This document shows positions 1 to 51,641 of a stretch of DNA of 51,641 nt, in pieces; within the stretch, counting starts at the first letter, position 1, and each line of letters opens with the position of its first letter. The DNA comes from Acidaminococcus intestini DSM 21505 (lineage in GTDB: Bacteria; Bacillota; Negativicutes; Acidaminococcales; Acidaminococcaceae): positions 1 through 51,641 of the forward strand of contig NZ_AULA01000014.1 in NCBI RefSeq assembly GCF_000425045.1, read 5' to 3'. A model generated the notes under the pieces. It searched no databases, was not told the DNA's origin, and saw only the letters and a program-made list of their open reading frames with translations. Made by a program: the position numbers and the translations under genes.

Positions 1-195
1 CAAAATGGATCCGATAGCAATCCTTTGCCAACGGTAATCCTTGATTCTATCGGTCTTCGCATGACAATTAGGGCATTGGACAACAGCTCGATTCAGTTCC
101 ATAATAAATTCAATTTGTTGCTCACTGTGGATGCATTTTTTTATTACGTTACCTTTGACATTCAAGGAATTTGCTATATAATCAAATGTGGACAT
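1..195 (-). CDS. ISL3-family transposase, N-terminal part (runs off left edge)
   Basis: The reverse strand reads open for 65 codons from an ATG at 195 to the window edge, so only the N-terminus is present. The visible part begins MSTFDYIANSLNVKGN and holds a zinc-finger-like element, CPNCHAKT, followed by a basic stretch (RIKDYRWQR). This is the layout of the zf-ISL3 domain at the start of ISL3-family DDE transposases. A purine-rich ribosome site (GAAAGGAAG) precedes the start; the ATG six bases further upstream is in another frame and closes after six codons. The element points away from the truncated TRAP receptor gene at 240-1028, and its outer end must lie between about 306 and 330, where receptor-like coding sequence starts. 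Family assignment is from motif only. Confidence 0.75.
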   Translation of the reverse strand, partial: MSTFDYIANSLNVKGNVIKKCIHSEQQIEFIMELNRAVVQCPNCHAKTDRIKDYRWQRIAIGSIL

Positions 196-239
196 AGGCC
201 ATCTTCCTTTCATTTAGGTTTGGCGATTTAATTGTAAGA

Positions 240-1028
240 GTGGATGCCGTCTATGTCCACTTTTTTATGCAAAAATGGGGTGAGGAAAGAATATTTCCTC
301 ACCCCAACATTTATTATAGAACCGTTATTCAATGCCAAGAAGCATTCGGCGCTTTTGAAGGTAAGAAAAAGGAACCGGATTTGCGCGTTATGATGGGCCT
401 GTGGCCTAACGTTGTCCAGATTGTCACGACTGAAGACACGGGCATCAAGACTTTTGCTGATATCAAAGGCAAGAGAGTCGGTGTTGGTGCCCCAAACTCT
501 GGCGTTGAACTAAATGCCCGTATGATTTTTGAAGCCAATGGCATGAGTTATGATGATGCTAAGGTTGACTACTTGTCCTATGGCGAAGCCATCGATCAGA
601 TTAAGAACGGTCAGTGCGACGTTGCTTTTGTAACGAGCGGTCTTGGCAACGCAACCATTAAAGAACTAGGTACGATGAAAAAGATTCGCTTTATCCCTAT
701 TGACGGGAAAGCTATTGAAAACTTGACTAAGAAGTACCCGTTCTATATGCCATACAGCATTCCTAAGACTTCCTATGATACCGAAGTCGATACGCCGACG
801 GCTGCTGTTATGAATGTTATGCTTGTTGATAAGAAACTGCCGGATGATGTTGTTTATGACATTCTGACAGGAATTTATTCTGAAAAAGGACTTGCCACCA
901 TCGGTGCTTCCCACGCAACGGCAAAACGTGAAATTAAACTGGATACGGGCCTCCGTGGCATTAAGGGAACTCAGCTGATTCTCCATCCGGGTGCTGAAAA
1001 GTTCTGGAAGGAAAAAGGAAAGCTCTAA
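240..1028 (+). pseudogene. TAXI-family TRAP transporter solute receptor, 5' end lost to IS insertion
   Basis: The open frame (GTG at 240, 262 residues) is receptor-like only from about base 325 onward. From there it has family features: LRVMMGLWPNVVQIVTTED, GKRVGVGAPNSGVELNAR, a VDYLSYGEA segment, and a C-terminal LHPGAEKFWKEKGKL. Full TAXI receptors have about 310-330 residues with a signal peptide and an N-terminal lobe, so roughly the first 100 residues, including the export signal, are missing. The first 25-30 codons are IS-derived. The product would lack a signal peptide and half of the binding site, so it is probably non-functional. It is followed after 6 bases by the DUF1850 gene and then by the permease, the usual TAXI-TRAP order. 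The permease may therefore be an orphan unless another receptor serves it. Confidence 0.8.
277..311 (-). terminator. Terminator-like hairpin inside the ISL3 element end
   Basis: A perfect 12-bp stem (277-288 with 294-305) and a 5-base loop are followed, on the reverse strand, by ATTTTTGC. It lies between the presumed outer end of the element and the transposase start. Read in the transposase direction it would stop transcription entering from outside the element. On the forward strand there is no T-run after it. Confidence 0.5.
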
Positions 1029-1034
1029 TCCAGG

Positions 1035-1580
1035 ATGAAAGGCAAACAAAAAATTGCCTTGTGTTTGGTCTTTCTGCCCCTTGCCATTGGACTTTTGGCC
1101 TGGTGGCATTGGGCAAGCCAAACCGTCATGAGAATCAAAAATTATGATACCCAGCACATCTATGTTGAGTTCCCTGCCAAAGCTGGGGATCGTTTATTTT
1201 TTGGTTGGATTCATTCACTCGAACATATTCACTGGCATGAGTACTTCCACATCGCTCCGGACCATTCATTGATTCTTGATACCATCTCGTTTCCTGCTTT
1301 TGGGGCAGGAATCCCAGAAAATAGAGGGAAGAAAACATGGGTGGATGAGAAGGGCAACATCTTTATGGATGAAATTGACCAGTCATTTCCACGGATTGAC
1401 TGGATCAACTCCCATTACGCGACACGGAAAATCAAGCTCAATGACGAGCTTATCACCAGTGGCAGACTCCTGCCGGAACATACTCGATTGATTCTTGTAA
1501 TTGAAGAGAGGGGATTCTTTGATGGAAGATTTGAAGAAAGCATCCACAACCAACCCTACCTCGGCAAGTTCTTTCAGTGA
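1035..1580 (+). CDS. DUF1850 family protein of a TAXI-TRAP operon
   Basis: A 181-residue protein with one N-terminal membrane segment (about residues 7-27, LCLVFLPLAIGLLAWWHW) and an extracytoplasmic domain. The segment FGWIHSLEHIHWHEYF fits DUF1850, whose members are almost always encoded between TAXI-type receptors and fused TRAP permeases. Their exact role is not known; they are presumed accessory to the transporter. The gene starts 6 bases after the truncated receptor and overlaps the permease start by 59 bases, so the three were one transcription unit. The C-terminus includes VIEERGFFDGRFEESIHNQPYL. I rely on motif and context. Confidence 0.7.
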   Translation: MKGKQKIALCLVFLPLAIGLLAWWHWASQTVMRIKNYDTQHIYVEFPAKAGDRLFFGWIHSLEHIHWHEYFHIAPDHSLILDTISFPAFGAGIPENRGKKTWVDEKGNIFMDEIDQSFPRIDWINSHYATRKIKLNDELITSGRLLPEHTRLILVIEERGFFDGRFEESIHNQPYLGKFFQ

Positions 1581-3549
1581 TGCACCACTTAATAAGGATG
1601 GTGTCATTACCGGTGATATGTCCGAAGAAATGATGGCTAAAACAACGGCCATTATTGAAAAGGTAGATAAGGAATCGGCGACCCGTAAATTTACTGGCGT
1701 CATGCAATCGTTCTTTTACATTTTTTGTATCCTTGTTTCGCTTTATCATCTTTATACGGCTATCTTTGGTCCTCCTGTGACTTTGGTGCATCGGAGTCTT
1801 CATGTGGCCATGATGACGAGCTTGTGTTTTTTGATGTATCCGATGCGCAAGAAATCCAGTCGGACGAAACCTTCTATTCTTGATTGGATTTTGGCGCTCG
1901 CTGCGTTCGCAGTTCCAATCTATATCTATACCGATTATCTCGGTGTCGTGGAACGAGCTGGCCGAGCCAGTCAGACTGATATGATTATGGCTACGCTCCT
2001 TGTTGCCCTGGTCCTCGAAGCGACCCGCAGATGCAGTGGGAAGGCTTTGCCTCTTTTGAGTATTGGCTTCATTCTATACGGAATATATGGCCGTGAGTTT
2101 CCCGGCATGTTTATGCACCGGGGATACGACTGGCTGAGCCTTTCGAATCATTTCTTTGCCAACACGGAAGGTATCTATGGCACGTCGGTCAACGTTTCGG
2201 CAAGCTATATCTTCCTTTTCATTCTTTTTGGCTGCGTGATGACAAAGTCAGGAATGGGTAAATTCTTCAACGATATATCCCTTGCACTCGCTGGTCATAC
2301 AAAAGGCGGTCCGGCCAAGGTTTCTGTTGTCGCTGCGGGTCTTTTGGGTTCCATCAATGGCAGTGCCGTTGCAAATGTTGTAACGACGGGATCCTTTACC
2401 ATTCCGCTTATGAAAAAGACCGGTTACAGTGCCGAATTTTCTGGTGCTGTATCGGCCGCGGCTTCTGTCGGCGGCCAGCTCCTTCCGCCAATCATGGGAG
2501 CGGCGGCCTTTATCATGGCAGAAATTTTGGGTGTCAAGTATTCAGAAATCATTGTATGGGCAGCCATTCCGGCACTTCTTTACTACATGGGTATTTTAAT
2601 TCAGGTTCAACTGCGTGCTTCTAAGGATGGGCTTGTAGGTGTCCCTAAATCACAACTGCCTAAAGCTATGGAAGTATTGAAAGCACAGGGCCATTTGATT
2701 ATTCCCATTCTGTTCCTTCTGTATATGCTCTTTTTCTCAGGTTCTACCGTTGTTTATGCTGCCGTTCTGACAATTGGTGTTACGATTGTCGTTGCAGCTG
2801 TGAAAAAAGCAACGCGAATGAGCCTTAAACAAATTGTTGATGCTTTAGCCGATGGAGCTAAACAGACCGTCAGTGTGGCAATGGCTTGTGCTTGTGTCGG
2901 TATTGTCGTTGGCGTGTCCTCCAAGACTGGTTTTGGCCTGACCATGGCAAATACCATTATCAGTTTGGGCCAGACATCCATTCTCTTTACCCTCGTCTTT
3001 ACCATGGTGACGTGCATGATCCTCGGCATGGGGCTTCCTTCCATTCCGTCCTACATCATCACGTCCTCCATTGCAGCACCGGCACTGTTTAAGCTGGGGA
3101 TCCCGAACGCATCGGCCCATATGTTCAGCTTCTACTTTGCCATGTTTGCAAACCTCACGCCCCCTGTTGCCCTGGCTGCCTTTGCGGCAGCTGGCGTTTC
3201 TGGCGGCAATCCCATGAAGACGGGGTGGACAAGCGTACGTCTTGCTATTGCAGGCTTTATCATTCCGTACATCTTTGTGCTGTCCCCACAGCTCATGCTC
3301 ATTAATACGACCCTTGCAGAAGGGCTTCTGACAACGGCGACGGCAGCACTTGGTGTATTCCTTCTAGCAGTTGCCTGTGAAGGCTACGTCTATGCACCGG
3401 TTGCTCTCCCTCTTCGAGTAGTGGCCCTTGCTGGGGCATTGTGCCTCATGATTCCGGGCTTCCAGACCGATATCGTTGGTGCGGCTGTGCTTGTGGGTCT
3501 GATTTTGATTCAGAAAAAGAAAAAAGCCGGTCTGAAATCAGCTGCGTGA
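1522..3549 (+). CDS. TRAP transporter permease, fused small and large subunits (4TM/12TM type)
   Basis: A 675-residue polytopic membrane protein. A four-helix DctQ-like part (about residues 60-170) precedes a DctM-like part of about 12 helices. DctM features include GLLGSINGSAVANVVTTGSFTIP in segments around residues 275-300, the GGQLLPPIMGAAAF loop, and LGMGLPSIPSYIITSS near 500. These are hallmarks of the fused TAXI-type permease that imports organic anions using a sodium or proton gradient and an extracytoplasmic receptor. I chose the ATG at 1522 because GAGAGGGG lies 8 bases upstream; a TTG at 1501 is an alternative. Its own receptor gene is truncated upstream, so activity depends on a receptor elsewhere. 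A strong terminator follows. Confidence 0.85.
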   Translation: MEDLKKASTTNPTSASSFSDAPLNKDGVITGDMSEEMMAKTTAIIEKVDKESATRKFTGVMQSFFYIFCILVSLYHLYTAIFGPPVTLVHRSLHVAMMTSLCFLMYPMRKKSSRTKPSILDWILALAAFAVPIYIYTDYLGVVERAGRASQTDMIMATLLVALVLEATRRCSGKALPLLSIGFILYGIYGREFPGMFMHRGYDWLSLSNHFFANTEGIYGTSVNVSASYIFLFILFGCVMTKSGMGKFFNDISLALAGHTKGGPAKVSVVAAGLLGSINGSAVANVVTTGSFTIPLMKKTGYSAEFSGAVSAAASVGGQLLPPIMGAAAFIMAEILGVKYSEIIVWAAIPALLYYMGILIQVQLRASKDGLVGVPKSQLPKAMEVLKAQGHLIIPILFLLYMLFFSGSTVVYAAVLTIGVTIVVAAVKKATRMSLKQIVDALADGAKQTVSVAMACACVGIVVGVSSKTGFGLTMANTIISLGQTSILFTLVFTMVTCMILGMGLPSIPSYIITSSIAAPALFKLGIPNASAHMFSFYFAMFANLTPPVALAAFAAAGVSGGNPMKTGWTSVRLAIAGFIIPYIFVLSPQLMLINTTLAEGLLTTATAALGVFLLAVACEGYVYAPVALPLRVVALAGALCLMIPGFQTDIVGAAVLVGLILIQKKKKAGLKSAA

Positions 3550-3560
3550 TAAGATTGGAG

Positions 3561-3596
3561 AAAGACTTCCCTATAAATGCGTAGGGAAGTCTTTTT
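3561..3596 (+). terminator. Intrinsic terminator of the TAXI-TRAP operon
   Basis: A 13-bp stem starting AAAGACTTCCCTA, with an 8-base loop and a TTTTT tract, sits just after the permease stop. Confidence 0.85.
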
Positions 3597-3757
3597 GATA
3601 TCATCAATGACCTAATGGGGAAGACCTTACGGAAGCATGAGTGAAGTACTGTGGATGCAGAAATAGAAGCCTATTCCTATTGGCTTTCTTTTAAAATTCT
3701 TGGAAGATTCATCAGAAAATCTGAATGATACAAGAATATTCTGTCATCTCTTTATGT

Positions 3758-3763
3758 TATACT
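3758..3763 (+). promoter_or_regulatory. Possible -10 element (TATACT) for the first LarA-like gene
   Basis: TATACT lies about 35 bases before the chosen start. The matching -35 is poor, which would suit an activator-dependent promoter. This is inference only. Confidence 0.3.
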
Positions 3764-3797
3764 TTGAGGGGAAGGAATGCTTGGGAGGTGTCATGAT

Positions 3798-5072
3798 ATG
3801 ATGGATGCGCTAAAGAAAATGCTTGATGAATACAGGATTCCTCCTGTTATTGAAATCAAAACGAAATTTGATAAAACTCGTCTGCCTAAGGCAGAAGAGG
3901 TCCTTTTGGCGCGCCTTCAAGAGAAAAAACTCCCCATACGGCCAGACATGCGAATCGCTATTACAGGTGGAAGTCGCGGTATTGCGGATTATCCTGCCGT
4001 GATGAGGGCTGCGGTCCGTTATATCAAGGCATGTGGGGCTGTCCCCTTTATCGTTCCTGCCATGGGAAGCCATGGCGGGGCCACTGCAGAAGGTCAGGTT
4101 GAGGTCTTAAAGAATCTTGGCATTACGGAAGAGACCGTGGGTGCTCCAATCTATTCAAGTATGGATGTCGTTGAGATTGCCCGAACGGAACTGGGACTCC
4201 CTGTTTATTTGGACCGGATTGCATCGGAGGCAGATGGCATCCTGCTGCTCAATCGGGTAAAGACTCATACATCCATTTATGGTGCCTATCAGAGTGGTCT
4301 TGTCAAGATGATGGCTATTGGACTGGCTAAACACAAAGGAGCAGCGATGACCCACAGCCTTGGTACGGATTATCTGAACGATAACATGGCAAGGGTGGGG
4401 CTTCTGGCTCTTAAAACCGCTAAAGTCGTTGGCGGGATTGCGGTCATAGAAAATGGTTACGATGAACTCGCTGATGTCTATGCCCTCAGAAAAGAAGAAA
4501 TCCCAACAGAAGAACCCAAAATCCTGGAACGGGCCAAGAAAATGGTCCCGCGCATTCCCTTTGACGCGATGGACGTGCTGATTTGCTGTGAGCTAGGAAA
4601 AAATATATCAGGGACCGGGATGGACCCTGCAATTGTGGGAAGACCCATCAATAATCGGCCCAATGTTGGACCTGATGTGACGGAGCTGGGGATTCTCTCC
4701 ATTACGCCTCAATCCGAAGGCAATGGCAATGGAATCGGCATGGGAAACTTTATTTCCCGGCGCGTTCGGGACGAACTTGATGAATCCATGACGGTCATTA
4801 ATGCTTTGACGGGAATGAAGCCCTTTACGGCTATGATTCCGCCGACGATGGAAACGGACGAACTTGTTTTTAAAGCCTGTATCAAGGCCGCAGGAAGAAT
4901 TGCCCCGGAAGATCTTCGCATGGCGATTATCCGCAATACAGGGAACCTCGAACGAATCTGGGTATCAAAAGCCCTTGCAAAAGAACTCGAACCAGAGCGA
5001 GGATCCTTGGTAGGGGATTATTTCCCTGTTCCTTTTGAAGGTAATGGTGCCCTCAAACATTTTTGGAAATAA
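3798..5072 (+). CDS. LarA-family (lactate racemase domain, DUF2088) protein, copy 1
   Basis: A 424-residue soluble protein of the LarA family, whose founding member racemises lactate with a nickel-pincer nucleotide cofactor; homologues act on other 2-hydroxy acids. Family marks are the VPAMGSHGGATAEG segment (His about 92), RVKTHTSIYGAYQSGLVKMM (His about 157, candidate cofactor lysine about 170) and AIGLAKHKGA. In LarA the pincer lysine lies ten residues after the second His; here the nearest equivalent is 13 residues away. Start: the ATG at 3798 has GGGAGG nine bases upstream, better than the ATG at 3777. It is a monocistronic gene facing the AraC regulator, with a shared terminator. A paralogue is at 10766-12073. 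No larB, larC or larE cofactor gene is in the window. Substrate unknown; context suggests a dicarboxylic hydroxy acid. Confidence 0.8.
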   Translation: MMDALKKMLDEYRIPPVIEIKTKFDKTRLPKAEEVLLARLQEKKLPIRPDMRIAITGGSRGIADYPAVMRAAVRYIKACGAVPFIVPAMGSHGGATAEGQVEVLKNLGITEETVGAPIYSSMDVVEIARTELGLPVYLDRIASEADGILLLNRVKTHTSIYGAYQSGLVKMMAIGLAKHKGAAMTHSLGTDYLNDNMARVGLLALKTAKVVGGIAVIENGYDELADVYALRKEEIPTEEPKILERAKKMVPRIPFDAMDVLICCELGKNISGTGMDPAIVGRPINNRPNVGPDVTELGILSITPQSEGNGNGIGMGNFISRRVRDELDESMTVINALTGMKPFTAMIPPTMETDELVFKACIKAAGRIAPEDLRMAIIRNTGNLERIWVSKALAKELEPERGSLVGDYFPVPFEGNGALKHFWK

Positions 5073-5110
5073 TAAGAGGTCACTTTACACGAAAGTATTG
5101 GATAACAAAA

Positions 5111-5157
5111 AGATGGAAACAACAGTATGTGAAGTGCTGTTGCTTCCATCTTTTTTG
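5111..5157. terminator. Bidirectional intrinsic terminator between LarA-like gene and AraC regulator
   Basis: The stem AGATGGAA/TTCCATCT is extended by CAACAG/CTGTTG around an 11-base loop. A T-run follows on the forward strand and a shorter one on the reverse strand. It lies between convergent genes. Confidence 0.8.
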
Positions 5158-5160
5158 TTG

Positions 5161-5970
5161 TTACTTTTTTGATTCGCGTACAAATTTTTTCGGTGACATT
5201 CCAATTTTATTGGTAAAGGTTCGAATGAAATGCGGATAGCTCTTAAATCCTACCGCAGCTGCTACATCCCGTACCATCATGGTATTTTCTTTCAAGAGGA
5301 CACAAGCTTTTTGCAGACGGAGCATTGTCATATAGTCGCCAATGGAAATCCCCGTATGATCCTTGAAAATCTTGCAGAGACGGGATTTGCTGACATAAAG
5401 GTGGGTGGCGATATCGTCAAGATGGATGGACTCCAGGTAATGGGCCGAAATATAGGTGATGGTATCCATAATGGTGCGGTCGCGCGTTTCGATTTCGGCT
5501 GTTTCGTCTGTCTTGCAATCGTGCAGTTTCCTTGCCACAGCAAGCAGAAATTTTTCTAGCAAAAGGGTGCGATAGATATCTTCCCCAAATTGGGGGCGTA
5601 CAGGAGCAATCAAGTCCTCCATAAGACTCGAAAATTTAATGAGGTCATGCTGAGAAAGCATGATATGGTGGGGAACATTTTCAAATAGCTTTTTTAGATT
5701 AGTTTCCGGTGTGGACATCTTTTCAAGGAAACCAACAGGAAAGCGTAAAGCATAACGATCTGTATGATCCTTGACTGAACTGAATAAATAATGGATTTCA
5801 AAGGGTCGGATGATGATCAGACTGCCCGTTTCGAGGGGATAACGGGTATCTTGGACCAGAAAGCTGCCATTATGATTCAGACTGAGATAAATTTCCATTT
5901 CATCATGGAGCTGTGGAACGGAATAAACGATAGAGGATCCAAAATAGGCATAATAAGGAAGCTTACCCAA
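5161..5970 (-). CDS. AraC-family transcriptional regulator
   Basis: 269 residues. The N-terminal half is a cupin-like ligand domain (VPQLHDEMEIYLSLNHNG, SLIIIRPFEIHYLFSS). The C-terminal 100 residues form the double helix-turn-helix, with IHLDDIATHLYVSKSRLCKIFKDHTGISI as the first element and VRDVAAAVGFKSYPHFIRTFTNKIGMSPKKF as the conserved second one. The start is a TTG with AAGAAGG about seven bases upstream; an overlapping ATG frame stops at once. It is divergent from the SLC13/dehydrogenase operon and convergent with a LarA-like gene, so it most likely senses the substrate of that locus. Tandem repeats in the divergent spacer (6032-6049) are candidate binding sites. Confidence 0.85.
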   Translation of the reverse strand: MGKLPYYAYFGSSIVYSVPQLHDEMEIYLSLNHNGSFLVQDTRYPLETGSLIIIRPFEIHYLFSSVKDHTDRYALRFPVGFLEKMSTPETNLKKLFENVPHHIMLSQHDLIKFSSLMEDLIAPVRPQFGEDIYRTLLLEKFLLAVARKLHDCKTDETAEIETRDRTIMDTITYISAHYLESIHLDDIATHLYVSKSRLCKIFKDHTGISIGDYMTMLRLQKACVLLKENTMMVRDVAAAVGFKSYPHFIRTFTNKIGMSPKKFVRESKK

Positions 5971-6031
5971 GAAAATCGCCTTCTTTAATTTGCATTTATT
6001 CTTGCCTTTAAGGTGAATATTAACAAATTAA

Positions 6032-6049
6032 ATCAATATAATCAATATA
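6032..6049. promoter_or_regulatory. Tandem 9-bp direct repeat, candidate AraC-type operator
   Basis: ATCAATATA occurs twice in immediate succession in the 199-base spacer between the AraC-type gene and the SLC13 gene. Direct repeats next to the promoter are typical of AraC-family sites. The assignment is by position only. Confidence 0.35.
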
Positions 6050-6169
6050 AATTGACTAGAACTTAAATATTTCCTAGGATGAAAGAGGAGATTGTGATCA
6101 CAACTGCAGAAAACTGAATATTACGAGTCCTTTGAATTTTTACGGAGACATATTGAAGGAGGCGCAAAT

Positions 6170-7501
6170 ATGTCCGAGACTACACTATGTATCGTAATTG
6201 TCGCAGTTACGATGGTCTTATTCATCACGAGGGCGTTCCCTATGGCGGTTACGGCCGTCCTTTGCTCACTGGCAATGGGAATCATGCTCCCCAGTGTCAA
6301 GTTATCTGCCATCTATTCGGGATTTGGCAGTGCTCCTGTCTGTATGATTGCCGGGATGATGATTGTTGGAGACGCTATTTTTCAAACCGGCGTGGCTCAA
6401 AAGATGGGGGTTGCCATTGGAAAACTAAGGATTGTGCAGAATGAAAGGATCTTTACTGTTGTTGTGGTGACCATCTGTACCTTCATGTCTGCTTTCATGA
6501 GTGATTCTGGATGCATTGCCATGTGGATGCCAATCATAGCAGCGGTTGCGGCTGGTTCGAGAGGAAAAATCCGTTCCAAGATGGTCATTATGCCCGCCGG
6601 AATTGCCTGCATTGTTGGTGGGGCAACGACCCTTGTTGGGTCAACTTCACAGAATACAGCCAACAGTTTCCTCATGCAGACAGCAGGGTATGAGATGGGA
6701 ATGGGGGTTTTTGATGTTACACGCATCATGTGGATCGTTGATATTGTCATGGTCCTTTACTTTGCAACGATTGGGTATACCATTACTAAAAAGACCCTAA
6801 AGCCAGGGTCCCCTCATTTTGACGATGGAAACCAATATGCAGCGGCGCCCTGTGATGAACTCGATGGGGTCGGGATTCCTCAGGTTCCTAAGAAAAAGCA
6901 GGTCATCTCGGTCTTTACGTTGGGAATTTGCATTGTGGGATTTATCCTTTGTGGTTTCAGGCCCTTCAGTGCCTATTTGAATATTGCAAATGTTGCCCTG
7001 ATTGGCGCGACGATCCTTTTTATGACCAAAACGATTTCTTTTGAGAAAACCTTGCACGAACTCAATTGGGGTGTTCTTCTGACCGTCGGCGCCATTACCA
7101 CTTTGGGAACGGGATTGGAAAAGACCGGAGCAGGAGAGCTGATTGCCAGTAGTATCCTTGATTTTTTCGGAGGTGAAAATGCTTCCTTGACGGTCGTCAT
7201 TTGTGTGATGTTTGTCTTAGGAAGTTTCTTGACCTTATTTATGCAGAATGTTTCGGTTTCGGCGATGCTTGCACCTATTTATATTCCTTTGGCACTCAAG
7301 ATGGGGCTCAGTCCTGTACCGTTTATCATTCTCATTGCTGTGGCGTCTAATATGGCCATTGCAACCCCAATCGGGACGCCTGTAAATATGCAGATACTTC
7401 CCGCTGGGTATAAATTTAGTGATTACGTTAAAATTGGGGGGCCCTTATGGTTGTTATTCATGATTGTGGTTTGCCTAACAGCGCCTTCCCTGCTATTTTA
7501 G
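6170..7501 (+). CDS. SLC13-family (DASS-like) anion permease
   Basis: A 443-residue inner-membrane carrier with about 11-12 hydrophobic helices. It has the repeated architecture of the SLC13/ArsB-NhaD superfamily: VGGATTLVGSTSQNTANSF near residue 150 and, in the second half, FLTLFMQNVSVSAMLAPIYIPLA plus IATPIGTPVNMQILPAGYKF at 400-425. Such carriers usually import di- or tricarboxylates, or sulfate, with sodium. The ribosome site AAGGAGGCG precedes the ATG. It is first in an operon with a GlpA-like dehydrogenase (32-base gap), a second flavoprotein and a DUF1667 protein. This suggests that it brings in the hydroxy acid those enzymes oxidise. Sulfate transport is less likely in this context. 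Confidence 0.8.
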   Translation: MSETTLCIVIVAVTMVLFITRAFPMAVTAVLCSLAMGIMLPSVKLSAIYSGFGSAPVCMIAGMMIVGDAIFQTGVAQKMGVAIGKLRIVQNERIFTVVVVTICTFMSAFMSDSGCIAMWMPIIAAVAAGSRGKIRSKMVIMPAGIACIVGGATTLVGSTSQNTANSFLMQTAGYEMGMGVFDVTRIMWIVDIVMVLYFATIGYTITKKTLKPGSPHFDDGNQYAAAPCDELDGVGIPQVPKKKQVISVFTLGICIVGFILCGFRPFSAYLNIANVALIGATILFMTKTISFEKTLHELNWGVLLTVGAITTLGTGLEKTGAGELIASSILDFFGGENASLTVVICVMFVLGSFLTLFMQNVSVSAMLAPIYIPLALKMGLSPVPFIILIAVASNMAIATPIGTPVNMQILPAGYKFSDYVKIGGPLWLLFMIVVCLTAPSLLF

Positions 7502-7533
7502 AAAGGAACCTTGAATAAGGAGGAAAAAGAAGA

Positions 7534-9072
7534 ATGGAACAATACGATGTCATTGTCATTGGCGCAGGGGTCGTAGGAAGCGCCATTGCAAGGGAACTAT
7601 CCCGATATGAACTAAAAACAGCCGTTCTTGAAAAGGAACTGGATGTGGCGACAGGAAACTCCAGCCGCAACACGGGCATGCTTCACGGTGGGTTTACGTA
7701 TAAACTGGGGACGCTGCGGGCCCAATGTTCCGTAGAAGGCAATCAGGAATTCGATAAAGTGGCTTCCGAACTGGGTGTGCCTTTTAAGAGAACGGGAAAA
7801 TTGGTTGTTGGATTTACCGAACATGACCGCCAAAATATCCTGCGCTTTAAGGCCAACGGGGAAGCAAACGGCGTCAAAGGTATGCGTATGGTCGATGCTG
7901 ACGAAATGCATCGCATTGAACCTAACGCAGGCGGCAATTTTGCCATGTATGTTCCTAGTTCCGGAATCTTGGATCCTTTCCAGTACACCATTGGACTTGC
8001 TGAAAATGCCTGCCATAATGGCGTTCATTTCTACTTCGGATCCCGTGTCACGGGCATTAAGCAGATTGCTAAGGATACACCCGACATGGCTCTTCTTATC
8101 AAGCGAAATCCTTCCATATCAGGGAAAGAAGACTTGTATGAGGTAACGACAGAACGGGCCATTTTCCTTGCAAGATGGGTCATTAACAGCGCCGGTGCCT
8201 ATGCCAACAAGATCGGCCAAATGATGGGCTATCCGCATGTTCCTCAGTATGGATGCAAAGGAGAGTATTACGTCCTTGATAAAAAGGCCGGCCAGTTTCT
8301 CAAGATCCCTGTCTATCCAGCTCCAAATGACCAAGGGGGATTCGTGACGCACGCAACGCCTACGGTGGATGGCAATATTCTCGTAGGACCTGATTGGTAT
8401 GATACGGAAGGCCCCGAGGATTATGCAAACCAGAAGCAGAGTTTGGATAAACTTTTTACTGATGGAAAAAAGATGTTCCCCAAGATGGCGCGCCCTTATT
8501 TCATCCGTAATTTTGTGGGAATCCGGTGGCGCAACTGTAATCCGACAACAAAGGAAGCTCTGGATTTCCGGATTGATACAAATGCAGGGATCCCCCATAC
8601 CATCAGCCTTGTAGGAATCGAGTCTCCTGGTGTCACGGCGGCAACACCGCTGGCTCGCCGCGTGGCAGCCATTCTCCTTGGTACGGAAGAAAATGAAGGA
8701 ACCCGCATTAAGAAAAAAGCGGCTTTCGATCCAATCCGCAAACCGATTCCGCGTTTTGCTGAAATGACCTTGGAAGAACGGGTGGAAGCGATCAGAGAAG
8801 ATCCAAACTATGGACAGATCTTTTGCCGCTGTGAAAACGTGACCAAGGCTGAGGTCTTGGCGGCTCTTCATAATCCTTTGGGAGTCCATACAGTGACGGG
8901 AATCAAGAACCGGACCCGATCCATGATGGGAAGATGCCAGGGCGGTTATTGCCAGACGCGGATTACGGAACTCATCGAAAAGGAACTGGGGCTTTCTCCG
9001 GAAGATCTTCGTTACCAGCGTGAAGGCGGCTGGATCTTTACAGGAACAGTTCGGAATGAAGCCGGGAAATGA
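7534..9072 (+). CDS. GlpA-like FAD-dependent dehydrogenase with C-terminal BFD-type 2Fe-2S domain
   Basis: 512 residues. An FAD-binding DAO fold starts at residue 5 (VIVIGAGVVGSAIARELS), with SRNTGMLHGGFTYKLGTLRA near 45-65. That pattern is shared by GlpA-like and L-2-hydroxyglutarate oxidase-like enzymes. A C-terminal BFD-like domain (about 425-485) has FCRCENV and GRCQGGYC, giving Cys-x-Cys and Cys-x4-Cys ligands for a 2Fe-2S cluster. The family removes hydride from an alcohol carbon (glycerol 3-phosphate or a 2-hydroxy acid) and passes electrons to its partner subunits. Ribosome site GGAGGAAAAAG. The next gene starts 10 bases after the stop. An automatic glpA label is possible, but the neighbours (an acid carrier and two LarA-like proteins) favour a hydroxy-acid substrate. 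Confidence 0.8.
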   Translation: MEQYDVIVIGAGVVGSAIARELSRYELKTAVLEKELDVATGNSSRNTGMLHGGFTYKLGTLRAQCSVEGNQEFDKVASELGVPFKRTGKLVVGFTEHDRQNILRFKANGEANGVKGMRMVDADEMHRIEPNAGGNFAMYVPSSGILDPFQYTIGLAENACHNGVHFYFGSRVTGIKQIAKDTPDMALLIKRNPSISGKEDLYEVTTERAIFLARWVINSAGAYANKIGQMMGYPHVPQYGCKGEYYVLDKKAGQFLKIPVYPAPNDQGGFVTHATPTVDGNILVGPDWYDTEGPEDYANQKQSLDKLFTDGKKMFPKMARPYFIRNFVGIRWRNCNPTTKEALDFRIDTNAGIPHTISLVGIESPGVTAATPLARRVAAILLGTEENEGTRIKKKAAFDPIRKPIPRFAEMTLEERVEAIREDPNYGQIFCRCENVTKAEVLAALHNPLGVHTVTGIKNRTRSMMGRCQGGYCQTRITELIEKELGLSPEDLRYQREGGWIFTGTVRNEAGK

Positions 9073-9082
9073 GAGGGAGCAG

Positions 9083-10342
9083 ATGGAAATGAAAGCGGAA
9101 AAAGCTAAGGTGCTGCATACGGATGTCGTCATTGTCGGCGGCGGCCCAGCTGGTCTTGCAGCGGCGGTCCAGCTCTATGATGAAGGAATTACGGATCTTT
9201 TGATCCTTGAAAGGGAACATGCCTTGGGCGGCATACTCAAACAGTGTATCCATGATGGATTTGGCCTCACACGGTTTGGAGAATCGTTAAGCGGTCCTGA
9301 ATATGCAGCCCGTTTTATCAAGGAAGTGGAAAAACGGAAGATCCCTTATGTGACGGATACGACGGTCATTAACGTGACACCTGATCATGAGGTGCAGGCA
9401 GCCCATGAATCGGGCATGATCATTGCTAAAGCAAAAGCGGTTGTCCTCACTATGGGCTGCCGGGAACGGACAAGAGGAGCCCTTGCTATTCCGGGAACCC
9501 GCCCGGCTGGTGTCATTACGGCAGGCGTGGCCCAGGCCTATATCAATCTTCAAAACCGGATGCCTGGCAAAGAAGTGGTGATCCTAGGGTCCGGGGATAT
9601 TGGCCTTATCATGGCTCGCCGCCTTACCCTTGAAGGAGCGCATGTCATCGGCGTCTACGAGATCAACCCTATCCCGAGCGGCCTTCCCCGCAATATTGAG
9701 CAGTGTCTCCACGATTATGACATTCCCCTGCACTTGGGATACACCGTATCAGATATCAAGGGAACGGACCGTGTGACGAGCGTTGTCGTATCCAAAGTGG
9801 ATAAAAAGCTTCAAGTGATTGAAGGAACAGAAGAGGAAATCCCTTGTGACACCCTTGTCCTTTCTGTTGGATTGATCCCGGAAAATGAACTGACCTTGGG
9901 TGCAGGCGCTGTTCTTACCCCGGCTACGAGTGGGGCCATTGTCGATGAATACTTTGAAACGACCGTACCGGGAATCTTTGCCGCAGGCAACGTCCTACAT
10001 GTTCATGACTTGGTTGATTTTGTCTCCCTGGAAGCAGAAGCTATGGCCCGGGGAATCAAGCGCTACCTGGAAGGAAGCCGCTATGAGGCTGTCATTGACG
10101 TTAAAACGGGCCGTAATGTGGGACACACGGTTCCTCAAAAGCTTACAGGAAAAGAAGATGTAACCCTTTCCCTTCGTGTACGGGGCCCTCAGAAAAATGC
10201 CAAAATTACGGTTCGCCAAGGGAATCATGTTGTTGCCCAAAAGCTTGTAAAAAATGCCCTGCCGGCAAATATGATTGAACTGCCCATTAAGAGTAACCAG
10301 ATTATTGGAACAGCGTCCTTGGAGGTGAGCGTTGATGAATAA
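9083..10342 (+). CDS. FAD/NAD(P)-binding oxidoreductase, GlpB-like partner
   Basis: 419 residues with two Rossmann motifs: VVIVGGGPAGLAAAVQLYDEG near residue 12 (FAD) and VVILGSGDIGLIMARRL near 165 (NAD(P)H). Between them are the subfamily marks KQCIHDGFGLTRFGE and MGCRERTRGALAIPGTRPAG. A small domain of about 90 residues follows the flavoprotein fold. This protein typically accompanies GlpA-like dehydrogenases and DUF1667 proteins in anaerobic Firmicutes and probably passes electrons to NAD(P). The start is taken at the ATG at 9083; the ATG at 9089 has better spacing to GAGGGAG. Its stop overlaps the next gene by 8 bases, implying coupled translation. Confidence 0.8.
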   Translation: MEMKAEKAKVLHTDVVIVGGGPAGLAAAVQLYDEGITDLLILEREHALGGILKQCIHDGFGLTRFGESLSGPEYAARFIKEVEKRKIPYVTDTTVINVTPDHEVQAAHESGMIIAKAKAVVLTMGCRERTRGALAIPGTRPAGVITAGVAQAYINLQNRMPGKEVVILGSGDIGLIMARRLTLEGAHVIGVYEINPIPSGLPRNIEQCLHDYDIPLHLGYTVSDIKGTDRVTSVVVSKVDKKLQVIEGTEEEIPCDTLVLSVGLIPENELTLGAGAVLTPATSGAIVDEYFETTVPGIFAAGNVLHVHDLVDFVSLEAEAMARGIKRYLEGSRYEAVIDVKTGRNVGHTVPQKLTGKEDVTLSLRVRGPQKNAKITVRQGNHVVAQKLVKNALPANMIELPIKSNQIIGTASLEVSVDE

Positions 10343-10715
10343 GGAGTTAACCTGTATTGTCTGCCCCAATGGCTGTGACCTGCATATCGCCTATGAAAAA
10401 AGCGCAGAAACCATTGAGGTCCTTTCCGTTGAGGGGGCGCTATGTAAGCGGGGGGAAACCTATGCTCGGCAGGAGCTCATTGCCCCCAAACGCAGTATTG
10501 CTAGCTCTGTCCTTGTTGAAGGTGGAGAATTGCCGCTCGTGAGTGTAAGAACTAAAGGCGTGATTCCTAAAAACATGATTTTCCCCGTGATGAAAGAAAT
10601 CCGGAAGACGGTGGTGAAGGCTCCTGTCGAAGAAGGAAGTGTGCTTATTCCAGATGTACTGGGGCTTGGCATTGACGTGATTGCAACTAAGCGGGTGGAA
10701 AAGAAGCAAGGATAA
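10335..10715 (+). CDS. DUF1667 family protein, putative Fe-S subunit
   Basis: 126 residues. The N-terminus has CIVCPNGCDLHI and, about 30 residues later, ALCKRGETYA: a CxxCxxxC plus CxxG arrangement that should hold an Fe-S cluster. DUF1667 proteins are encoded with GlpA-like/GlpB-like pairs and are presumed to be their electron-transfer subunit. The gene overlaps the previous one by 8 bases (ATGAATAA), with GGAGGTGAG upstream, so it is translationally coupled. It ends the operon, before a strong terminator. Confidence 0.8.
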   Translation: MNKELTCIVCPNGCDLHIAYEKSAETIEVLSVEGALCKRGETYARQELIAPKRSIASSVLVEGGELPLVSVRTKGVIPKNMIFPVMKEIRKTVVKAPVEEGSVLIPDVLGLGIDVIATKRVEKKQG

Positions 10716-10717
10716 CA

Positions 10718-10758
10718 AATGGCCCTCTCCTACAGAAATGCAGGAGAGAGCCATTTTT
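10718..10758. terminator. Intrinsic terminator between convergent operons
   Basis: AATGGC and CTCTCCT on the left pair with AGGAGAG and GCCATT on the right, followed by TTTTT. It ends the dehydrogenase operon and, on the reverse strand, probably the LarA-like gene. Confidence 0.8.
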
Positions 10759-10765
10759 AGTAGAA

Positions 10766-12073
10766 TCAGATGATCTTCGTCAAAAGGTTGCCTTCATCGT
10801 CAAATTCCATATATTCAGGCGTATCTAGGGCTTCCAGTCCTTCATATTTGCCTTCTGCGACATCAGCATAATAGGCTTCGGAAAGCATGATGGTTCCGAT
10901 ATGGAGACTGTTGGGAATCCGGATGACACGGGCATGTACCTTATCAACCCCATTTAACGTGCGGATGCAGAACTGGATGCTTTCCTTGTCCGTTGCCATG
11001 ATGATAGGAAGCTCTGCCGAACGGATGACCGTGTTGGTAATGGTGTTGGGATACATCATCTGCAGGTCAATCTTGTCAAAGAGGCGCTTAGATATACAGC
11101 TTGCGAGGCCCGTCCCGAGGGCGTTGCCATGAGAAGCTTCCGTTAGATCAAGAAAACATGTCCGCTGCACGTTGACGCCGCCATGGGCATAAGGCGTGGA
11201 GAAGGTTCCTGTAATGTTGGGGTCAACGCCGGTGCCGCTGTAATTCTTCCCAATCTCGTCGACGATGAGTACATCGCATTCACCAACGATGAGACGGGGC
11301 ATATTGCCAAAGGCTTCTTTAAGAAGCCCCGGTTCCTCCGTTAGGATGTCATCCCGATGAACCGCTGCAATTCTAGCTGTTTCGTCGTAAGCATTTTCAA
11401 TGGTACAGACGCCCATGAGAATGGGGGCTTTATCGAGAATGACTTTGGCGTTTGCTGGAAGATTCTTGGCAATGACGCCCATGCCGTCGCTGTGGACGCT
11501 TTCGGCGCCTTCCTGTTTGCCGAGGCCAACAACCATCATCTTGCAGAACCCGCTTTCATAGGGGCCGCGAAAGGCATTGTGGGGCTTTACGCGGCAGGAG
11601 ACGATGATGCCGTCGGAATGATAGGCAATCTTGTCTAGGTAAACAGGTTTTCCCAGCTCGCTTGTTCCCAAAAGGACGGTTTCCATGGAGGAGCGGATAG
11701 GGCAACCCATGCTTTCTTCCGTAATGTTGTAGCCTTCAAGGATCTGGAGCTGTCCTTCTGCTGTCGCCCCGCCGTGGCTTCCCATGGCAGGAACGATAAA
11801 GGGATGAGCCCCCTTTTTCTTTACGAAATCAACAATAGCTTTAGTGATGACGTCGACATTGGCAATGCCGCGGCTGCCTGCCGTGATGGCAATGTTCATA
11901 CCTGGTTTGATGAGTGAAGCTACACGTTCGCCTTCCATGGCTTGCCAAACGGCAGCGGGGATATCTTCCCGTTTGATGAGAGGCCGGGGAAAGCTTTGCT
12001 TTGCCCGGAACATCTTTGGGATAGGCACGCCTTCAAGCAGTTTTGAAACAACACCGCCTCTAACAATTTCCAT
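10766..12073 (-). CDS. LarA-family (lactate racemase domain, DUF2088) protein, copy 2
   Basis: 435 residues, a paralogue of the protein at 3798-5072. It keeps the same core: VPAMGSHGGATAEG (His about 100), RVKPHNAFRGPYESGFCKMM (His about 165, candidate cofactor lysine about 178) and VVGLGKQEGAESVH. In copy 1 the last segment reads AKHKGA, so a basic residue near the site differs. The start is the ATG at 12073, preceded by AAGGAGGAAAAA; the frame is open further upstream but without a ribosome site. The start lies inside the last codons of the LysR gene (14-base overlap), so regulator and enzyme are co-transcribed. The two copies may act on different enantiomers or substrates. Specificity cannot be told from the sequence. 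Confidence 0.8.
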   Translation of the reverse strand: MEIVRGGVVSKLLEGVPIPKMFRAKQSFPRPLIKREDIPAAVWQAMEGERVASLIKPGMNIAITAGSRGIANVDVITKAIVDFVKKKGAHPFIVPAMGSHGGATAEGQLQILEGYNITEESMGCPIRSSMETVLLGTSELGKPVYLDKIAYHSDGIIVSCRVKPHNAFRGPYESGFCKMMVVGLGKQEGAESVHSDGMGVIAKNLPANAKVILDKAPILMGVCTIENAYDETARIAAVHRDDILTEEPGLLKEAFGNMPRLIVGECDVLIVDEIGKNYSGTGVDPNITGTFSTPYAHGGVNVQRTCFLDLTEASHGNALGTGLASCISKRLFDKIDLQMMYPNTITNTVIRSAELPIIMATDKESIQFCIRTLNGVDKVHARVIRIPNSLHIGTIMLSEAYYADVAEGKYEGLEALDTPEYMEFDDEGNLLTKII

Positions 12074-13004
12074 TATTTTTCCTCCTTGTGTTTCCTGCAC
12101 GTAAGGTAAATCCGGTAGCGGACACAAAATGGTCCAGTTCTTTTTCAAAATAAGTTAGCAGTTCCTTACGGACGGGATCGAGATCCCGATGGGTTACCTT
12201 ATACGTCACGCGGCGCGGTGGCGGCGTAGTCAGTTCGTAGAGAAATAGGCCTAAGCGATCCAAGATTCCAGAGTCCTTGAGATAGAGGGCAAAGGCTTCT
12301 GGAATAATGCTCCACGTTTCTTTTCCCAAAAGGGAAAGCAGGGCTTGGGATGTGTCCACCGTGGCAAGGGGACTTGCCGATGAACCGAAAACTTCTTGAT
12401 GCCAGGGCTCAAAATCTGGTGACCAGTCAGCAAGCAGCTCTTGACCAGGTGGGAGAGTGGTTGGATCAATAGGCTGGGGATGATTTCCAAAATCTCCAAC
12501 AACATAGTGTTCTTCGGAAAAAAGGGGATCTGTTACAAGAAGGGGACTGCGCCGCTTCCTTACGACCAGAGCCACGTCAAGTTGATGGGCTTCCAGGGAA
12601 TCATAGAGTTTAAAGGATGGGCTTGTTGTGTAAAAGAGGTGGAGCGGGGAAGAGCCCCCTTTGTCATTGAGCAGTCTTTTGTAAAACGGGCTCATGACCA
12701 TGCTGATGGATTCTATACTGCCGATACGCAGCATCTGGGACCGTCTTCCTAGGTGAAACCCCTTGATGGAACGGGATAGGTGCATCCAATCCTCGGCAAG
12801 AGGGATAAACTCCAACCCTGCTTCAGTAAGGTGAAAATTCCGTTTCCCTCGGCTGCGGCAAACGAGGATATTTCCCAATTCTTCTTCTAGCTGATGGAGA
12901 CGATGACTCAACGTGGATTGGGAAATGGTGAGCTTTTCGGCAGCCGTGGAAAAACTGTTGCATTGGGCAAGCGTCAAAAAAGTACGAATCAAATCAGTAT
13001 CCAT
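12060..13004 (-). CDS. LysR-family transcriptional regulator upstream of LarA-like copy 2
   Basis: 314 residues. The N-terminal winged helix-turn-helix (residues 1-60) shows FLTLAQCNSFSTAAEKLTISQSTLSHRLHQLEEELG; a periplasmic-binding-protein-like effector domain follows (about 90-295). Ribosome site CAGGAGGTG, six bases before the ATG. It overlaps the LarA-like gene by 14 bases in the same direction, an unusual placement because LysR genes are mostly divergent from their targets; here regulator and target form one operon. A perfect palindrome 26-49 bases upstream of the start (13030-13053) is a candidate autoregulatory site. The effector is likely a hydroxy acid. Confidence 0.85.
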   Translation of the reverse strand: MDTDLIRTFLTLAQCNSFSTAAEKLTISQSTLSHRLHQLEEELGNILVCRSRGKRNFHLTEAGLEFIPLAEDWMHLSRSIKGFHLGRRSQMLRIGSIESISMVMSPFYKRLLNDKGGSSPLHLFYTTSPSFKLYDSLEAHQLDVALVVRKRRSPLLVTDPLFSEEHYVVGDFGNHPQPIDPTTLPPGQELLADWSPDFEPWHQEVFGSSASPLATVDTSQALLSLLGKETWSIIPEAFALYLKDSGILDRLGLFLYELTTPPPRRVTYKVTHRDLDPVRKELLTYFEKELDHFVSATGFTLRAGNTRRKNNGNC

Positions 13005-13029
13005 GGCACCTCCTGGAAATTAATTTTAA

Positions 13030-13053
13030 AGATAATATATCATGATATTATCT
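13030..13053. promoter_or_regulatory. Palindromic operator candidate upstream of the LysR gene
   Basis: AGATAATAT and ATATTATCT form a perfect 9-bp inverted repeat with a 6-base spacer, just upstream of the LysR start. Its A+T-rich dyad form is typical of LysR-type sites. Confidence 0.4.
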
Positions 13054-13137
13054 AAAATTCAAATTAAATATATTGGATTGTGAGGCAAGAAGGATTGATG
13101 TAATCGATGCATTGCAAAAATCTCTCTATGATGAAAC

Positions 13138-13181
13138 AAAAGCCTGGCAGCTCCTGATAGGTTGGAGTGCACAGGCTTTTG
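13138..13181. terminator. Intrinsic terminator downstream of the amidohydrolase gene
   Basis: The AAAAGCCTG/CAGGCTTTT outer stem and GCA-CTCC/GGAG-TGC inner stem lie 6 bases after the amidohydrolase stop on the reverse strand. T-runs flank both sides. Confidence 0.75.
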
Positions 13182-13186
13182 TTTAC

Positions 13187-14326
13187 TTATTGGAAGTCAG
13201 CTTGACAATAGACGCAGCGACCATCTTTAAATGTCATTTGAGGTACAAGAACATGATGGCCAATGAAGGTATGACCATTGCAATCTTCATAGGGGACTTG
13301 TTTTCTTTTATCTTTAAAAATTACAAGATCTGCAGGCGTACCGACCTTCAGCGTTCCTAATTCAGGATGGCCAATGAGATGTGCTGGTTTCTTTGTTGCT
13401 GTTAAGAGCACACTTTCTAAACTCATCCCGAAATCTACATATTTTGAGAGAATGCGGGGAAGGGAATGAAGGGGTTGAAGAAACCAACTGGATGCATTGT
13501 TATCGGAACTGATGATGTCTGGCACAAATCCTTCTTGGACTGCGTTTTGAGCCACGACGAGATCGAAATTGCTTCTTCCATTACAGGCATCGAAGAGGAC
13601 ACCGCGCCGGCGTGCTTCCCATAAGCCTTTGAGAACATGGCCATCTTTGTCTAGACAGGTATGTTTACCCTTTCCGTGGAAAATATGGCAGATGACATCG
13701 CCAGGACGGAGATACGATGCAAGTTCGTCAAGGGGAATGGGAGAATCGGTGACGTGAACCACAACACGGGTACCAATGCGATCCGCAATTTCAATGGTCT
13801 TTTTTAAGGAAATACGAGCCATTCCTGCAGAGAGAATATTTTTTGACAGTCTTGTTTTCAGTCCAACAAGGTTATGACCATACCTCTTGAATAGTGACAT
13901 AATCTTTTCTTCATCAAAATATTTGGGGTCTAGATTCTCTGGATATCGGTTATTGGATTGACCACCGGAGGCGACGAGCAGACAGTTAAGAATCCGTACG
14001 TCAGACATCGATATAATGGTCTTGTAGTAAAGTTCATAGCCACCCGCACCTGTTGTGCCTGCATCCACTGCTGTTGTAATACCAGTGCAGAATGAAGTCG
14101 CGTCTGGATTCACACCATTTTCACTGCCGCCTTCGTAGTAGTGGGTGTGATAATCAATGAGACCTGGCGTAATGAGACAATCTTTGGCATCGATGATACG
14201 ATAGTTTTTCGATTTGTGAGGGAGTGGCGTCTCCGCAATCTTTCCACCTATGATAGCAAGATTGGAATGAATCCAAGTGCCTGTTTCTGTATCCAAGAAA
14301 GTTCCATTCTTGATGAGAAAATTCAT
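13187..14326 (-). CDS. Amidohydrolase/deacetylase-family metallohydrolase
   Basis: 379 residues, amidohydrolase superfamily. Metal ligands are visible in order: HTH in PGLIDYHTHYYEGG (about residue 60), a lysine in LVGLKTRLS that may be carboxylated, His in VVHVTDSP, His in CHIFHGKGKH, and Asp in IISSDNNAS. The order matches the amidohydrolase/deacetylase subgroup that includes N-acyl-amino-acid and related hydrolases; some relatives are labelled dihydroorotase-like. ATG at 14326 with GAAAGGATG upstream is preferred over the in-frame ATG at 14335, which lies within that site. It follows the TRAP transporter genes by 52 bases in the same direction, so the transported anion is probably its substrate or product. 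Specificity is unknown. Confidence 0.75.
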   Translation of the reverse strand: MNFLIKNGTFLDTETGTWIHSNLAIIGGKIAETPLPHKSKNYRIIDAKDCLITPGLIDYHTHYYEGGSENGVNPDATSFCTGITTAVDAGTTGAGGYELYYKTIISMSDVRILNCLLVASGGQSNNRYPENLDPKYFDEEKIMSLFKRYGHNLVGLKTRLSKNILSAGMARISLKKTIEIADRIGTRVVVHVTDSPIPLDELASYLRPGDVICHIFHGKGKHTCLDKDGHVLKGLWEARRRGVLFDACNGRSNFDLVVAQNAVQEGFVPDIISSDNNASSWFLQPLHSLPRILSKYVDFGMSLESVLLTATKKPAHLIGHPELGTLKVGTPADLVIFKDKRKQVPYEDCNGHTFIGHHVLVPQMTFKDGRCVYCQADFQ

Positions 14327-14378
14327 AAAGTACATCCTTTCTAAAAGCCTTGATGGCAGGCATCAAGGCTTTTGTAAA

Positions 14379-16709
14379 TTACTGCTTTTTGGTTTGTGCA
14401 ATTGCGTCCATGAGTTGGTCAACAATTTCATTACCTACATCGCGCCGGACCATTTGCTGTACGACTTTGCCTTTTTGGCGAATTTCTTCTACGACAGAGG
14501 GATCCAGCGTAATAATCTGATCACCTGCGTCAATGCAGATCTGTTTGTATTCTTTGATGCTGGCATCCGCTTTGGTATTGCCATACGCAGTAGCGGCCGC
14601 AGCGCATTCGTCGACAAGCTGACGGACATTTTCAGGCAGAGAGTTATAAACATCCTTGTTCATGAAGAAGGTGATGATGTGCCCGATATGATTGGTTTCG
14701 ATTACATATTTCTGCACTTCCTGAACATTGTTTCCTACAATGTTCATATAAGGGTTTTCCTGTCCGTCAATGGTTCCTTGCTGCAGTCCCATGAATACTT
14801 CTGTGAACTGCATCGGTGTTGCTGCTGCACCTAGGGCATCCCAATAAGCAAGATGGTAAGGATTGGTCATAACGCGGATTTTTTGCCCTTTCAGATCATC
14901 CAGTTTTCTTACGATCTTGTTTGTTGTGAGTTGACGGAATCCAGCATCAGAGTAACCAAGCATTTGGATGCCGCCCGCATTGCAATACTGGTTCATGATG
15001 TTAGGAAAATTCCCGTTGAGGACGGCTCTCATTTGTTTTACATCATCAAATAGGTTTGGCATGTCAAAGACGGCATATTGGGGGATAAAATCAACAAGGT
15101 CTGTTGTCATTCCTGTCCCGATGTCTATTGAACCACTGACCACAGCTTCCGTAAATTCCGTTGTGTTGCCCAGCTGACCGCTTGGATAGATATCAACCGT
15201 GATCTTACCGCCGGATTTTTGGTGAATTAAATACGCAAATTCAGAGACCATCTTATAGTTGATAGATGAGTCAGCAACAGTCATGGCGGCTCTCCAATGG
15301 TATTCTGCAGGAATCGACGCAGGGTCCAAGGCTTTGATGTTTTTTCCATAAAAATCGGCATCAGCATCCAAAGCAGGTGTTGTCGTTGCTGCAACTTTTG
15401 CAGTATCTTTGGAGAGGGCACTGACAAGCCCCATAGAAATCCCTGGAACAGCGGTAATCAGACCTAGGGAAATCAGGAATGTAACGAGGAAGGGAACGAC
15501 GGAACGGGCAAGTCTCAGCATAGGAATTTTTGTCATGCCGGATGCAACAAAAAGATTGATTCCCATGGGAGGAGTAACCATACCAATAGCTAGGTTGCAG
15601 GTCATGATGATCCCAAAATGAATCGGGTCAACACCTAAGGCCGTAGCGACTGGAACCATGATTGGAGTTAAAATCATGATATTTGGAATGTTGTCGATGA
15701 ACATGCCGCATACAAGCATGACAAGGTTCATGATGAGAAGGACTGCATACTTATTGTCCGAAAGGGCAAGAACCCCTTGGCTGATGGTCTGAGGATAACG
15801 GAGCAGCGTCAATACCTTTGCAAAAGCGGCTGCTGCAGCGATGACGAAAAGAATATTGACGTATGTCTTGGCACCTTCCATAAAAACATGTCCAAGGTCC
15901 TTGATAGAAAGTGTTCGATAGACACAGATGCACACAAAAAGACCGTAGAAAACGCTGATTACAGCAGCCTCAGTAGGACTGCAGATGCCTGTATAAATCG
16001 TTCCCAAAATGATGACCGGTGTCATAAGAGCAAAGAAGCTGTCTTTAAAGAGCTTCCATAATCCGTCTTTGTGGAGCTTGGCATAGCTTTCCTGAAGTTT
16101 TTGTTTATCTTCACCATGCTTCTTGCAGTAAATGTAGCAATAAACCATGAGGGCAACGCCAATGAGGATGCCCGGAATGATTCCGGCAATGAAGAGTTTT
16201 GAGGGAGAACAGTTGGCGATGGAAGCGTAGACAATGTAAGATATGGACGGTGGAATGATGACTCCAAGTCCACCTGCAACTGTCACAATTGAAGTTGCAA
16301 AGATCTTGTCGTATCCTTTGGCTACGAGAAATGGAATTGTCATGGATCCTACAGCAGAAACTGTAGCTGGGGAGGATCCGGAAATAGCCGCATAGAACAT
16401 ACAGGTAACGACGACAGCGCAGGGAAATCCTGCCGTTTTATTGCCGATAAAATAACCAAAGAAATTGAAGAGTTTCTTCGAAATACCGCCCCTTGCCATA
16501 ATCATACCGGAGACCATGAACATAGGCACGGCTAGAAGGGTGAAGCTGTTTAGCCCCGAAAACATGGCACGGGCAACATCACTTACACCAAAGGAAAAGG
16601 CTTGATTTGCTAAATGGGGCAACATAGAGAGAAAGGAAAAAACGCCTCCAATGGGAAGTGCCGCGATGATAAGCACGAATAGAACTAGAAAGAAAATCCC
16701 GATACCCAT
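14379..16709 (-). CDS. TRAP transporter: large permease (DctM) fused to its solute receptor (DctP)
   Basis: 776 residues. Residues 1 to about 425 are a DctM subunit with about 12 helices: LNSFTLLAVPMFMVSGMIM, AISGSSPATVSAVGSMTIP, GGLGVIIPPSISYIVYA, and IGMVTPPMGINLFVASG. After a last helix and a linker of about 30 residues comes a complete DctP receptor (about 460-776), with YPSGQLGNTTEF, KIRVMTNPYHLAYWDALGAA, the carboxylate-binding Arg of that segment, and LQQGTIDGQENP. Receptors are normally separate secreted proteins; here no signal peptide is seen and the last DctM helix must place the receptor outside the membrane. There is no internal stop or ribosome-site start, so the fusion is real in this sequence. 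It shares one base with the dctQ stop (TAATG). Confidence 0.85.
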   Translation of the reverse strand: MGIGIFFLVLFVLIIAALPIGGVFSFLSMLPHLANQAFSFGVSDVARAMFSGLNSFTLLAVPMFMVSGMIMARGGISKKLFNFFGYFIGNKTAGFPCAVVVTCMFYAAISGSSPATVSAVGSMTIPFLVAKGYDKIFATSIVTVAGGLGVIIPPSISYIVYASIANCSPSKLFIAGIIPGILIGVALMVYCYIYCKKHGEDKQKLQESYAKLHKDGLWKLFKDSFFALMTPVIILGTIYTGICSPTEAAVISVFYGLFVCICVYRTLSIKDLGHVFMEGAKTYVNILFVIAAAAAFAKVLTLLRYPQTISQGVLALSDNKYAVLLIMNLVMLVCGMFIDNIPNIMILTPIMVPVATALGVDPIHFGIIMTCNLAIGMVTPPMGINLFVASGMTKIPMLRLARSVVPFLVTFLISLGLITAVPGISMGLVSALSKDTAKVAATTTPALDADADFYGKNIKALDPASIPAEYHWRAAMTVADSSINYKMVSEFAYLIHQKSGGKITVDIYPSGQLGNTTEFTEAVVSGSIDIGTGMTTDLVDFIPQYAVFDMPNLFDDVKQMRAVLNGNFPNIMNQYCNAGGIQMLGYSDAGFRQLTTNKIVRKLDDLKGQKIRVMTNPYHLAYWDALGAAATPMQFTEVFMGLQQGTIDGQENPYMNIVGNNVQEVQKYVIETNHIGHIITFFMNKDVYNSLPENVRQLVDECAAAATAYGNTKADASIKEYKQICIDAGDQIITLDPSVVEEIRQKGKVVQQMVRRDVGNEIVDQLMDAIAQTKKQ

Positions 16710-17236
16710 TAGTTCATCTCCTCCTTCTCATTTTCCATATCGTTTCCGTTGTCTGCTTCTGTTTGCGCTTTTCCTGTAAAGAGACGATATAGAAGCTGAA
16801 GGTAACGAACCATTCCAAGTGCAAGGCCTAAGGCCATGAAACGGTACAGCGAAGCGACTGGAATCCGGAGTGCAGGACTGGCCTGATGAATCAAATCAGC
16901 TTTTCCTATCAGTTCAATGGTTCCTTGAAAAAGAAACCAAATAATCCCCATCATGACAAGGGTGATGAGAATTTCAATATACTTTTGAATTGATTCAGGG
17001 AGCAGTCTTGTAAAGGTATCTACCTTTAGACTGACCCCTCTCCGAATGGCGCAAGGTAGGCAGAAGAATGCTGACAGTGCAAGCAGGTAGCAACATACCT
17101 CATCTGACCAAGTCAAGGCATGGTGGAATCCATAGCGCATGACAACATTTGCAAAGGACAGTACGCACATGACAGCGAGCATGATTGCCAAAATCAGGAG
17201 CTCGAAATTTCGGTCAAGCCAGTGTAATACTTTCAT
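16709..17236 (-). CDS. TRAP transporter small permease subunit (DctQ)
   Basis: 175 residues with four predicted helices (about 13-35, 48-66, 85-107, 125-150). The DctQ pattern includes FANVVMRYGFHHALTWSDEVCCYLLALSAF, split by the second helix, and a cytoplasmic positive stretch RRGVSLKVDTF. It ends in a charged tail. It forms the membrane complex with the DctM part of the fused protein encoded directly downstream (TAATG overlap). Start ATG at 17236 with AGAAAGGGG upstream. The divergent LysR gene 154 bases away is the likely regulator. Confidence 0.85.
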   Translation of the reverse strand: MKVLHWLDRNFELLILAIMLAVMCVLSFANVVMRYGFHHALTWSDEVCCYLLALSAFFCLPCAIRRGVSLKVDTFTRLLPESIQKYIEILITLVMMGIIWFLFQGTIELIGKADLIHQASPALRIPVASLYRFMALGLALGMVRYLQLLYRLFTGKAQTEADNGNDMENEKEEMN

Positions 17237-17318
17237 GATAAAACCCCTTTCTTTACCTTTTCCTAGGGAGATGAAATAAAAAAATATTCCGATAACTCTT
17301 GCGATTCATTTTACTGGC

Positions 17319-17347
17319 TTGACGAAATGAAATGAAGGTGATAATAA
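17319..17347 (+). promoter_or_regulatory. Probable promoter of the LysR gene in the divergent TRAP spacer
   Basis: TTGACG, a 17-base spacer and TAATAA lie 44 bases before the LysR start. An inverted repeat TTCATTT/AAATGAA overlaps the -35 and could be the regulator site. Confidence 0.5.
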
Positions 17348-17390
17348 TTTATTTTATAAGTAGAAAAACTACTATTAAGGAGGATCCTCC

Positions 17391-18362
17391 ATGGATATTA
17401 AGATGCTGGATTACGTCGTCATGATTGCCAAGTGTGAGAGCATTTCCAAAGCCGCTGAGAAACTTTATTTAACGCAGTCCGGTCTCAACCAGCAATTACT
17501 GAAGCTGGAACGCAATCTTGGAATCAAGCTCTTTGAGCGGGATCATCATCATTTTCGGATTACTGATGCAGGAAAAATTTATGTGCGCAATGCAATGGAA
17601 ATCCTCCGAATACAGCGTAATACCCTTATGCAGCTAAGTGATCTCAAGAATAATATCCATGCTGAAATTTCCATAGGTCTTACCCATGAACATGGAATTG
17701 ATCTTTTTACGGCTGTCTATCCTATTTTTCGTCATCATTACCCTTATCTTCGATGCAAATTGGCAGAACATATTGTACGTGATCAATATCAGCTCATCGA
17801 AGAGGGGGAACTTGATATTGGGATTGTCTTGACCAATATTAACACTGCAAAATGTTTTCCAGATTTGGTCTTTCATGAAGTTTATCAGGAAGATTTGCTA
17901 TTGGGGATTCCAATGACCCATCCTATGGCTAAAAATGCCGTACCTATTGGAACCGCCCAGCCGCTCCGAGTCACCGATATCCATCTATTTAAAGATGAGC
18001 CATTTTCTCTTATTTTTGAGGATTCTACCATGCGCAAGGAAGTTATTGATCCTATGTTTGAGGAAAATCAACTGCATCCTATCATTATGCTTGAAACGGC
18101 AATCAATACAGCACTCACACAAATTGTGGGTAAGGGGCTTTCCTGTACAATCCTCCCGCATTCTCGTGTCTTATCTAGTCCATATCGCGATGATTGTGCA
18201 TGGTTTCGCCTGCTTGATAATCCCGTGTGGAGTGTCTCTATCGTCCACAGGAAAGACTATAAACTCAGCAAATCAATATATGATCTTATCCGTTTGATGG
18301 ATCAGTATGGTCAAAAATTAGAAAAGATATTTTTAACTGAAAGTCCTGGCTATCTAAAATAA
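17391..18362 (+). CDS. LysR-family transcriptional regulator of the TRAP operon
   Basis: 323 residues with an N-terminal winged helix-turn-helix (SISKAAEKLYLTQSGLNQQLLKLERNLGIKLFER, read across the recognition helix) and a LysR effector-binding domain from about residue 90. It is divergent from dctQ and the fused TRAP gene, so it most likely controls uptake of the TRAP substrate. Its DNA-binding domain is strikingly like that of the regulator at 23411-24370, so the two are paralogues. The ribosome site is part of a perfect 12-base palindrome (GGAGGATCCTCC, 17379-17390) touching the ATG. A strong terminator follows. Confidence 0.9.
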   Translation: MDIKMLDYVVMIAKCESISKAAEKLYLTQSGLNQQLLKLERNLGIKLFERDHHHFRITDAGKIYVRNAMEILRIQRNTLMQLSDLKNNIHAEISIGLTHEHGIDLFTAVYPIFRHHYPYLRCKLAEHIVRDQYQLIEEGELDIGIVLTNINTAKCFPDLVFHEVYQEDLLLGIPMTHPMAKNAVPIGTAQPLRVTDIHLFKDEPFSLIFEDSTMRKEVIDPMFEENQLHPIIMLETAINTALTQIVGKGLSCTILPHSRVLSSPYRDDCAWFRLLDNPVWSVSIVHRKDYKLSKSIYDLIRLMDQYGQKLEKIFLTESPGYLK

Positions 18363-18370
18363 TGCATATT

Positions 18371-18414
18371 AAAAGACCTTTCGAGAATGGCAGATCAAAC
18401 TCGAAAGGTCTTTT
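18371..18414 (+). terminator. Intrinsic terminator of the LysR gene
   Basis: A 15-bp perfect stem (AAAAGACCTTTCGAG with its complement) and 14-base loop end in TTTT; the stop codon is just upstream. Confidence 0.9.
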
Positions 18415-18954
18415 CCATATCTATGTGAGGGTAGATATGGGTGAGGGATTGCCTCATATCCCTAAAATAGCAGATTTTTCGGTAAAATGCAAATAATTTC
18501 AACTATAAGCATCTTTCTGAATTTTATTAGTAAAACAATGTAGATGAATAATATAAATATAATTTAACTGCCGAAAGGATGAACCAAAAGAACGTATGAA
18601 AATCATTCAATAAGTTTTTCTTAGAGAAAAACTAACTATTTAGAATTTGTGTTAATGGTATGCATGGAATAAAATTGAAATAACAGAAAATTACATCTTA
18701 TCCGAATAGGATTGCAACAGATGTAATACGAGGTGAATTGAGCGGTGATTGCCTTCTTTCATGATGAACTTTGCATTTTCTGAAATCATGGAAGAGTGGA
18801 AACCTTCAAAAAGTAATAATCTAAAGTAATGATCCTTGGAAGAATCTTCAAGCAGGTGTTGATTCTTCTGCAGGGCAGAAGAAATCTCATAAGATTCCGG
18901 ACTTCCTCTATCGTGGAAGGAAGACGGGCAATAAAGAAAAGGAGTGTTGAAGTT
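18415..18954 (+). promoter_or_regulatory. 540-base A+T-rich spacer and leader before tctC
   Basis: There is no convincing gene here. A perfect 9-bp inverted repeat (AGTTTTTCT/AGAAAAACT, 18613-18633) and A+T-rich -10-like sequences near 18550-18570 lie in the first half. The last 130 bases hold hairpin-forming arms such as GAAGAATC with GATTCTTC (about 18839-18872) and CTTCC with GGAAG. A frame runs open into tctC from 18829 but has no good ribosome site and would hide the lipoprotein signal. Most likely it is a long regulatory 5' leader; no known riboswitch class was recognised. Confidence 0.35.
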
Positions 18955-20031
18955 ATGGGTAAATTAGGAAAACGGATCATGGCATGTCTTAGCGCCAGTC
19001 TCGTTGTCATGTCCTTAGCTGGCTGCAGTGTCGGCGGCGGTGGTAATGGTGGGGATAAGAAATCAGTTGCAGGCAGCCTCAAAGGGAAAAACGTCCGGGT
19101 TGTCATCGGCTCCACTTCGACTTCTGGTGACTCTTACATGATGGCAGATCTCGTTACGCGCTATCTTTCCAAGAAGATGGGGTTCAAGGGTAAGGTTGAC
19201 GCCATCGGGAACTCTGCAGCACTTGACACCATTTCCAAGGCCAAGGGCGATGGTACGACGGTCATGATGTTCCACGATATGACTTTCTTGAGCGTACTCT
19301 TTGGCTCTGTTGATAAGAAATATGCCCTGGAAAACCTGACGGTTGGTCCTCGTATCGGTCAGAACCCTGGCGGTTGCTTTGGTGCTGCTAAGGATGCTCC
19401 GTACAAGTCACTTTCTGAAGTGACAAAATACTTGAAAGCAAACCCAGATAAGACGGTTTCATTTAACATTGAATCGGGCGCAACGAGCCATCTTGCTTTC
19501 GTTGCTTACTACCTTGATGTAAAGCGTAAGGAAGGCGATGCTGTTGCAAGCCGTATCAAAGCAATTGTTGGCGGCACGACGGCTGATAAGCTGCAACGCC
19601 TCTGGGACCGCAATGCTGACGTTATCTACGGTGATACCTCTGCTTTCGAACAGTATACCAAAGATGGTGTCGATGCTAAACTTGCAATGAACATGTTTGA
19701 TTCCTGCGGCAAGGTGAACGGTCTTAAAATTAACTCCATGGCTGAAGACGGAATTGAATTTGAAGGCAAACCCTTCGACTTTGCAAAAGATTTTGCCATG
19801 TACTTCCCGAAGAACATGGATGAAAAGGTTCTCAAAGAATATGAAGCGGCTATGGTTGAAATCGTAAAGGATCCGCAGTTCCAGAAAGACATGGCTGCCC
19901 TTTACTACAACACGTTGAAACCTGAAGAAGTAACTCTTCAGGCTTCCAAGGACTTCATCTATGGTAAACGTAAGATGTGTGAATCCTTGATTAAACAAGC
20001 TCCGGCTCTGGATACGCTGACCAGCCACTGA
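18955..20031 (+). CDS. tctC: Tripartite tricarboxylate transporter solute receptor (Bug/TctC), lipoprotein
   Basis: 358 residues. It starts with a lipoprotein signal (KRIMACLSASLVVMSLAGC, lipid-modified Cys24) and a glycine-rich linker. The mature part is a Bug-type receptor: GKNVRVVIGSTSTSGDSYM, LTVGPRIGQNPGG, TVSFNIESGATSHLAFVAYYL and TKDGVDAKLAMNMF. Such receptors capture carboxylates for the TctAB permease encoded downstream. The ATG at 18955 is chosen because of the ribosome site AAAGGAGTG and the signal peptide. Many Bug proteins are soluble periplasmic; a lipid anchor is a variation. A terminator-like hairpin separates this gene from tctB, so it is probably made in excess over the permease. 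Confidence 0.85.
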   Translation: MGKLGKRIMACLSASLVVMSLAGCSVGGGGNGGDKKSVAGSLKGKNVRVVIGSTSTSGDSYMMADLVTRYLSKKMGFKGKVDAIGNSAALDTISKAKGDGTTVMMFHDMTFLSVLFGSVDKKYALENLTVGPRIGQNPGGCFGAAKDAPYKSLSEVTKYLKANPDKTVSFNIESGATSHLAFVAYYLDVKRKEGDAVASRIKAIVGGTTADKLQRLWDRNADVIYGDTSAFEQYTKDGVDAKLAMNMFDSCGKVNGLKINSMAEDGIEFEGKPFDFAKDFAMYFPKNMDEKVLKEYEAAMVEIVKDPQFQKDMAALYYNTLKPEEVTLQASKDFIYGKRKMCESLIKQAPALDTLTSH

Positions 20032-20063
20032 GAACGGTCCTTCATCTAAGTGAAATCAAATGG

Positions 20064-20110
20064 CGCTTCCCGATGCGAAATGAAATAGAGGTCCTCGGGA
20101 AGCGTTTTTT
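20064..20110 (+). terminator. Intra-operon terminator/attenuator between tctC and tctB
   Basis: A perfect 10-bp stem (CGCTTCCCGA/TCGGGAAGCG) with a 21-base loop is followed by TTTTTT. It should stop a part of the transcripts after tctC, leaving fewer copies for tctBA. Confidence 0.8.
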
Positions 20111-20135
20111 ATGAAAAGAAAGAGGGGAAGAAAAT

Positions 20136-20573
20136 ATGATTAGTGTGGTTTATTCCACAGAGCACTTGCTGATGCCGAAAATCATCGGTACATTGCTCGT
20201 TATCATGCTTGCTGTCATAGTCCTTGTAGAAGGTCGGGAACGCAAGGCAGCAACCGGAAAATTCTTTGGCAGCTTTGGCCCGTTCTTCCGTGAAAATGCG
20301 GATTTCAAGAAACTTTTCGGCACGCTGCTCCTATTCATTGGCTACATTTTTGTTGTTGAAGAGGTTGGCTTTACGGTTACCAGCATTATTTTTGTATTCC
20401 TCTTCAATGTACTTTATACAGGTTGGAGTAAAAAGGCACTTCGAACGAGTCTTATAATTTCCATCCTGGCACCTGTCATTGTCAGTCTAATTTTTGGTGT
20501 TGCTTTCAATATTACGCTTCCCAGCGGAATTTGCAGTATCACCTTCATTGATTACGGCATCACCATTTACTGA
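20136..20573 (+). CDS. tctB: Tripartite tricarboxylate transporter small membrane subunit TctB
   Basis: 145 residues with four hydrophobic helices, for example LLFIGYIFVVEEVGFTVTS and ISILAPVIVSLIFGVAFNI, and a final segment LPSGI typical of TctB. It assembles with TctA in the inner membrane. Ribosome site AGAGGGGAAG. It lies between tctC and tctA (19-base gap to tctA), the standard order for this transporter type. Confidence 0.8.
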   Translation: MISVVYSTEHLLMPKIIGTLLVIMLAVIVLVEGRERKAATGKFFGSFGPFFRENADFKKLFGTLLLFIGYIFVVEEVGFTVTSIIFVFLFNVLYTGWSKKALRTSLIISILAPVIVSLIFGVAFNITLPSGICSITFIDYGITIY

Positions 20574-20592
20574 GAAAGGAGGATAGCCCATT

Positions 20593-22077
20593 ATGATTAC
20601 ATTTACTTTTACTCACGTTTTGGTCTGTCTCCTTGGTGTTATCGGCGGGATCGTCTTTGGCGCCATTCCGGGCATGACAGCTACTATGGCTGTTGCTGTT
20701 TTTCTGCCTTTGACCTATGCCTATGATATTCAGACGGCTATGTTCCTGCTCTTGGGTCTTTATGTCGGCGGGATTTCAGGCGGTCTTGTTCCTGCTATCT
20801 TGATTAATATTCCTGGTACGCCATCTTCAATCACAACGACTTTCGATGGCTTTCCTATGGCAAAACGAGGCGAGAGTGAACGTGCCCTGAAGATTGGGAT
20901 TCTCTCCAGCTTTATCGGAGGCATGATTTCCTTAGCCTGCCTAGCTCTTTTGACGCCAGTCCTCAGTGCCTTTGCCTTAAGTTTCAGTGCTGTTGAAAAG
21001 TTTCTCATTATTCTCTTTGCTCTTACAGTCATTGCTGCCCTTTCCAATGGACAGATGCTGCGGGGTATTTTTGCGGGATTCCTCGGCGTTTTCATCAGTC
21101 TTATGGGGATGTTCAGCGTTAACAATGCATACCGTATGGTTCCTGATTCCCTGATGACTTACATGCAAGACGGGTTCCAACTTCTGCCGGTCCTCATTGG
21201 GCTTTTTGCCATTGGCCAAATATTCGAAGAAGCAGAAGAAGGGATGACTTTTAATCTTAAACGTGTTGACGAAGGCGGAATTGAAGGAAAGAAATTTTCT
21301 CTCAGCGATTTCAAGGGACAAGGCGTCAATCTAATTCGTTCGGCTTTGATTGGGACTTTTGTTGGTGTCCTTCCTGGTGTTGGCGGATCTGCTGCATCCA
21401 TTTTGTCCTATGCACAAGCAAAAAGTTTTTCTAAACACCCTGAACTGATGGGAACAGGTGTCCCTGAGGGTCTTGTTGCTTCGGAGACCTCTAATAATGG
21501 TCTTACGGGCGGCGCTCTCATTCCACTTCTGAGCTTGGGTATTCCTGGTGACTCGACGACGGCTGTCCTTATTTCTGCCTTCATGTTTCAGGGTATTCAA
21601 GTAGGTCCGCTCTTTATTGCCCAGAACCCAGATACATGGAACTGCATTCTTGTTGGGATGCTTCTTGCGAACATCATTATGTTCCTTTGTATGTTCTATC
21701 CCATCAAGTGGATCAGCAGACTTGTCTATATTCCCAAACAGCGCCTTTATCCGGTCATCATGATGATTTGCATTGTAGGTGCTTACGCTACGAAAAATGG
21801 CCGTATCTTTGATGTGTGGACGCTTCTGGGATTTGGTATTGTTGGCTATGTGTTTGGTAAGATCCACATTCCATCGTCTTGTTTCCTCATCGGCTTTATT
21901 CTGGGTAAGGATCTCGAAAACTACTTCATCCAGTCTATTAGTGCCTCAAAGGGAAGCCTTGCGGTGTTCTTCTCTCGGCCAATCGGTCTTTTCATCTGGG
22001 TTCTCATTGCCATTTCCATCTGGTATTCCTTCTATAACGCCAGAAAGCTGAAAAAGCAAAAAGCTGCCCAACAGTAA
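20593..22077 (+). CDS. tctA: Tripartite tricarboxylate transporter large permease TctA
   Basis: 494 residues, about 12 membrane helices. The signature of TctA is clear: GIVFGAIPGMTATMAVAVFLPLTY at residues 17-40, GGLVPAILINIPGTPSSITTTFDGFPMAKRG near 62-92, and the repeat form GTFVGVLPGVGGSAASILSYAQAK near 260. It moves citrate-like or other carboxylates using an ion gradient and the TctC receptor. Ribosome site AAAGGAGGATAG. It is the last gene of the operon. Confidence 0.9.
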   Translation: MITFTFTHVLVCLLGVIGGIVFGAIPGMTATMAVAVFLPLTYAYDIQTAMFLLLGLYVGGISGGLVPAILINIPGTPSSITTTFDGFPMAKRGESERALKIGILSSFIGGMISLACLALLTPVLSAFALSFSAVEKFLIILFALTVIAALSNGQMLRGIFAGFLGVFISLMGMFSVNNAYRMVPDSLMTYMQDGFQLLPVLIGLFAIGQIFEEAEEGMTFNLKRVDEGGIEGKKFSLSDFKGQGVNLIRSALIGTFVGVLPGVGGSAASILSYAQAKSFSKHPELMGTGVPEGLVASETSNNGLTGGALIPLLSLGIPGDSTTAVLISAFMFQGIQVGPLFIAQNPDTWNCILVGMLLANIIMFLCMFYPIKWISRLVYIPKQRLYPVIMMICIVGAYATKNGRIFDVWTLLGFGIVGYVFGKIHIPSSCFLIGFILGKDLENYFIQSISASKGSLAVFFSRPIGLFIWVLIAISIWYSFYNARKLKKQKAAQQ

Positions 22078-22105
22078 CATTGCCCGTTCTTCAACTCCAT
22101 ATATG

Positions 22106-22140
22106 AAAGGTCATCTTCCACCCGGAAGGTGGCCTTTTAT
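22106..22140 (+). terminator. Intrinsic terminator of the tct operon
   Basis: AAAGGTCA-CTTCC pairs imperfectly with GGAAG-TGGCCTTT around a 4-base loop and runs into TTTT. Confidence 0.7.
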
Positions 22141-22160
22141 ATCGCTTCTTATAAACATAA

Positions 22161-22189
22161 AAAAAACTGCCCTTAGCGGGCAGTTTTTT
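22161..22189 (-). terminator. Terminator overlapping the 3' end of the membrane-protein gene
   Basis: AAAAAACTGCCC and its complement form a 12-bp stem with a small loop. The stop codon of the gene at 22173-23069 lies inside the hairpin, so its last codons are part of the terminator. Confidence 0.85.
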
Positions 22190-23069
22190 CATTTACAAGA
22201 AGTGACGCCAGATGCACAATCTTATCGAGCTCCGGCATGGGGTCAAAGGTAAGAAGTTTTTCTGAAGGCGCTGTGCGGACCGTAATCGGCATGGCAAAGA
22301 AACGGCCTCGCAGGAATACGTCCATCTGGTTCTTGCGGACACTGATGGCAATACGGCCTGGCGTGTAATCGGAAAGTTCTTTCAAGGCATCAAGGAAAGG
22401 TCCCGATAGGGTGGCTTTCCCCACTTTACCGTAGAGGGCAAAGTCTTTATTGAGACGAATGTCAGGCACTTTAAGATTGATGAGTTGAGGCTGTGCTTCA
22501 AAGAAGGCAAGACGCATCGGCGTAGGGAAGGAGTCCTTTTGGAGCAATCTAAAATCAAGATCCGTTTTCTTGGGGAGCGTCAAGTGGAACCAGGCCCCAC
22601 TATTCATGTGGATTCGTTTCTTCCCTTTTTCTTTCAGCTTAAAAAAGCAGGGGAGGGTGGCATCGCAGACGGAAATGGGAACATCCTTATAGGTGCCGCT
22701 CATGCCTTGTGCAAAATAGGGCTTTGCTTTATCGTCAGAGAGTGTAATGAGCTCTGCCTCATGAATCGTTGCCGCCGTAATCTCACCGCCGCTTTGGGGA
22801 AGCGGTGCATCAGAATGCAGTTTCTTTGCCGTCGTAAGAAGCAGGTTTTCCCGCGTGACGGACGCAAGATAGTTTTTTTGTTTTTTGCGCAGGTAAAAAA
22901 TTTGGTAAATGACGGCAGCTGCCAACAGGACGAGGGAAAGAACCCGATTGAAGAAGGTTGCCGCCGCTGCAATGGCAAGAATGGGAATGATGAGAAAGGA
23001 CGCTTTCTTATAGGTTTTATACTCATTGATGAGGGCTTGGATGATTTCCTTAGGTTCTCTTTCTGTCAT
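22173..23069 (-). CDS. DUF3137-like membrane protein of unknown function
   Basis: 298 residues. Two adjacent N-terminal membrane segments (about 27-60: ASFLIIPILAIAAAATFF and VLSLVLLAAAVIYQIFYL) are followed by a cytoplasmic domain of about 230 residues. It contains YFAQGMSGTYKDVPISVCDATL and VFLRGRFFAMPITVRT, which resemble DUF3137 proteins; I hold the family name as tentative. The start is probably the ATG at 23069, where a 7-bp hairpin (23074-23093) sits between it and a strong GGAGG (23096-23100). The alternative GTG at 23096 lies within that site. It stands alone, with no functional clue from neighbours. Confidence 0.55.
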   Translation of the reverse strand: MTEREPKEIIQALINEYKTYKKASFLIIPILAIAAAATFFNRVLSLVLLAAAVIYQIFYLRKKQKNYLASVTRENLLLTTAKKLHSDAPLPQSGGEITAATIHEAELITLSDDKAKPYFAQGMSGTYKDVPISVCDATLPCFFKLKEKGKKRIHMNSGAWFHLTLPKKTDLDFRLLQKDSFPTPMRLAFFEAQPQLINLKVPDIRLNKDFALYGKVGKATLSGPFLDALKELSDYTPGRIAISVRKNQMDVFLRGRFFAMPITVRTAPSEKLLTFDPMPELDKIVHLASLLVNEKTAR

Positions 23070-23073
23070 GATC

Positions 23074-23100
23074 TGGTTCCGTAAGGGGAACCACACCTCC
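23074..23100 (-). promoter_or_regulatory. Shine-Dalgarno site separated from the start codon by a hairpin
   Basis: Read 5' to 3' on the reverse strand: GGAGG, then a perfect 7-bp stem TGGTTCC/GGAACCA with a 6-base loop, then GATC and ATG. If folded, the hairpin shortens the 26-base gap to an effective spacing of about 7. Confidence 0.5.
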
Positions 23101-23232
23101 TTTTACTGTAACGTCTTTCCTTTAAGTTTACCATGGATGGGACCGAGTCACCACAGTAAAACGGCCATTTTACCAATAAAAGAAAGGCGTGGTGGAAGGT
23201 GTTCCATCGCCCTGTTGGCTGATTACTTCTTT

Positions 23233-23421
23233 CTATTTCTCCATCCATGCGGCCTTCCCCTCTGTCACTACAATTTTTTGGGGCGTGATCACAAGGCTGC
23301 ATTCCGGCCCGTCCAGGGCATAGGCTTCAAAGTAGACTTGTCCTGCGTCATCTTTCTTGCTAACAACAATGGAAAAGCCGTTCTTTTTAGCAAAGTGAAG
23401 GGCAATCTTTTTATCGTTCAT
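23233..23421 (-). CDS. Small hypothetical protein coupled to the upstream LysR gene
   Basis: 62 residues (MNDKKIALHFAKKNGFSIVV...), no membrane segment and no recognised family. It has a compact beta-rich look, with VYFEAYALDGPECSLVITPQKIVV. Its ATG overlaps the last 11 bases of the LysR gene, so translation is probably coupled. An in-frame ATG at 23448 is an alternative start. Codon use and the overlap support a real gene, but a chance reading frame cannot be excluded. Confidence 0.45.
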   Translation of the reverse strand: MNDKKIALHFAKKNGFSIVVSKKDDAGQVYFEAYALDGPECSLVITPQKIVVTEGKAAWMEK

Positions 23422-24370
23422 CGTTTTTTCGTTCTTTTCTTTCGTCATTTTTTCGGTAACTATGGGGCTTTTTCCAGTAGGCTGCGGCCATGTCGATGAA
23501 GTCGCGGGCAGCGCGGCTTAAGGCCGTTCCTTTTTGGTAGCTTGCCGTCATGGACCAGCGCAGGGGTGTTTCAAAGGAAAAATAGCGGATGCCTTTGGTG
23601 AAGTGACGGGCTGTCGATTCGGCGACGATGCCGCAGGAAATGCCGGCCCTGACCATTTCGAGGATGGTGGAGGGGTTCTGCGTTTCAAATAGGACATGGG
23701 GCGCAATTCCGCTTTCCCGGAAGGCGGCGTCGATAGAGGGACGCATGGTTGTTTCCTTTCGTAGAAGGATAAAAGGATAATCTGCCAGTTCGGATAGGGG
23801 AAGCCGGGGATACACGCTTTCTTTTGGCTTCAGGATGCCTGCAACTTCAAGAAAAGCGGGTACGGCAAGCAGGATTTCCTCTTCAAAAAGGGTCTCGTAA
23901 GCATCCTGGGTTTCTTGATCTGGAAAGAGGGTCATAAAGCCAAAATCGATGTCTCCACGGGCAATGAGGGGCTGCATGCGGTAAATATTGAGTTCATAAG
24001 GGACGACGGCCATGAGGGGATATTTTTTGTGAAAGCGCGGATAGACGTGGACGAACATGTCGGGACCGCGGACCGGAGTCATGCCAATGGAAAGGGTCCC
24101 TTTATAGCTGCCCGTAAGGTCGCTGATTTCGGCATAGGTCCTGCTTTTGGTGCGGAGGATCTCCCGCGCGCCTTTAAGATAGATTTCGCCAGCCCGGGTG
24201 GGAATCATTTCCGTTTTGGCGCGGCGAAAGAGGGGTATCCCGAGCTCCCGCTCTAGCTTGAGGAGCTGCTGATTCAGGGCGGACTGGGTGAGATAAAGCT
24301 TTTCCGCCGCCTTGGTGATGCTTTTTTCCTCGGCAATCTTGATAATATGTTCAATAAGATGAGTATCCAT
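23411..24370 (-). CDS. LysR-family transcriptional regulator
   Basis: 319 residues: an N-terminal winged helix-turn-helix with EKSITKAAEKLYLTQSALNQQ, then an effector-binding domain (about 90-300). The DNA-binding part is close to that of the TRAP-linked regulator at 17391-18362. Start ATG at 24370 with AGGGAGAAG upstream; an in-frame ATG at 24400 lacks a ribosome site. The C-terminus ends in a charged near-repeat (KNDERKERKNDER) coded by A-rich DNA, perhaps a slippage-made extension. No transporter is divergent from it, so its target is not evident; the small protein downstream overlaps it. Confidence 0.85.
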   Translation of the reverse strand: MDTHLIEHIIKIAEEKSITKAAEKLYLTQSALNQQLLKLERELGIPLFRRAKTEMIPTRAGEIYLKGAREILRTKSRTYAEISDLTGSYKGTLSIGMTPVRGPDMFVHVYPRFHKKYPLMAVVPYELNIYRMQPLIARGDIDFGFMTLFPDQETQDAYETLFEEEILLAVPAFLEVAGILKPKESVYPRLPLSELADYPFILLRKETTMRPSIDAAFRESGIAPHVLFETQNPSTILEMVRAGISCGIVAESTARHFTKGIRYFSFETPLRWSMTASYQKGTALSRAARDFIDMAAAYWKKPHSYRKNDERKERKNDER

Positions 24371-24425
24371 GGCGCTTCTCCCTAGACTTGATGCTGTCAT
24401 TATACTACAGTGCTTTTTTCAAGGC

Positions 24426-24466
24426 AAAAAAGAGGCCTTCCCCCTGAATGTAAGGGAGAAGACCTC
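24426..24466 (-). terminator. Intrinsic terminator of the autotransporter gene
   Basis: On the reverse strand, GAGGTCTTCTCCCT pairs with AGGGGGAAGGCCTC (two mismatches) and is followed by TTTTTT. Confidence 0.75.
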
Positions 24467-24491
24467 CGAAAGATTTCTTGTAAGGAAGTAG

Positions 24492-27400
24492 TCAGAACTT
24501 CCAATTGAATCCAGCTCGCAGGCTGTAGGTGCGATGAAAGTCATGACCAACGTAGCGTTCCATATCAAAGTACATGGACTGTTTATCTCCGGTCTTGACG
24601 CTGTAGCCAAGGCCGATAACGCCCCAGGTTCCTTTTTGATCATTTGTTGTGATATAGCGGTCGGTGCCATATGCCGCTGTTACATCATCTCCATCGAGGA
24701 ATTCGTGGAGCAGGGACGCCTTGAAATAGCATTTGCTGTCAAGTTTCGGGTCAAGGTGCTTTACGAGGTCAAAGCCGAGGCGCCCCACGAGGCTCCAGCT
24801 GTGGTCCGCGGAGAGGGAAATCCCTTGGGAATCCACGGTATCAACCCCTCCGAGGTAAGAAACCTGGACCTGGGCTTGCGGAACGACGCTCCAGTCTTTT
24901 GAGAGCTTGTTGACCCGCCCGTATTCGGTAGAAAGATTGACTGAATGTCTGGTGTAATCGGCTGCATAGCCTGTGCCTGTTATTGCATCAGTGACACTGT
25001 AGTCTTCCTTGCCATAATGGTATTTGAGATAGCTGTCCCAGTAACTGTAGGTGCCTTTTTTCCAGTCGGCTTTCCTGGTGAGCTCTGTCGGGGTGTACAC
25101 ATGGGTATCATAAACGCTGATGGCGGTATCACGAAGCCCTAGGTTTCCGCTGGTTCCTTCAAAGTGACCTTCATTTTTGGTGTAGGCCACAGAGGTACTC
25201 AAACGATGCTTATGAGGCTCCTGGTTCCGTAAGACTGTTGTATAGCCAAGTTCATAGGTGTTGCCGTCAAGTTCGCCCGTCCCATCAATGCCAAGATTGC
25301 GGTAACGGAAACGAATCCAAGCCCCTTCGTGAGCGTCCGGCGTGAAGTACTGCGTGTGACCGCTTCGATTGGTAAAGGTATCCAGGTCGGTGAGGTAGCG
25401 CCAAGAAAGATCTGCTAGACGGGAGGGTGTCTTTGCGCCTTCATTGTGCTCGCGGCTCTTGACGACATAGATATTGACGGCGCTGTCCCCATTATAGAGG
25501 GCTTCCACATTTTCCGTACCGGGTTTTGCGAAATTTAGAGGACCGACTTCCTGAGAAACAGAGTAGGTCGAACCGCCGTTTCGGTCGTTATTGTAGGCAG
25601 CCGTATTCAAGGCGTCGGACGAAAGGGAACGGTATTCCGTCTTGTAGAGGTTGTTATAAATGCCGGAAGAAAGGGCGGCGACGAGTGTGCCGCTGCCAAA
25701 ACCAAAGCCCGGATTCTTTACTGTTGCAAAACGAACGGCGTCACCCGGTTCCATCTCCTTATCCAAGGTGCTGATGTTTTTAATGGCGAGGGTCTGTTTA
25801 TCACTGGTTCCGTTCTCGACGTAGAGCATATCGCTTTGACTGCCGTCATCGGCATCAAGGTCCATGGCAAAGGTGTGACTCCCCGAAAGGGTTCCGATTT
25901 CAAGGGAATCTCCACCGCTTTGATACTGCACGACCCCGCCGTCGCCCGAAAGGGTCGTTACGGCAGAAGCCTCCGTCATGTTCCATGTACTGCCGGCGTC
26001 AAGGGTGAGATCAATGGCTCCTATTCCCGGCAGGGGAGGATGAATGATATCTTCTCCTGAAAGGAGGCTTTCTTCTGACATGGAGGCCGCCATGATGCGC
26101 TCATTTAGAAGCCCCGTATCGGCTTGCCCCGTAAAAAGGGAGCCGTCACTGAGCGTAAGGGAAATTGTCCCGCCCGGAAGGGCTGCCTCAGGGTCCGTCG
26201 GGAAAATCCGTGTTATATTTCCAAAGTCGCTGCCAACGGAGGCATCCTCTCCATAGGCATACAAGTTGCCCGTAAGGGTGAGGGTTGCACCATCTGTGGG
26301 TGCCATCGTGATGGTGCCCTTGTCGTAGGCGAGAAGATGGCCCTCTACAGAGCTCCCTTTTCCGTAGGTTACAGAAAGGGTGCTCCCATCGCTTGATTTA
26401 GCTGATTCGGAGGCCGTCTCATTTTCTGCGACAAACAAATTTTCACTAGACGAAGGAAATCCGCCCGTGGAATCATCTCCAGTTCCGTCCCATCCGGGAA
26501 CTGACTGACCGGAGCCACTGGCATCTCCTTCCTGAAAGGGATCGGGCACACCTGGGTCTACATTGGACGTATCCACGGCATGGGCTGCCAGGAAGGCAAT
26601 ACTACTTTTTACGGAAAGGGAGGCATTCTTGATTTCTGTCTGACTGCCCGTAAGGGACGCCGCCGCAATAGGACGCGCCACCACGGCCTCAAATTCCTCA
26701 CCTGTGGCATCATCTGTCATCTTAGCCATGATAGGCTCTGTGCCCGTCGCAATTGTAAGGGTGCCGCCCTGAGCATCAACGCTTGTTTGGGACGCGTTCC
26801 GCGTCATGATGCCATAGAGAGGGGCTGTAATTTTTGTGCTTCCCGTGAGGGTCAGCTTGGCGTCCGTGCTCAGCTGGGCCCCTGTGCTATTTTCAGCGGA
26901 GATGACGTTGGTCCCTTTTGCGGATAGACTGGCTTCCATGCCATTCCATAGGTTGACAGCCGTCTGTTTCGCATCAATGATATTGTCGCCCTCTGCTTTA
27001 AGAATGACTTTCCCGGCAAGGTAAGATGTGATAGGGCTGCCTTCCGCCGTCACATCGATGCTGCTATAGCCACTCCCGCGGATGCCATAGGTAGCTCCGG
27101 TGACTTGGTTATTGCCACCAGCTGTGAGGGTGACGGTCCCAAAGGCCGGGCCGGCTTCTCCCCCACTTGCTATTGTCCCGACACTGATGCCGCTGCTGTA
27201 GGCATCGTTTGAATTGACAGAAATGAGATTGTCTTTTCCTGCCGAAAGCGTTACATCAGCACCGAGGAGGGTCTGGATGCCTGAAATACCGTAGGGGTTT
27301 TGATTCTGCAGAGCATTGCCTGCCGTGGCTGTGATTGTGTTGCTGCCATTTGTTGTAAGGGTAATCTGGGTGCGTTCATCCGTATTGATTCTACTGGGTG

Positions 27401-27983
27401 GCATATCCGGATTGGTTGGGTCATAAGGAAGTTCGCTTTCCCAAAAGCCATCAGAATCATCGCTCGCATCGGGAAAAAATCCTGTATCGTTATTGTCGCT
27501 GGGTCCACTCGCATAAAGGCCATGGTTGAATCCTTGCAGGGTAATCCCTTTTTCTCCTTCCAGAGTCACGTTTCCCCCTTCCGCGTAAAGGCCGGCTGCT
27601 TGGAGAGGGGTGAAAAACCAATTAGAATCATCGATGAGCTGAGTGTTGGTGGTGGAAGAAAGGGTCAGTTCCTGGGCTTTCATGGTGAGCGTCTTGCCGC
27701 TTGGCACATAAATCCCAGCCCGCGGACCCTTAACAGCAAAGCTTCCGTCCGCATTTGTAATGGTCACTTGCTCCGAGCTATCGTTATCCCATGTGTTCCC
27801 GCTCCCCATGGAAAGAGTCGATTCGCTGGAAGCATTTTCGAAGACTGTATCTTCCGCATAGGTCATTTCTGAATCAGATCCTATGGTAAGCACTTCAGCT
27901 GATGCTGCCGGTGATAACGATAGCACATAGAGCAGCACGCCTAGCGCACTTGCTGCAGATCGAAAAGAACCGCGATGTTTCAT
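24492..27983 (-). CDS. Type V autotransporter with C-terminal outer-membrane beta-barrel
   Basis: 1163 residues. A signal peptide (residues 1-29, ending LSLSPAASA) is followed by a long passenger rich in Ser, Thr, Gly and Asn, with repeated beta-strand turns such as VTLTAGGNNQVTGATYGIRG and LSAKGTNVISAENSTGAQL, typical of a right-handed beta-helix. Residues about 490-560 form an acidic Asp/Gly/Ser-rich insert (DPGVPDPFQEGDASGSGQ). Residues about 885-1163 are the autotransporter barrel, with alternating aromatic strands and a C-terminal Phe (SLRAGFNWKF) for outer-membrane assembly. The passenger should reach the cell surface; no protease or lipase motif is seen, so adhesion is a guess. The gene is isolated, with AGAGGAAG as ribosome site. 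It is strong evidence for an outer membrane. Confidence 0.9.
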   Translation of the reverse strand: MKHRGSFRSAASALGVLLYVLSLSPAASAEVLTIGSDSEMTYAEDTVFENASSESTLSMGSGNTWDNDSSEQVTITNADGSFAVKGPRAGIYVPSGKTLTMKAQELTLSSTTNTQLIDDSNWFFTPLQAAGLYAEGGNVTLEGEKGITLQGFNHGLYASGPSDNNDTGFFPDASDDSDGFWESELPYDPTNPDMPPSRINTDERTQITLTTNGSNTITATAGNALQNQNPYGISGIQTLLGADVTLSAGKDNLISVNSNDAYSSGISVGTIASGGEAGPAFGTVTLTAGGNNQVTGATYGIRGSGYSSIDVTAEGSPITSYLAGKVILKAEGDNIIDAKQTAVNLWNGMEASLSAKGTNVISAENSTGAQLSTDAKLTLTGSTKITAPLYGIMTRNASQTSVDAQGGTLTIATGTEPIMAKMTDDATGEEFEAVVARPIAAASLTGSQTEIKNASLSVKSSIAFLAAHAVDTSNVDPGVPDPFQEGDASGSGQSVPGWDGTGDDSTGGFPSSSENLFVAENETASESAKSSDGSTLSVTYGKGSSVEGHLLAYDKGTITMAPTDGATLTLTGNLYAYGEDASVGSDFGNITRIFPTDPEAALPGGTISLTLSDGSLFTGQADTGLLNERIMAASMSEESLLSGEDIIHPPLPGIGAIDLTLDAGSTWNMTEASAVTTLSGDGGVVQYQSGGDSLEIGTLSGSHTFAMDLDADDGSQSDMLYVENGTSDKQTLAIKNISTLDKEMEPGDAVRFATVKNPGFGFGSGTLVAALSSGIYNNLYKTEYRSLSSDALNTAAYNNDRNGGSTYSVSQEVGPLNFAKPGTENVEALYNGDSAVNIYVVKSREHNEGAKTPSRLADLSWRYLTDLDTFTNRSGHTQYFTPDAHEGAWIRFRYRNLGIDGTGELDGNTYELGYTTVLRNQEPHKHRLSTSVAYTKNEGHFEGTSGNLGLRDTAISVYDTHVYTPTELTRKADWKKGTYSYWDSYLKYHYGKEDYSVTDAITGTGYAADYTRHSVNLSTEYGRVNKLSKDWSVVPQAQVQVSYLGGVDTVDSQGISLSADHSWSLVGRLGFDLVKHLDPKLDSKCYFKASLLHEFLDGDDVTAAYGTDRYITTNDQKGTWGVIGLGYSVKTGDKQSMYFDMERYVGHDFHRTYSLRAGFNWKF

Positions 27984-28162
27984 GTTACTTCCTCTCTTTT
28001 CTATTTAATAATGTGAATATTTGATGAAATCGTATATGCCGTTCATTATACCACAGATAAATGAAAAAATAATTTAAAAGATAATTATTATTGAATGTAA
28101 ATAAAATAATGAGTATTTACCATAAAATGAGGATTAAAATGAAACATTGGGACGGATCCCTG

Positions 28163-28780
28163 TTAAACAATGGCACTTCGAATCACGGCTCCACGGACGC
28201 CAAGAGCCTCCAGAAGGGATGCCCTTGGATCGGGCCAGGAAAGGCCTCCCAAGACATAGATAGGCAGGGGGGAAGAGTGTATGAAGTTGGGGAGAGGCGT
28301 TAATCCGAGGGGAAGATTGTTGGGTTTGCAGGAGGTCGGAAAGAGGGGGCTTACAATCAAGTAGGAGGCTCCTGATTGAAGGGCTGTTTCAACTTCACTT
28401 AGAAAGTGTATGGAAATTCCCACGCCGTGGGGATAGGGCAGCTTCGTTTTGCCCTTTTCCAATAGGCATCCTGCTTCTTGAGGATGCATCTTTGACCATG
28501 CAGTCCAACTGCGTAAGGGCATATGAACTCCAGCAATTGCATCATCAAGGGCCAGATCCGGATGATTATGCGCAAGGAGCGGAAGCTTCCAGGCTTTGCA
28601 GAGATGAGCCGTTTCCTTAAATAGGTCCTCGTACGCCTCTTTTGATAGATCTTTTTCGCGAAGGATGAGGGCCGACGGGAATGGTGAAAGGTCAGGGATG
28701 CGTTTTTTTAGATAAGGAATCAAGGGCTCGGGATAAATCGTGCGGTCCGTCACAAGGACGTAGGGAAAGGACGCGTTCAT
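28163..28780 (-). CDS. thiE: Thiamine phosphate synthase-like protein (ThiE/TenI family)
   Basis: 205 residues, TIM-barrel ThiE/TenI superfamily. Motifs: VTDRTIYP at the start, LILREKDLS for pyrimidine/phosphate contacts, GVHMPLRS, GISIHFLSEVETALQSGASYLIVSPLFPT and a C-terminal IYVLGGLSWPD. ThiE joins the thiazole and pyrimidine phosphates. Some residues deviate from canonical ThiE (SCKPNN where TTKP-like is usual; the final strand is shorter), so a TenI-like role is possible. It is the last gene of the thi operon, overlapping thiH by four bases (ATGA). Confidence 0.7.
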   Translation of the reverse strand: MNASFPYVLVTDRTIYPEPLIPYLKKRIPDLSPFPSALILREKDLSKEAYEDLFKETAHLCKAWKLPLLAHNHPDLALDDAIAGVHMPLRSWTAWSKMHPQEAGCLLEKGKTKLPYPHGVGISIHFLSEVETALQSGASYLIVSPLFPTSCKPNNLPLGLTPLPNFIHSSPLPIYVLGGLSWPDPRASLLEALGVRGAVIRSAIV

Positions 28781-29988
28781 AGGAAAATTGCGTCCGCCAT
28801 GACGGGCTGCATCCCTTCTGATACAAGGTCGTTAAAGACGGCGTCTACGGAGCGGTGGTCGGCAATCTCAAACTGGTCGTCCCCTTCTTCTTTTTGGTGG
28901 CTGTGGGCACCAATGCCCGTGCTCACGCCGGCGGAAATCTTTGTGGCCGCAATCTGCATGAGGTGATCCCTGACGCGGGGCACTTCACGCGTTGAGACCG
29001 TGAGGGCCGAACTCGGCATCAAGAGACGGTAGGCACAGCAAATCTGGAGGAGTTCCGCTTCGCCGACGCCCATGGGGTAAATGGTCGTATTGCCCTTGAT
29101 GGGGCGCAGGCGAGGGCAGGAAAAGGCGATTTCCGCATGGGGATACTTGCGCTGAAGGAGGTAGCCATGAAGGCCTGTAGCAAAGGCGTCGCGGCGAAAG
29201 TCTGAAAGACCCAGGAGCGCGCCGAGACCAACGCCGCGCATGCCGCCTAAAAGGGCCCGTTCCTGCGTATAGAAGCGGTAGGGGAAGACCCGTTTATTGC
29301 CCGCAAGGTGCAGCTTGCCATAAAGGTCATGGTCGTAGGTTTCCTGGAAAACGGTCACAAAGTCGCAGCCGCATTGGTGCAGGTATTCATAGTCTTTTTG
29401 GTTCACGGGATAGATTTCAAGACCGACAACGCGGAAGTAGCGGCGTGCCATCTTGCACGCTTCTCCAATATAGGAAACGGGGGACATGTGGCTGCTTTCG
29501 CCTGTGAGCATGAGGATTTCCTCAAGACCTGTGGCGGCAATGGCCTTCATTTCTTCTTCCATCTGGGCAAGGTCAAGACGGGCCCGGTGAATCTTGTTGT
29601 GGCAGTTGAAGCCGCAGTAGATGCAGTAATTTTCGCAGTAGTTTGCTAGATATAGGGGCGTAAAAAGAGCAACACTATTGCCGAAATAGCGGTCCCTAAC
29701 GGCTTTGGCCTTTTGCGCCATGGCTTCAAGGTAGGGCCTTGCCGCAGGCGAGAGGAGGGCTCCGAAATCATGGGGCGAAAGGACGTCCTTTCTAAGGGCC
29801 GCTTTGACGTCACTTGCCGAGTAGGTCTGCTCTTCAAATTCTTTCATGAGGCGCTCCACATCTTCCAGCATGGTGGATGGCAGCTGGTCCATGCCGGGCT
29901 CGTAGGTCATGGGGTCCTTGATAGAGGAGGCAAGGGTCTTTTTGGCTTCTTCCGTCACAATGGTGGGGTTGATCTTTTCTTCTGTCAT
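28777..29988 (-). CDS. thiH: 2-iminoacetate synthase ThiH (radical SAM)
   Basis: 403 residues. The radical-SAM cluster motif CENYCIYCGFNC (CxxxCxxC) is near residue 120, followed by a TIM-barrel with LMLTGESSHMSP and, near the end, STREVPRVRDHLMQIAATKISAGVSTGIGAH, typical of ThiH. The enzyme splits tyrosine to dehydroglycine for the thiazole ring; it needs an anaerobic cell, unlike ThiO. ATG at 29988 is favoured: GGAGG lies eight bases upstream, while the ATG at 29994 is only two bases from it. Twelve bases downstream of thiG. Confidence 0.95.
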   Translation of the reverse strand: MTEEKINPTIVTEEAKKTLASSIKDPMTYEPGMDQLPSTMLEDVERLMKEFEEQTYSASDVKAALRKDVLSPHDFGALLSPAARPYLEAMAQKAKAVRDRYFGNSVALFTPLYLANYCENYCIYCGFNCHNKIHRARLDLAQMEEEMKAIAATGLEEILMLTGESSHMSPVSYIGEACKMARRYFRVVGLEIYPVNQKDYEYLHQCGCDFVTVFQETYDHDLYGKLHLAGNKRVFPYRFYTQERALLGGMRGVGLGALLGLSDFRRDAFATGLHGYLLQRKYPHAEIAFSCPRLRPIKGNTTIYPMGVGEAELLQICCAYRLLMPSSALTVSTREVPRVRDHLMQIAATKISAGVSTGIGAHSHQKEEGDDQFEIADHRSVDAVFNDLVSEGMQPVMADAIFL

Positions 29989-30000
29989 GGTCATCGCCTC

Positions 30001-30780
30001 CTAGTCTTCGTCCCGCAAAAATCCCGTCAAGGGACTCGAGGGGTCGGCCCCTTTTTGAAGGACGCGGCCAAGCCCCGCAAGATAGGCTGTGCGGCCCGCT
30101 TCAATGGCAAGGCGGAAGGCTTCTGCCATTTGGACGAGGTTTCCGCTTGTGGCAATGGCCGTATTGGCCATGATGGCTGTTACGCCCATTTCCATGGCGG
30201 CGCAGGCTTCGGACGGCTTTCCGATGCCGGCATCAACGATGATGGGAAGGTCAATTTCATCAAGCAGGATGTTAATCCATTCCTTATTGACAAGGCCTTT
30301 ATTGGACCCAATGGGGGCGGCAAGGGGCATGATGCAGCTTGCGCCGGCATCTTTCATGGCGCGGGCCGCTGTAAGGTCCGGGAACATATAGGGCATGACG
30401 ACAAAACCCTCCTTTGCAAGAGTCTCCGTGGCCTTGATGGTTTCTGCGTTGTCAGGAAGGAGGTAACGCGAATCCTTCATGATCTCGATCTTGATAAAGG
30501 GCGTATGGCAGATTTCTCGGGAAAGACGGGCGATGCGTACGGCTTCGTCAGCGTTTCGGGCACCTGATGTGTTGGGAAGGACTGTCACCGATTTGGAAAT
30601 ATAGTCCATGATGTTTGCCTTGCCGCCTGTATTGACGCGGCGCAGGGCAAGGGTCACCATTTCCGCACCGGCCCCTTTGATGGCCGCTTCGATAAGGGGC
30701 AGGGAAAATTTCCCCGACCCTAGAATAAAGCGGGACGAAAAGGTGTGTCCATCCAAGGTCCAAGTATCGTTTTCTTTCAT
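30001..30780 (-). CDS. thiG: Thiazole synthase ThiG
   Basis: 259 residues. SRFILGSGKF near the start, TVLPNTSGARNADEAVRIARL, FIKIEIMKDSRYLLPD with the expected Schiff-base lysine, and MPLAAPIGSNKGL (phosphate-binding loop) identify ThiG. It condenses deoxyxylulose phosphate, dehydroglycine and sulfur from ThiS thiocarboxylate into the thiazole. Ribosome site ACGGAGG. It lies between thiF and thiH. Confidence 0.95.
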   Translation of the reverse strand: MKENDTWTLDGHTFSSRFILGSGKFSLPLIEAAIKGAGAEMVTLALRRVNTGGKANIMDYISKSVTVLPNTSGARNADEAVRIARLSREICHTPFIKIEIMKDSRYLLPDNAETIKATETLAKEGFVVMPYMFPDLTAARAMKDAGASCIMPLAAPIGSNKGLVNKEWINILLDEIDLPIIVDAGIGKPSEACAAMEMGVTAIMANTAIATSGNLVQMAEAFRLAIEAGRTAYLAGLGRVLQKGADPSSPLTGFLRDED

Positions 30781-30817
30781 GCTAAATTCCTCCGTATTCT
30801 TTTAAAAGGTGCGGCGC

Positions 30818-31504
30818 TTAATAGGCGCCGTTTTTTCCAAGCAGTAGCCACGTGACGACGTTTGCCATCATGGCACTGCAGATGGCAACGCGGGGCGCCA
30901 TGAGTCCAGCACCGGGTTTAGGGGCCGAGACACTGTCGCCGCAAAGATAAAAATGGGGGCTCACTTCCCGCACTTTCATGAGTCCTGTTTTCCCAAAGCC
31001 CGCCATGCCGGAGCCGCTTACAAGATAAGCGTCCGGTTTTTGGCAGCGCACTTCACGGGCCAGCATGGCCTTTTGGTCCGCCTTATCAAAGGCTTCACAG
31101 ATGATGGTCGCGTCCCCGACGCAGGATGCAAGGTTTTTCGGGGTGACGCGGGCCGTGACGGTTTCATAGGTAAGGAAAGGATTGATCTTCATGAGGAATC
31201 CTTTGAGGGCGTCCGTTTTTTTGACGCCCACGTGCTCCACAAAATAGGACTGGCGGTTGAGGTTTGTCCAGTCCACGTTATCAAAATCGACAAGGCGCAG
31301 ATGGCCTACCCCGATGCGGGCAAGACTCACGGCGATATTGGAGCCAAGGCCACCGAGACCGCAGATGGTGACAAAGCCAGCGTCCAGTTTTTCCTGGACC
31401 TTTTTCCCATGGCGCTCGCAAAGGGCGCTATAAATGGCGCCTGCCACTGGATCCGATGTATTCCAAGGGGTGAGAACTGCCGTTTTTTCAGCCGCCGCCA
31501 ACAA
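30818..31504 (-). CDS. thiF: ThiF-family adenylyltransferase
   Basis: 228 residues, the short ThiF form of anaerobic Firmicutes. The nucleotide-binding loop TICGLGGLGSNIAVSLARIGVG, the acidic DFDNVDWTNLNRQ segment and the ATP-site residues match E1-like enzymes that adenylate the ThiS C-terminus. The TTG start at 31504 has GGAGG nine bases upstream and overlaps the last 17 bases of thiS. The rhodanese or zinc-ribbon parts of larger ThiF/MoeB proteins are absent. Confidence 0.85.
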   Translation of the reverse strand: MLAAAEKTAVLTPWNTSDPVAGAIYSALCERHGKKVQEKLDAGFVTICGLGGLGSNIAVSLARIGVGHLRLVDFDNVDWTNLNRQSYFVEHVGVKKTDALKGFLMKINPFLTYETVTARVTPKNLASCVGDATIICEAFDKADQKAMLAREVRCQKPDAYLVSGSGMAGFGKTGLMKVREVSPHFYLCGDSVSAPKPGAGLMAPRVAICSAMMANVVTWLLLGKNGAY

Positions 31505-31688
31505 AGCTCACCACCTCCAGTCGCATGTCCTTTTTGAGCGCCATGGCGTCCCAATCTTCTTTTGGCACAAGTCTGCCGTCCACTTCTACGGCCGTGTAGA
31601 TAGGTACGGCACCTAGGGCCTTCAAGGCGTCCGTAACAGTGGCGCCTTCTTTTAGGGTGCAGGCCTTGCCATTTACCATGATTTCCAT
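31488..31688 (-). CDS. thiS: Sulfur carrier protein ThiS
   Basis: 66 residues with a ubiquitin-like fold pattern: MEIMVNGKACTLKEGATV at the start and a C-terminal Gly-Gly after VVSFV, where the thiocarboxylate is formed. It delivers sulfur to ThiG. The ATG at 31688 has AAGGAGGAAG just upstream and is the first gene after the TPP riboswitch. Its stop lies within the thiF start region. Confidence 0.9.
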   Translation of the reverse strand: MEIMVNGKACTLKEGATVTDALKALGAVPIYTAVEVDGRLVPKEDWDAMALKKDMRLEVVSFVGGG

Positions 31689-31703
31689 TTCTTCCTTCCT
31701 CCT

Positions 31704-31782
31704 TTTTGCTGAAACGGCAAAAAAGGTCCACGAAAGTTGGCACCCGAGGTGGTGCCCCCCTTCGTGAACCTTTTGGTTCAGT
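31704..31782 (-). terminator. Second hairpin of the thi leader (terminator-like)
   Basis: On the reverse strand, AAAAGGT-CACGAA and GGCACC pair with GGTGCC and TTTCGTG-ACCTTTT and end in a T6 run. It lies between the riboswitch and thiS, so transcripts reaching thiS must pass it. Confidence 0.65.
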
Positions 31783-31812
31783 CTCAGCCTATGAATTTTT
31801 TCAAACAAAATA

Positions 31813-31840
31813 GCGGGGACCTTTTCGATCCCCGCCTGTC
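31813..31840 (-). terminator. First hairpin after the TPP aptamer (riboswitch terminator)
   Basis: AGGCGGGGATC pairs with GTCCCCGCT around GAAAAG and is followed by ATTTTGTTTG on the reverse strand. It is directly downstream of the aptamer and is the likely expression platform. Confidence 0.7.
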
Positions 31841-31848
31841 AATTGCGT

Positions 31849-31925
31849 CATCCCTACGTTGGCATTATCCAAATCAGGTTGTGGGTCGAAGTCGAACTTC
31901 CTCTCAGCAAAAAGCTCCCCAAATA
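31849..31925 (-). ncRNA. TPP riboswitch (THI element)
   Basis: The reverse strand shows the conserved aptamer parts in order: GGGGAGC, TGCTGAGAGG, then ACCC, CCTGAT, GGATAATGCCAACG and TAGGGA. This is the thiamine pyrophosphate aptamer that switches off thiamine biosynthesis genes when TPP is bound. It is followed by two terminator-like hairpins and then thiSFGHE. Confidence 0.95.
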
Positions 31926-31941
31926 TTCTGTTTACCTTGTA

Positions 31942-31970
31942 AGCATAGTCCTTTTACATAACATTGTCAA
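31942..31970 (-). promoter_or_regulatory. Promoter of the thi operon
   Basis: On the reverse strand, a perfect -35 TTGACA, a 17-base spacer and -10 TATGCT lie about 20 bases before the riboswitch aptamer. Confidence 0.8.
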
Positions 31971-31983
31971 GTCAGGCGCCCCT

Positions 31984-33714
31984 TTAGAAAGTCGAAATCT
32001 GGTGGCACAGGGCCTTCCCCACGCTTTCTGCCATCTTGTCAAGGGTCTTTACGCGCACCAGGTCCTTACCAAAGATTTTTTGGGCATCTTCCATGGAGCC
32101 TGCAATTTCGTCGTTGATGAGGCCCACGATGCGCACGCCGTCGCGGCGCAGGGACGCGGCTTCGGCCGCCGTGTCATCAACGGCCCGCTCGTCCCGGTAT
32201 TCGTGCTGGCTAAGGGCTCCTTTGCCAGTATAAAGGGGATGGTCATCATTCGGAGACGCGTCCGTCAGCATGACAAGGATTTTTTTGGCATCTGTCAGGT
32301 CCCCCATGAGGACGCGGGCGCCGCGCAGGGCAAGACCGTCCCGGTTCCAGCCCGTGGCACAATAGCTAAAAACACTCGTGCTTTTTTTCTTTTCTTCATA
32401 GCTTTGGTAGAGCGTCATGACTGTATAGCCTCGGAGGGTACAGAAGGAATAAATTTGGTAAGGAATGCCGCAGGCGCGCAGGGCCTCTGCAATGACGTAG
32501 GCCTGGGCTGCAATGACCCGCTGGTATTCGCCGCGCGACGCTGAGGCGTCGAGCATAATGTCAACCGTAAAGTTTGGGGTATAGACATCTTCCTGACCAT
32601 AAAAGACCCTGTTGTCGTCCAAATAGAGTCCCCGCCAGATGAGCCCTGGCACAAGGTCTCCGCTTTTTGCTGGAATGGGCAGCTTCATGCGCGTCATCTG
32701 GAGCGCCGTGCGCAGCTGCCCCGTAAGACGGGTGATGCTCTTGCGATATTTTTCGTTATTTTCTTTGTAGTAGGTGATGTTGCGGGCGCGCTGTCTGCGG
32801 GCATTTAAAAGCCACTGGGAAGCATCTCCCGTTGCTCCTTTGCTCCCGAGGCGCCCCCGCGTAAAATGCAGGTGGGCGCCCCGATGGGGGCCGGTGCAGT
32901 ATTGCCGTTCAATCGCAAGGACCTTATCGGCACTGTAAAGGGAGGCCCCAAAGCAGGTGACAATATAATCGTGGTTTTTTACGGCAGTTTGGCCGGTAAT
33001 CAGGGCCATGAGGCCATTACGCTCCTTCTTGCCGTTTACGATTTCTTCCTCATCATGACGCACGACCTGGAAGTTCAGGATGGATTCATGCCGCGTCTTA
33101 AACTGCGGCACGAGAAAGTTCAAGATGGCGGCTACAGGGCTTGAGATGATGACCTTTTCCAAGCTTTCTCGAACAAGGAAGCGGGAAACAAAGTACTTTT
33201 TTGTCAGCTTGCGAAAATGGTCGCAAATTTCTTCTGCTGTCCATGACGGGTCAAACCGCAGCCCTTCATAAAGCCCCTTGGCCCAAGGATCCACAAGGCC
33301 GGTTTTTTCACCAAGAACTTCATGCCAGCGGGCCGCTTGCATTTCTTGGGCCACGCCATGACGGATGGAAAGGGGCCCGTTAAAATAGTTTTGGGCCTGC
33401 TGCCTGCGAAGATAGGCAAGGACAGGGCGCTGGGGGAGTTCCTTGACATAGGCGCAGCCTTCTAGCCCCAGCCACAAAAGGTCACTGAATAGATCGGCAA
33501 GGGCGGCGGTCTTCATCTCGTCAAAAAGTGCTTGCAGGACCTTCATGTCATAATATTTTCGAATAATGCCAATGACGGCATTGAGGTAGAGGTTCGGTTC
33601 GTGCGTGTCAGGGACAAAAGAAAGAAAATCCGGATCGTAAGTGTAGTCTCCGGATACGTCCCAGACGATGTTGAGAGCCCGTCTCCGCCGGTAGTCATAT
33701 CTTTTCTTTGCCAT
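31984..33714 (-). CDS. VWA-domain protein (NorD/CbbO-like partner of a MoxR ATPase)
   Basis: 576 residues. The C-terminal 200 residues are a von Willebrand A domain with a full MIDAS site: MLDASASRGEYQ (DxSxS), a Thr in YCATGWNRDG and an Asp in LMLTDASPNDDHP. The N-terminal 370 residues are mostly helical, with no named domain that I recognise. Such proteins work with a MoxR/NorQ-type AAA+ ATPase, encoded 12 bases upstream, to remodel or metallate a target enzyme. The target gene is not in the window (neighbours are thi genes and arsR). The thi promoter begins immediately downstream. Confidence 0.75.
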   Translation of the reverse strand: MAKKRYDYRRRRALNIVWDVSGDYTYDPDFLSFVPDTHEPNLYLNAVIGIIRKYYDMKVLQALFDEMKTAALADLFSDLLWLGLEGCAYVKELPQRPVLAYLRRQQAQNYFNGPLSIRHGVAQEMQAARWHEVLGEKTGLVDPWAKGLYEGLRFDPSWTAEEICDHFRKLTKKYFVSRFLVRESLEKVIISSPVAAILNFLVPQFKTRHESILNFQVVRHDEEEIVNGKKERNGLMALITGQTAVKNHDYIVTCFGASLYSADKVLAIERQYCTGPHRGAHLHFTRGRLGSKGATGDASQWLLNARRQRARNITYYKENNEKYRKSITRLTGQLRTALQMTRMKLPIPAKSGDLVPGLIWRGLYLDDNRVFYGQEDVYTPNFTVDIMLDASASRGEYQRVIAAQAYVIAEALRACGIPYQIYSFCTLRGYTVMTLYQSYEEKKKSTSVFSYCATGWNRDGLALRGARVLMGDLTDAKKILVMLTDASPNDDHPLYTGKGALSQHEYRDERAVDDTAAEAASLRRDGVRIVGLINDEIAGSMEDAQKIFGKDLVRVKTLDKMAESVGKALCHQISTF

Positions 33715-33725
33715 CGTGAACCTTC

Positions 33726-34646
33726 TTAGTCACTGAAAATATCACGTCTGCCATAGGATCCTGGAATGTGGAGGTTGATTACATCGAGGATGAGGGCTGG
33801 CTCATATTCGTCAAAGGATTTGTTGATGATACCCATTTTGAGGGCCCGGTGAGCTTCAAGACCTCGTTTCATGAGATGGAGGGCGTCAAGGAGACCGCGC
33901 AGGTCAAGGGCCTTATCGGAAATTTCCGCTTCACTGCATTTTTTCTCCAAATCAAGGAAAATCTGCACAAAGGCATCGCAGGCCGTATCCTTCATGGTCG
34001 GGAATTCTGTCCGTAAGAGACGGGCCAGCGGCTTTTCCTTGATGGGCGGCAGCTGGATGACCGTAAAACGGCTCATGAGGGCCTCGTTCATTTCCCGCGT
34101 GCCTGAGTATCCGTAGTTCATGGTGGCAATGAAGCGGCACGCCGGGTCGACTTCAATCATGCGATAGCCCGGAATGTCGATGCGGCGGCGGTAGTCGAGG
34201 AGGGAATGAAGTACTGCCATGGCTTCGTTGCGGGCCATATTGATTTCGTCAAAAACGCCGAAGCCGCCCCTCGTAGCGCATTCATAGACCGGACCGGGAC
34301 GGAACTGGACTTCCCCGTTTTTAAAGGTATCGGTGCCCAGCATGGCTGATGCGTCCATGTTGATATGGAAGGAAATGTTCCACATGGGGCGGGAAAATAC
34401 TTGGGCCAGATTTTCAGCAAGAACGTTTTTGCCCGTTGCCTTGGGGCCTACAAGGAGCAAATTCTGCCCACATAAGAGGGCAGAAAGGGCGTCTTCCCAG
34501 ACTTCCTTGCCAAAAAAAGGAAAATGGGGCATGGGCACACGGTCCTTATCCGCTTCTGTTACAGGAAACTTGCCGCGATAGGCTTCAAGGTCTTTGATGA
34601 GGCTTTCCTCGACGCCTTCACTGCGCAAAAAATCAAGTGATAACAT
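33726..34646 (-). CDS. MoxR/NorQ-type AAA+ ATPase
   Basis: 306 residues. Walker A LLLVGPKATGKN near residue 65, Walker B GGFGVFDEIN near 135, sensor 1 FIATMNYGYSGTREMNEALMSRF with the arginine finger near 200, and a small helical lid. The pattern fits the MoxR family (NorQ/CbbQ branch), hexameric chaperones that act with a VWA protein, here the next gene. Start ATG at 34646 with AAGGACTGA upstream. A TATAAT on the reverse strand (34688-34693) may be its -10. Confidence 0.85.
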   Translation of the reverse strand: MLSLDFLRSEGVEESLIKDLEAYRGKFPVTEADKDRVPMPHFPFFGKEVWEDALSALLCGQNLLLVGPKATGKNVLAENLAQVFSRPMWNISFHINMDASAMLGTDTFKNGEVQFRPGPVYECATRGGFGVFDEINMARNEAMAVLHSLLDYRRRIDIPGYRMIEVDPACRFIATMNYGYSGTREMNEALMSRFTVIQLPPIKEKPLARLLRTEFPTMKDTACDAFVQIFLDLEKKCSEAEISDKALDLRGLLDALHLMKRGLEAHRALKMGIINKSFDEYEPALILDVINLHIPGSYGRRDIFSD

Positions 34647-34737
34647 AGTGATCAGTCCTTATCAAGTAAATGTCACTGCTATTTCATATTATACCACGGG
34701 GACTTGATGGTGCTGATAAAATCTCCCTGTTTTTCTG

Positions 34738-34766
34738 TTGACAGGAAAGAAAAGCGGTTGTAGAAT
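34738..34766 (+). promoter_or_regulatory. Promoter of arsR-acr3
   Basis: Consensus TTGACA, 17-base spacer, TAGAAT. Predicted start about 34772, inside the operator repeat. Confidence 0.85.
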
Positions 34767-34788
34767 CATATAGAAAAAATTCTATATG
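34767..34788 (+). promoter_or_regulatory. ArsR operator
   Basis: A perfect inverted repeat CATATAGAA/TTCTATATG with a 4-base A spacer overlaps the predicted transcription start. ArsR-type repressors bind such dyads and release them on metalloid binding. Confidence 0.75.
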
Positions 34789-34801
34789 TAGGAGGCTGCA
34801 A

Positions 34802-35134
34802 ATGAATGACAGCTACCAAGACTTGGCCCGCTTTTTGAAAGCCCTGTCCGATCCCAAACGCCTTGCCATTGTCGATATGCTTTCCTGCGGCGAGCGCTGT
34901 GCCTGCGACCTGCTTGATTATTTTTCCGTTACCCAGCCCACCTTGTCCCACGATATGAAGGTACTTCTTGCGTGCGGTATCTGCACAAGCCGGAAGTCAG
35001 GGAAAAATACCTATTATGCCCTGTGTGGTGACACCCTTGAAAAGTTCGAAGGGGTTCTCCATCATATCCTGTCACCCAAAAAAGACTGTATTTGCTTTTT
35101 GCAGAAAAAGGGGAAATGTACCTGTGAATCCTAA
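34802..35134 (+). CDS. arsR: ArsR/SmtB-family metalloid-responsive repressor
   Basis: 110 residues with a winged helix-turn-helix (FLKALSDPKRLAIVDMLSCGERCACDLL... TQPTLSHDMKVL). The ERCACDLL segment carries the Cys pair of the classic arsenite site. A C-terminal tail has four more Cys (DCICFLQKKGKCTCES), which may add to metalloid binding. It represses its own promoter (34738-34788) and the arsenite exporter gene, which overlaps its 3' end. Ribosome site TAGGAGG. Confidence 0.9.
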   Translation: MNDSYQDLARFLKALSDPKRLAIVDMLSCGERCACDLLDYFSVTQPTLSHDMKVLLACGICTSRKSGKNTYYALCGDTLEKFEGVLHHILSPKKDCICFLQKKGKCTCES

Positions 35135-36188
35135 CAGAAAGAAGGAATCCATCTTGAACTTTGAACCTGCATCGGGTATCAGTTTTTTTCAGCGCTATTT
35201 GACCCTTTGGGGCCTTTTATGCATGGCTGCAGGCATTGCTGTAGGCCATTTTATGTCGGGCCTTGTTACCTTGCTGAATGGTCTTACAGTGAGCGGGATT
35301 TCTCTTCCCATTACAGTCCTTATTTGGATCATGATTTTTCCTATGATGATGGAGGTGGATTTTGAGAGCATCCGCAGCGTAGGAAAAAATCCTAAAGGTC
35401 TTTTTGTCACGTGGATTGTCAACTGGCTTGTGAAGCCCTTTTCCATGTATCTTGTGGCCTCCTTTTTCCTGATGGTCCTGTTCCGCTCCTTGATCAGCAC
35501 GGACCTTGCCCGTCAGTATCTTGCCGGAGCCGTTTTGTTAGGGGCGGCGCCCTGCACGGCCATGGTTTTTGTCTGGAGCACGCTCACAAAGGGGGACCCC
35601 GCCTATACAGTGGTGCAGGTTGCTACGAATGATCTCATTATTCTTGTGGCATTTATCCCCATCGTGCGTTTTCTTTTGGGCGTTTCCCAAGTGGCGGTGC
35701 CTTACGGAACCCTCTTTTTGAGCGTCATTCTCTTTGTCCTCATCCCCCTTGTAGTCGGCACGCTGACGCGCCTTATGGTCACGTGGCGAAAGGGCATAGC
35801 CTATTTTGAATCCGTCTTTTTGCCGCGATTTGACCATGTGACCATGGTGGGGCTCCTCTTGACGCTCGTCATCATTTTTGCCTCTCAGGCGGAACTTATC
35901 CTTCGTAATCCGTTCCATATCGTCCTGATTGCGCTTCCCTTGGTGCTGCAGACCCTCTTCATCTTTACTGTCAGTTTTGGCACCTGCCGGCTCCTGCACC
36001 TGCCTTTTGCCATTGCTGCACCGGCGGGCATGATTGGGGCGTCAAATTTCTTCGAACTGGCTGTTGCTGTTGCCATTGCCCTTTTCGGGACTTCAAGCCC
36101 GGCGGCTCTTGCAACGACGGTGGGGGTCCTTACGGAAGTGCCGGTCATGCTTTTTTTAGTAAACGTTGCCAATCGGCTTAGATGGTAA
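35124..36188 (+). CDS. acr3: Arsenite efflux transporter of the ACR3 family
   Basis: 354 residues with ten membrane helices. The family-defining segment GAVLLGAAPCTAMVFVWSTL carries the essential Cys near residue 145, with VQVATNDLIILVAFIPIVRF following and FAIAAPAGMIGASNFFELAVAVAI near the end. It pumps arsenite out of the cell. Start: GTG at 35124 overlaps arsR by 11 bases; the TTG at 35154, with AAGAAGGA upstream, is a good alternative and would give the usual length (344 residues). Confidence 0.9.
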   Translation: MNPNRKKESILNFEPASGISFFQRYLTLWGLLCMAAGIAVGHFMSGLVTLLNGLTVSGISLPITVLIWIMIFPMMMEVDFESIRSVGKNPKGLFVTWIVNWLVKPFSMYLVASFFLMVLFRSLISTDLARQYLAGAVLLGAAPCTAMVFVWSTLTKGDPAYTVVQVATNDLIILVAFIPIVRFLLGVSQVAVPYGTLFLSVILFVLIPLVVGTLTRLMVTWRKGIAYFESVFLPRFDHVTMVGLLLTLVIIFASQAELILRNPFHIVLIALPLVLQTLFIFTVSFGTCRLLHLPFAIAAPAGMIGASNFFELAVAVAIALFGTSSPAALATTVGVLTEVPVMLFLVNVANRLRW

Positions 36189-36189
36189 C

Positions 36190-36230
36190 AAAAAACCTGC
36201 TGCCTCAATATGGACAGCAGGTCATTTTTA
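36190..36230. terminator. Bidirectional terminator between acr3 and nhaC
   Basis: ACCTGCTG/CAGCAGGT stem with flanking A and T runs between two convergent genes. Confidence 0.75.
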
Positions 36231-37766
36231 TTTTGCGTGCCGTTTTTTTGCCCGTCGATGGAGCACAAAAAGCAGTAGGTAGAGCATGCCGACACCGGTA
36301 AGAAGTGTCAGGGGTGCGCTGCCGCCTGTTACGCCGGCAACAATGTAGCTGATGAAGCAGGAAATGGCAACGACCGTTGCATAAGGAATCTGGGTCGCGA
36401 CATGCTGCATGTGGTTGCAGCCTGCACCGGACGATGACAGGATTGTCGTATCGGAAATCGGGGAGCAGTGATCGCCGAAGACGGAACCCGCAAGGGTGGC
36501 CGCCAAGGTCACGGTCATGATCTCACTGGGAGCAGCCTGGCAGATGAAGACGACAATGGGAATAAAGATCCCAAAAGTACCCCATGCCGTTCCGATGGAA
36601 AAGGACAATCCTGCGGATACGAGAAAGACGATGGCTGGAATCAGTTCCACAGGCAGATGGCTTTGCTCAACGAGCATGCCGATGAATTTTCCTGTGCCAA
36701 GATAGCTTTGACAGAGCGTTCCAATGGTCCAAGCGAGGGTCAGGATGATGTAGGCGGGTACCATGGTGTTGATGCCGGTTGCAATGTTGCTCATGAAATC
36801 CTTGAAAGACAGGAGCTTTCTAGGAACAAACATGATAAAGGCAAGGATAAGGGCCATAAAACCGCCAAGAACAAGGGCCGCTGAAGAGTTGCAGTTGCCG
36901 ATGGCTTCTTGGATGGTCATAGGTTTGGTCCAGTAGCCGCCGTTGTAGATCATGGCAAGAATGGTAAAGATGATGAGGCCTCCAATGGGGATGATGAGGT
37001 CCCAGACTGTTCCTTTAGGAAGGTTCCCTTTGTCAGTGGGGCTGACCTTTTGGTCAATAGCGCCCAGGTCTCCTTGGGTCTCTGCCTTCCATTCCGCGTC
37101 CGCCATGGGACCAAATTCAGGATCCGTAAAGGAAAGGGTGAGGACCATGAGGATGGACAGGATGGCGTACATATTGAAAGGAATAGTGGCAAAGAATGCG
37201 GACAGTTCATTGGTAAAAGAGCCTGTTTCAAAAAGGGTGGAGCCTACGGCGGCAGCCCAGCTCGAAACCGGTGCGATGATGCAGACCGGAGCGGCCGTCG
37301 TATCAATGATGTAGGCTAATTTCGCACGGGAAATATGGTACTTGTCCGTAACTGGCTTCATAACCGTTCCGACTGTGAGGCAGTTGAAATAGTCATCGAT
37401 GAAGATGAGCACACCGAGAAAACTGGTGGCAAGTTCTGCGGACCGTTTGCTGCGGATTTTTTGCGTGGCCCAGGCTCCATACGCTTGGGAGCCGCCCGCT
37501 TTGGTAACGACACAGACGAGGGCACCCAGAAGGGCTAAAAAGAGGATGATGTTAAATTTATCCGGTGTGCCGACAGTCTTTGCCATGACCTCAAAGGGAA
37601 AGGCCACCATATCCATGAAGCCGGCGCCCGTAAAGGCACAATAGATTACGCCGCCGGAAAGGATCCCCAGCATGAGGGAAGAAATGACTTCTTTTGTGAT
37701 GAGGGCAAGGGTGATGGCAATGAGGGGTGGGAGCAGGGAATATATGCCAACGTCAATGGGTTCCAT
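36228..37766 (-). CDS. nhaC: Na+/H+ antiporter, NhaC family
   Basis: 512 residues, about 11-12 helices. NhaC features: LGVLIFIDDYFNCLTVGTVMKPV with the acidic pair in the membrane, DTTAAPVCIIAPVSSWAAAVG, SIGTAWGTFGIFIPI, and GSVFGDHCSPISDTTILSS, which are diagnostic. It exchanges Na+ for protons, or dicarboxylate/amino-acid pairs in some relatives. The ATG at 37766 has AAGGAGA nine bases upstream; the frame is open upstream without a ribosome site. It is divergent from the AGCS symporter; both are sodium-linked. Confidence 0.85.
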   Translation of the reverse strand: MEPIDVGIYSLLPPLIAITLALITKEVISSLMLGILSGGVIYCAFTGAGFMDMVAFPFEVMAKTVGTPDKFNIILFLALLGALVCVVTKAGGSQAYGAWATQKIRSKRSAELATSFLGVLIFIDDYFNCLTVGTVMKPVTDKYHISRAKLAYIIDTTAAPVCIIAPVSSWAAAVGSTLFETGSFTNELSAFFATIPFNMYAILSILMVLTLSFTDPEFGPMADAEWKAETQGDLGAIDQKVSPTDKGNLPKGTVWDLIIPIGGLIIFTILAMIYNGGYWTKPMTIQEAIGNCNSSAALVLGGFMALILAFIMFVPRKLLSFKDFMSNIATGINTMVPAYIILTLAWTIGTLCQSYLGTGKFIGMLVEQSHLPVELIPAIVFLVSAGLSFSIGTAWGTFGIFIPIVVFICQAAPSEIMTVTLAATLAGSVFGDHCSPISDTTILSSSGAGCNHMQHVATQIPYATVVAISCFISYIVAGVTGGSAPLTLLTGVGMLYLLLFVLHRRAKKRHAK

Positions 37767-37944
37767 AAAATCTTTGTCTCCTTTTTGTTTACGTGAATTG
37801 ATTTGCTTGTTACAAAGCCTTACTATTTTACCATATTTCACGGATTCGACATCAAAAATCTATAAAAATTCTCCATTTTGCTGTAAAATGGAACTATCTG
37901 AAAATAATTCTATCAATTTTGTTGCAGAAAAGGGAGCGATGCAG

Positions 37945-39477
37945 ATGGAGAACCTTTTTCAGTGGATCAATTCGGTCCTTAAGTTTGTCGGCCCCCTCAG
38001 TGACTTTTTCTGGGACGTGCCGACTATGTTCCATGCCTATAAGTCCTTGCCTATCTTGGGCTCTTTTTCCCTTGCTATCGTGCTGCTGATGGGAAGCGGA
38101 ATCTACTTTACCCTGCGTCTTGGCTTTATCCAAGTAAAAGGCCTGCCGCGCGCCATTCGCCTCATGGCGCATAATAAAGCCGATATGGGTATTTCTCCTG
38201 TTGCTGCCTTTATGCTGAGCTCTGCCATGCGCGTTGGTCCGGGTAACATCCTTGGCGTGACGGGGGCTATTTCTGTTGGGGGGCCGGGGGCCATCTTTTG
38301 GATGTGGGTATCCGGCTTTTTTGGCATGGCTACGGCTTTTGTTGAAGGAACACTGGCTCAGCTTTTCAAGGAACAGAAAGGACGGGAATTTGTCGGTGGT
38401 CTTCCTTTTTACGGCAGTGCCCTCCTTAATGGAAGCTCTGCGATAGGAATCTTCCTTTCAGGCCTTTATATTTTCTACGCCTTGGGCTGCCTGCCCGCCC
38501 AAGGGTATAATGTTGTCTCTTCCCTTGGCACCATGGCCGAAATCGTGACAGAAAGCTCCATCGATACGCAATCGACCTTCTATTATGCGGCGGCAGCCAT
38601 TGTCATTGGGCTTACGGCCATCCTGACTTTTGGCGGCATCCGGAAAGTCACGAAAGTAACGGATCGTATGGTTCCTGTCATGGCCGTAATCTATGTGGGA
38701 ACGACACTGATTCTCATTGCCGTAAACCTTGACAGCGTACCCTATTTCTTTCGTTCTGTATTAGAAGGCGCCTTTACGCCGGCGGCAATTTTTGGCGGAA
38801 CCTTCGGTACCGTTCTCGTTCAAGGCGTCAAACGCGGCCTCATGTCAAACGAAGCCGGCCAGGGGACCATCACCATGAGTGCCGCCGCAGCAGACGACAA
38901 TCATCCCTGTGAACAAGGACTGCTTTCTGCCCTCGGCGTCTTTCTTGATACGCATATCATCTGCACCATGACGGGGTTTATCGTTATTATGGCCCACGCT
39001 TGGGACAAGGATCCTGCTCTTTGGCAGGATGCCGGAAAGCTCCCGAAATACCTTCTTTCTGTTTCGGAACTGGTCCCGACAGCGTCCTTCCACGCCGCGG
39101 TCAATTTTGCCCTGACGCTTTGCTTCTGTCTGTTTGCCTATACCTGCCTTGTGGGCATGATTTCCTTTTCGGAAATTGCCGCTGCCCGTATGGGAAAAAG
39201 TCAGAGCCTTTTCATAACGGTGCGCGTCCTTGCCCTAGGTGTTGCCCTTTTCGGTGTTCTGGTCAATATTGCGGGCTATGATCTGGGAAATCTCTGGGCG
39301 TTTTCGGACCTTGCCAATATCATCCTTTGCTACGTCAACGTGCCACTTCTTTATCGAGGTTTTGCCTACGTCCTAAAGAGCAAGGAACACTTTGTAAGCG
39401 GCAGTACGGAGCCTTTTGACGGCAGTATCATGGGTATCCATACGCCATGCTGGCCCCGCGATTCCCATAAAGGGTAA
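37945..39477 (+). CDS. Sodium:alanine/glycine symporter (AGCS family)
   Basis: 510 residues, about 11 helices. The AGCS signature GGPGAIFWMWVSGFFGMATAFVEGTLAQ is clear near residue 110-140 (read in two parts around the conserved GGPGA and GMATAF), along with MRVGPGNILGVTGAI and VLVQGVKRGLMSNEAGQG in the second half. It imports small neutral amino acids with Na+. Start ATG at 37945, with AGGGAG eight bases upstream; an ATG at 37939 is too close to the site. The next gene follows after 11 bases. Confidence 0.9.
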   Translation: MENLFQWINSVLKFVGPLSDFFWDVPTMFHAYKSLPILGSFSLAIVLLMGSGIYFTLRLGFIQVKGLPRAIRLMAHNKADMGISPVAAFMLSSAMRVGPGNILGVTGAISVGGPGAIFWMWVSGFFGMATAFVEGTLAQLFKEQKGREFVGGLPFYGSALLNGSSAIGIFLSGLYIFYALGCLPAQGYNVVSSLGTMAEIVTESSIDTQSTFYYAAAAIVIGLTAILTFGGIRKVTKVTDRMVPVMAVIYVGTTLILIAVNLDSVPYFFRSVLEGAFTPAAIFGGTFGTVLVQGVKRGLMSNEAGQGTITMSAAAADDNHPCEQGLLSALGVFLDTHIICTMTGFIVIMAHAWDKDPALWQDAGKLPKYLLSVSELVPTASFHAAVNFALTLCFCLFAYTCLVGMISFSEIAAARMGKSQSLFITVRVLALGVALFGVLVNIAGYDLGNLWAFSDLANIILCYVNVPLLYRGFAYVLKSKEHFVSGSTEPFDGSIMGIHTPCWPRDSHKG

Positions 39478-39488
39478 GGCAGGTGTTC

Positions 39489-40244
39489 ATGCGTTATCCC
39501 TTCCTTGATGCCCTGCGCGGGTTTTCCCTCTGTTCCATGACGCTCTACCATCTCCTGTGGGATATCGTCTACTTGAGTGGCCGCAGCCTTCCTTGGTATG
39601 ATGGAATGGCGGGGTATCTTTGGCAGCAGAGCATCTGTTGGACCTTCATTGCTGTGAGCGGGATGTCCCTTGCCCTTGAAGTTAAAAAGAAAGGACGGAA
39701 AAGGGCAGCGAAAAGCCGACTCGTCCTTGTGGGGTGGGGGACGGCCATCACCTTTGTGACGCGGCAGGCCATGCCCCAGGAACCTATTTATTTTGGCGTC
39801 ATTTTTTTTCTTGGTGCAGTGTCCTTGCTGACGATTTGCTTCTGGCCTGTCATGGAGAAAAAGCCAAAAGGAGCAGCCCTTTTCTGCGGCACCCTTTTTT
39901 TCTTTTTGCGCAACGCACCGCGGGGCTTTTGGGGCTTTGAACGGATGGTGGGGCCGGCCTTACCGGAGATGCTCACCCATTTCGGTCTTTTCAGTGCTTT
40001 TTGGGGGTTCCCACCAAGGGACTTTTATTCAGCGGATTATTTTCCTTTGATTCCATGGTGGGGCCTTTTTGGGTTTGCTGCGGCTCTGGGTGCCCTGTGG
40101 CTCAAAAAAGGCTCTGTACCTGACCTCCTAAAAAAAGACGTCCCTTTTCTGCGCACATTAGGCAGAAAGTCCCTATGGATCTACCTGCTGCATCAGCCCG
40201 TGATCATGGGGGTGATGTGGGGGATGGGAATGATAAAGATTTAA
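39489..40244 (+). CDS. DUF1624 family membrane protein (heparan-alpha-glucosaminide N-acetyltransferase-like)
   Basis: 251 residues with seven to eight helices. The N-terminal RYPFLDALRGFSLCSMTLYHLLWD has the DxxRG and His of the DUF1624/HGSNAT catalytic domain, and the C-terminus has the LGRKSLWIYLLHQPVI segment typical of membrane acyltransferases. It may acetylate a cell-envelope sugar. ATG at 39489 with GGCAGGTG upstream. It follows the AGCS gene by 11 bases and ends at a strong terminator, so the two may be co-transcribed without obvious functional link. Confidence 0.75.
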   Translation: MRYPFLDALRGFSLCSMTLYHLLWDIVYLSGRSLPWYDGMAGYLWQQSICWTFIAVSGMSLALEVKKKGRKRAAKSRLVLVGWGTAITFVTRQAMPQEPIYFGVIFFLGAVSLLTICFWPVMEKKPKGAALFCGTLFFFLRNAPRGFWGFERMVGPALPEMLTHFGLFSAFWGFPPRDFYSADYFPLIPWWGLFGFAAALGALWLKKGSVPDLLKKDVPFLRTLGRKSLWIYLLHQPVIMGVMWGMGMIKI

Positions 40245-40274
40245 CTCGGAGTATAAATGACTCCGAGTTTTTGT
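40243..40274 (+). terminator. Intrinsic terminator of the AGCS/DUF1624 unit
   Basis: AACTCGGAGT/ACTCCGAGTT, a 10-bp perfect stem with a 7-base loop, and TTTTTG. The DUF1624 stop overlaps its left edge. Confidence 0.9.
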
Positions 40275-40291
40275 TTTGATGCTGTGATGCT

Positions 40292-41081
40292 AAGGCTGGC
40301 CCCAAACCGTCCCTTCTTCGAAGGGTGGGGGCCGAATTACATTCACCCTCAAACATGTTTCTCGGACTTCCGCTTCGTTTCAAAAGCGTCCTTTGAAACT
40401 CCGGGCGAATATGCCTCACTACCGTTCGTATAGGGACGTCACTGTCGTTCCTCATCTACCTCCAAACCCGGGAAATTCTGATCATAATAAATTTGCTGAA
40501 ATTTCCACAAAATAGTAGTGCTAATGAATTTTGTAAGCGACACCTTCTTACACGAAAACGGTTCCTTTACTTCTGCAGCCGCTTTTTATAGGACCGGGCG
40601 GCTTCCAAAGTTCCGGATCTGTATTTGAGTAAATATGGCAGACGTCCATTACAAATTTAGCAGTCACTTGTTCCGCGTTTAACAACGCAGATGGACCGAT
40701 ATGGACCGTAGACGAAATCGTTTTCCGTTGCAATCAGAAAAAAATCCTAGGAGCGGTTCGACCGACGACTGCATTTTTTCGGGCGAATTTAAGCTGAATT
40801 TGTGTTACGTAACTTGTTACGACGGGGCATGCCCCATTACCATCAAATAGCTCTGTTTTCTGTAATGGGGCACGTAATTACATCGAATCGGAGCGATTTT
40901 TTGCTTCAAGTAAAAATAAAGAAGGTGGTTTGGGGTCGGTCTTATGAGCCAGCCGCCGCAGGCGGCCTCAGTCAGGCTGCCACTGGCAGCGTCTTAGCCA
41001 AGGGCATGATGAATGTTGAAGTTGGCTCGCCTCAGCCAAAGAAGGCCCCGTATCTATATGCTTTCCGCATTAGCCTACAAA
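40292..41081. other. Gene-free, hairpin-rich region bounded by imperfect inverted repeats
   Basis: No convincing gene in about 800 bases. An imperfect 17-bp inverted repeat (core GGTTTGGGG) lies at about 40292-40308 and 40927-40943. Perfect hairpins occur at 40311-40325, 40377-40399, 40830-40872 (11 bp), 40952-40966, 40976-40990 and 41022-41039, several of them closely spaced. Short frames on both strands have no ribosome site or known family. It could be a decayed mobile element, a multicopy intergenic repeat or a structured RNA. See the relic at 40780-40905. Confidence 0.5.
40780..40905 (+). pseudogene. Probable relic of an IS3-family orfA
   Basis: The DNA aligns by eye with the intact orfA at the right edge of the window. 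GAATTTAAGCTGA occurs in both (40785 and 51360). Then come related TGTGT..AACTT.., AT.AAA..AGC...TTTTC.GTAA and GTA.TT....ATCG segments at nearly the same spacing (77 versus 82 bases between two shared anchors). All frames are interrupted by stops and frameshifts. It suggests an old insertion in this gene-free region. The match is short and unaligned by software. Confidence 0.35.
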
Positions 41082-41120
41082 AAATCCCCTAGAAAACAAT
41101 TCGTTTTCTAGGGGATTTCT
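41081..41120 (-). terminator. Intrinsic terminator of the aminotransferase gene
   Basis: AAATCCCCTAGAAAAC and its complement form a 15-16-bp stem; on the reverse strand a T6 run follows. Confidence 0.9.
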
Positions 41121-41129
41121 TTCTTTTCC

Positions 41130-42323
41130 TTACTTTCCAGCTGCCACTTCGCGCAGGGCTTCACCCATGCGGCGGATGCCTTCTTTGATGCGGTCATCAG
41201 GCATATTGGAGTAGTTGATGCGCATATGACGGTCGCTCTTTGTTGTCGGGTAGAAGAATTCCCCGAGGACGCCAGCTACATTTTTTTCAATGCATTTATC
41301 GAAGACCTTGCGGGCCGAGACACCTTCGGGGAAGGTGAGCCACAGGAAGAGCCCGCCTTCAGGATGGGTCCAGGTCGTGCCGTCAGTAAATTCCTTTTCC
41401 ATGCACTGGATGATGAGGTCGCGGCGATGGCCATAAAGGGCGTTGATTTCTTTTACATGTTCATCAAGGCTGAATTCGTCCATATAGCGGTCAATGATGG
41501 CCTGATCAAAAGCGGACGAATGAAGGTCCGCACTTTGCTTGACCTTGACGAACTGAGGCATGATATCCGGGGAGCAGGCCAGCCAGCCGATACGCAGGCC
41601 TGGGCAGAATGTCTTGGAGAAGGTGCCCATGCCCATGACCTGACCGCGCTGATCCATGCTAAGGAGCGAGGGATTTGTTGTCCCTTCATAGCGCAGTTCC
41701 CCATAGGGGTTATCTTCCAGAACGGGGATATCATACTTTGCCATGATTTCCATAAAGGCTTTACGGCGTTCCATAGGCCAGCAGATGCCTGTCGGGTTTT
41801 GGAAGTCGGTAATGACATAAACAAGCTTGACATTTTCCGTCGTTTCAAGGATTTTTTCGAGGGCTTCCGGAATCATGCCCTTATCATCGGTCGGGACTTC
41901 CTTGAACGTGCATTCGTACGCCTTGAAAGCGTTGATGGCAGCAAGGTAGGTCGGAGCCTCCATGAGGACCACGTCGCCGGGGTTCAGGAAAATCTTGCCG
42001 GCCATATCGAGGTTCTGTTGGGAACCCGTTGTAATCAAGATGTTTTCCATCTTGAGATCGGAGTTGTAGATTTTGTTCATGCGGTCAGCAATCTTTTGTC
42101 GCAGGGTGGGTCGGCCTTCGGTCGTTGCGTACTGGAGAACTTTGCGGCCTTCTTCGGCGCAGACTTCCTGGGCAACCTTACTGATTTCATCGACAGGGAA
42201 AAGTTCCGGTGCGGGCAGACCGCCGGCAAAGGAGATGACTTCCGGGCGCTGGGTTACTTTCAGGATCTCACGGACGGCCGATGCTTTCATGCCGGCCATG
42301 CGGCTTGCTAATTGGTACTTCAT
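41130..42323 (-). CDS. PLP-dependent aminotransferase, class I/II (LysN/MocR-type catalytic domain)
   Basis: 397 residues, fold type I. Start segment EVISFAGGLPAPELFPVDEI, a conserved ITTGSQQNLDMAGKIFLNPGD, the FQNPTGICW cofactor contact, DNPYGELRYEG, and the Schiff-base lysine in GTFSKTFCPGLRIGW. This subgroup contains 2-aminoadipate, valine and aromatic aminotransferases with 2-oxoglutarate as partner; the exact amino acid is not evident. Start ATG with GAGAGGGG upstream. A palindrome TTGTATACAA (42369-42378), 46 bases upstream, may be a regulator site. It is a single gene. Confidence 0.85.
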   Translation of the reverse strand: MKYQLASRMAGMKASAVREILKVTQRPEVISFAGGLPAPELFPVDEISKVAQEVCAEEGRKVLQYATTEGRPTLRQKIADRMNKIYNSDLKMENILITTGSQQNLDMAGKIFLNPGDVVLMEAPTYLAAINAFKAYECTFKEVPTDDKGMIPEALEKILETTENVKLVYVITDFQNPTGICWPMERRKAFMEIMAKYDIPVLEDNPYGELRYEGTTNPSLLSMDQRGQVMGMGTFSKTFCPGLRIGWLACSPDIMPQFVKVKQSADLHSSAFDQAIIDRYMDEFSLDEHVKEINALYGHRRDLIIQCMEKEFTDGTTWTHPEGGLFLWLTFPEGVSARKVFDKCIEKNVAGVLGEFFYPTTKSDRHMRINYSNMPDDRIKEGIRRMGEALREVAAGK

Positions 42324-42637
42324 AATTTTTCAAACCCCTCTCGAATACATGGTAACGGTGATTGCACTTTGTATACAATCCATTGGTATGTTATGAATGA
42401 CTCTATTTTATTCCTCATCATTACAATAGTCAATTGAAAATATAGCAATCTACCTATAATGTAAAATAAAGAAAAAAACGTATCTAAATACGGAGTTTCG
42501 TCGTCGCTAAAAGGACAATTTTTAGTGGGATAAACCCTTTTTTCACGCTTCGTCCAATATGGTATAATGACAGGGATCCAGTTACGGGTGGGAAAAAGCG
42601 ACTTTTTCCATCTTTTCAATCCTGAAAGGAGATTTTC
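42324..42637. promoter_or_regulatory. Divergent spacer between the aminotransferase gene and polA
   Basis: 314 bases, A+T-rich, with no gene. It holds the palindrome TTGTATACAA at 42369-42378 near the aminotransferase start and a -10 TATAAT at 42563-42568 with a weak TTTCAC -35 for polA. Confidence 0.5.
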
Positions 42638-45259
42638 ATGAACGAGACCTTCCTTATCATCGATGGCAGCAGCTTGATCCATCGCGCGTTCTTTGCCCTG
42701 CCTTCCTTTACCAATAAAAAAGGCGTCAATACAGGTGCTGTCTATGGATTATGCAATATGCTCCTAAAACTTCTTGAAGAAGTGAAGCCAAGCTATATGG
42801 CCGTTGCCTTTGATAAATCGCGGCATAGCTTCCGGACGGAAAAATTTGCCGATTACAAGGGGCAGCGCAAGGCAACCCCGCCGGAACTTAAGGAACAGTT
42901 TCCTCTTGCCATTGAGCTCTTAACGAGCATGGGCATTCCGACCCTGGAAATGGATAATTACGAAGCAGACGATCTGATTGGGACCCTTTCCGCAACAGCT
43001 CCAAAAGAAATGAAGGTCATCATTGTAACGGGCGACCGTGATGAATTCCAGCTCATCAAGGAAAATGTCCATGTCTACTTCACTAAAAAAGGCATCACCC
43101 AAATTGGTAATTACGACGAAGCGGCCTTCCAGAAAGAATACGAAGGCCTTAGCCCCCGCCAGATCATCGATCTTAAGGGCCTTATGGGCGACACGAGCGA
43201 CAATATCCCCGGTGTGCCTGGTGTCGGCCCCAAGACGGCCCTCAAGCTCATCAAGGAGTACCAGTCCGTGGAAGCCGTTTTGGATCATGCCGAAGAGGTC
43301 AAGGGCAAGAGCCTAAAGGAAAAGCTCATCACCTTTAGGAATCAAGCTCTCCTTTCCAAGGAACTTGCCACTATTTGCCTCACTGTTCCCATGGATACGG
43401 ATCCTGCGTCGTATCGACTGACGGGCCTTACAGAAAAAAGCCGTGTCCTCATGGATGACCTCCAATTCAAGAATATGTGGAACCGGTTTTCCCCGGTCCT
43501 CGGACTTGCCGATGGAGTGAGTAAAGCTCAGGATGGCGGTGAAATGAGCATGTTTGGCGAGGTCATTGCCGAAGATGCCTATGAAACAGTCCCGCTTGCT
43601 TCGTTAGAAGCTGCCACAGCCTTTTTGACGCGTGTAAAAGAAGGCAGTGCGCCCCTGTCCCTTATGTATGAAACAGAAGGCCTCTTGCCGCACCTTACCC
43701 TTACCAGTCTTTCCGGTGCCCATGATCACAAGGTCTATGTTTGGGATAAGGCCCTTTTGAATGATGCAAATATGCTCGCCCTTTTGTGCGATGGCGCGAT
43801 CAAAAAGATCGTCCCAAACCCAAAAGAACTGTATAAATTCATGCAGGGAAAGGGTGTTAGCCTGCAAGGCGTTATCGGAGATCCGTCTCTAGCGGCCTAT
43901 CTTTATGAGCCGGGTGAAACCCATTATGACGTAAAGAGCCTTGCTGAAACGTATCTTCCTGCCAGCTGCGGCGGTACGGCCCAAGATGTGGAAGCCCTTA
44001 TGCCCGTACTTGAAGGCCTCATGGCTGAACGCGGTCTTACGGAACTTTATCGGGACATTGAGCTTCCCCTTACGAAGGTTCTTGCTAATATGGAAGTAAA
44101 TGGTATCACCCTGGATAAGGGCATGCTTGATGAAGTGACAAAGAGCATGACAAAACAGGTGGCTGACCTTGAGCAAAAGGCGAAGGAAGAGGCTGGTGAG
44201 GACTTCAATGTCAATTCACCCAAACAGCTGGGCGTTATCCTTTTTGAAAAATTGGGCCTTCCCATCATCAAAAAGACAAAATCAGGCTATTCCACGGATG
44301 TGAGCGTCCTGGAACAGCTGCAGGGAGAACATCCCATCATCGAGACCATCATGGAGTACCGTACGCTGTCAAAGCTTTTATCCACGTACTTAGTGGCGCT
44401 CCATCCCCTCATCAATCCCAATACGGGCCGCATCCATACCCATTTCAATCAGATGGCGACCGTGACCGGACGGCTTTCCAGTACGGATCCAAATCTGCAG
44501 AACATCCCTACCCGGACGGAAGTAGGCAAGCAAATGCGCCGGATGTTTGTACCCGGCAAAGGGTATGACCTCCTCATGAGCTGTGATTATTCCCAGGTTG
44601 AACTGCGCGTCATGGCAAGCATTGCCGGCGATGAACGCCTCATTGACGCCTTCCGTCATGGCCAGGATATCCATAGCAGGACGGCCTCGGAAATCTTTGG
44701 CGTGCCCATTGAGGACGTAACGCCTTTCATGCGCAGCAAAGCAAAGACCGTAAATTTTGGCATCATCTATGGCATCAGCGATTTCGGCCTTGGCCGGCAG
44801 CTTGGTGTGCCCAGAAGCGAAGCCGCTCAGTATATTGACAGCTACTTTGCCCGCTATACGGGCGTTAAGGAATACATGGAAGGGGAAAAGAAGAAAGCCC
44901 GTGAAATGGGATATGTCGAGACCCTTTTTGGCCGGCGCCGTTATTTGCCGGACATCCATGCAAAGAACTTCAACCGCCGCAGTTTTGCGGAACGGACGGC
45001 CATCAATACACCTATCCAAGGGACGGCAGCGGATATCATCAAGATTGCCATGCTCCATGTGGCTAAAGAACTCAAGGAAGCCGGCGTAAAAAGCCGCGTC
45101 CTTCTCCAGGTCCATGACGAACTGGTCCTTGAAGTGGTGGAAGAAGAAAAAGATAAAGTCAGTGCCATCGTGAAAAACGCTATGGAGCGCGCTGTCACCC
45201 TGAAGGTGCCCCTTGTGGCTGATATTGCCTTCGGTAAGACCTGGGCTGACGCAAAATAA
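42638..45259 (+). CDS. polA: DNA polymerase I
   Basis: 873 residues. A 5'-nuclease domain (1 to about 290, with VAFDKSRHSFR, MDNYEADDLIGTL and LMGDTSDNIPGVPGVGPKTA) is followed by a 3'-5' exonuclease-like part (about 310-480) that lacks the acidic exonuclease motifs, so proofreading is probably absent, and the polymerase domain. Polymerase motifs are SCDYSQVELRVMA (A), RSKAKTVNFGIIYG (B) and LLQVHDELVLEV (C). It fills gaps and removes RNA primers. Ribosome site AAAGGAG. It starts a repair/coenzyme cluster with mutM and coaE. Confidence 0.97.
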   Translation: MNETFLIIDGSSLIHRAFFALPSFTNKKGVNTGAVYGLCNMLLKLLEEVKPSYMAVAFDKSRHSFRTEKFADYKGQRKATPPELKEQFPLAIELLTSMGIPTLEMDNYEADDLIGTLSATAPKEMKVIIVTGDRDEFQLIKENVHVYFTKKGITQIGNYDEAAFQKEYEGLSPRQIIDLKGLMGDTSDNIPGVPGVGPKTALKLIKEYQSVEAVLDHAEEVKGKSLKEKLITFRNQALLSKELATICLTVPMDTDPASYRLTGLTEKSRVLMDDLQFKNMWNRFSPVLGLADGVSKAQDGGEMSMFGEVIAEDAYETVPLASLEAATAFLTRVKEGSAPLSLMYETEGLLPHLTLTSLSGAHDHKVYVWDKALLNDANMLALLCDGAIKKIVPNPKELYKFMQGKGVSLQGVIGDPSLAAYLYEPGETHYDVKSLAETYLPASCGGTAQDVEALMPVLEGLMAERGLTELYRDIELPLTKVLANMEVNGITLDKGMLDEVTKSMTKQVADLEQKAKEEAGEDFNVNSPKQLGVILFEKLGLPIIKKTKSGYSTDVSVLEQLQGEHPIIETIMEYRTLSKLLSTYLVALHPLINPNTGRIHTHFNQMATVTGRLSSTDPNLQNIPTRTEVGKQMRRMFVPGKGYDLLMSCDYSQVELRVMASIAGDERLIDAFRHGQDIHSRTASEIFGVPIEDVTPFMRSKAKTVNFGIIYGISDFGLGRQLGVPRSEAAQYIDSYFARYTGVKEYMEGEKKKAREMGYVETLFGRRRYLPDIHAKNFNRRSFAERTAINTPIQGTAADIIKIAMLHVAKELKEAGVKSRVLLQVHDELVLEVVEEEKDKVSAIVKNAMERAVTLKVPLVADIAFGKTWADAK

Positions 45260-45264
45260 GAGGG

Positions 45265-45292
45265 AAGGTGTGGGGGAACCCGCGCCTTTTCT
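45265..45292 (+). terminator. Terminator-like hairpin between polA and mutM
   Basis: AAGGTGTGGG/CCCGCGCCTT stem (two G-T pairs) with GGAA loop and TTTTC. It may partly end polA transcripts before mutM. Confidence 0.5.
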
Positions 45293-45312
45293 CTCAAGGT
45301 AAAGGAGAAATG

Positions 45313-46134
45313 ATGCCGGAACTTCCAGAAGTCGAACAGGTACGGATCTCCCTGGAGCCGTACGTATTGGAACAGAAAATTGAAGACGTGAGAATCTTAT
45401 TGCCCCGCATGATTGTCCACCCTTCGCCTGAAGGGTTCAGGAAGGGCCTTAGGGACGCTGTCGTGACGGCTGTCCTCCGCCGAGGAAAATATTTGTCCCT
45501 CATGCTCAAAGGCGGTGAAAGGCTTATGGTGCATCTGCGGATGACCGGTGCCTTCCTCGCTGTAAAAAAAGGGGAGTCCCTGCCGCCATTTGCGCGCTGG
45601 GGCCTGATTCTTTCCGGAGCTTATGATTTGTGGATGACAGATATCCGGACTTTTGGTACAGCGGCCCTTTATCAAGAAGGGGAGCCCCTTGATAAGGGCT
45701 TTGAAGCGCTGGGACCGGAACCGCTTGATGACGCAATGACCGGCACCTATCTTAAAGAAAGGGCGCGTCATAAGAAAACCCAAGTTAAACCCTTTATCCT
45801 TGATCAGTCCATCATCGCGGGACTTGGCAATATTTATGCCGATGAATCCCTTTTTGCGGCTGGCATCCGGCCTACGAAAAGGGTTAGCCGAATGACCAAA
45901 AAGGAATGGGAGCGACTTGCCATTGCCATCAAGGAAGTCATTCAAAGTGCCTTGCGCCATCATGGAACAACGTTCCGCAATTACCAGGATGCAGACGGAA
46001 AAATGGGGGATAACTTCCGGTACCTCAAGGTGTATCATCGCGGTGGGAAGCCCTGTCCATTGTGTGGGAAAACGCTCACGAAAACGAAAGTGGCGGGACG
46101 AGGCACCGTGTACTGTGCCCACTGCCAGAAATAG
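45313..46134 (+). CDS. mutM: Formamidopyrimidine-DNA glycosylase
   Basis: 273 residues. Starts MPELPEVEQVR with the catalytic Pro2 and Glu3; the start at 45313 is fixed by that, with AAAGGAG upstream. LMVHLRMTGAF contains the conserved lesion-wedge region, QSIIAGLGNIYADESLF the H2TH element, and the C-terminus has a zinc finger (CPLCGKTL... CAHCQK). It removes oxidised purines such as 8-oxoguanine. The next gene, coaE, starts nine bases after the stop, a common pairing in Firmicutes. Confidence 0.97.
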   Translation: MPELPEVEQVRISLEPYVLEQKIEDVRILLPRMIVHPSPEGFRKGLRDAVVTAVLRRGKYLSLMLKGGERLMVHLRMTGAFLAVKKGESLPPFARWGLILSGAYDLWMTDIRTFGTAALYQEGEPLDKGFEALGPEPLDDAMTGTYLKERARHKKTQVKPFILDQSIIAGLGNIYADESLFAAGIRPTKRVSRMTKKEWERLAIAIKEVIQSALRHHGTTFRNYQDADGKMGDNFRYLKVYHRGGKPCPLCGKTLTKTKVAGRGTVYCAHCQK

Positions 46135-46143
46135 GAGGTTCAT

Positions 46144-46761
46144 ATGATCATTGGACTGACCGGCGGTATTGCGTCCGGAAAAAGTACGGTGAGCGCTTAT
46201 TTGGCCCAAAAGGGCATCCCCGTTTTCGATGCTGATCGCTCGGGCTGGCATGTAGAAGAAAAGGGATCGCCTTGTTTAGCAAGGCTTGCCAAGCGGTTTG
46301 GAGAGAAAATCCTGATGGCAGATGGGCGCTTGGACCGAACCCGTTTGGCGGCGCTGGCTTTTTCGTCAAAAGAGGCCACACAGGATCTTAATGCAATCGT
46401 CCATGGCGCAATCAAAGAAGAAAGGGATGCGTTTTTACGCCTTCATAAGGACGACAGCCTCGTGGTCATTGACGCCCCCCTCCTTCTTGAAGGACACTGG
46501 GAAAGCGTATGTGATGAAGTTTGGCTTGTTTTTATTCCTGAAGAAGAACAGGTCCGCCGCGCCATGAAACGCTCTGGAATCACGCGGAAAGAAGTTCTCA
46601 TGCGCATCAGGCGTCAGATGCCCCTTGTTGAAAAACGCAAAATGGCCGATGTCATCATTGATAATAGTCAAACGCTGGAAGCCCTTTATGAGCAAGTTGA
46701 CCAGGCCCTTATGAAGGCGCTGGAAAGAGCCAGCACTATGGAAAATGAAAAATTTTCATGA
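46144..46761 (+). CDS. coaE: Dephospho-CoA kinase
   Basis: 205 residues. P-loop IGLTGGIASGKSTVSAYL at the start, FDADRSGWHV, and VVIDAPLLLEG, with a lid RSGITRKEVLMRIRRQMP. It phosphorylates dephospho-CoA in the last step of CoA synthesis. Ribosome site TAGGAGG. It sits nine bases after mutM. A short Glu/Lys-rich tail ends the protein. Confidence 0.95.
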   Translation: MIIGLTGGIASGKSTVSAYLAQKGIPVFDADRSGWHVEEKGSPCLARLAKRFGEKILMADGRLDRTRLAALAFSSKEATQDLNAIVHGAIKEERDAFLRLHKDDSLVVIDAPLLLEGHWESVCDEVWLVFIPEEEQVRRAMKRSGITRKEVLMRIRRQMPLVEKRKMADVIIDNSQTLEALYEQVDQALMKALERASTMENEKFS

Positions 46762-46855
46762 ACTTTACTTTTTTCCTCTGTATCTAAAAGGGAACTTTGG
46801 GCATCTTTCCGTGTCAAAAGGCTTTTTTGCTTTGGTCTTCCGTAAATAAGGAGAG

Positions 46856-46885
46856 TTGTCATACCCTCTTCCAATTTGTTACAAT
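46856..46885 (+). promoter_or_regulatory. Promoter of the lytic transglycosylase gene
   Basis: TTGTCA, 18-base spacer, TACAAT. The predicted start (about 46892) leaves a leader of about 130 bases. Confidence 0.7.
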
Positions 46886-46891
46886 GAATAA

Positions 46892-47013
46892 GCAGGCTTT
46901 TTGTCGTGACCATCCTCTACGGGGGACCGCTTCAAAAAGCACGCCTGAAGTTAATCGTGATGCAGCTGTCAAGTGGGTGTCTGCTAGGGCAGCACCATGA
47001 TCCATAGAGAGGG
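46892..47013 (+). ncRNA. Structured 5' leader of the lytic transglycosylase gene, riboswitch candidate
   Basis: CAGGC and TTTTTG pair with CAAAAAGC and GCCTG around a conserved-looking TACGGGGGACCGC, and GTGATGC pairs imperfectly with GCAGCAC further on. TACGGGGGACCGCTT and GTTAATC resemble parts of the c-di-AMP (ydaO) riboswitch, which often precedes cell-wall hydrolases, but its GACAGCTAAC segment is not present. The class is therefore unproved. Confidence 0.35.
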
Positions 47014-47019
47014 ATTTCA

Positions 47020-47616
47020 TTGAAGAAAAAAGAACAAAAGAAGCAATCTTCAAGACACTTCCATGGCCTTTTGGCCCTTATCCTAGTGGCTGTGGCGGGG
47101 TTTCTTATATGGCGCACGGATTTTTTCCAGCGCCGTGCGGTCTATCAGTGGCCTTATGGAAAGGAAATTCATCAATATAGTGCGCAGTACCGCGTAGATC
47201 CCTTTCTTGCCGTTGCCGTGATCAAAAATGAAAGCGGTTTCAATCCAGATGCGGAATCAAAAACAGGGGCCTTGGGCCTCATGCAGATTATGCCAGAGAC
47301 GGGAAGCTGGATTGCCAAGAGTACGGATTTTCCTAATTTCAAGGCCAAGATGCTGATGCTGCCTGAACTGAATATCAAATTTGGGTGTTGGTACCTCAGT
47401 GAACTGGAATCAGAGTTCCAAGGCAATGAGATCCTCATGCTTGCCGCTTATAATGCAGGTCGCGGCACGGTCAAGGAATGGATGGCTGAAAACGGGTGGG
47501 GATTTGGCTTCAGTGATATTTCCGCCATTCCTTTTTCCGATACGCGGGAATATGTGCGAAAGGTCCTTTATGACCGTCAGCGTTATGCCGAACTCTACCA
47601 CACCGTGAGCAACTGA
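47020..47616 (+). CDS. Membrane-anchored lytic transglycosylase (SLT domain)
   Basis: 198 residues. A basic N-terminus, one membrane anchor (about 15-33, LLALILVAVAGFLIW) and an extracytoplasmic SLT/lysozyme-like domain: VIKNESGFNPDAESKTGALGLMQIMPET with the catalytic Glu, ELNIKFGCWYLSEL and AAYNAGRGTVKEW. It cleaves peptidoglycan without water to give anhydro-muropeptides. TTG start at 47020, with AGAGAGGG seven bases before. Its promoter and leader suggest RNA-level control. Confidence 0.9.
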   Translation: MKKKEQKKQSSRHFHGLLALILVAVAGFLIWRTDFFQRRAVYQWPYGKEIHQYSAQYRVDPFLAVAVIKNESGFNPDAESKTGALGLMQIMPETGSWIAKSTDFPNFKAKMLMLPELNIKFGCWYLSELESEFQGNEILMLAAYNAGRGTVKEWMAENGWGFGFSDISAIPFSDTREYVRKVLYDRQRYAELYHTVSN

Positions 47617-47667
47617 TGATGGGAAAAAGGGCGAACTGCAGCTTGATGAAATTTCCTAAAAAACTTC

Positions 47668-47696
47668 TTGACTCTCTTTTTGATTTCTGCTAGAAT
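47668..47696 (+). promoter_or_regulatory. Promoter of the tRNA-Leu pair
   Basis: TTGACT, 17-base spacer, TAGAAT, 22 bases before the first tRNA. Confidence 0.85.
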
Positions 47697-47717
47697 AGCA
47701 TTGTTGTTGATGACAAC

Positions 47718-47804
47718 GCGGCCATGGCGGAACAGGCAGACGCGCTAGCTTCAGGAGCTAGTGGGGGCAACCCCGTGGAGGTTCAATTCCTCTTGGCCGC
47801 ACCA
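47718..47804 (+). tRNA. tRNA-Leu (anticodon CAG)
   Basis: A class II tRNA: 7-bp acceptor stem GCGGCCA/TGGCCGC, anticodon stem CTAGC/GCTAG with loop TTCAGGA, long variable arm TGGGGGCAACCCCG, T loop GTTCAATTC and encoded CCA. Confidence 0.95.
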
Positions 47805-47820
47805 ATTTTATCTGGTGCAC

Positions 47821-47906
47821 GCGGTTGTGGCGGAACGGCAGACGCGTCAGCTTGAGGGGCTGGTGAGAGCAATCTCGTGTGGGTTCAAGTCCCACCAACC
47901 GCACCA
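47821..47906 (+). tRNA. tRNA-Leu (anticodon GAG)
   Basis: A second class II tRNA, 16 bases after the first: acceptor GCGGTTG/CAACCGC, anticodon loop TTGAGGG, variable arm, T loop GTTCAAGTC and encoded CCA. Confidence 0.95.
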
Positions 47907-47918
47907 AATCAAAGGATG

Positions 47919-47953
47919 AATCGTATCGAGCAAATGCCCGATACGATTTTTTT
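47919..47953 (+). terminator. Intrinsic terminator of the tRNA transcript
   Basis: ATCGTATCG/CGATACGAT with a GC inner pair and a T7 run. Confidence 0.9.
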
Positions 47954-48296
47954 GTTGTAAAACTTTCAGCCTCGTAACAAAAAAAGGAGGACGTTTCTCT
48001 TTTTTTGAAGGATTGCGGGATGACTTCCCGTTTCTATAGTATTTTTCGATGGATGGGAAATCGCCTTTCTTTCCTTTTTGCTGGAAATTTCTTATTAAGG
48101 GATAAAATTCACTCTTTATTCATTTTAAGAAGTGTCTTTTTTCTTGTTTTACCAAAGCTGCTACGGTCTTTTCCTGTTTACTTATCCCATCAGTTTTTCT
48201 GATAGGGCTTTTTTCTGCCATGGGAGAACGTGGCGAACCATGCTACAATATGGGTATGATGAAAGAACCGAAATCTTGAAAAAGGAAGTGGACCCT
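47954..48296 (+). other. Spacer before icd with a terminator-like hairpin and a doubtful small frame
   Basis: 343 bases, T-rich. A hairpin ATCAG/CTGAT (extended by CC/GG) followed by T6 lies at 48187-48216. A 60-codon hydrophobic frame (ATG at 48020, GAAGGA seven bases before) ends within that hairpin; it has no known family and strong T-bias, so I do not call it a gene. A TACAAT at 48243-48248 may be the icd -10. Confidence 0.35.
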
Positions 48297-49511
48297 ATGA
48301 CCCCAAAAATTCAGATGAAAACGCCCCTTGTTGAAATGGATGGCGATGAAATGACCCGCATCCTCTGGAAGATGATCAAAGATATCCTGATTCTTCCCTA
48401 TATCGACCTCAAGAGTGAATACTATGATCTGGGGATGAAACACCGTGATGATACGGATGACGAGGTCACCATTGAGTCGGCGCTTGCCACAAAAAAATAC
48501 GGAGTCGCTGTCAAATGCGCCACCATTACGGCAAATGCGGCCCGTGTAAAGGAATATGACCTTAAGAAAATGTGGCCCAGCCCGAACGGAACGATCCGTG
48601 CCATCTTGGATGGAACCGTATTCCGTAAACCCATTATGGTCAAGGGGATTGCCCCGCTCGTCCGTAACTGGGAAAAGCCCATCACCATAGCGCGTCATGC
48701 TTTTGGTGACATCTATAAGAATACGGAACTGCGTATTCCTGCTGGCGGCAAAGCGGAGCTTGTCGTGACGGATGCGCAAGGTAGACAGACGCGCCGCACC
48801 ATTCATGAATTTAAAGGAGAAGGCATCACGCAGGGCATCTTCAATACGGATGAATCCATTCGCAGCTACGCTCATGCCTGTTTTGACTATGCGCTATCTG
48901 TCAAGGAAGACCTCTGGTTTGCCACGAAGGACACGGTCTCTAAAATCTATGATCATCGCTTCAAGGACATTTTCCAGGAAATTTATGACAAGGAATATAA
49001 AACGCGGTATGAAGCGTGCGGGATTGAATATTTCTATACTCTCATCGACGATGTTGTCGCCCGTATCATCCGTTCCCGCGGTGGAATGGTCTGGGCCTGC
49101 AAGAACTACGATGGCGACGTCATGAGCGACATGATGGCAACCGCCTTTGGTTCCCTTGCCATGATGACTTCCGTTCTTGTTTCTCCTGATGGAAACTATG
49201 AGTATGAAGCTGCTCACGGGACGGTGCAGCGTCATTACTATAAATATCTCAAGGGCGAGAAAACTTCCACGAATCCTGTGGCAACTATCTTTGCTTGGTC
49301 CGGCGCTCTTAGAAAACGCGGTGAGCTCGATGGTCTCCCTGAGCTCCAAACGTACGCCGACGCCCTTGAAAAAGCCACTATCGATACCATTGAAAGTGGC
49401 ACCATGACAGGTGATCTTTACAGCATGTCGAGCCTTCCGGAAAAAGTAAAAGTAAACAGCGAGGAATTCCTGAACGCCATTGCAGGTCGTCTCGAAAAAC
49501 TTCTCGCTTGA
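48297..49511 (+). CDS. icd: NADP-dependent isocitrate dehydrogenase, eukaryote-like subfamily
   Basis: 404 residues. The protein opens [17 protein letters not shown] and contains [33 protein letters not shown], and [21 protein letters not shown]. This is the homodimeric NADP enzyme type best known from eukaryotes (IDH1-like) and also found in some bacteria, not the E. coli Icd type. It makes 2-oxoglutarate and NADPH, feeding glutamate synthesis. ATG at 48297 with AGGAAGTGG upstream; the frame is open further upstream over the spacer without homology. A terminator follows. Confidence 0.9.
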
Positions 49512-49516
49512 TTGGG

Positions 49517-49563
49517 ATCCCTCGTGGCGATGGACGTTTGTCCCCTGCCATGGGGGATTTTTT
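49517..49563 (+). terminator. Intrinsic terminator of icd
   Basis: ATCCC and GTGGC pair with GCCAT and GGGGAT, ending in T5-6, six bases after the stop. Confidence 0.65.
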
Positions 49564-49615
49564 ACAAATACGGGGTATAATCAGATCACAATGGTTTTCG
49601 CATTCACAGTAGCAT

Positions 49616-49642
49616 AGCATCACTGTGTCGGAGTGATTTTTT
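49616..49642 (+). terminator. Second terminator-like hairpin after icd
   Basis: ATCACT/AGTGAT stem, 7-base loop, T6 run. It lies upstream of a promoter-like TTTTCA-N17-TATGAT (49652-49680) for the next gene. Confidence 0.5.
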
Positions 49643-49707
49643 ACACCGAGTTTTTCAATCCGGTCCCCGTTTGCTATGATGAAACTGAATCCAAAAGGAG
49701 GGATACC

Positions 49708-50892
49708 ATGGATACGATGGGTTATTTACGTAAAATTGGCCAGTTCGGGAAAAATCCTGATGGCTCCTATACACGGCGTATTTTTAGCCCTGAATGGGAG
49801 CGTGCGGCAGACCTTGTCCGGAGCGAGATGAAGGCCCTTTCCATGAAGACGGACCGAGATGCCGCTGGAAATGAGCACGGTGTTCTTCTAGGCTCCGTTC
49901 CCGGTCTTCCGGCGATTATCCTGGGATCCCATCTTGACACTGTGCCTTCCGGCGGTCTCTATGACGGCGCCATGGGTGTCGCAGCGGCTCTTGCAGCGCT
50001 TAGCCGTGCTCAAAAAGAGGGCGTGATTTTCCGTCATCCAATGGAGATTTATGCCTTTAACGGCGAGGAGTTCAACCCCTTGGGAGCGCTTTTTGGAAGC
50101 CGCGTCCTCACAGGCTGGTTTGATTCCGAAGCGCCCCATATGAAAGATGCACTGCATTCCTTTGGCAAAACTGGGGAAGAGATGGCTGCGGCGCGGCGCG
50201 ATTTTGCTGGCGTCAAATGCTATCTCGAGGCCCATATCGAGCAGGGGCCTGAGCTTGCTTCCCGAAAGCTTCCTGTGGGTATTGTTACGGGCATTGCCGG
50301 CGTCTTTCGGTATCGCGTCATCTGCCACGGCATGGCTAATCACAGTGGTACGACGCTGATGAAGCGGCGCCATGACGCCATGGTGGGCATGGCAAAACTG
50401 ATTGTTTACGGGGATCTGAGGTGCCGTGAACTGGACGATCATCTCGTCTTTACGGCAGGGACCATCAAGTGCTTGCCCAATTCAGCCAATGTTGTACCAA
50501 ACCGTGTGGAAGCAACGTTCGAAATGCGCCACTTGGATCGGACCCTGACAGATGCCCTCATTGCAGACATCAAGACCTACGCCGAAACAATCCCGGATGT
50601 CACCTTTTCCTTTGAAACGCGGGAAGAAAAGCCCGGCACCTACTGTGACAAGGGACTTCAGGAAGTTTTTCAAAATGCCGCGGACCGCCTTCATCTGCCT
50701 TACTTTGTCATGCCCAGCGGTGCCAGCCACGACGCTCACGCCCTGGCCCGCCGCGTTCCAGTGGGGATGATCTTTGTCCCGAGCCGCGATGGCATCAGTC
50801 ATAATGGAAAGGAATGGACGGACGCAAAGGATGTGCGCGCTGCTGGGAACCTTCTTTATGAAGCTCTCCGAATCCTTGATAAGGAGGATTGA
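49708..50892 (+). CDS. M20-family Zn-dependent amidohydrolase (carbamoylase/allantoate amidohydrolase type)
   Basis: 394 residues. Metal-site segments of the AllC/HyuC branch: LGSHLDTVPSGGLYDGAMGV, NGEEFNPLGALFGSRVLTG, EAHIEQGPEL, the dimerisation lid with GMANHSGTTLMKRRHDAM, and MPSGASHDAHAL with the last His. It hydrolyses N-carbamoyl or allantoate-like amides; substrate unknown. ATG at 49708 with AAAGGAGGG before it. No purine or hydantoin genes are nearby, so context is silent. Confidence 0.85.
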   Translation: MDTMGYLRKIGQFGKNPDGSYTRRIFSPEWERAADLVRSEMKALSMKTDRDAAGNEHGVLLGSVPGLPAIILGSHLDTVPSGGLYDGAMGVAAALAALSRAQKEGVIFRHPMEIYAFNGEEFNPLGALFGSRVLTGWFDSEAPHMKDALHSFGKTGEEMAAARRDFAGVKCYLEAHIEQGPELASRKLPVGIVTGIAGVFRYRVICHGMANHSGTTLMKRRHDAMVGMAKLIVYGDLRCRELDDHLVFTAGTIKCLPNSANVVPNRVEATFEMRHLDRTLTDALIADIKTYAETIPDVTFSFETREEKPGTYCDKGLQEVFQNAADRLHLPYFVMPSGASHDAHALARRVPVGMIFVPSRDGISHNGKEWTDAKDVRAAGNLLYEALRILDKED

Positions 50893-50924
50893 GCAACGTC
50901 CTTAAATTCCTCCTCAAAGTCCCC

Positions 50925-50930
50925 TATAAT
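50925..50930 (+). promoter_or_regulatory. Possible -10 (TATAAT) for the HIRAN gene
   Basis: TATAAT 43 bases before the start of the HIRAN gene. A -35 is not clear. Confidence 0.35.
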
Positions 50931-50972
50931 GGACAGTATTTGTGTTATGATGATGCTAGAGGAGGGGAGAAT

Positions 50973-51278
50973 ATGAAAACTATCTATGTTACGATTACAG
51001 GAACGGACTTTTGCTGCGGATTGGACTTCTTTCGCCGGCACGATGCGCTTATCCTTAAAAAAGAACCCAAAAACGAATGGGACCGCGAGGCCATTGCCGT
51101 CTATCGGGAAGGCCTTGGCAAAGTGGGTTATGTCGCCAACAGTCCCAAGACCGTTCTTGGCGAAAGCTACAGTGCTGGCCGCCTTTATGACAAGATTGGC
51201 AAAAAAGCCACGGCCCGCGTCGAGGTGATTACGGACAAAGGAGTCCTCTGCAAGGTTAAAGGCCCCTTCAAGGACTAA
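50973..51278 (+). CDS. Single-domain HIRAN protein
   Basis: 101 residues. The central pattern ALILKKEPKNEWDREAIAVYREGLGKVGYVANSPKTVL fits the HIRAN fold (hydrophobic strand, EPxNxxDxxAIxV, then VGYV; I cite it in parts). HIRAN domains in Rad5/HLTF bind DNA 3' ends; free-standing bacterial forms are of unknown role. Ribosome site AGGAGGGGAG, ATG at 50973. It stands after the M20 hydrolase gene by 80 bases with its own possible promoter. Confidence 0.75.
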   Translation: MKTIYVTITGTDFCCGLDFFRRHDALILKKEPKNEWDREAIAVYREGLGKVGYVANSPKTVLGESYSAGRLYDKIGKKATARVEVITDKGVLCKVKGPFKD

Positions 51279-51301
51279 AAAAAGAGGCTGCCTTCTTACT
51301 G

Positions 51302-51344
51302 AAATGTACCCTCTTTACTGGACACCCAGTAAGGAGGGTACATT
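51302..51344 (+). promoter_or_regulatory. IS3 end hairpin that contains the transposase ribosome site
   Basis: AATGTACCCTC and TTACTGG pair with CCAGTAA and GAGGGTACATT (one mismatch) around a short loop. AAGGAGGG, the ribosome site of the next gene, is in the right arm. Folding on a read-through transcript would block translation. Confidence 0.6.
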
Positions 51345-51641
51345 TTGCGTTATACGACTGAATTTAAGCTGATGTGTGTAGAACTTTATCGTCAAGGTAA
51401 GTGGGTAAAAACACCTAAAGGAATTAAAACAGCAAATTTTCGTAACAAGATTCGTACTTGGAATCGTATCGAACAGGCTGGCGGACCGGAAGCATTGTGT
51501 CACAAAGCACATTACAAGGCATGGTCCCCAGAGGAGAAACTTGAATTGGTTTCACAAGTAAATGCCGGACAGTCAATGATGGCTGTCGCCTGTCAATATG
51601 GTATGAGCTATAGTCTTTTGTACCAATGGGTTCGTAAATAC
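51345..51641 (+). CDS. IS3-family transposase orfA, N-terminal part (runs off right edge)
   Basis: The forward strand is open for 99 codons from a TTG at 51345 (AAGGAGGG six bases upstream) to the window edge. It begins LRYTTEFKLMCVELYRQGKW and has a helix-turn-helix, with AWSPEEKLELVSQVNAGQSM and a final SYSLLYQWVRKY. This is the first protein of IS3-type elements (IS150-like group) that binds the element ends; the catalytic orfB should lie beyond the edge. The left element end is at about 51302-51304. It lies 66 bases after the HIRAN gene. Confidence 0.8.
   Translation, partial: MRYTTEFKLMCVELYRQGKWVKTPKGIKTANFRNKIRTWNRIEQAGGPEALCHKAHYKAWSPEEKLELVSQVNAGQSMMAVACQYGMSYSLLYQWVRKY

Follow-up and report, generated by a model that had tools for sequence, protein, structure and literature searches.

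Natural fusions of the M and P subunits of TRAP transporters occur rarely; the example given, an Acidaminococcus intestini protein (UniProt G4Q5D7), is known from an AlphaFold model with P at the periplasmic side, on account of which HiSiaPQM was modelled as one chain (PMC9352664, section 9). The passages of that paper devoted to the fusion do not deal with its distribution, ancestry or function, and in the open-licence PMC literature we found a DctM-DctP fusion described in no other paper. The model systems of the DctP type are SiaPQM, which share the DctM and DctP families with the fusion but whose receptor is free and secreted (PMC9352664, PMC9971032). The M-subunit of P. profundum consists of 12 segments in an N-out/C-out arrangement, the last of which are assigned to the transport domain (PMC9971032); the helices of HiSiaQM are counted differently in PMC9352664, which places the N-lobe of the receptor on the stator and the C-lobe on the elevator. 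Covalent receptors have also been described in other settings. TRAP fusions of Q and P, which are rarer, are mentioned in PMC8276074; they likewise carry the receptor on a TRAP membrane subunit, but the partner is Q rather than M. In the TAXI-GltS fusions of Lachnospiraceae (PMC12344293), a binding protein is similarly joined to an elevator-type secondary transporter, although the families differ and the TAXI receptor is N-terminal to the GltS permease; the authors account for these fusions by noting that firmicutes have no periplasm. The importers OpuA (PMC11065425) and GlnPQ (PMC8025302) also hold a covalent receptor on a short tether, with an 11-residue linker in OpuA, but they are ATP-driven ABC systems, whereas the M-P fusion is a secondary transporter.

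The locus analyzed here is located in a window of 51,641 nucleotides, by which we mean the whole stretch of DNA under analysis (contig NZ_AULA01000014.1 of A. intestini DSM 21505). A single ATG-to-stop frame on the minus strand (14379..16709; 776 amino acids plus stop) encodes DctM and then DctP in one chain. The DctM part (residues 1–437, 15399..16709, minus strand) contains a full-length match to PF06808 (residues 7–424, profile positions 1–413 of 413, E 1e-103), the receptor part (residues 465–776, 14382..15317, minus strand) a near-complete match to PF03480 (residues 475–752, profile positions 2–280 of 286, E 6.5e-76), and both TIGR00786, in the M part, and TIGR00787, in the P part, score above the NCBIfam cut-offs. 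The linker between them (residues 438–464, 15318..15398, minus strand) has no cysteine and, by a rule of our own, no lipobox. The sequence beyond the last M helix lacks a hydrophobic segment: for 19-residue stretches that begin within residues 431–776, the Kyte-Doolittle mean is at most 0.79. These observations bear out an earlier note on this DNA, which had read from the letters a complete DctM and a complete DctP in one uninterrupted frame, joined by a linker without a signal peptide. The separate exported receptor with its own signal that is a feature of DctP-type TRAP systems is missing from the fused chain, where the receptor is covalent and without a signal peptide; PMC9352664 had already documented an architectural variant of this kind. 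Compared by description only, G4Q5D7 and the window's protein are alike in genus and in the M-then-P order (PMC9352664). The M-P fusion is therefore already known, in kind and in genus; what is added here is its distribution, the existence of lipobox-bearing unfused orthologs, the constraint on the linker and a lipid-anchored baseline for the family.

The fused frame is present at its whole length in five of nine Acidaminococcus genomes: the window's own (G000) and G005, G007, G004 and G001, with proteins that are, respectively, 92%, 86%, 83% and 83% identical to that of the window. Fused records named Acidaminococcus fermentans (L041) and uncultured Acidaminococcus (L040) probably come from the same assemblies as G004 and G007 and were counted once. 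The fusion, which the earlier note had proposed to seek in related genomes, therefore recurs beyond the window. Among 59 genomes of the family, a DctP match within a frame of more than 700 amino acids was found only in these five, and in none of the 50 genomes from other genera. A junction query against 299 genomes of the phylum (E 1e-45) matched six genomes, with a fused frame only in the window's own, although a divergent fusion would escape such a query; in 398 genomes of the phylum searched with PF03480, there was no fusion among the matches listed (to about E 4e-91), the sole frame longer than 600 amino acids among them being due to a run of N. A separate search of 26 genomes, run without a positive control, yielded zero matches. 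Several candidates were examined and rejected. G008 drew suspicion because of an open frame 799 long, but its M ends at a stop that is followed by a lipobox, and its receptor frame is 366; at L042–L046, outside the genus, the query match extends across both domains, but there is no fused frame; at L050 (G077) and L054 (G305), M and P are unfused but in frame with each other, separated by just one stop, and so come close to a fusion. At L047, the frame is 383 amino acids long and matches M up to query residue 379, with unrelated-looking sequence beyond and no P match in the DNA as far as the contig end.

A structure model of the fused chain was obtained with AlphaFold2 from alignment A1, which comprises 50 rows (50 of 71 prepared segments, with the window representing L049), and has a mean pLDDT of 86.6 and a pTM of 0.72. 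Both domains appear as complete folds in this model: residues 3–437 span PpSiaM over its entire 427 residues (7qha_B; Z 43.0, rmsd 3.2, 33% identity), and alignments of the receptor to many solved DctP structures begin near residue 465, as with 7bbr (Z 39.8, rmsd 1.8, 309 residues). By homology to PpSiaM, the C-terminus of the M part would be outside the membrane, so that the export of P would require neither an extra helix nor a signal peptide; since the match of the M part to PpSiaM, with its N-out/C-out topology, is complete, the receptor should sit at the periplasmic face. Given the placement of lobes and domains in the described systems (PMC9971032, PMC9352664), the tether may connect a moving part with a fixed part.

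Six loci outside the genus (L042–L046 and L048) encode separate M and P proteins, with 73–77% and 66–75% identity, respectively. By title, they come from Candidatus Caccovicinus, which we take to be a member of the Clostridia, two entries named 'Clostridia bacterium' and three Anaerotruncus. The fused and the six unfused loci have a common gene order, with LysR upstream, then Q, M and P, and an amidohydrolase downstream; at L043, the LysR match covers its first 128 residues only. All six receptors of the unfused clostridial loci have a lipobox, located 15–38 residues before the start of the conserved domain, and in the fused chain 31 residues (438–468) lead from the PpSiaM-like part to the same conserved receptor motif. 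The signal region of the separate DctP at L043 is frameshifted as assembled, which could be a true change or a sequencing error. In phylogenetic trees, the fused rows form a single clade for both M (27 rows, 100/98) and P (28 rows, 94/100), and for P, 92% of the bootstrap trees have a single change. The trees were midpoint-rooted and exclude L047 (M of 383 amino acids, near a contig end) and the M of L048; the long-branch warnings concern neither the fused clade nor the clostridial rows next to it. The fusion probably arose once, and its distribution would suggest that the two genes were joined in Acidaminococcus, and not split in Clostridia, and that there may have been a transfer between the two groups.

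The earlier note had contrasted the fusion with a receptor that is free and in excess, a contrast that is a misfit for this lineage; its proposal that tethering would alter the way transport works is a conjecture. The DctP matches in the family number 88, namely five fused, 73 unfused and near full length, four fragments above the cut-off and six below it. Under our own lipobox rule, which is not SignalP and for which frames were chosen with a profile made from sequences of that family, a predicted lipobox follows a hydrophobic stretch in 71 of 72 unfused DctP of Acidaminococcaceae, the one further protein being omitted because it is at a contig end; the same rule is positive for 189 of 14400 shuffled N-termini (1.3%). 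The single exception, L107, is an ambiguous case with its start close to a contig end, and the other two DctP of the window's genome (L126, L131) are both positive. The first lipobox rule, as applied to other loci, was positive in 20 of 24; at L015 and L035, which it missed, the upstream-extended frame reaches past the 110-residue view, and L054 and L055, both from outside the family, have no lipobox. These counts suggest that the usual DctP of Acidaminococcaceae is membrane-anchored rather than free. A receptor that is free, as in the model systems, is then not the usual kind here, and the fusion most likely swapped one anchor for another. If Acidaminococcus is diderm, the explanation proposed for the TAXI-GltS fusions, the lack of a periplasm, would not apply to it.

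Arg612, which is kept in the fused receptor, aligns with the arginine of the SiaP KLRV motif, presumably the residue behind carboxylate specificity. A conserved arginine is reported to confer such specificity on TRAP receptors (PMC4646407). The best-scoring solved receptor, 7bbr, is by its title a sugar acid binder; the ligand is probably a carboxylate, and our guess is a hydroxy-acid or sugar-acid. Q is a separate gene, as in P. profundum SiaQM: the DctQ small permease (16709..17236, minus strand; PF04290, 81.4 bits vs 28.3) ends in a TAA stop that has one base in common with the ATG of the fusion. Downstream of the fused gene is a metallo-dependent hydrolase (13187..14335, minus strand) that scores above the PRK12394 family cut-off, and a LysR-type regulator (17391..18362, plus strand) is transcribed divergently; both have counterparts in the clostridial loci. 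The 43-nucleotide gap between the fusion stop and the hydrolase start (14336–14378) contains an inverted repeat, GCCTTGATG..CATCAAGGC, followed by TTTT, which resembles an intrinsic terminator within an operon. Elsewhere in the window, there are two LarA-like (Lar_N/DUF362) genes less than 10 kb apart (3777–5072, and 10766–12148 on the minus strand), of which the latter scores above the cut-off of nickel-pincer isomerase group 22. A TAXI-type TRAP set (240–3549) comprises an NMT1_3/TAXI-like receptor (240–1028), a DUF1850 gene (1035–1580) and a long DctM permease (1501–3549), and directly past the LysR gene is a TctC-TctB-TctA tripartite tricarboxylate set (18829–22077), the first gene of which has a lipobox-like LAGC.

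Nothing favours a junction created by a sequencing or assembly error, although the window's genome is a draft of 55 contigs: the same frame is found in four more genomes of the genus, of which G001 and G005 are single-contig assemblies, and the fused genes are near saturation at synonymous sites; the chance of such an error is negligible. For nine of the ten fused-gene pairs, the linker itself has a pS of 0.78–0.93 and a pN/pS of 0.16–0.32, while the tenth pair has a linker pS of 0.41 and zero amino acid changes. Since pN/pS across the ten pairs is 0.05–0.16 for M and 0.03–0.14 for P, the linker is less constrained than either domain, yet still constrained: it is under purifying selection at a near-saturated synonymous distance. 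The sole length difference in the linker among the fused genes is an in-frame insertion of two residues in L040. Because the frame is present in five of nine genomes, forms one clade and has a linker under purifying selection, the junction is not an assembly error, and the M-P fusion is real and conserved.

The linker could also be a site at which the fused chain is cut after insertion, with the freed receptor acting as an ordinary soluble DctP. Residues 435–446, the only ones with a pLDDT below 50, and the greater variability of the linker relative to the domains would be compatible with cleavage; the second half of the linker, however, shows conservation and a high model confidence, no cleavage signal stood out on inspection, and the product would be a soluble receptor in a family where all but one of the unfused receptors considered look anchored. 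We regard cleavage as unlikely. It is also conceivable that the fused receptor no longer delivers substrate and has instead a sensing or gating role at the permease, or that it is carried along without any activity. Nothing specific favours such readings, whereas the receptor fold is complete with its arginine conserved, the constraint on P is about equal to that on M, and the clostridial orthologs belong to ordinary Q-M-P loci, all of which makes these readings very improbable.

The explanation that we prefer, with good though not complete confidence, is a true two-domain M-P TRAP subunit that works with a separate DctQ, holds its receptor one-to-one on a periplasmic tether and descends from a Q-M-P operon with a lipoprotein receptor. 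In such a subunit, DctM would end outside the membrane and translation would continue into DctP, which would reach the outside as the C-terminal domain of the chain, with no signal peptide of its own. The short tether would keep the receptor 1:1 at the periplasmic face, presumably with 1:1 turnover; the receptor would close around its ligand and, presumably, dock onto its own Q-M unit, where the elevator domain would take over the ligand in the manner suggested for SiaPQM. The ancestral operon would have lost the stop codon of M, the spacer after it and the signal of the lipoprotein, and the protein tether most likely took over from the lipid anchor, fixing the ratio at 1:1.

More tentatively, and with somewhat less than even confidence, we suggest that in this two-membrane lineage a lipid-anchored receptor able to visit many permeases became an obligate one-to-one partner on the moving elevator domain, with a transport cycle in which the receptor need not leave the permease. 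The question addressed is what share receptor exchange, excess and diffusion have in TRAP transport. The fusion makes fused and lipid-anchored receptors comparable, and the norm of the family, which the counts suggest to be an anchored receptor, shifts the baseline for that comparison. A conserved fusion whose close orthologs are unfused but lie in an identical gene order also provides a system of fixed ratio in which the docked state could be studied structurally. If the obligate one-to-one reading is true, the fused and unfused operons would constitute a natural test pair for the need for receptor exchange.
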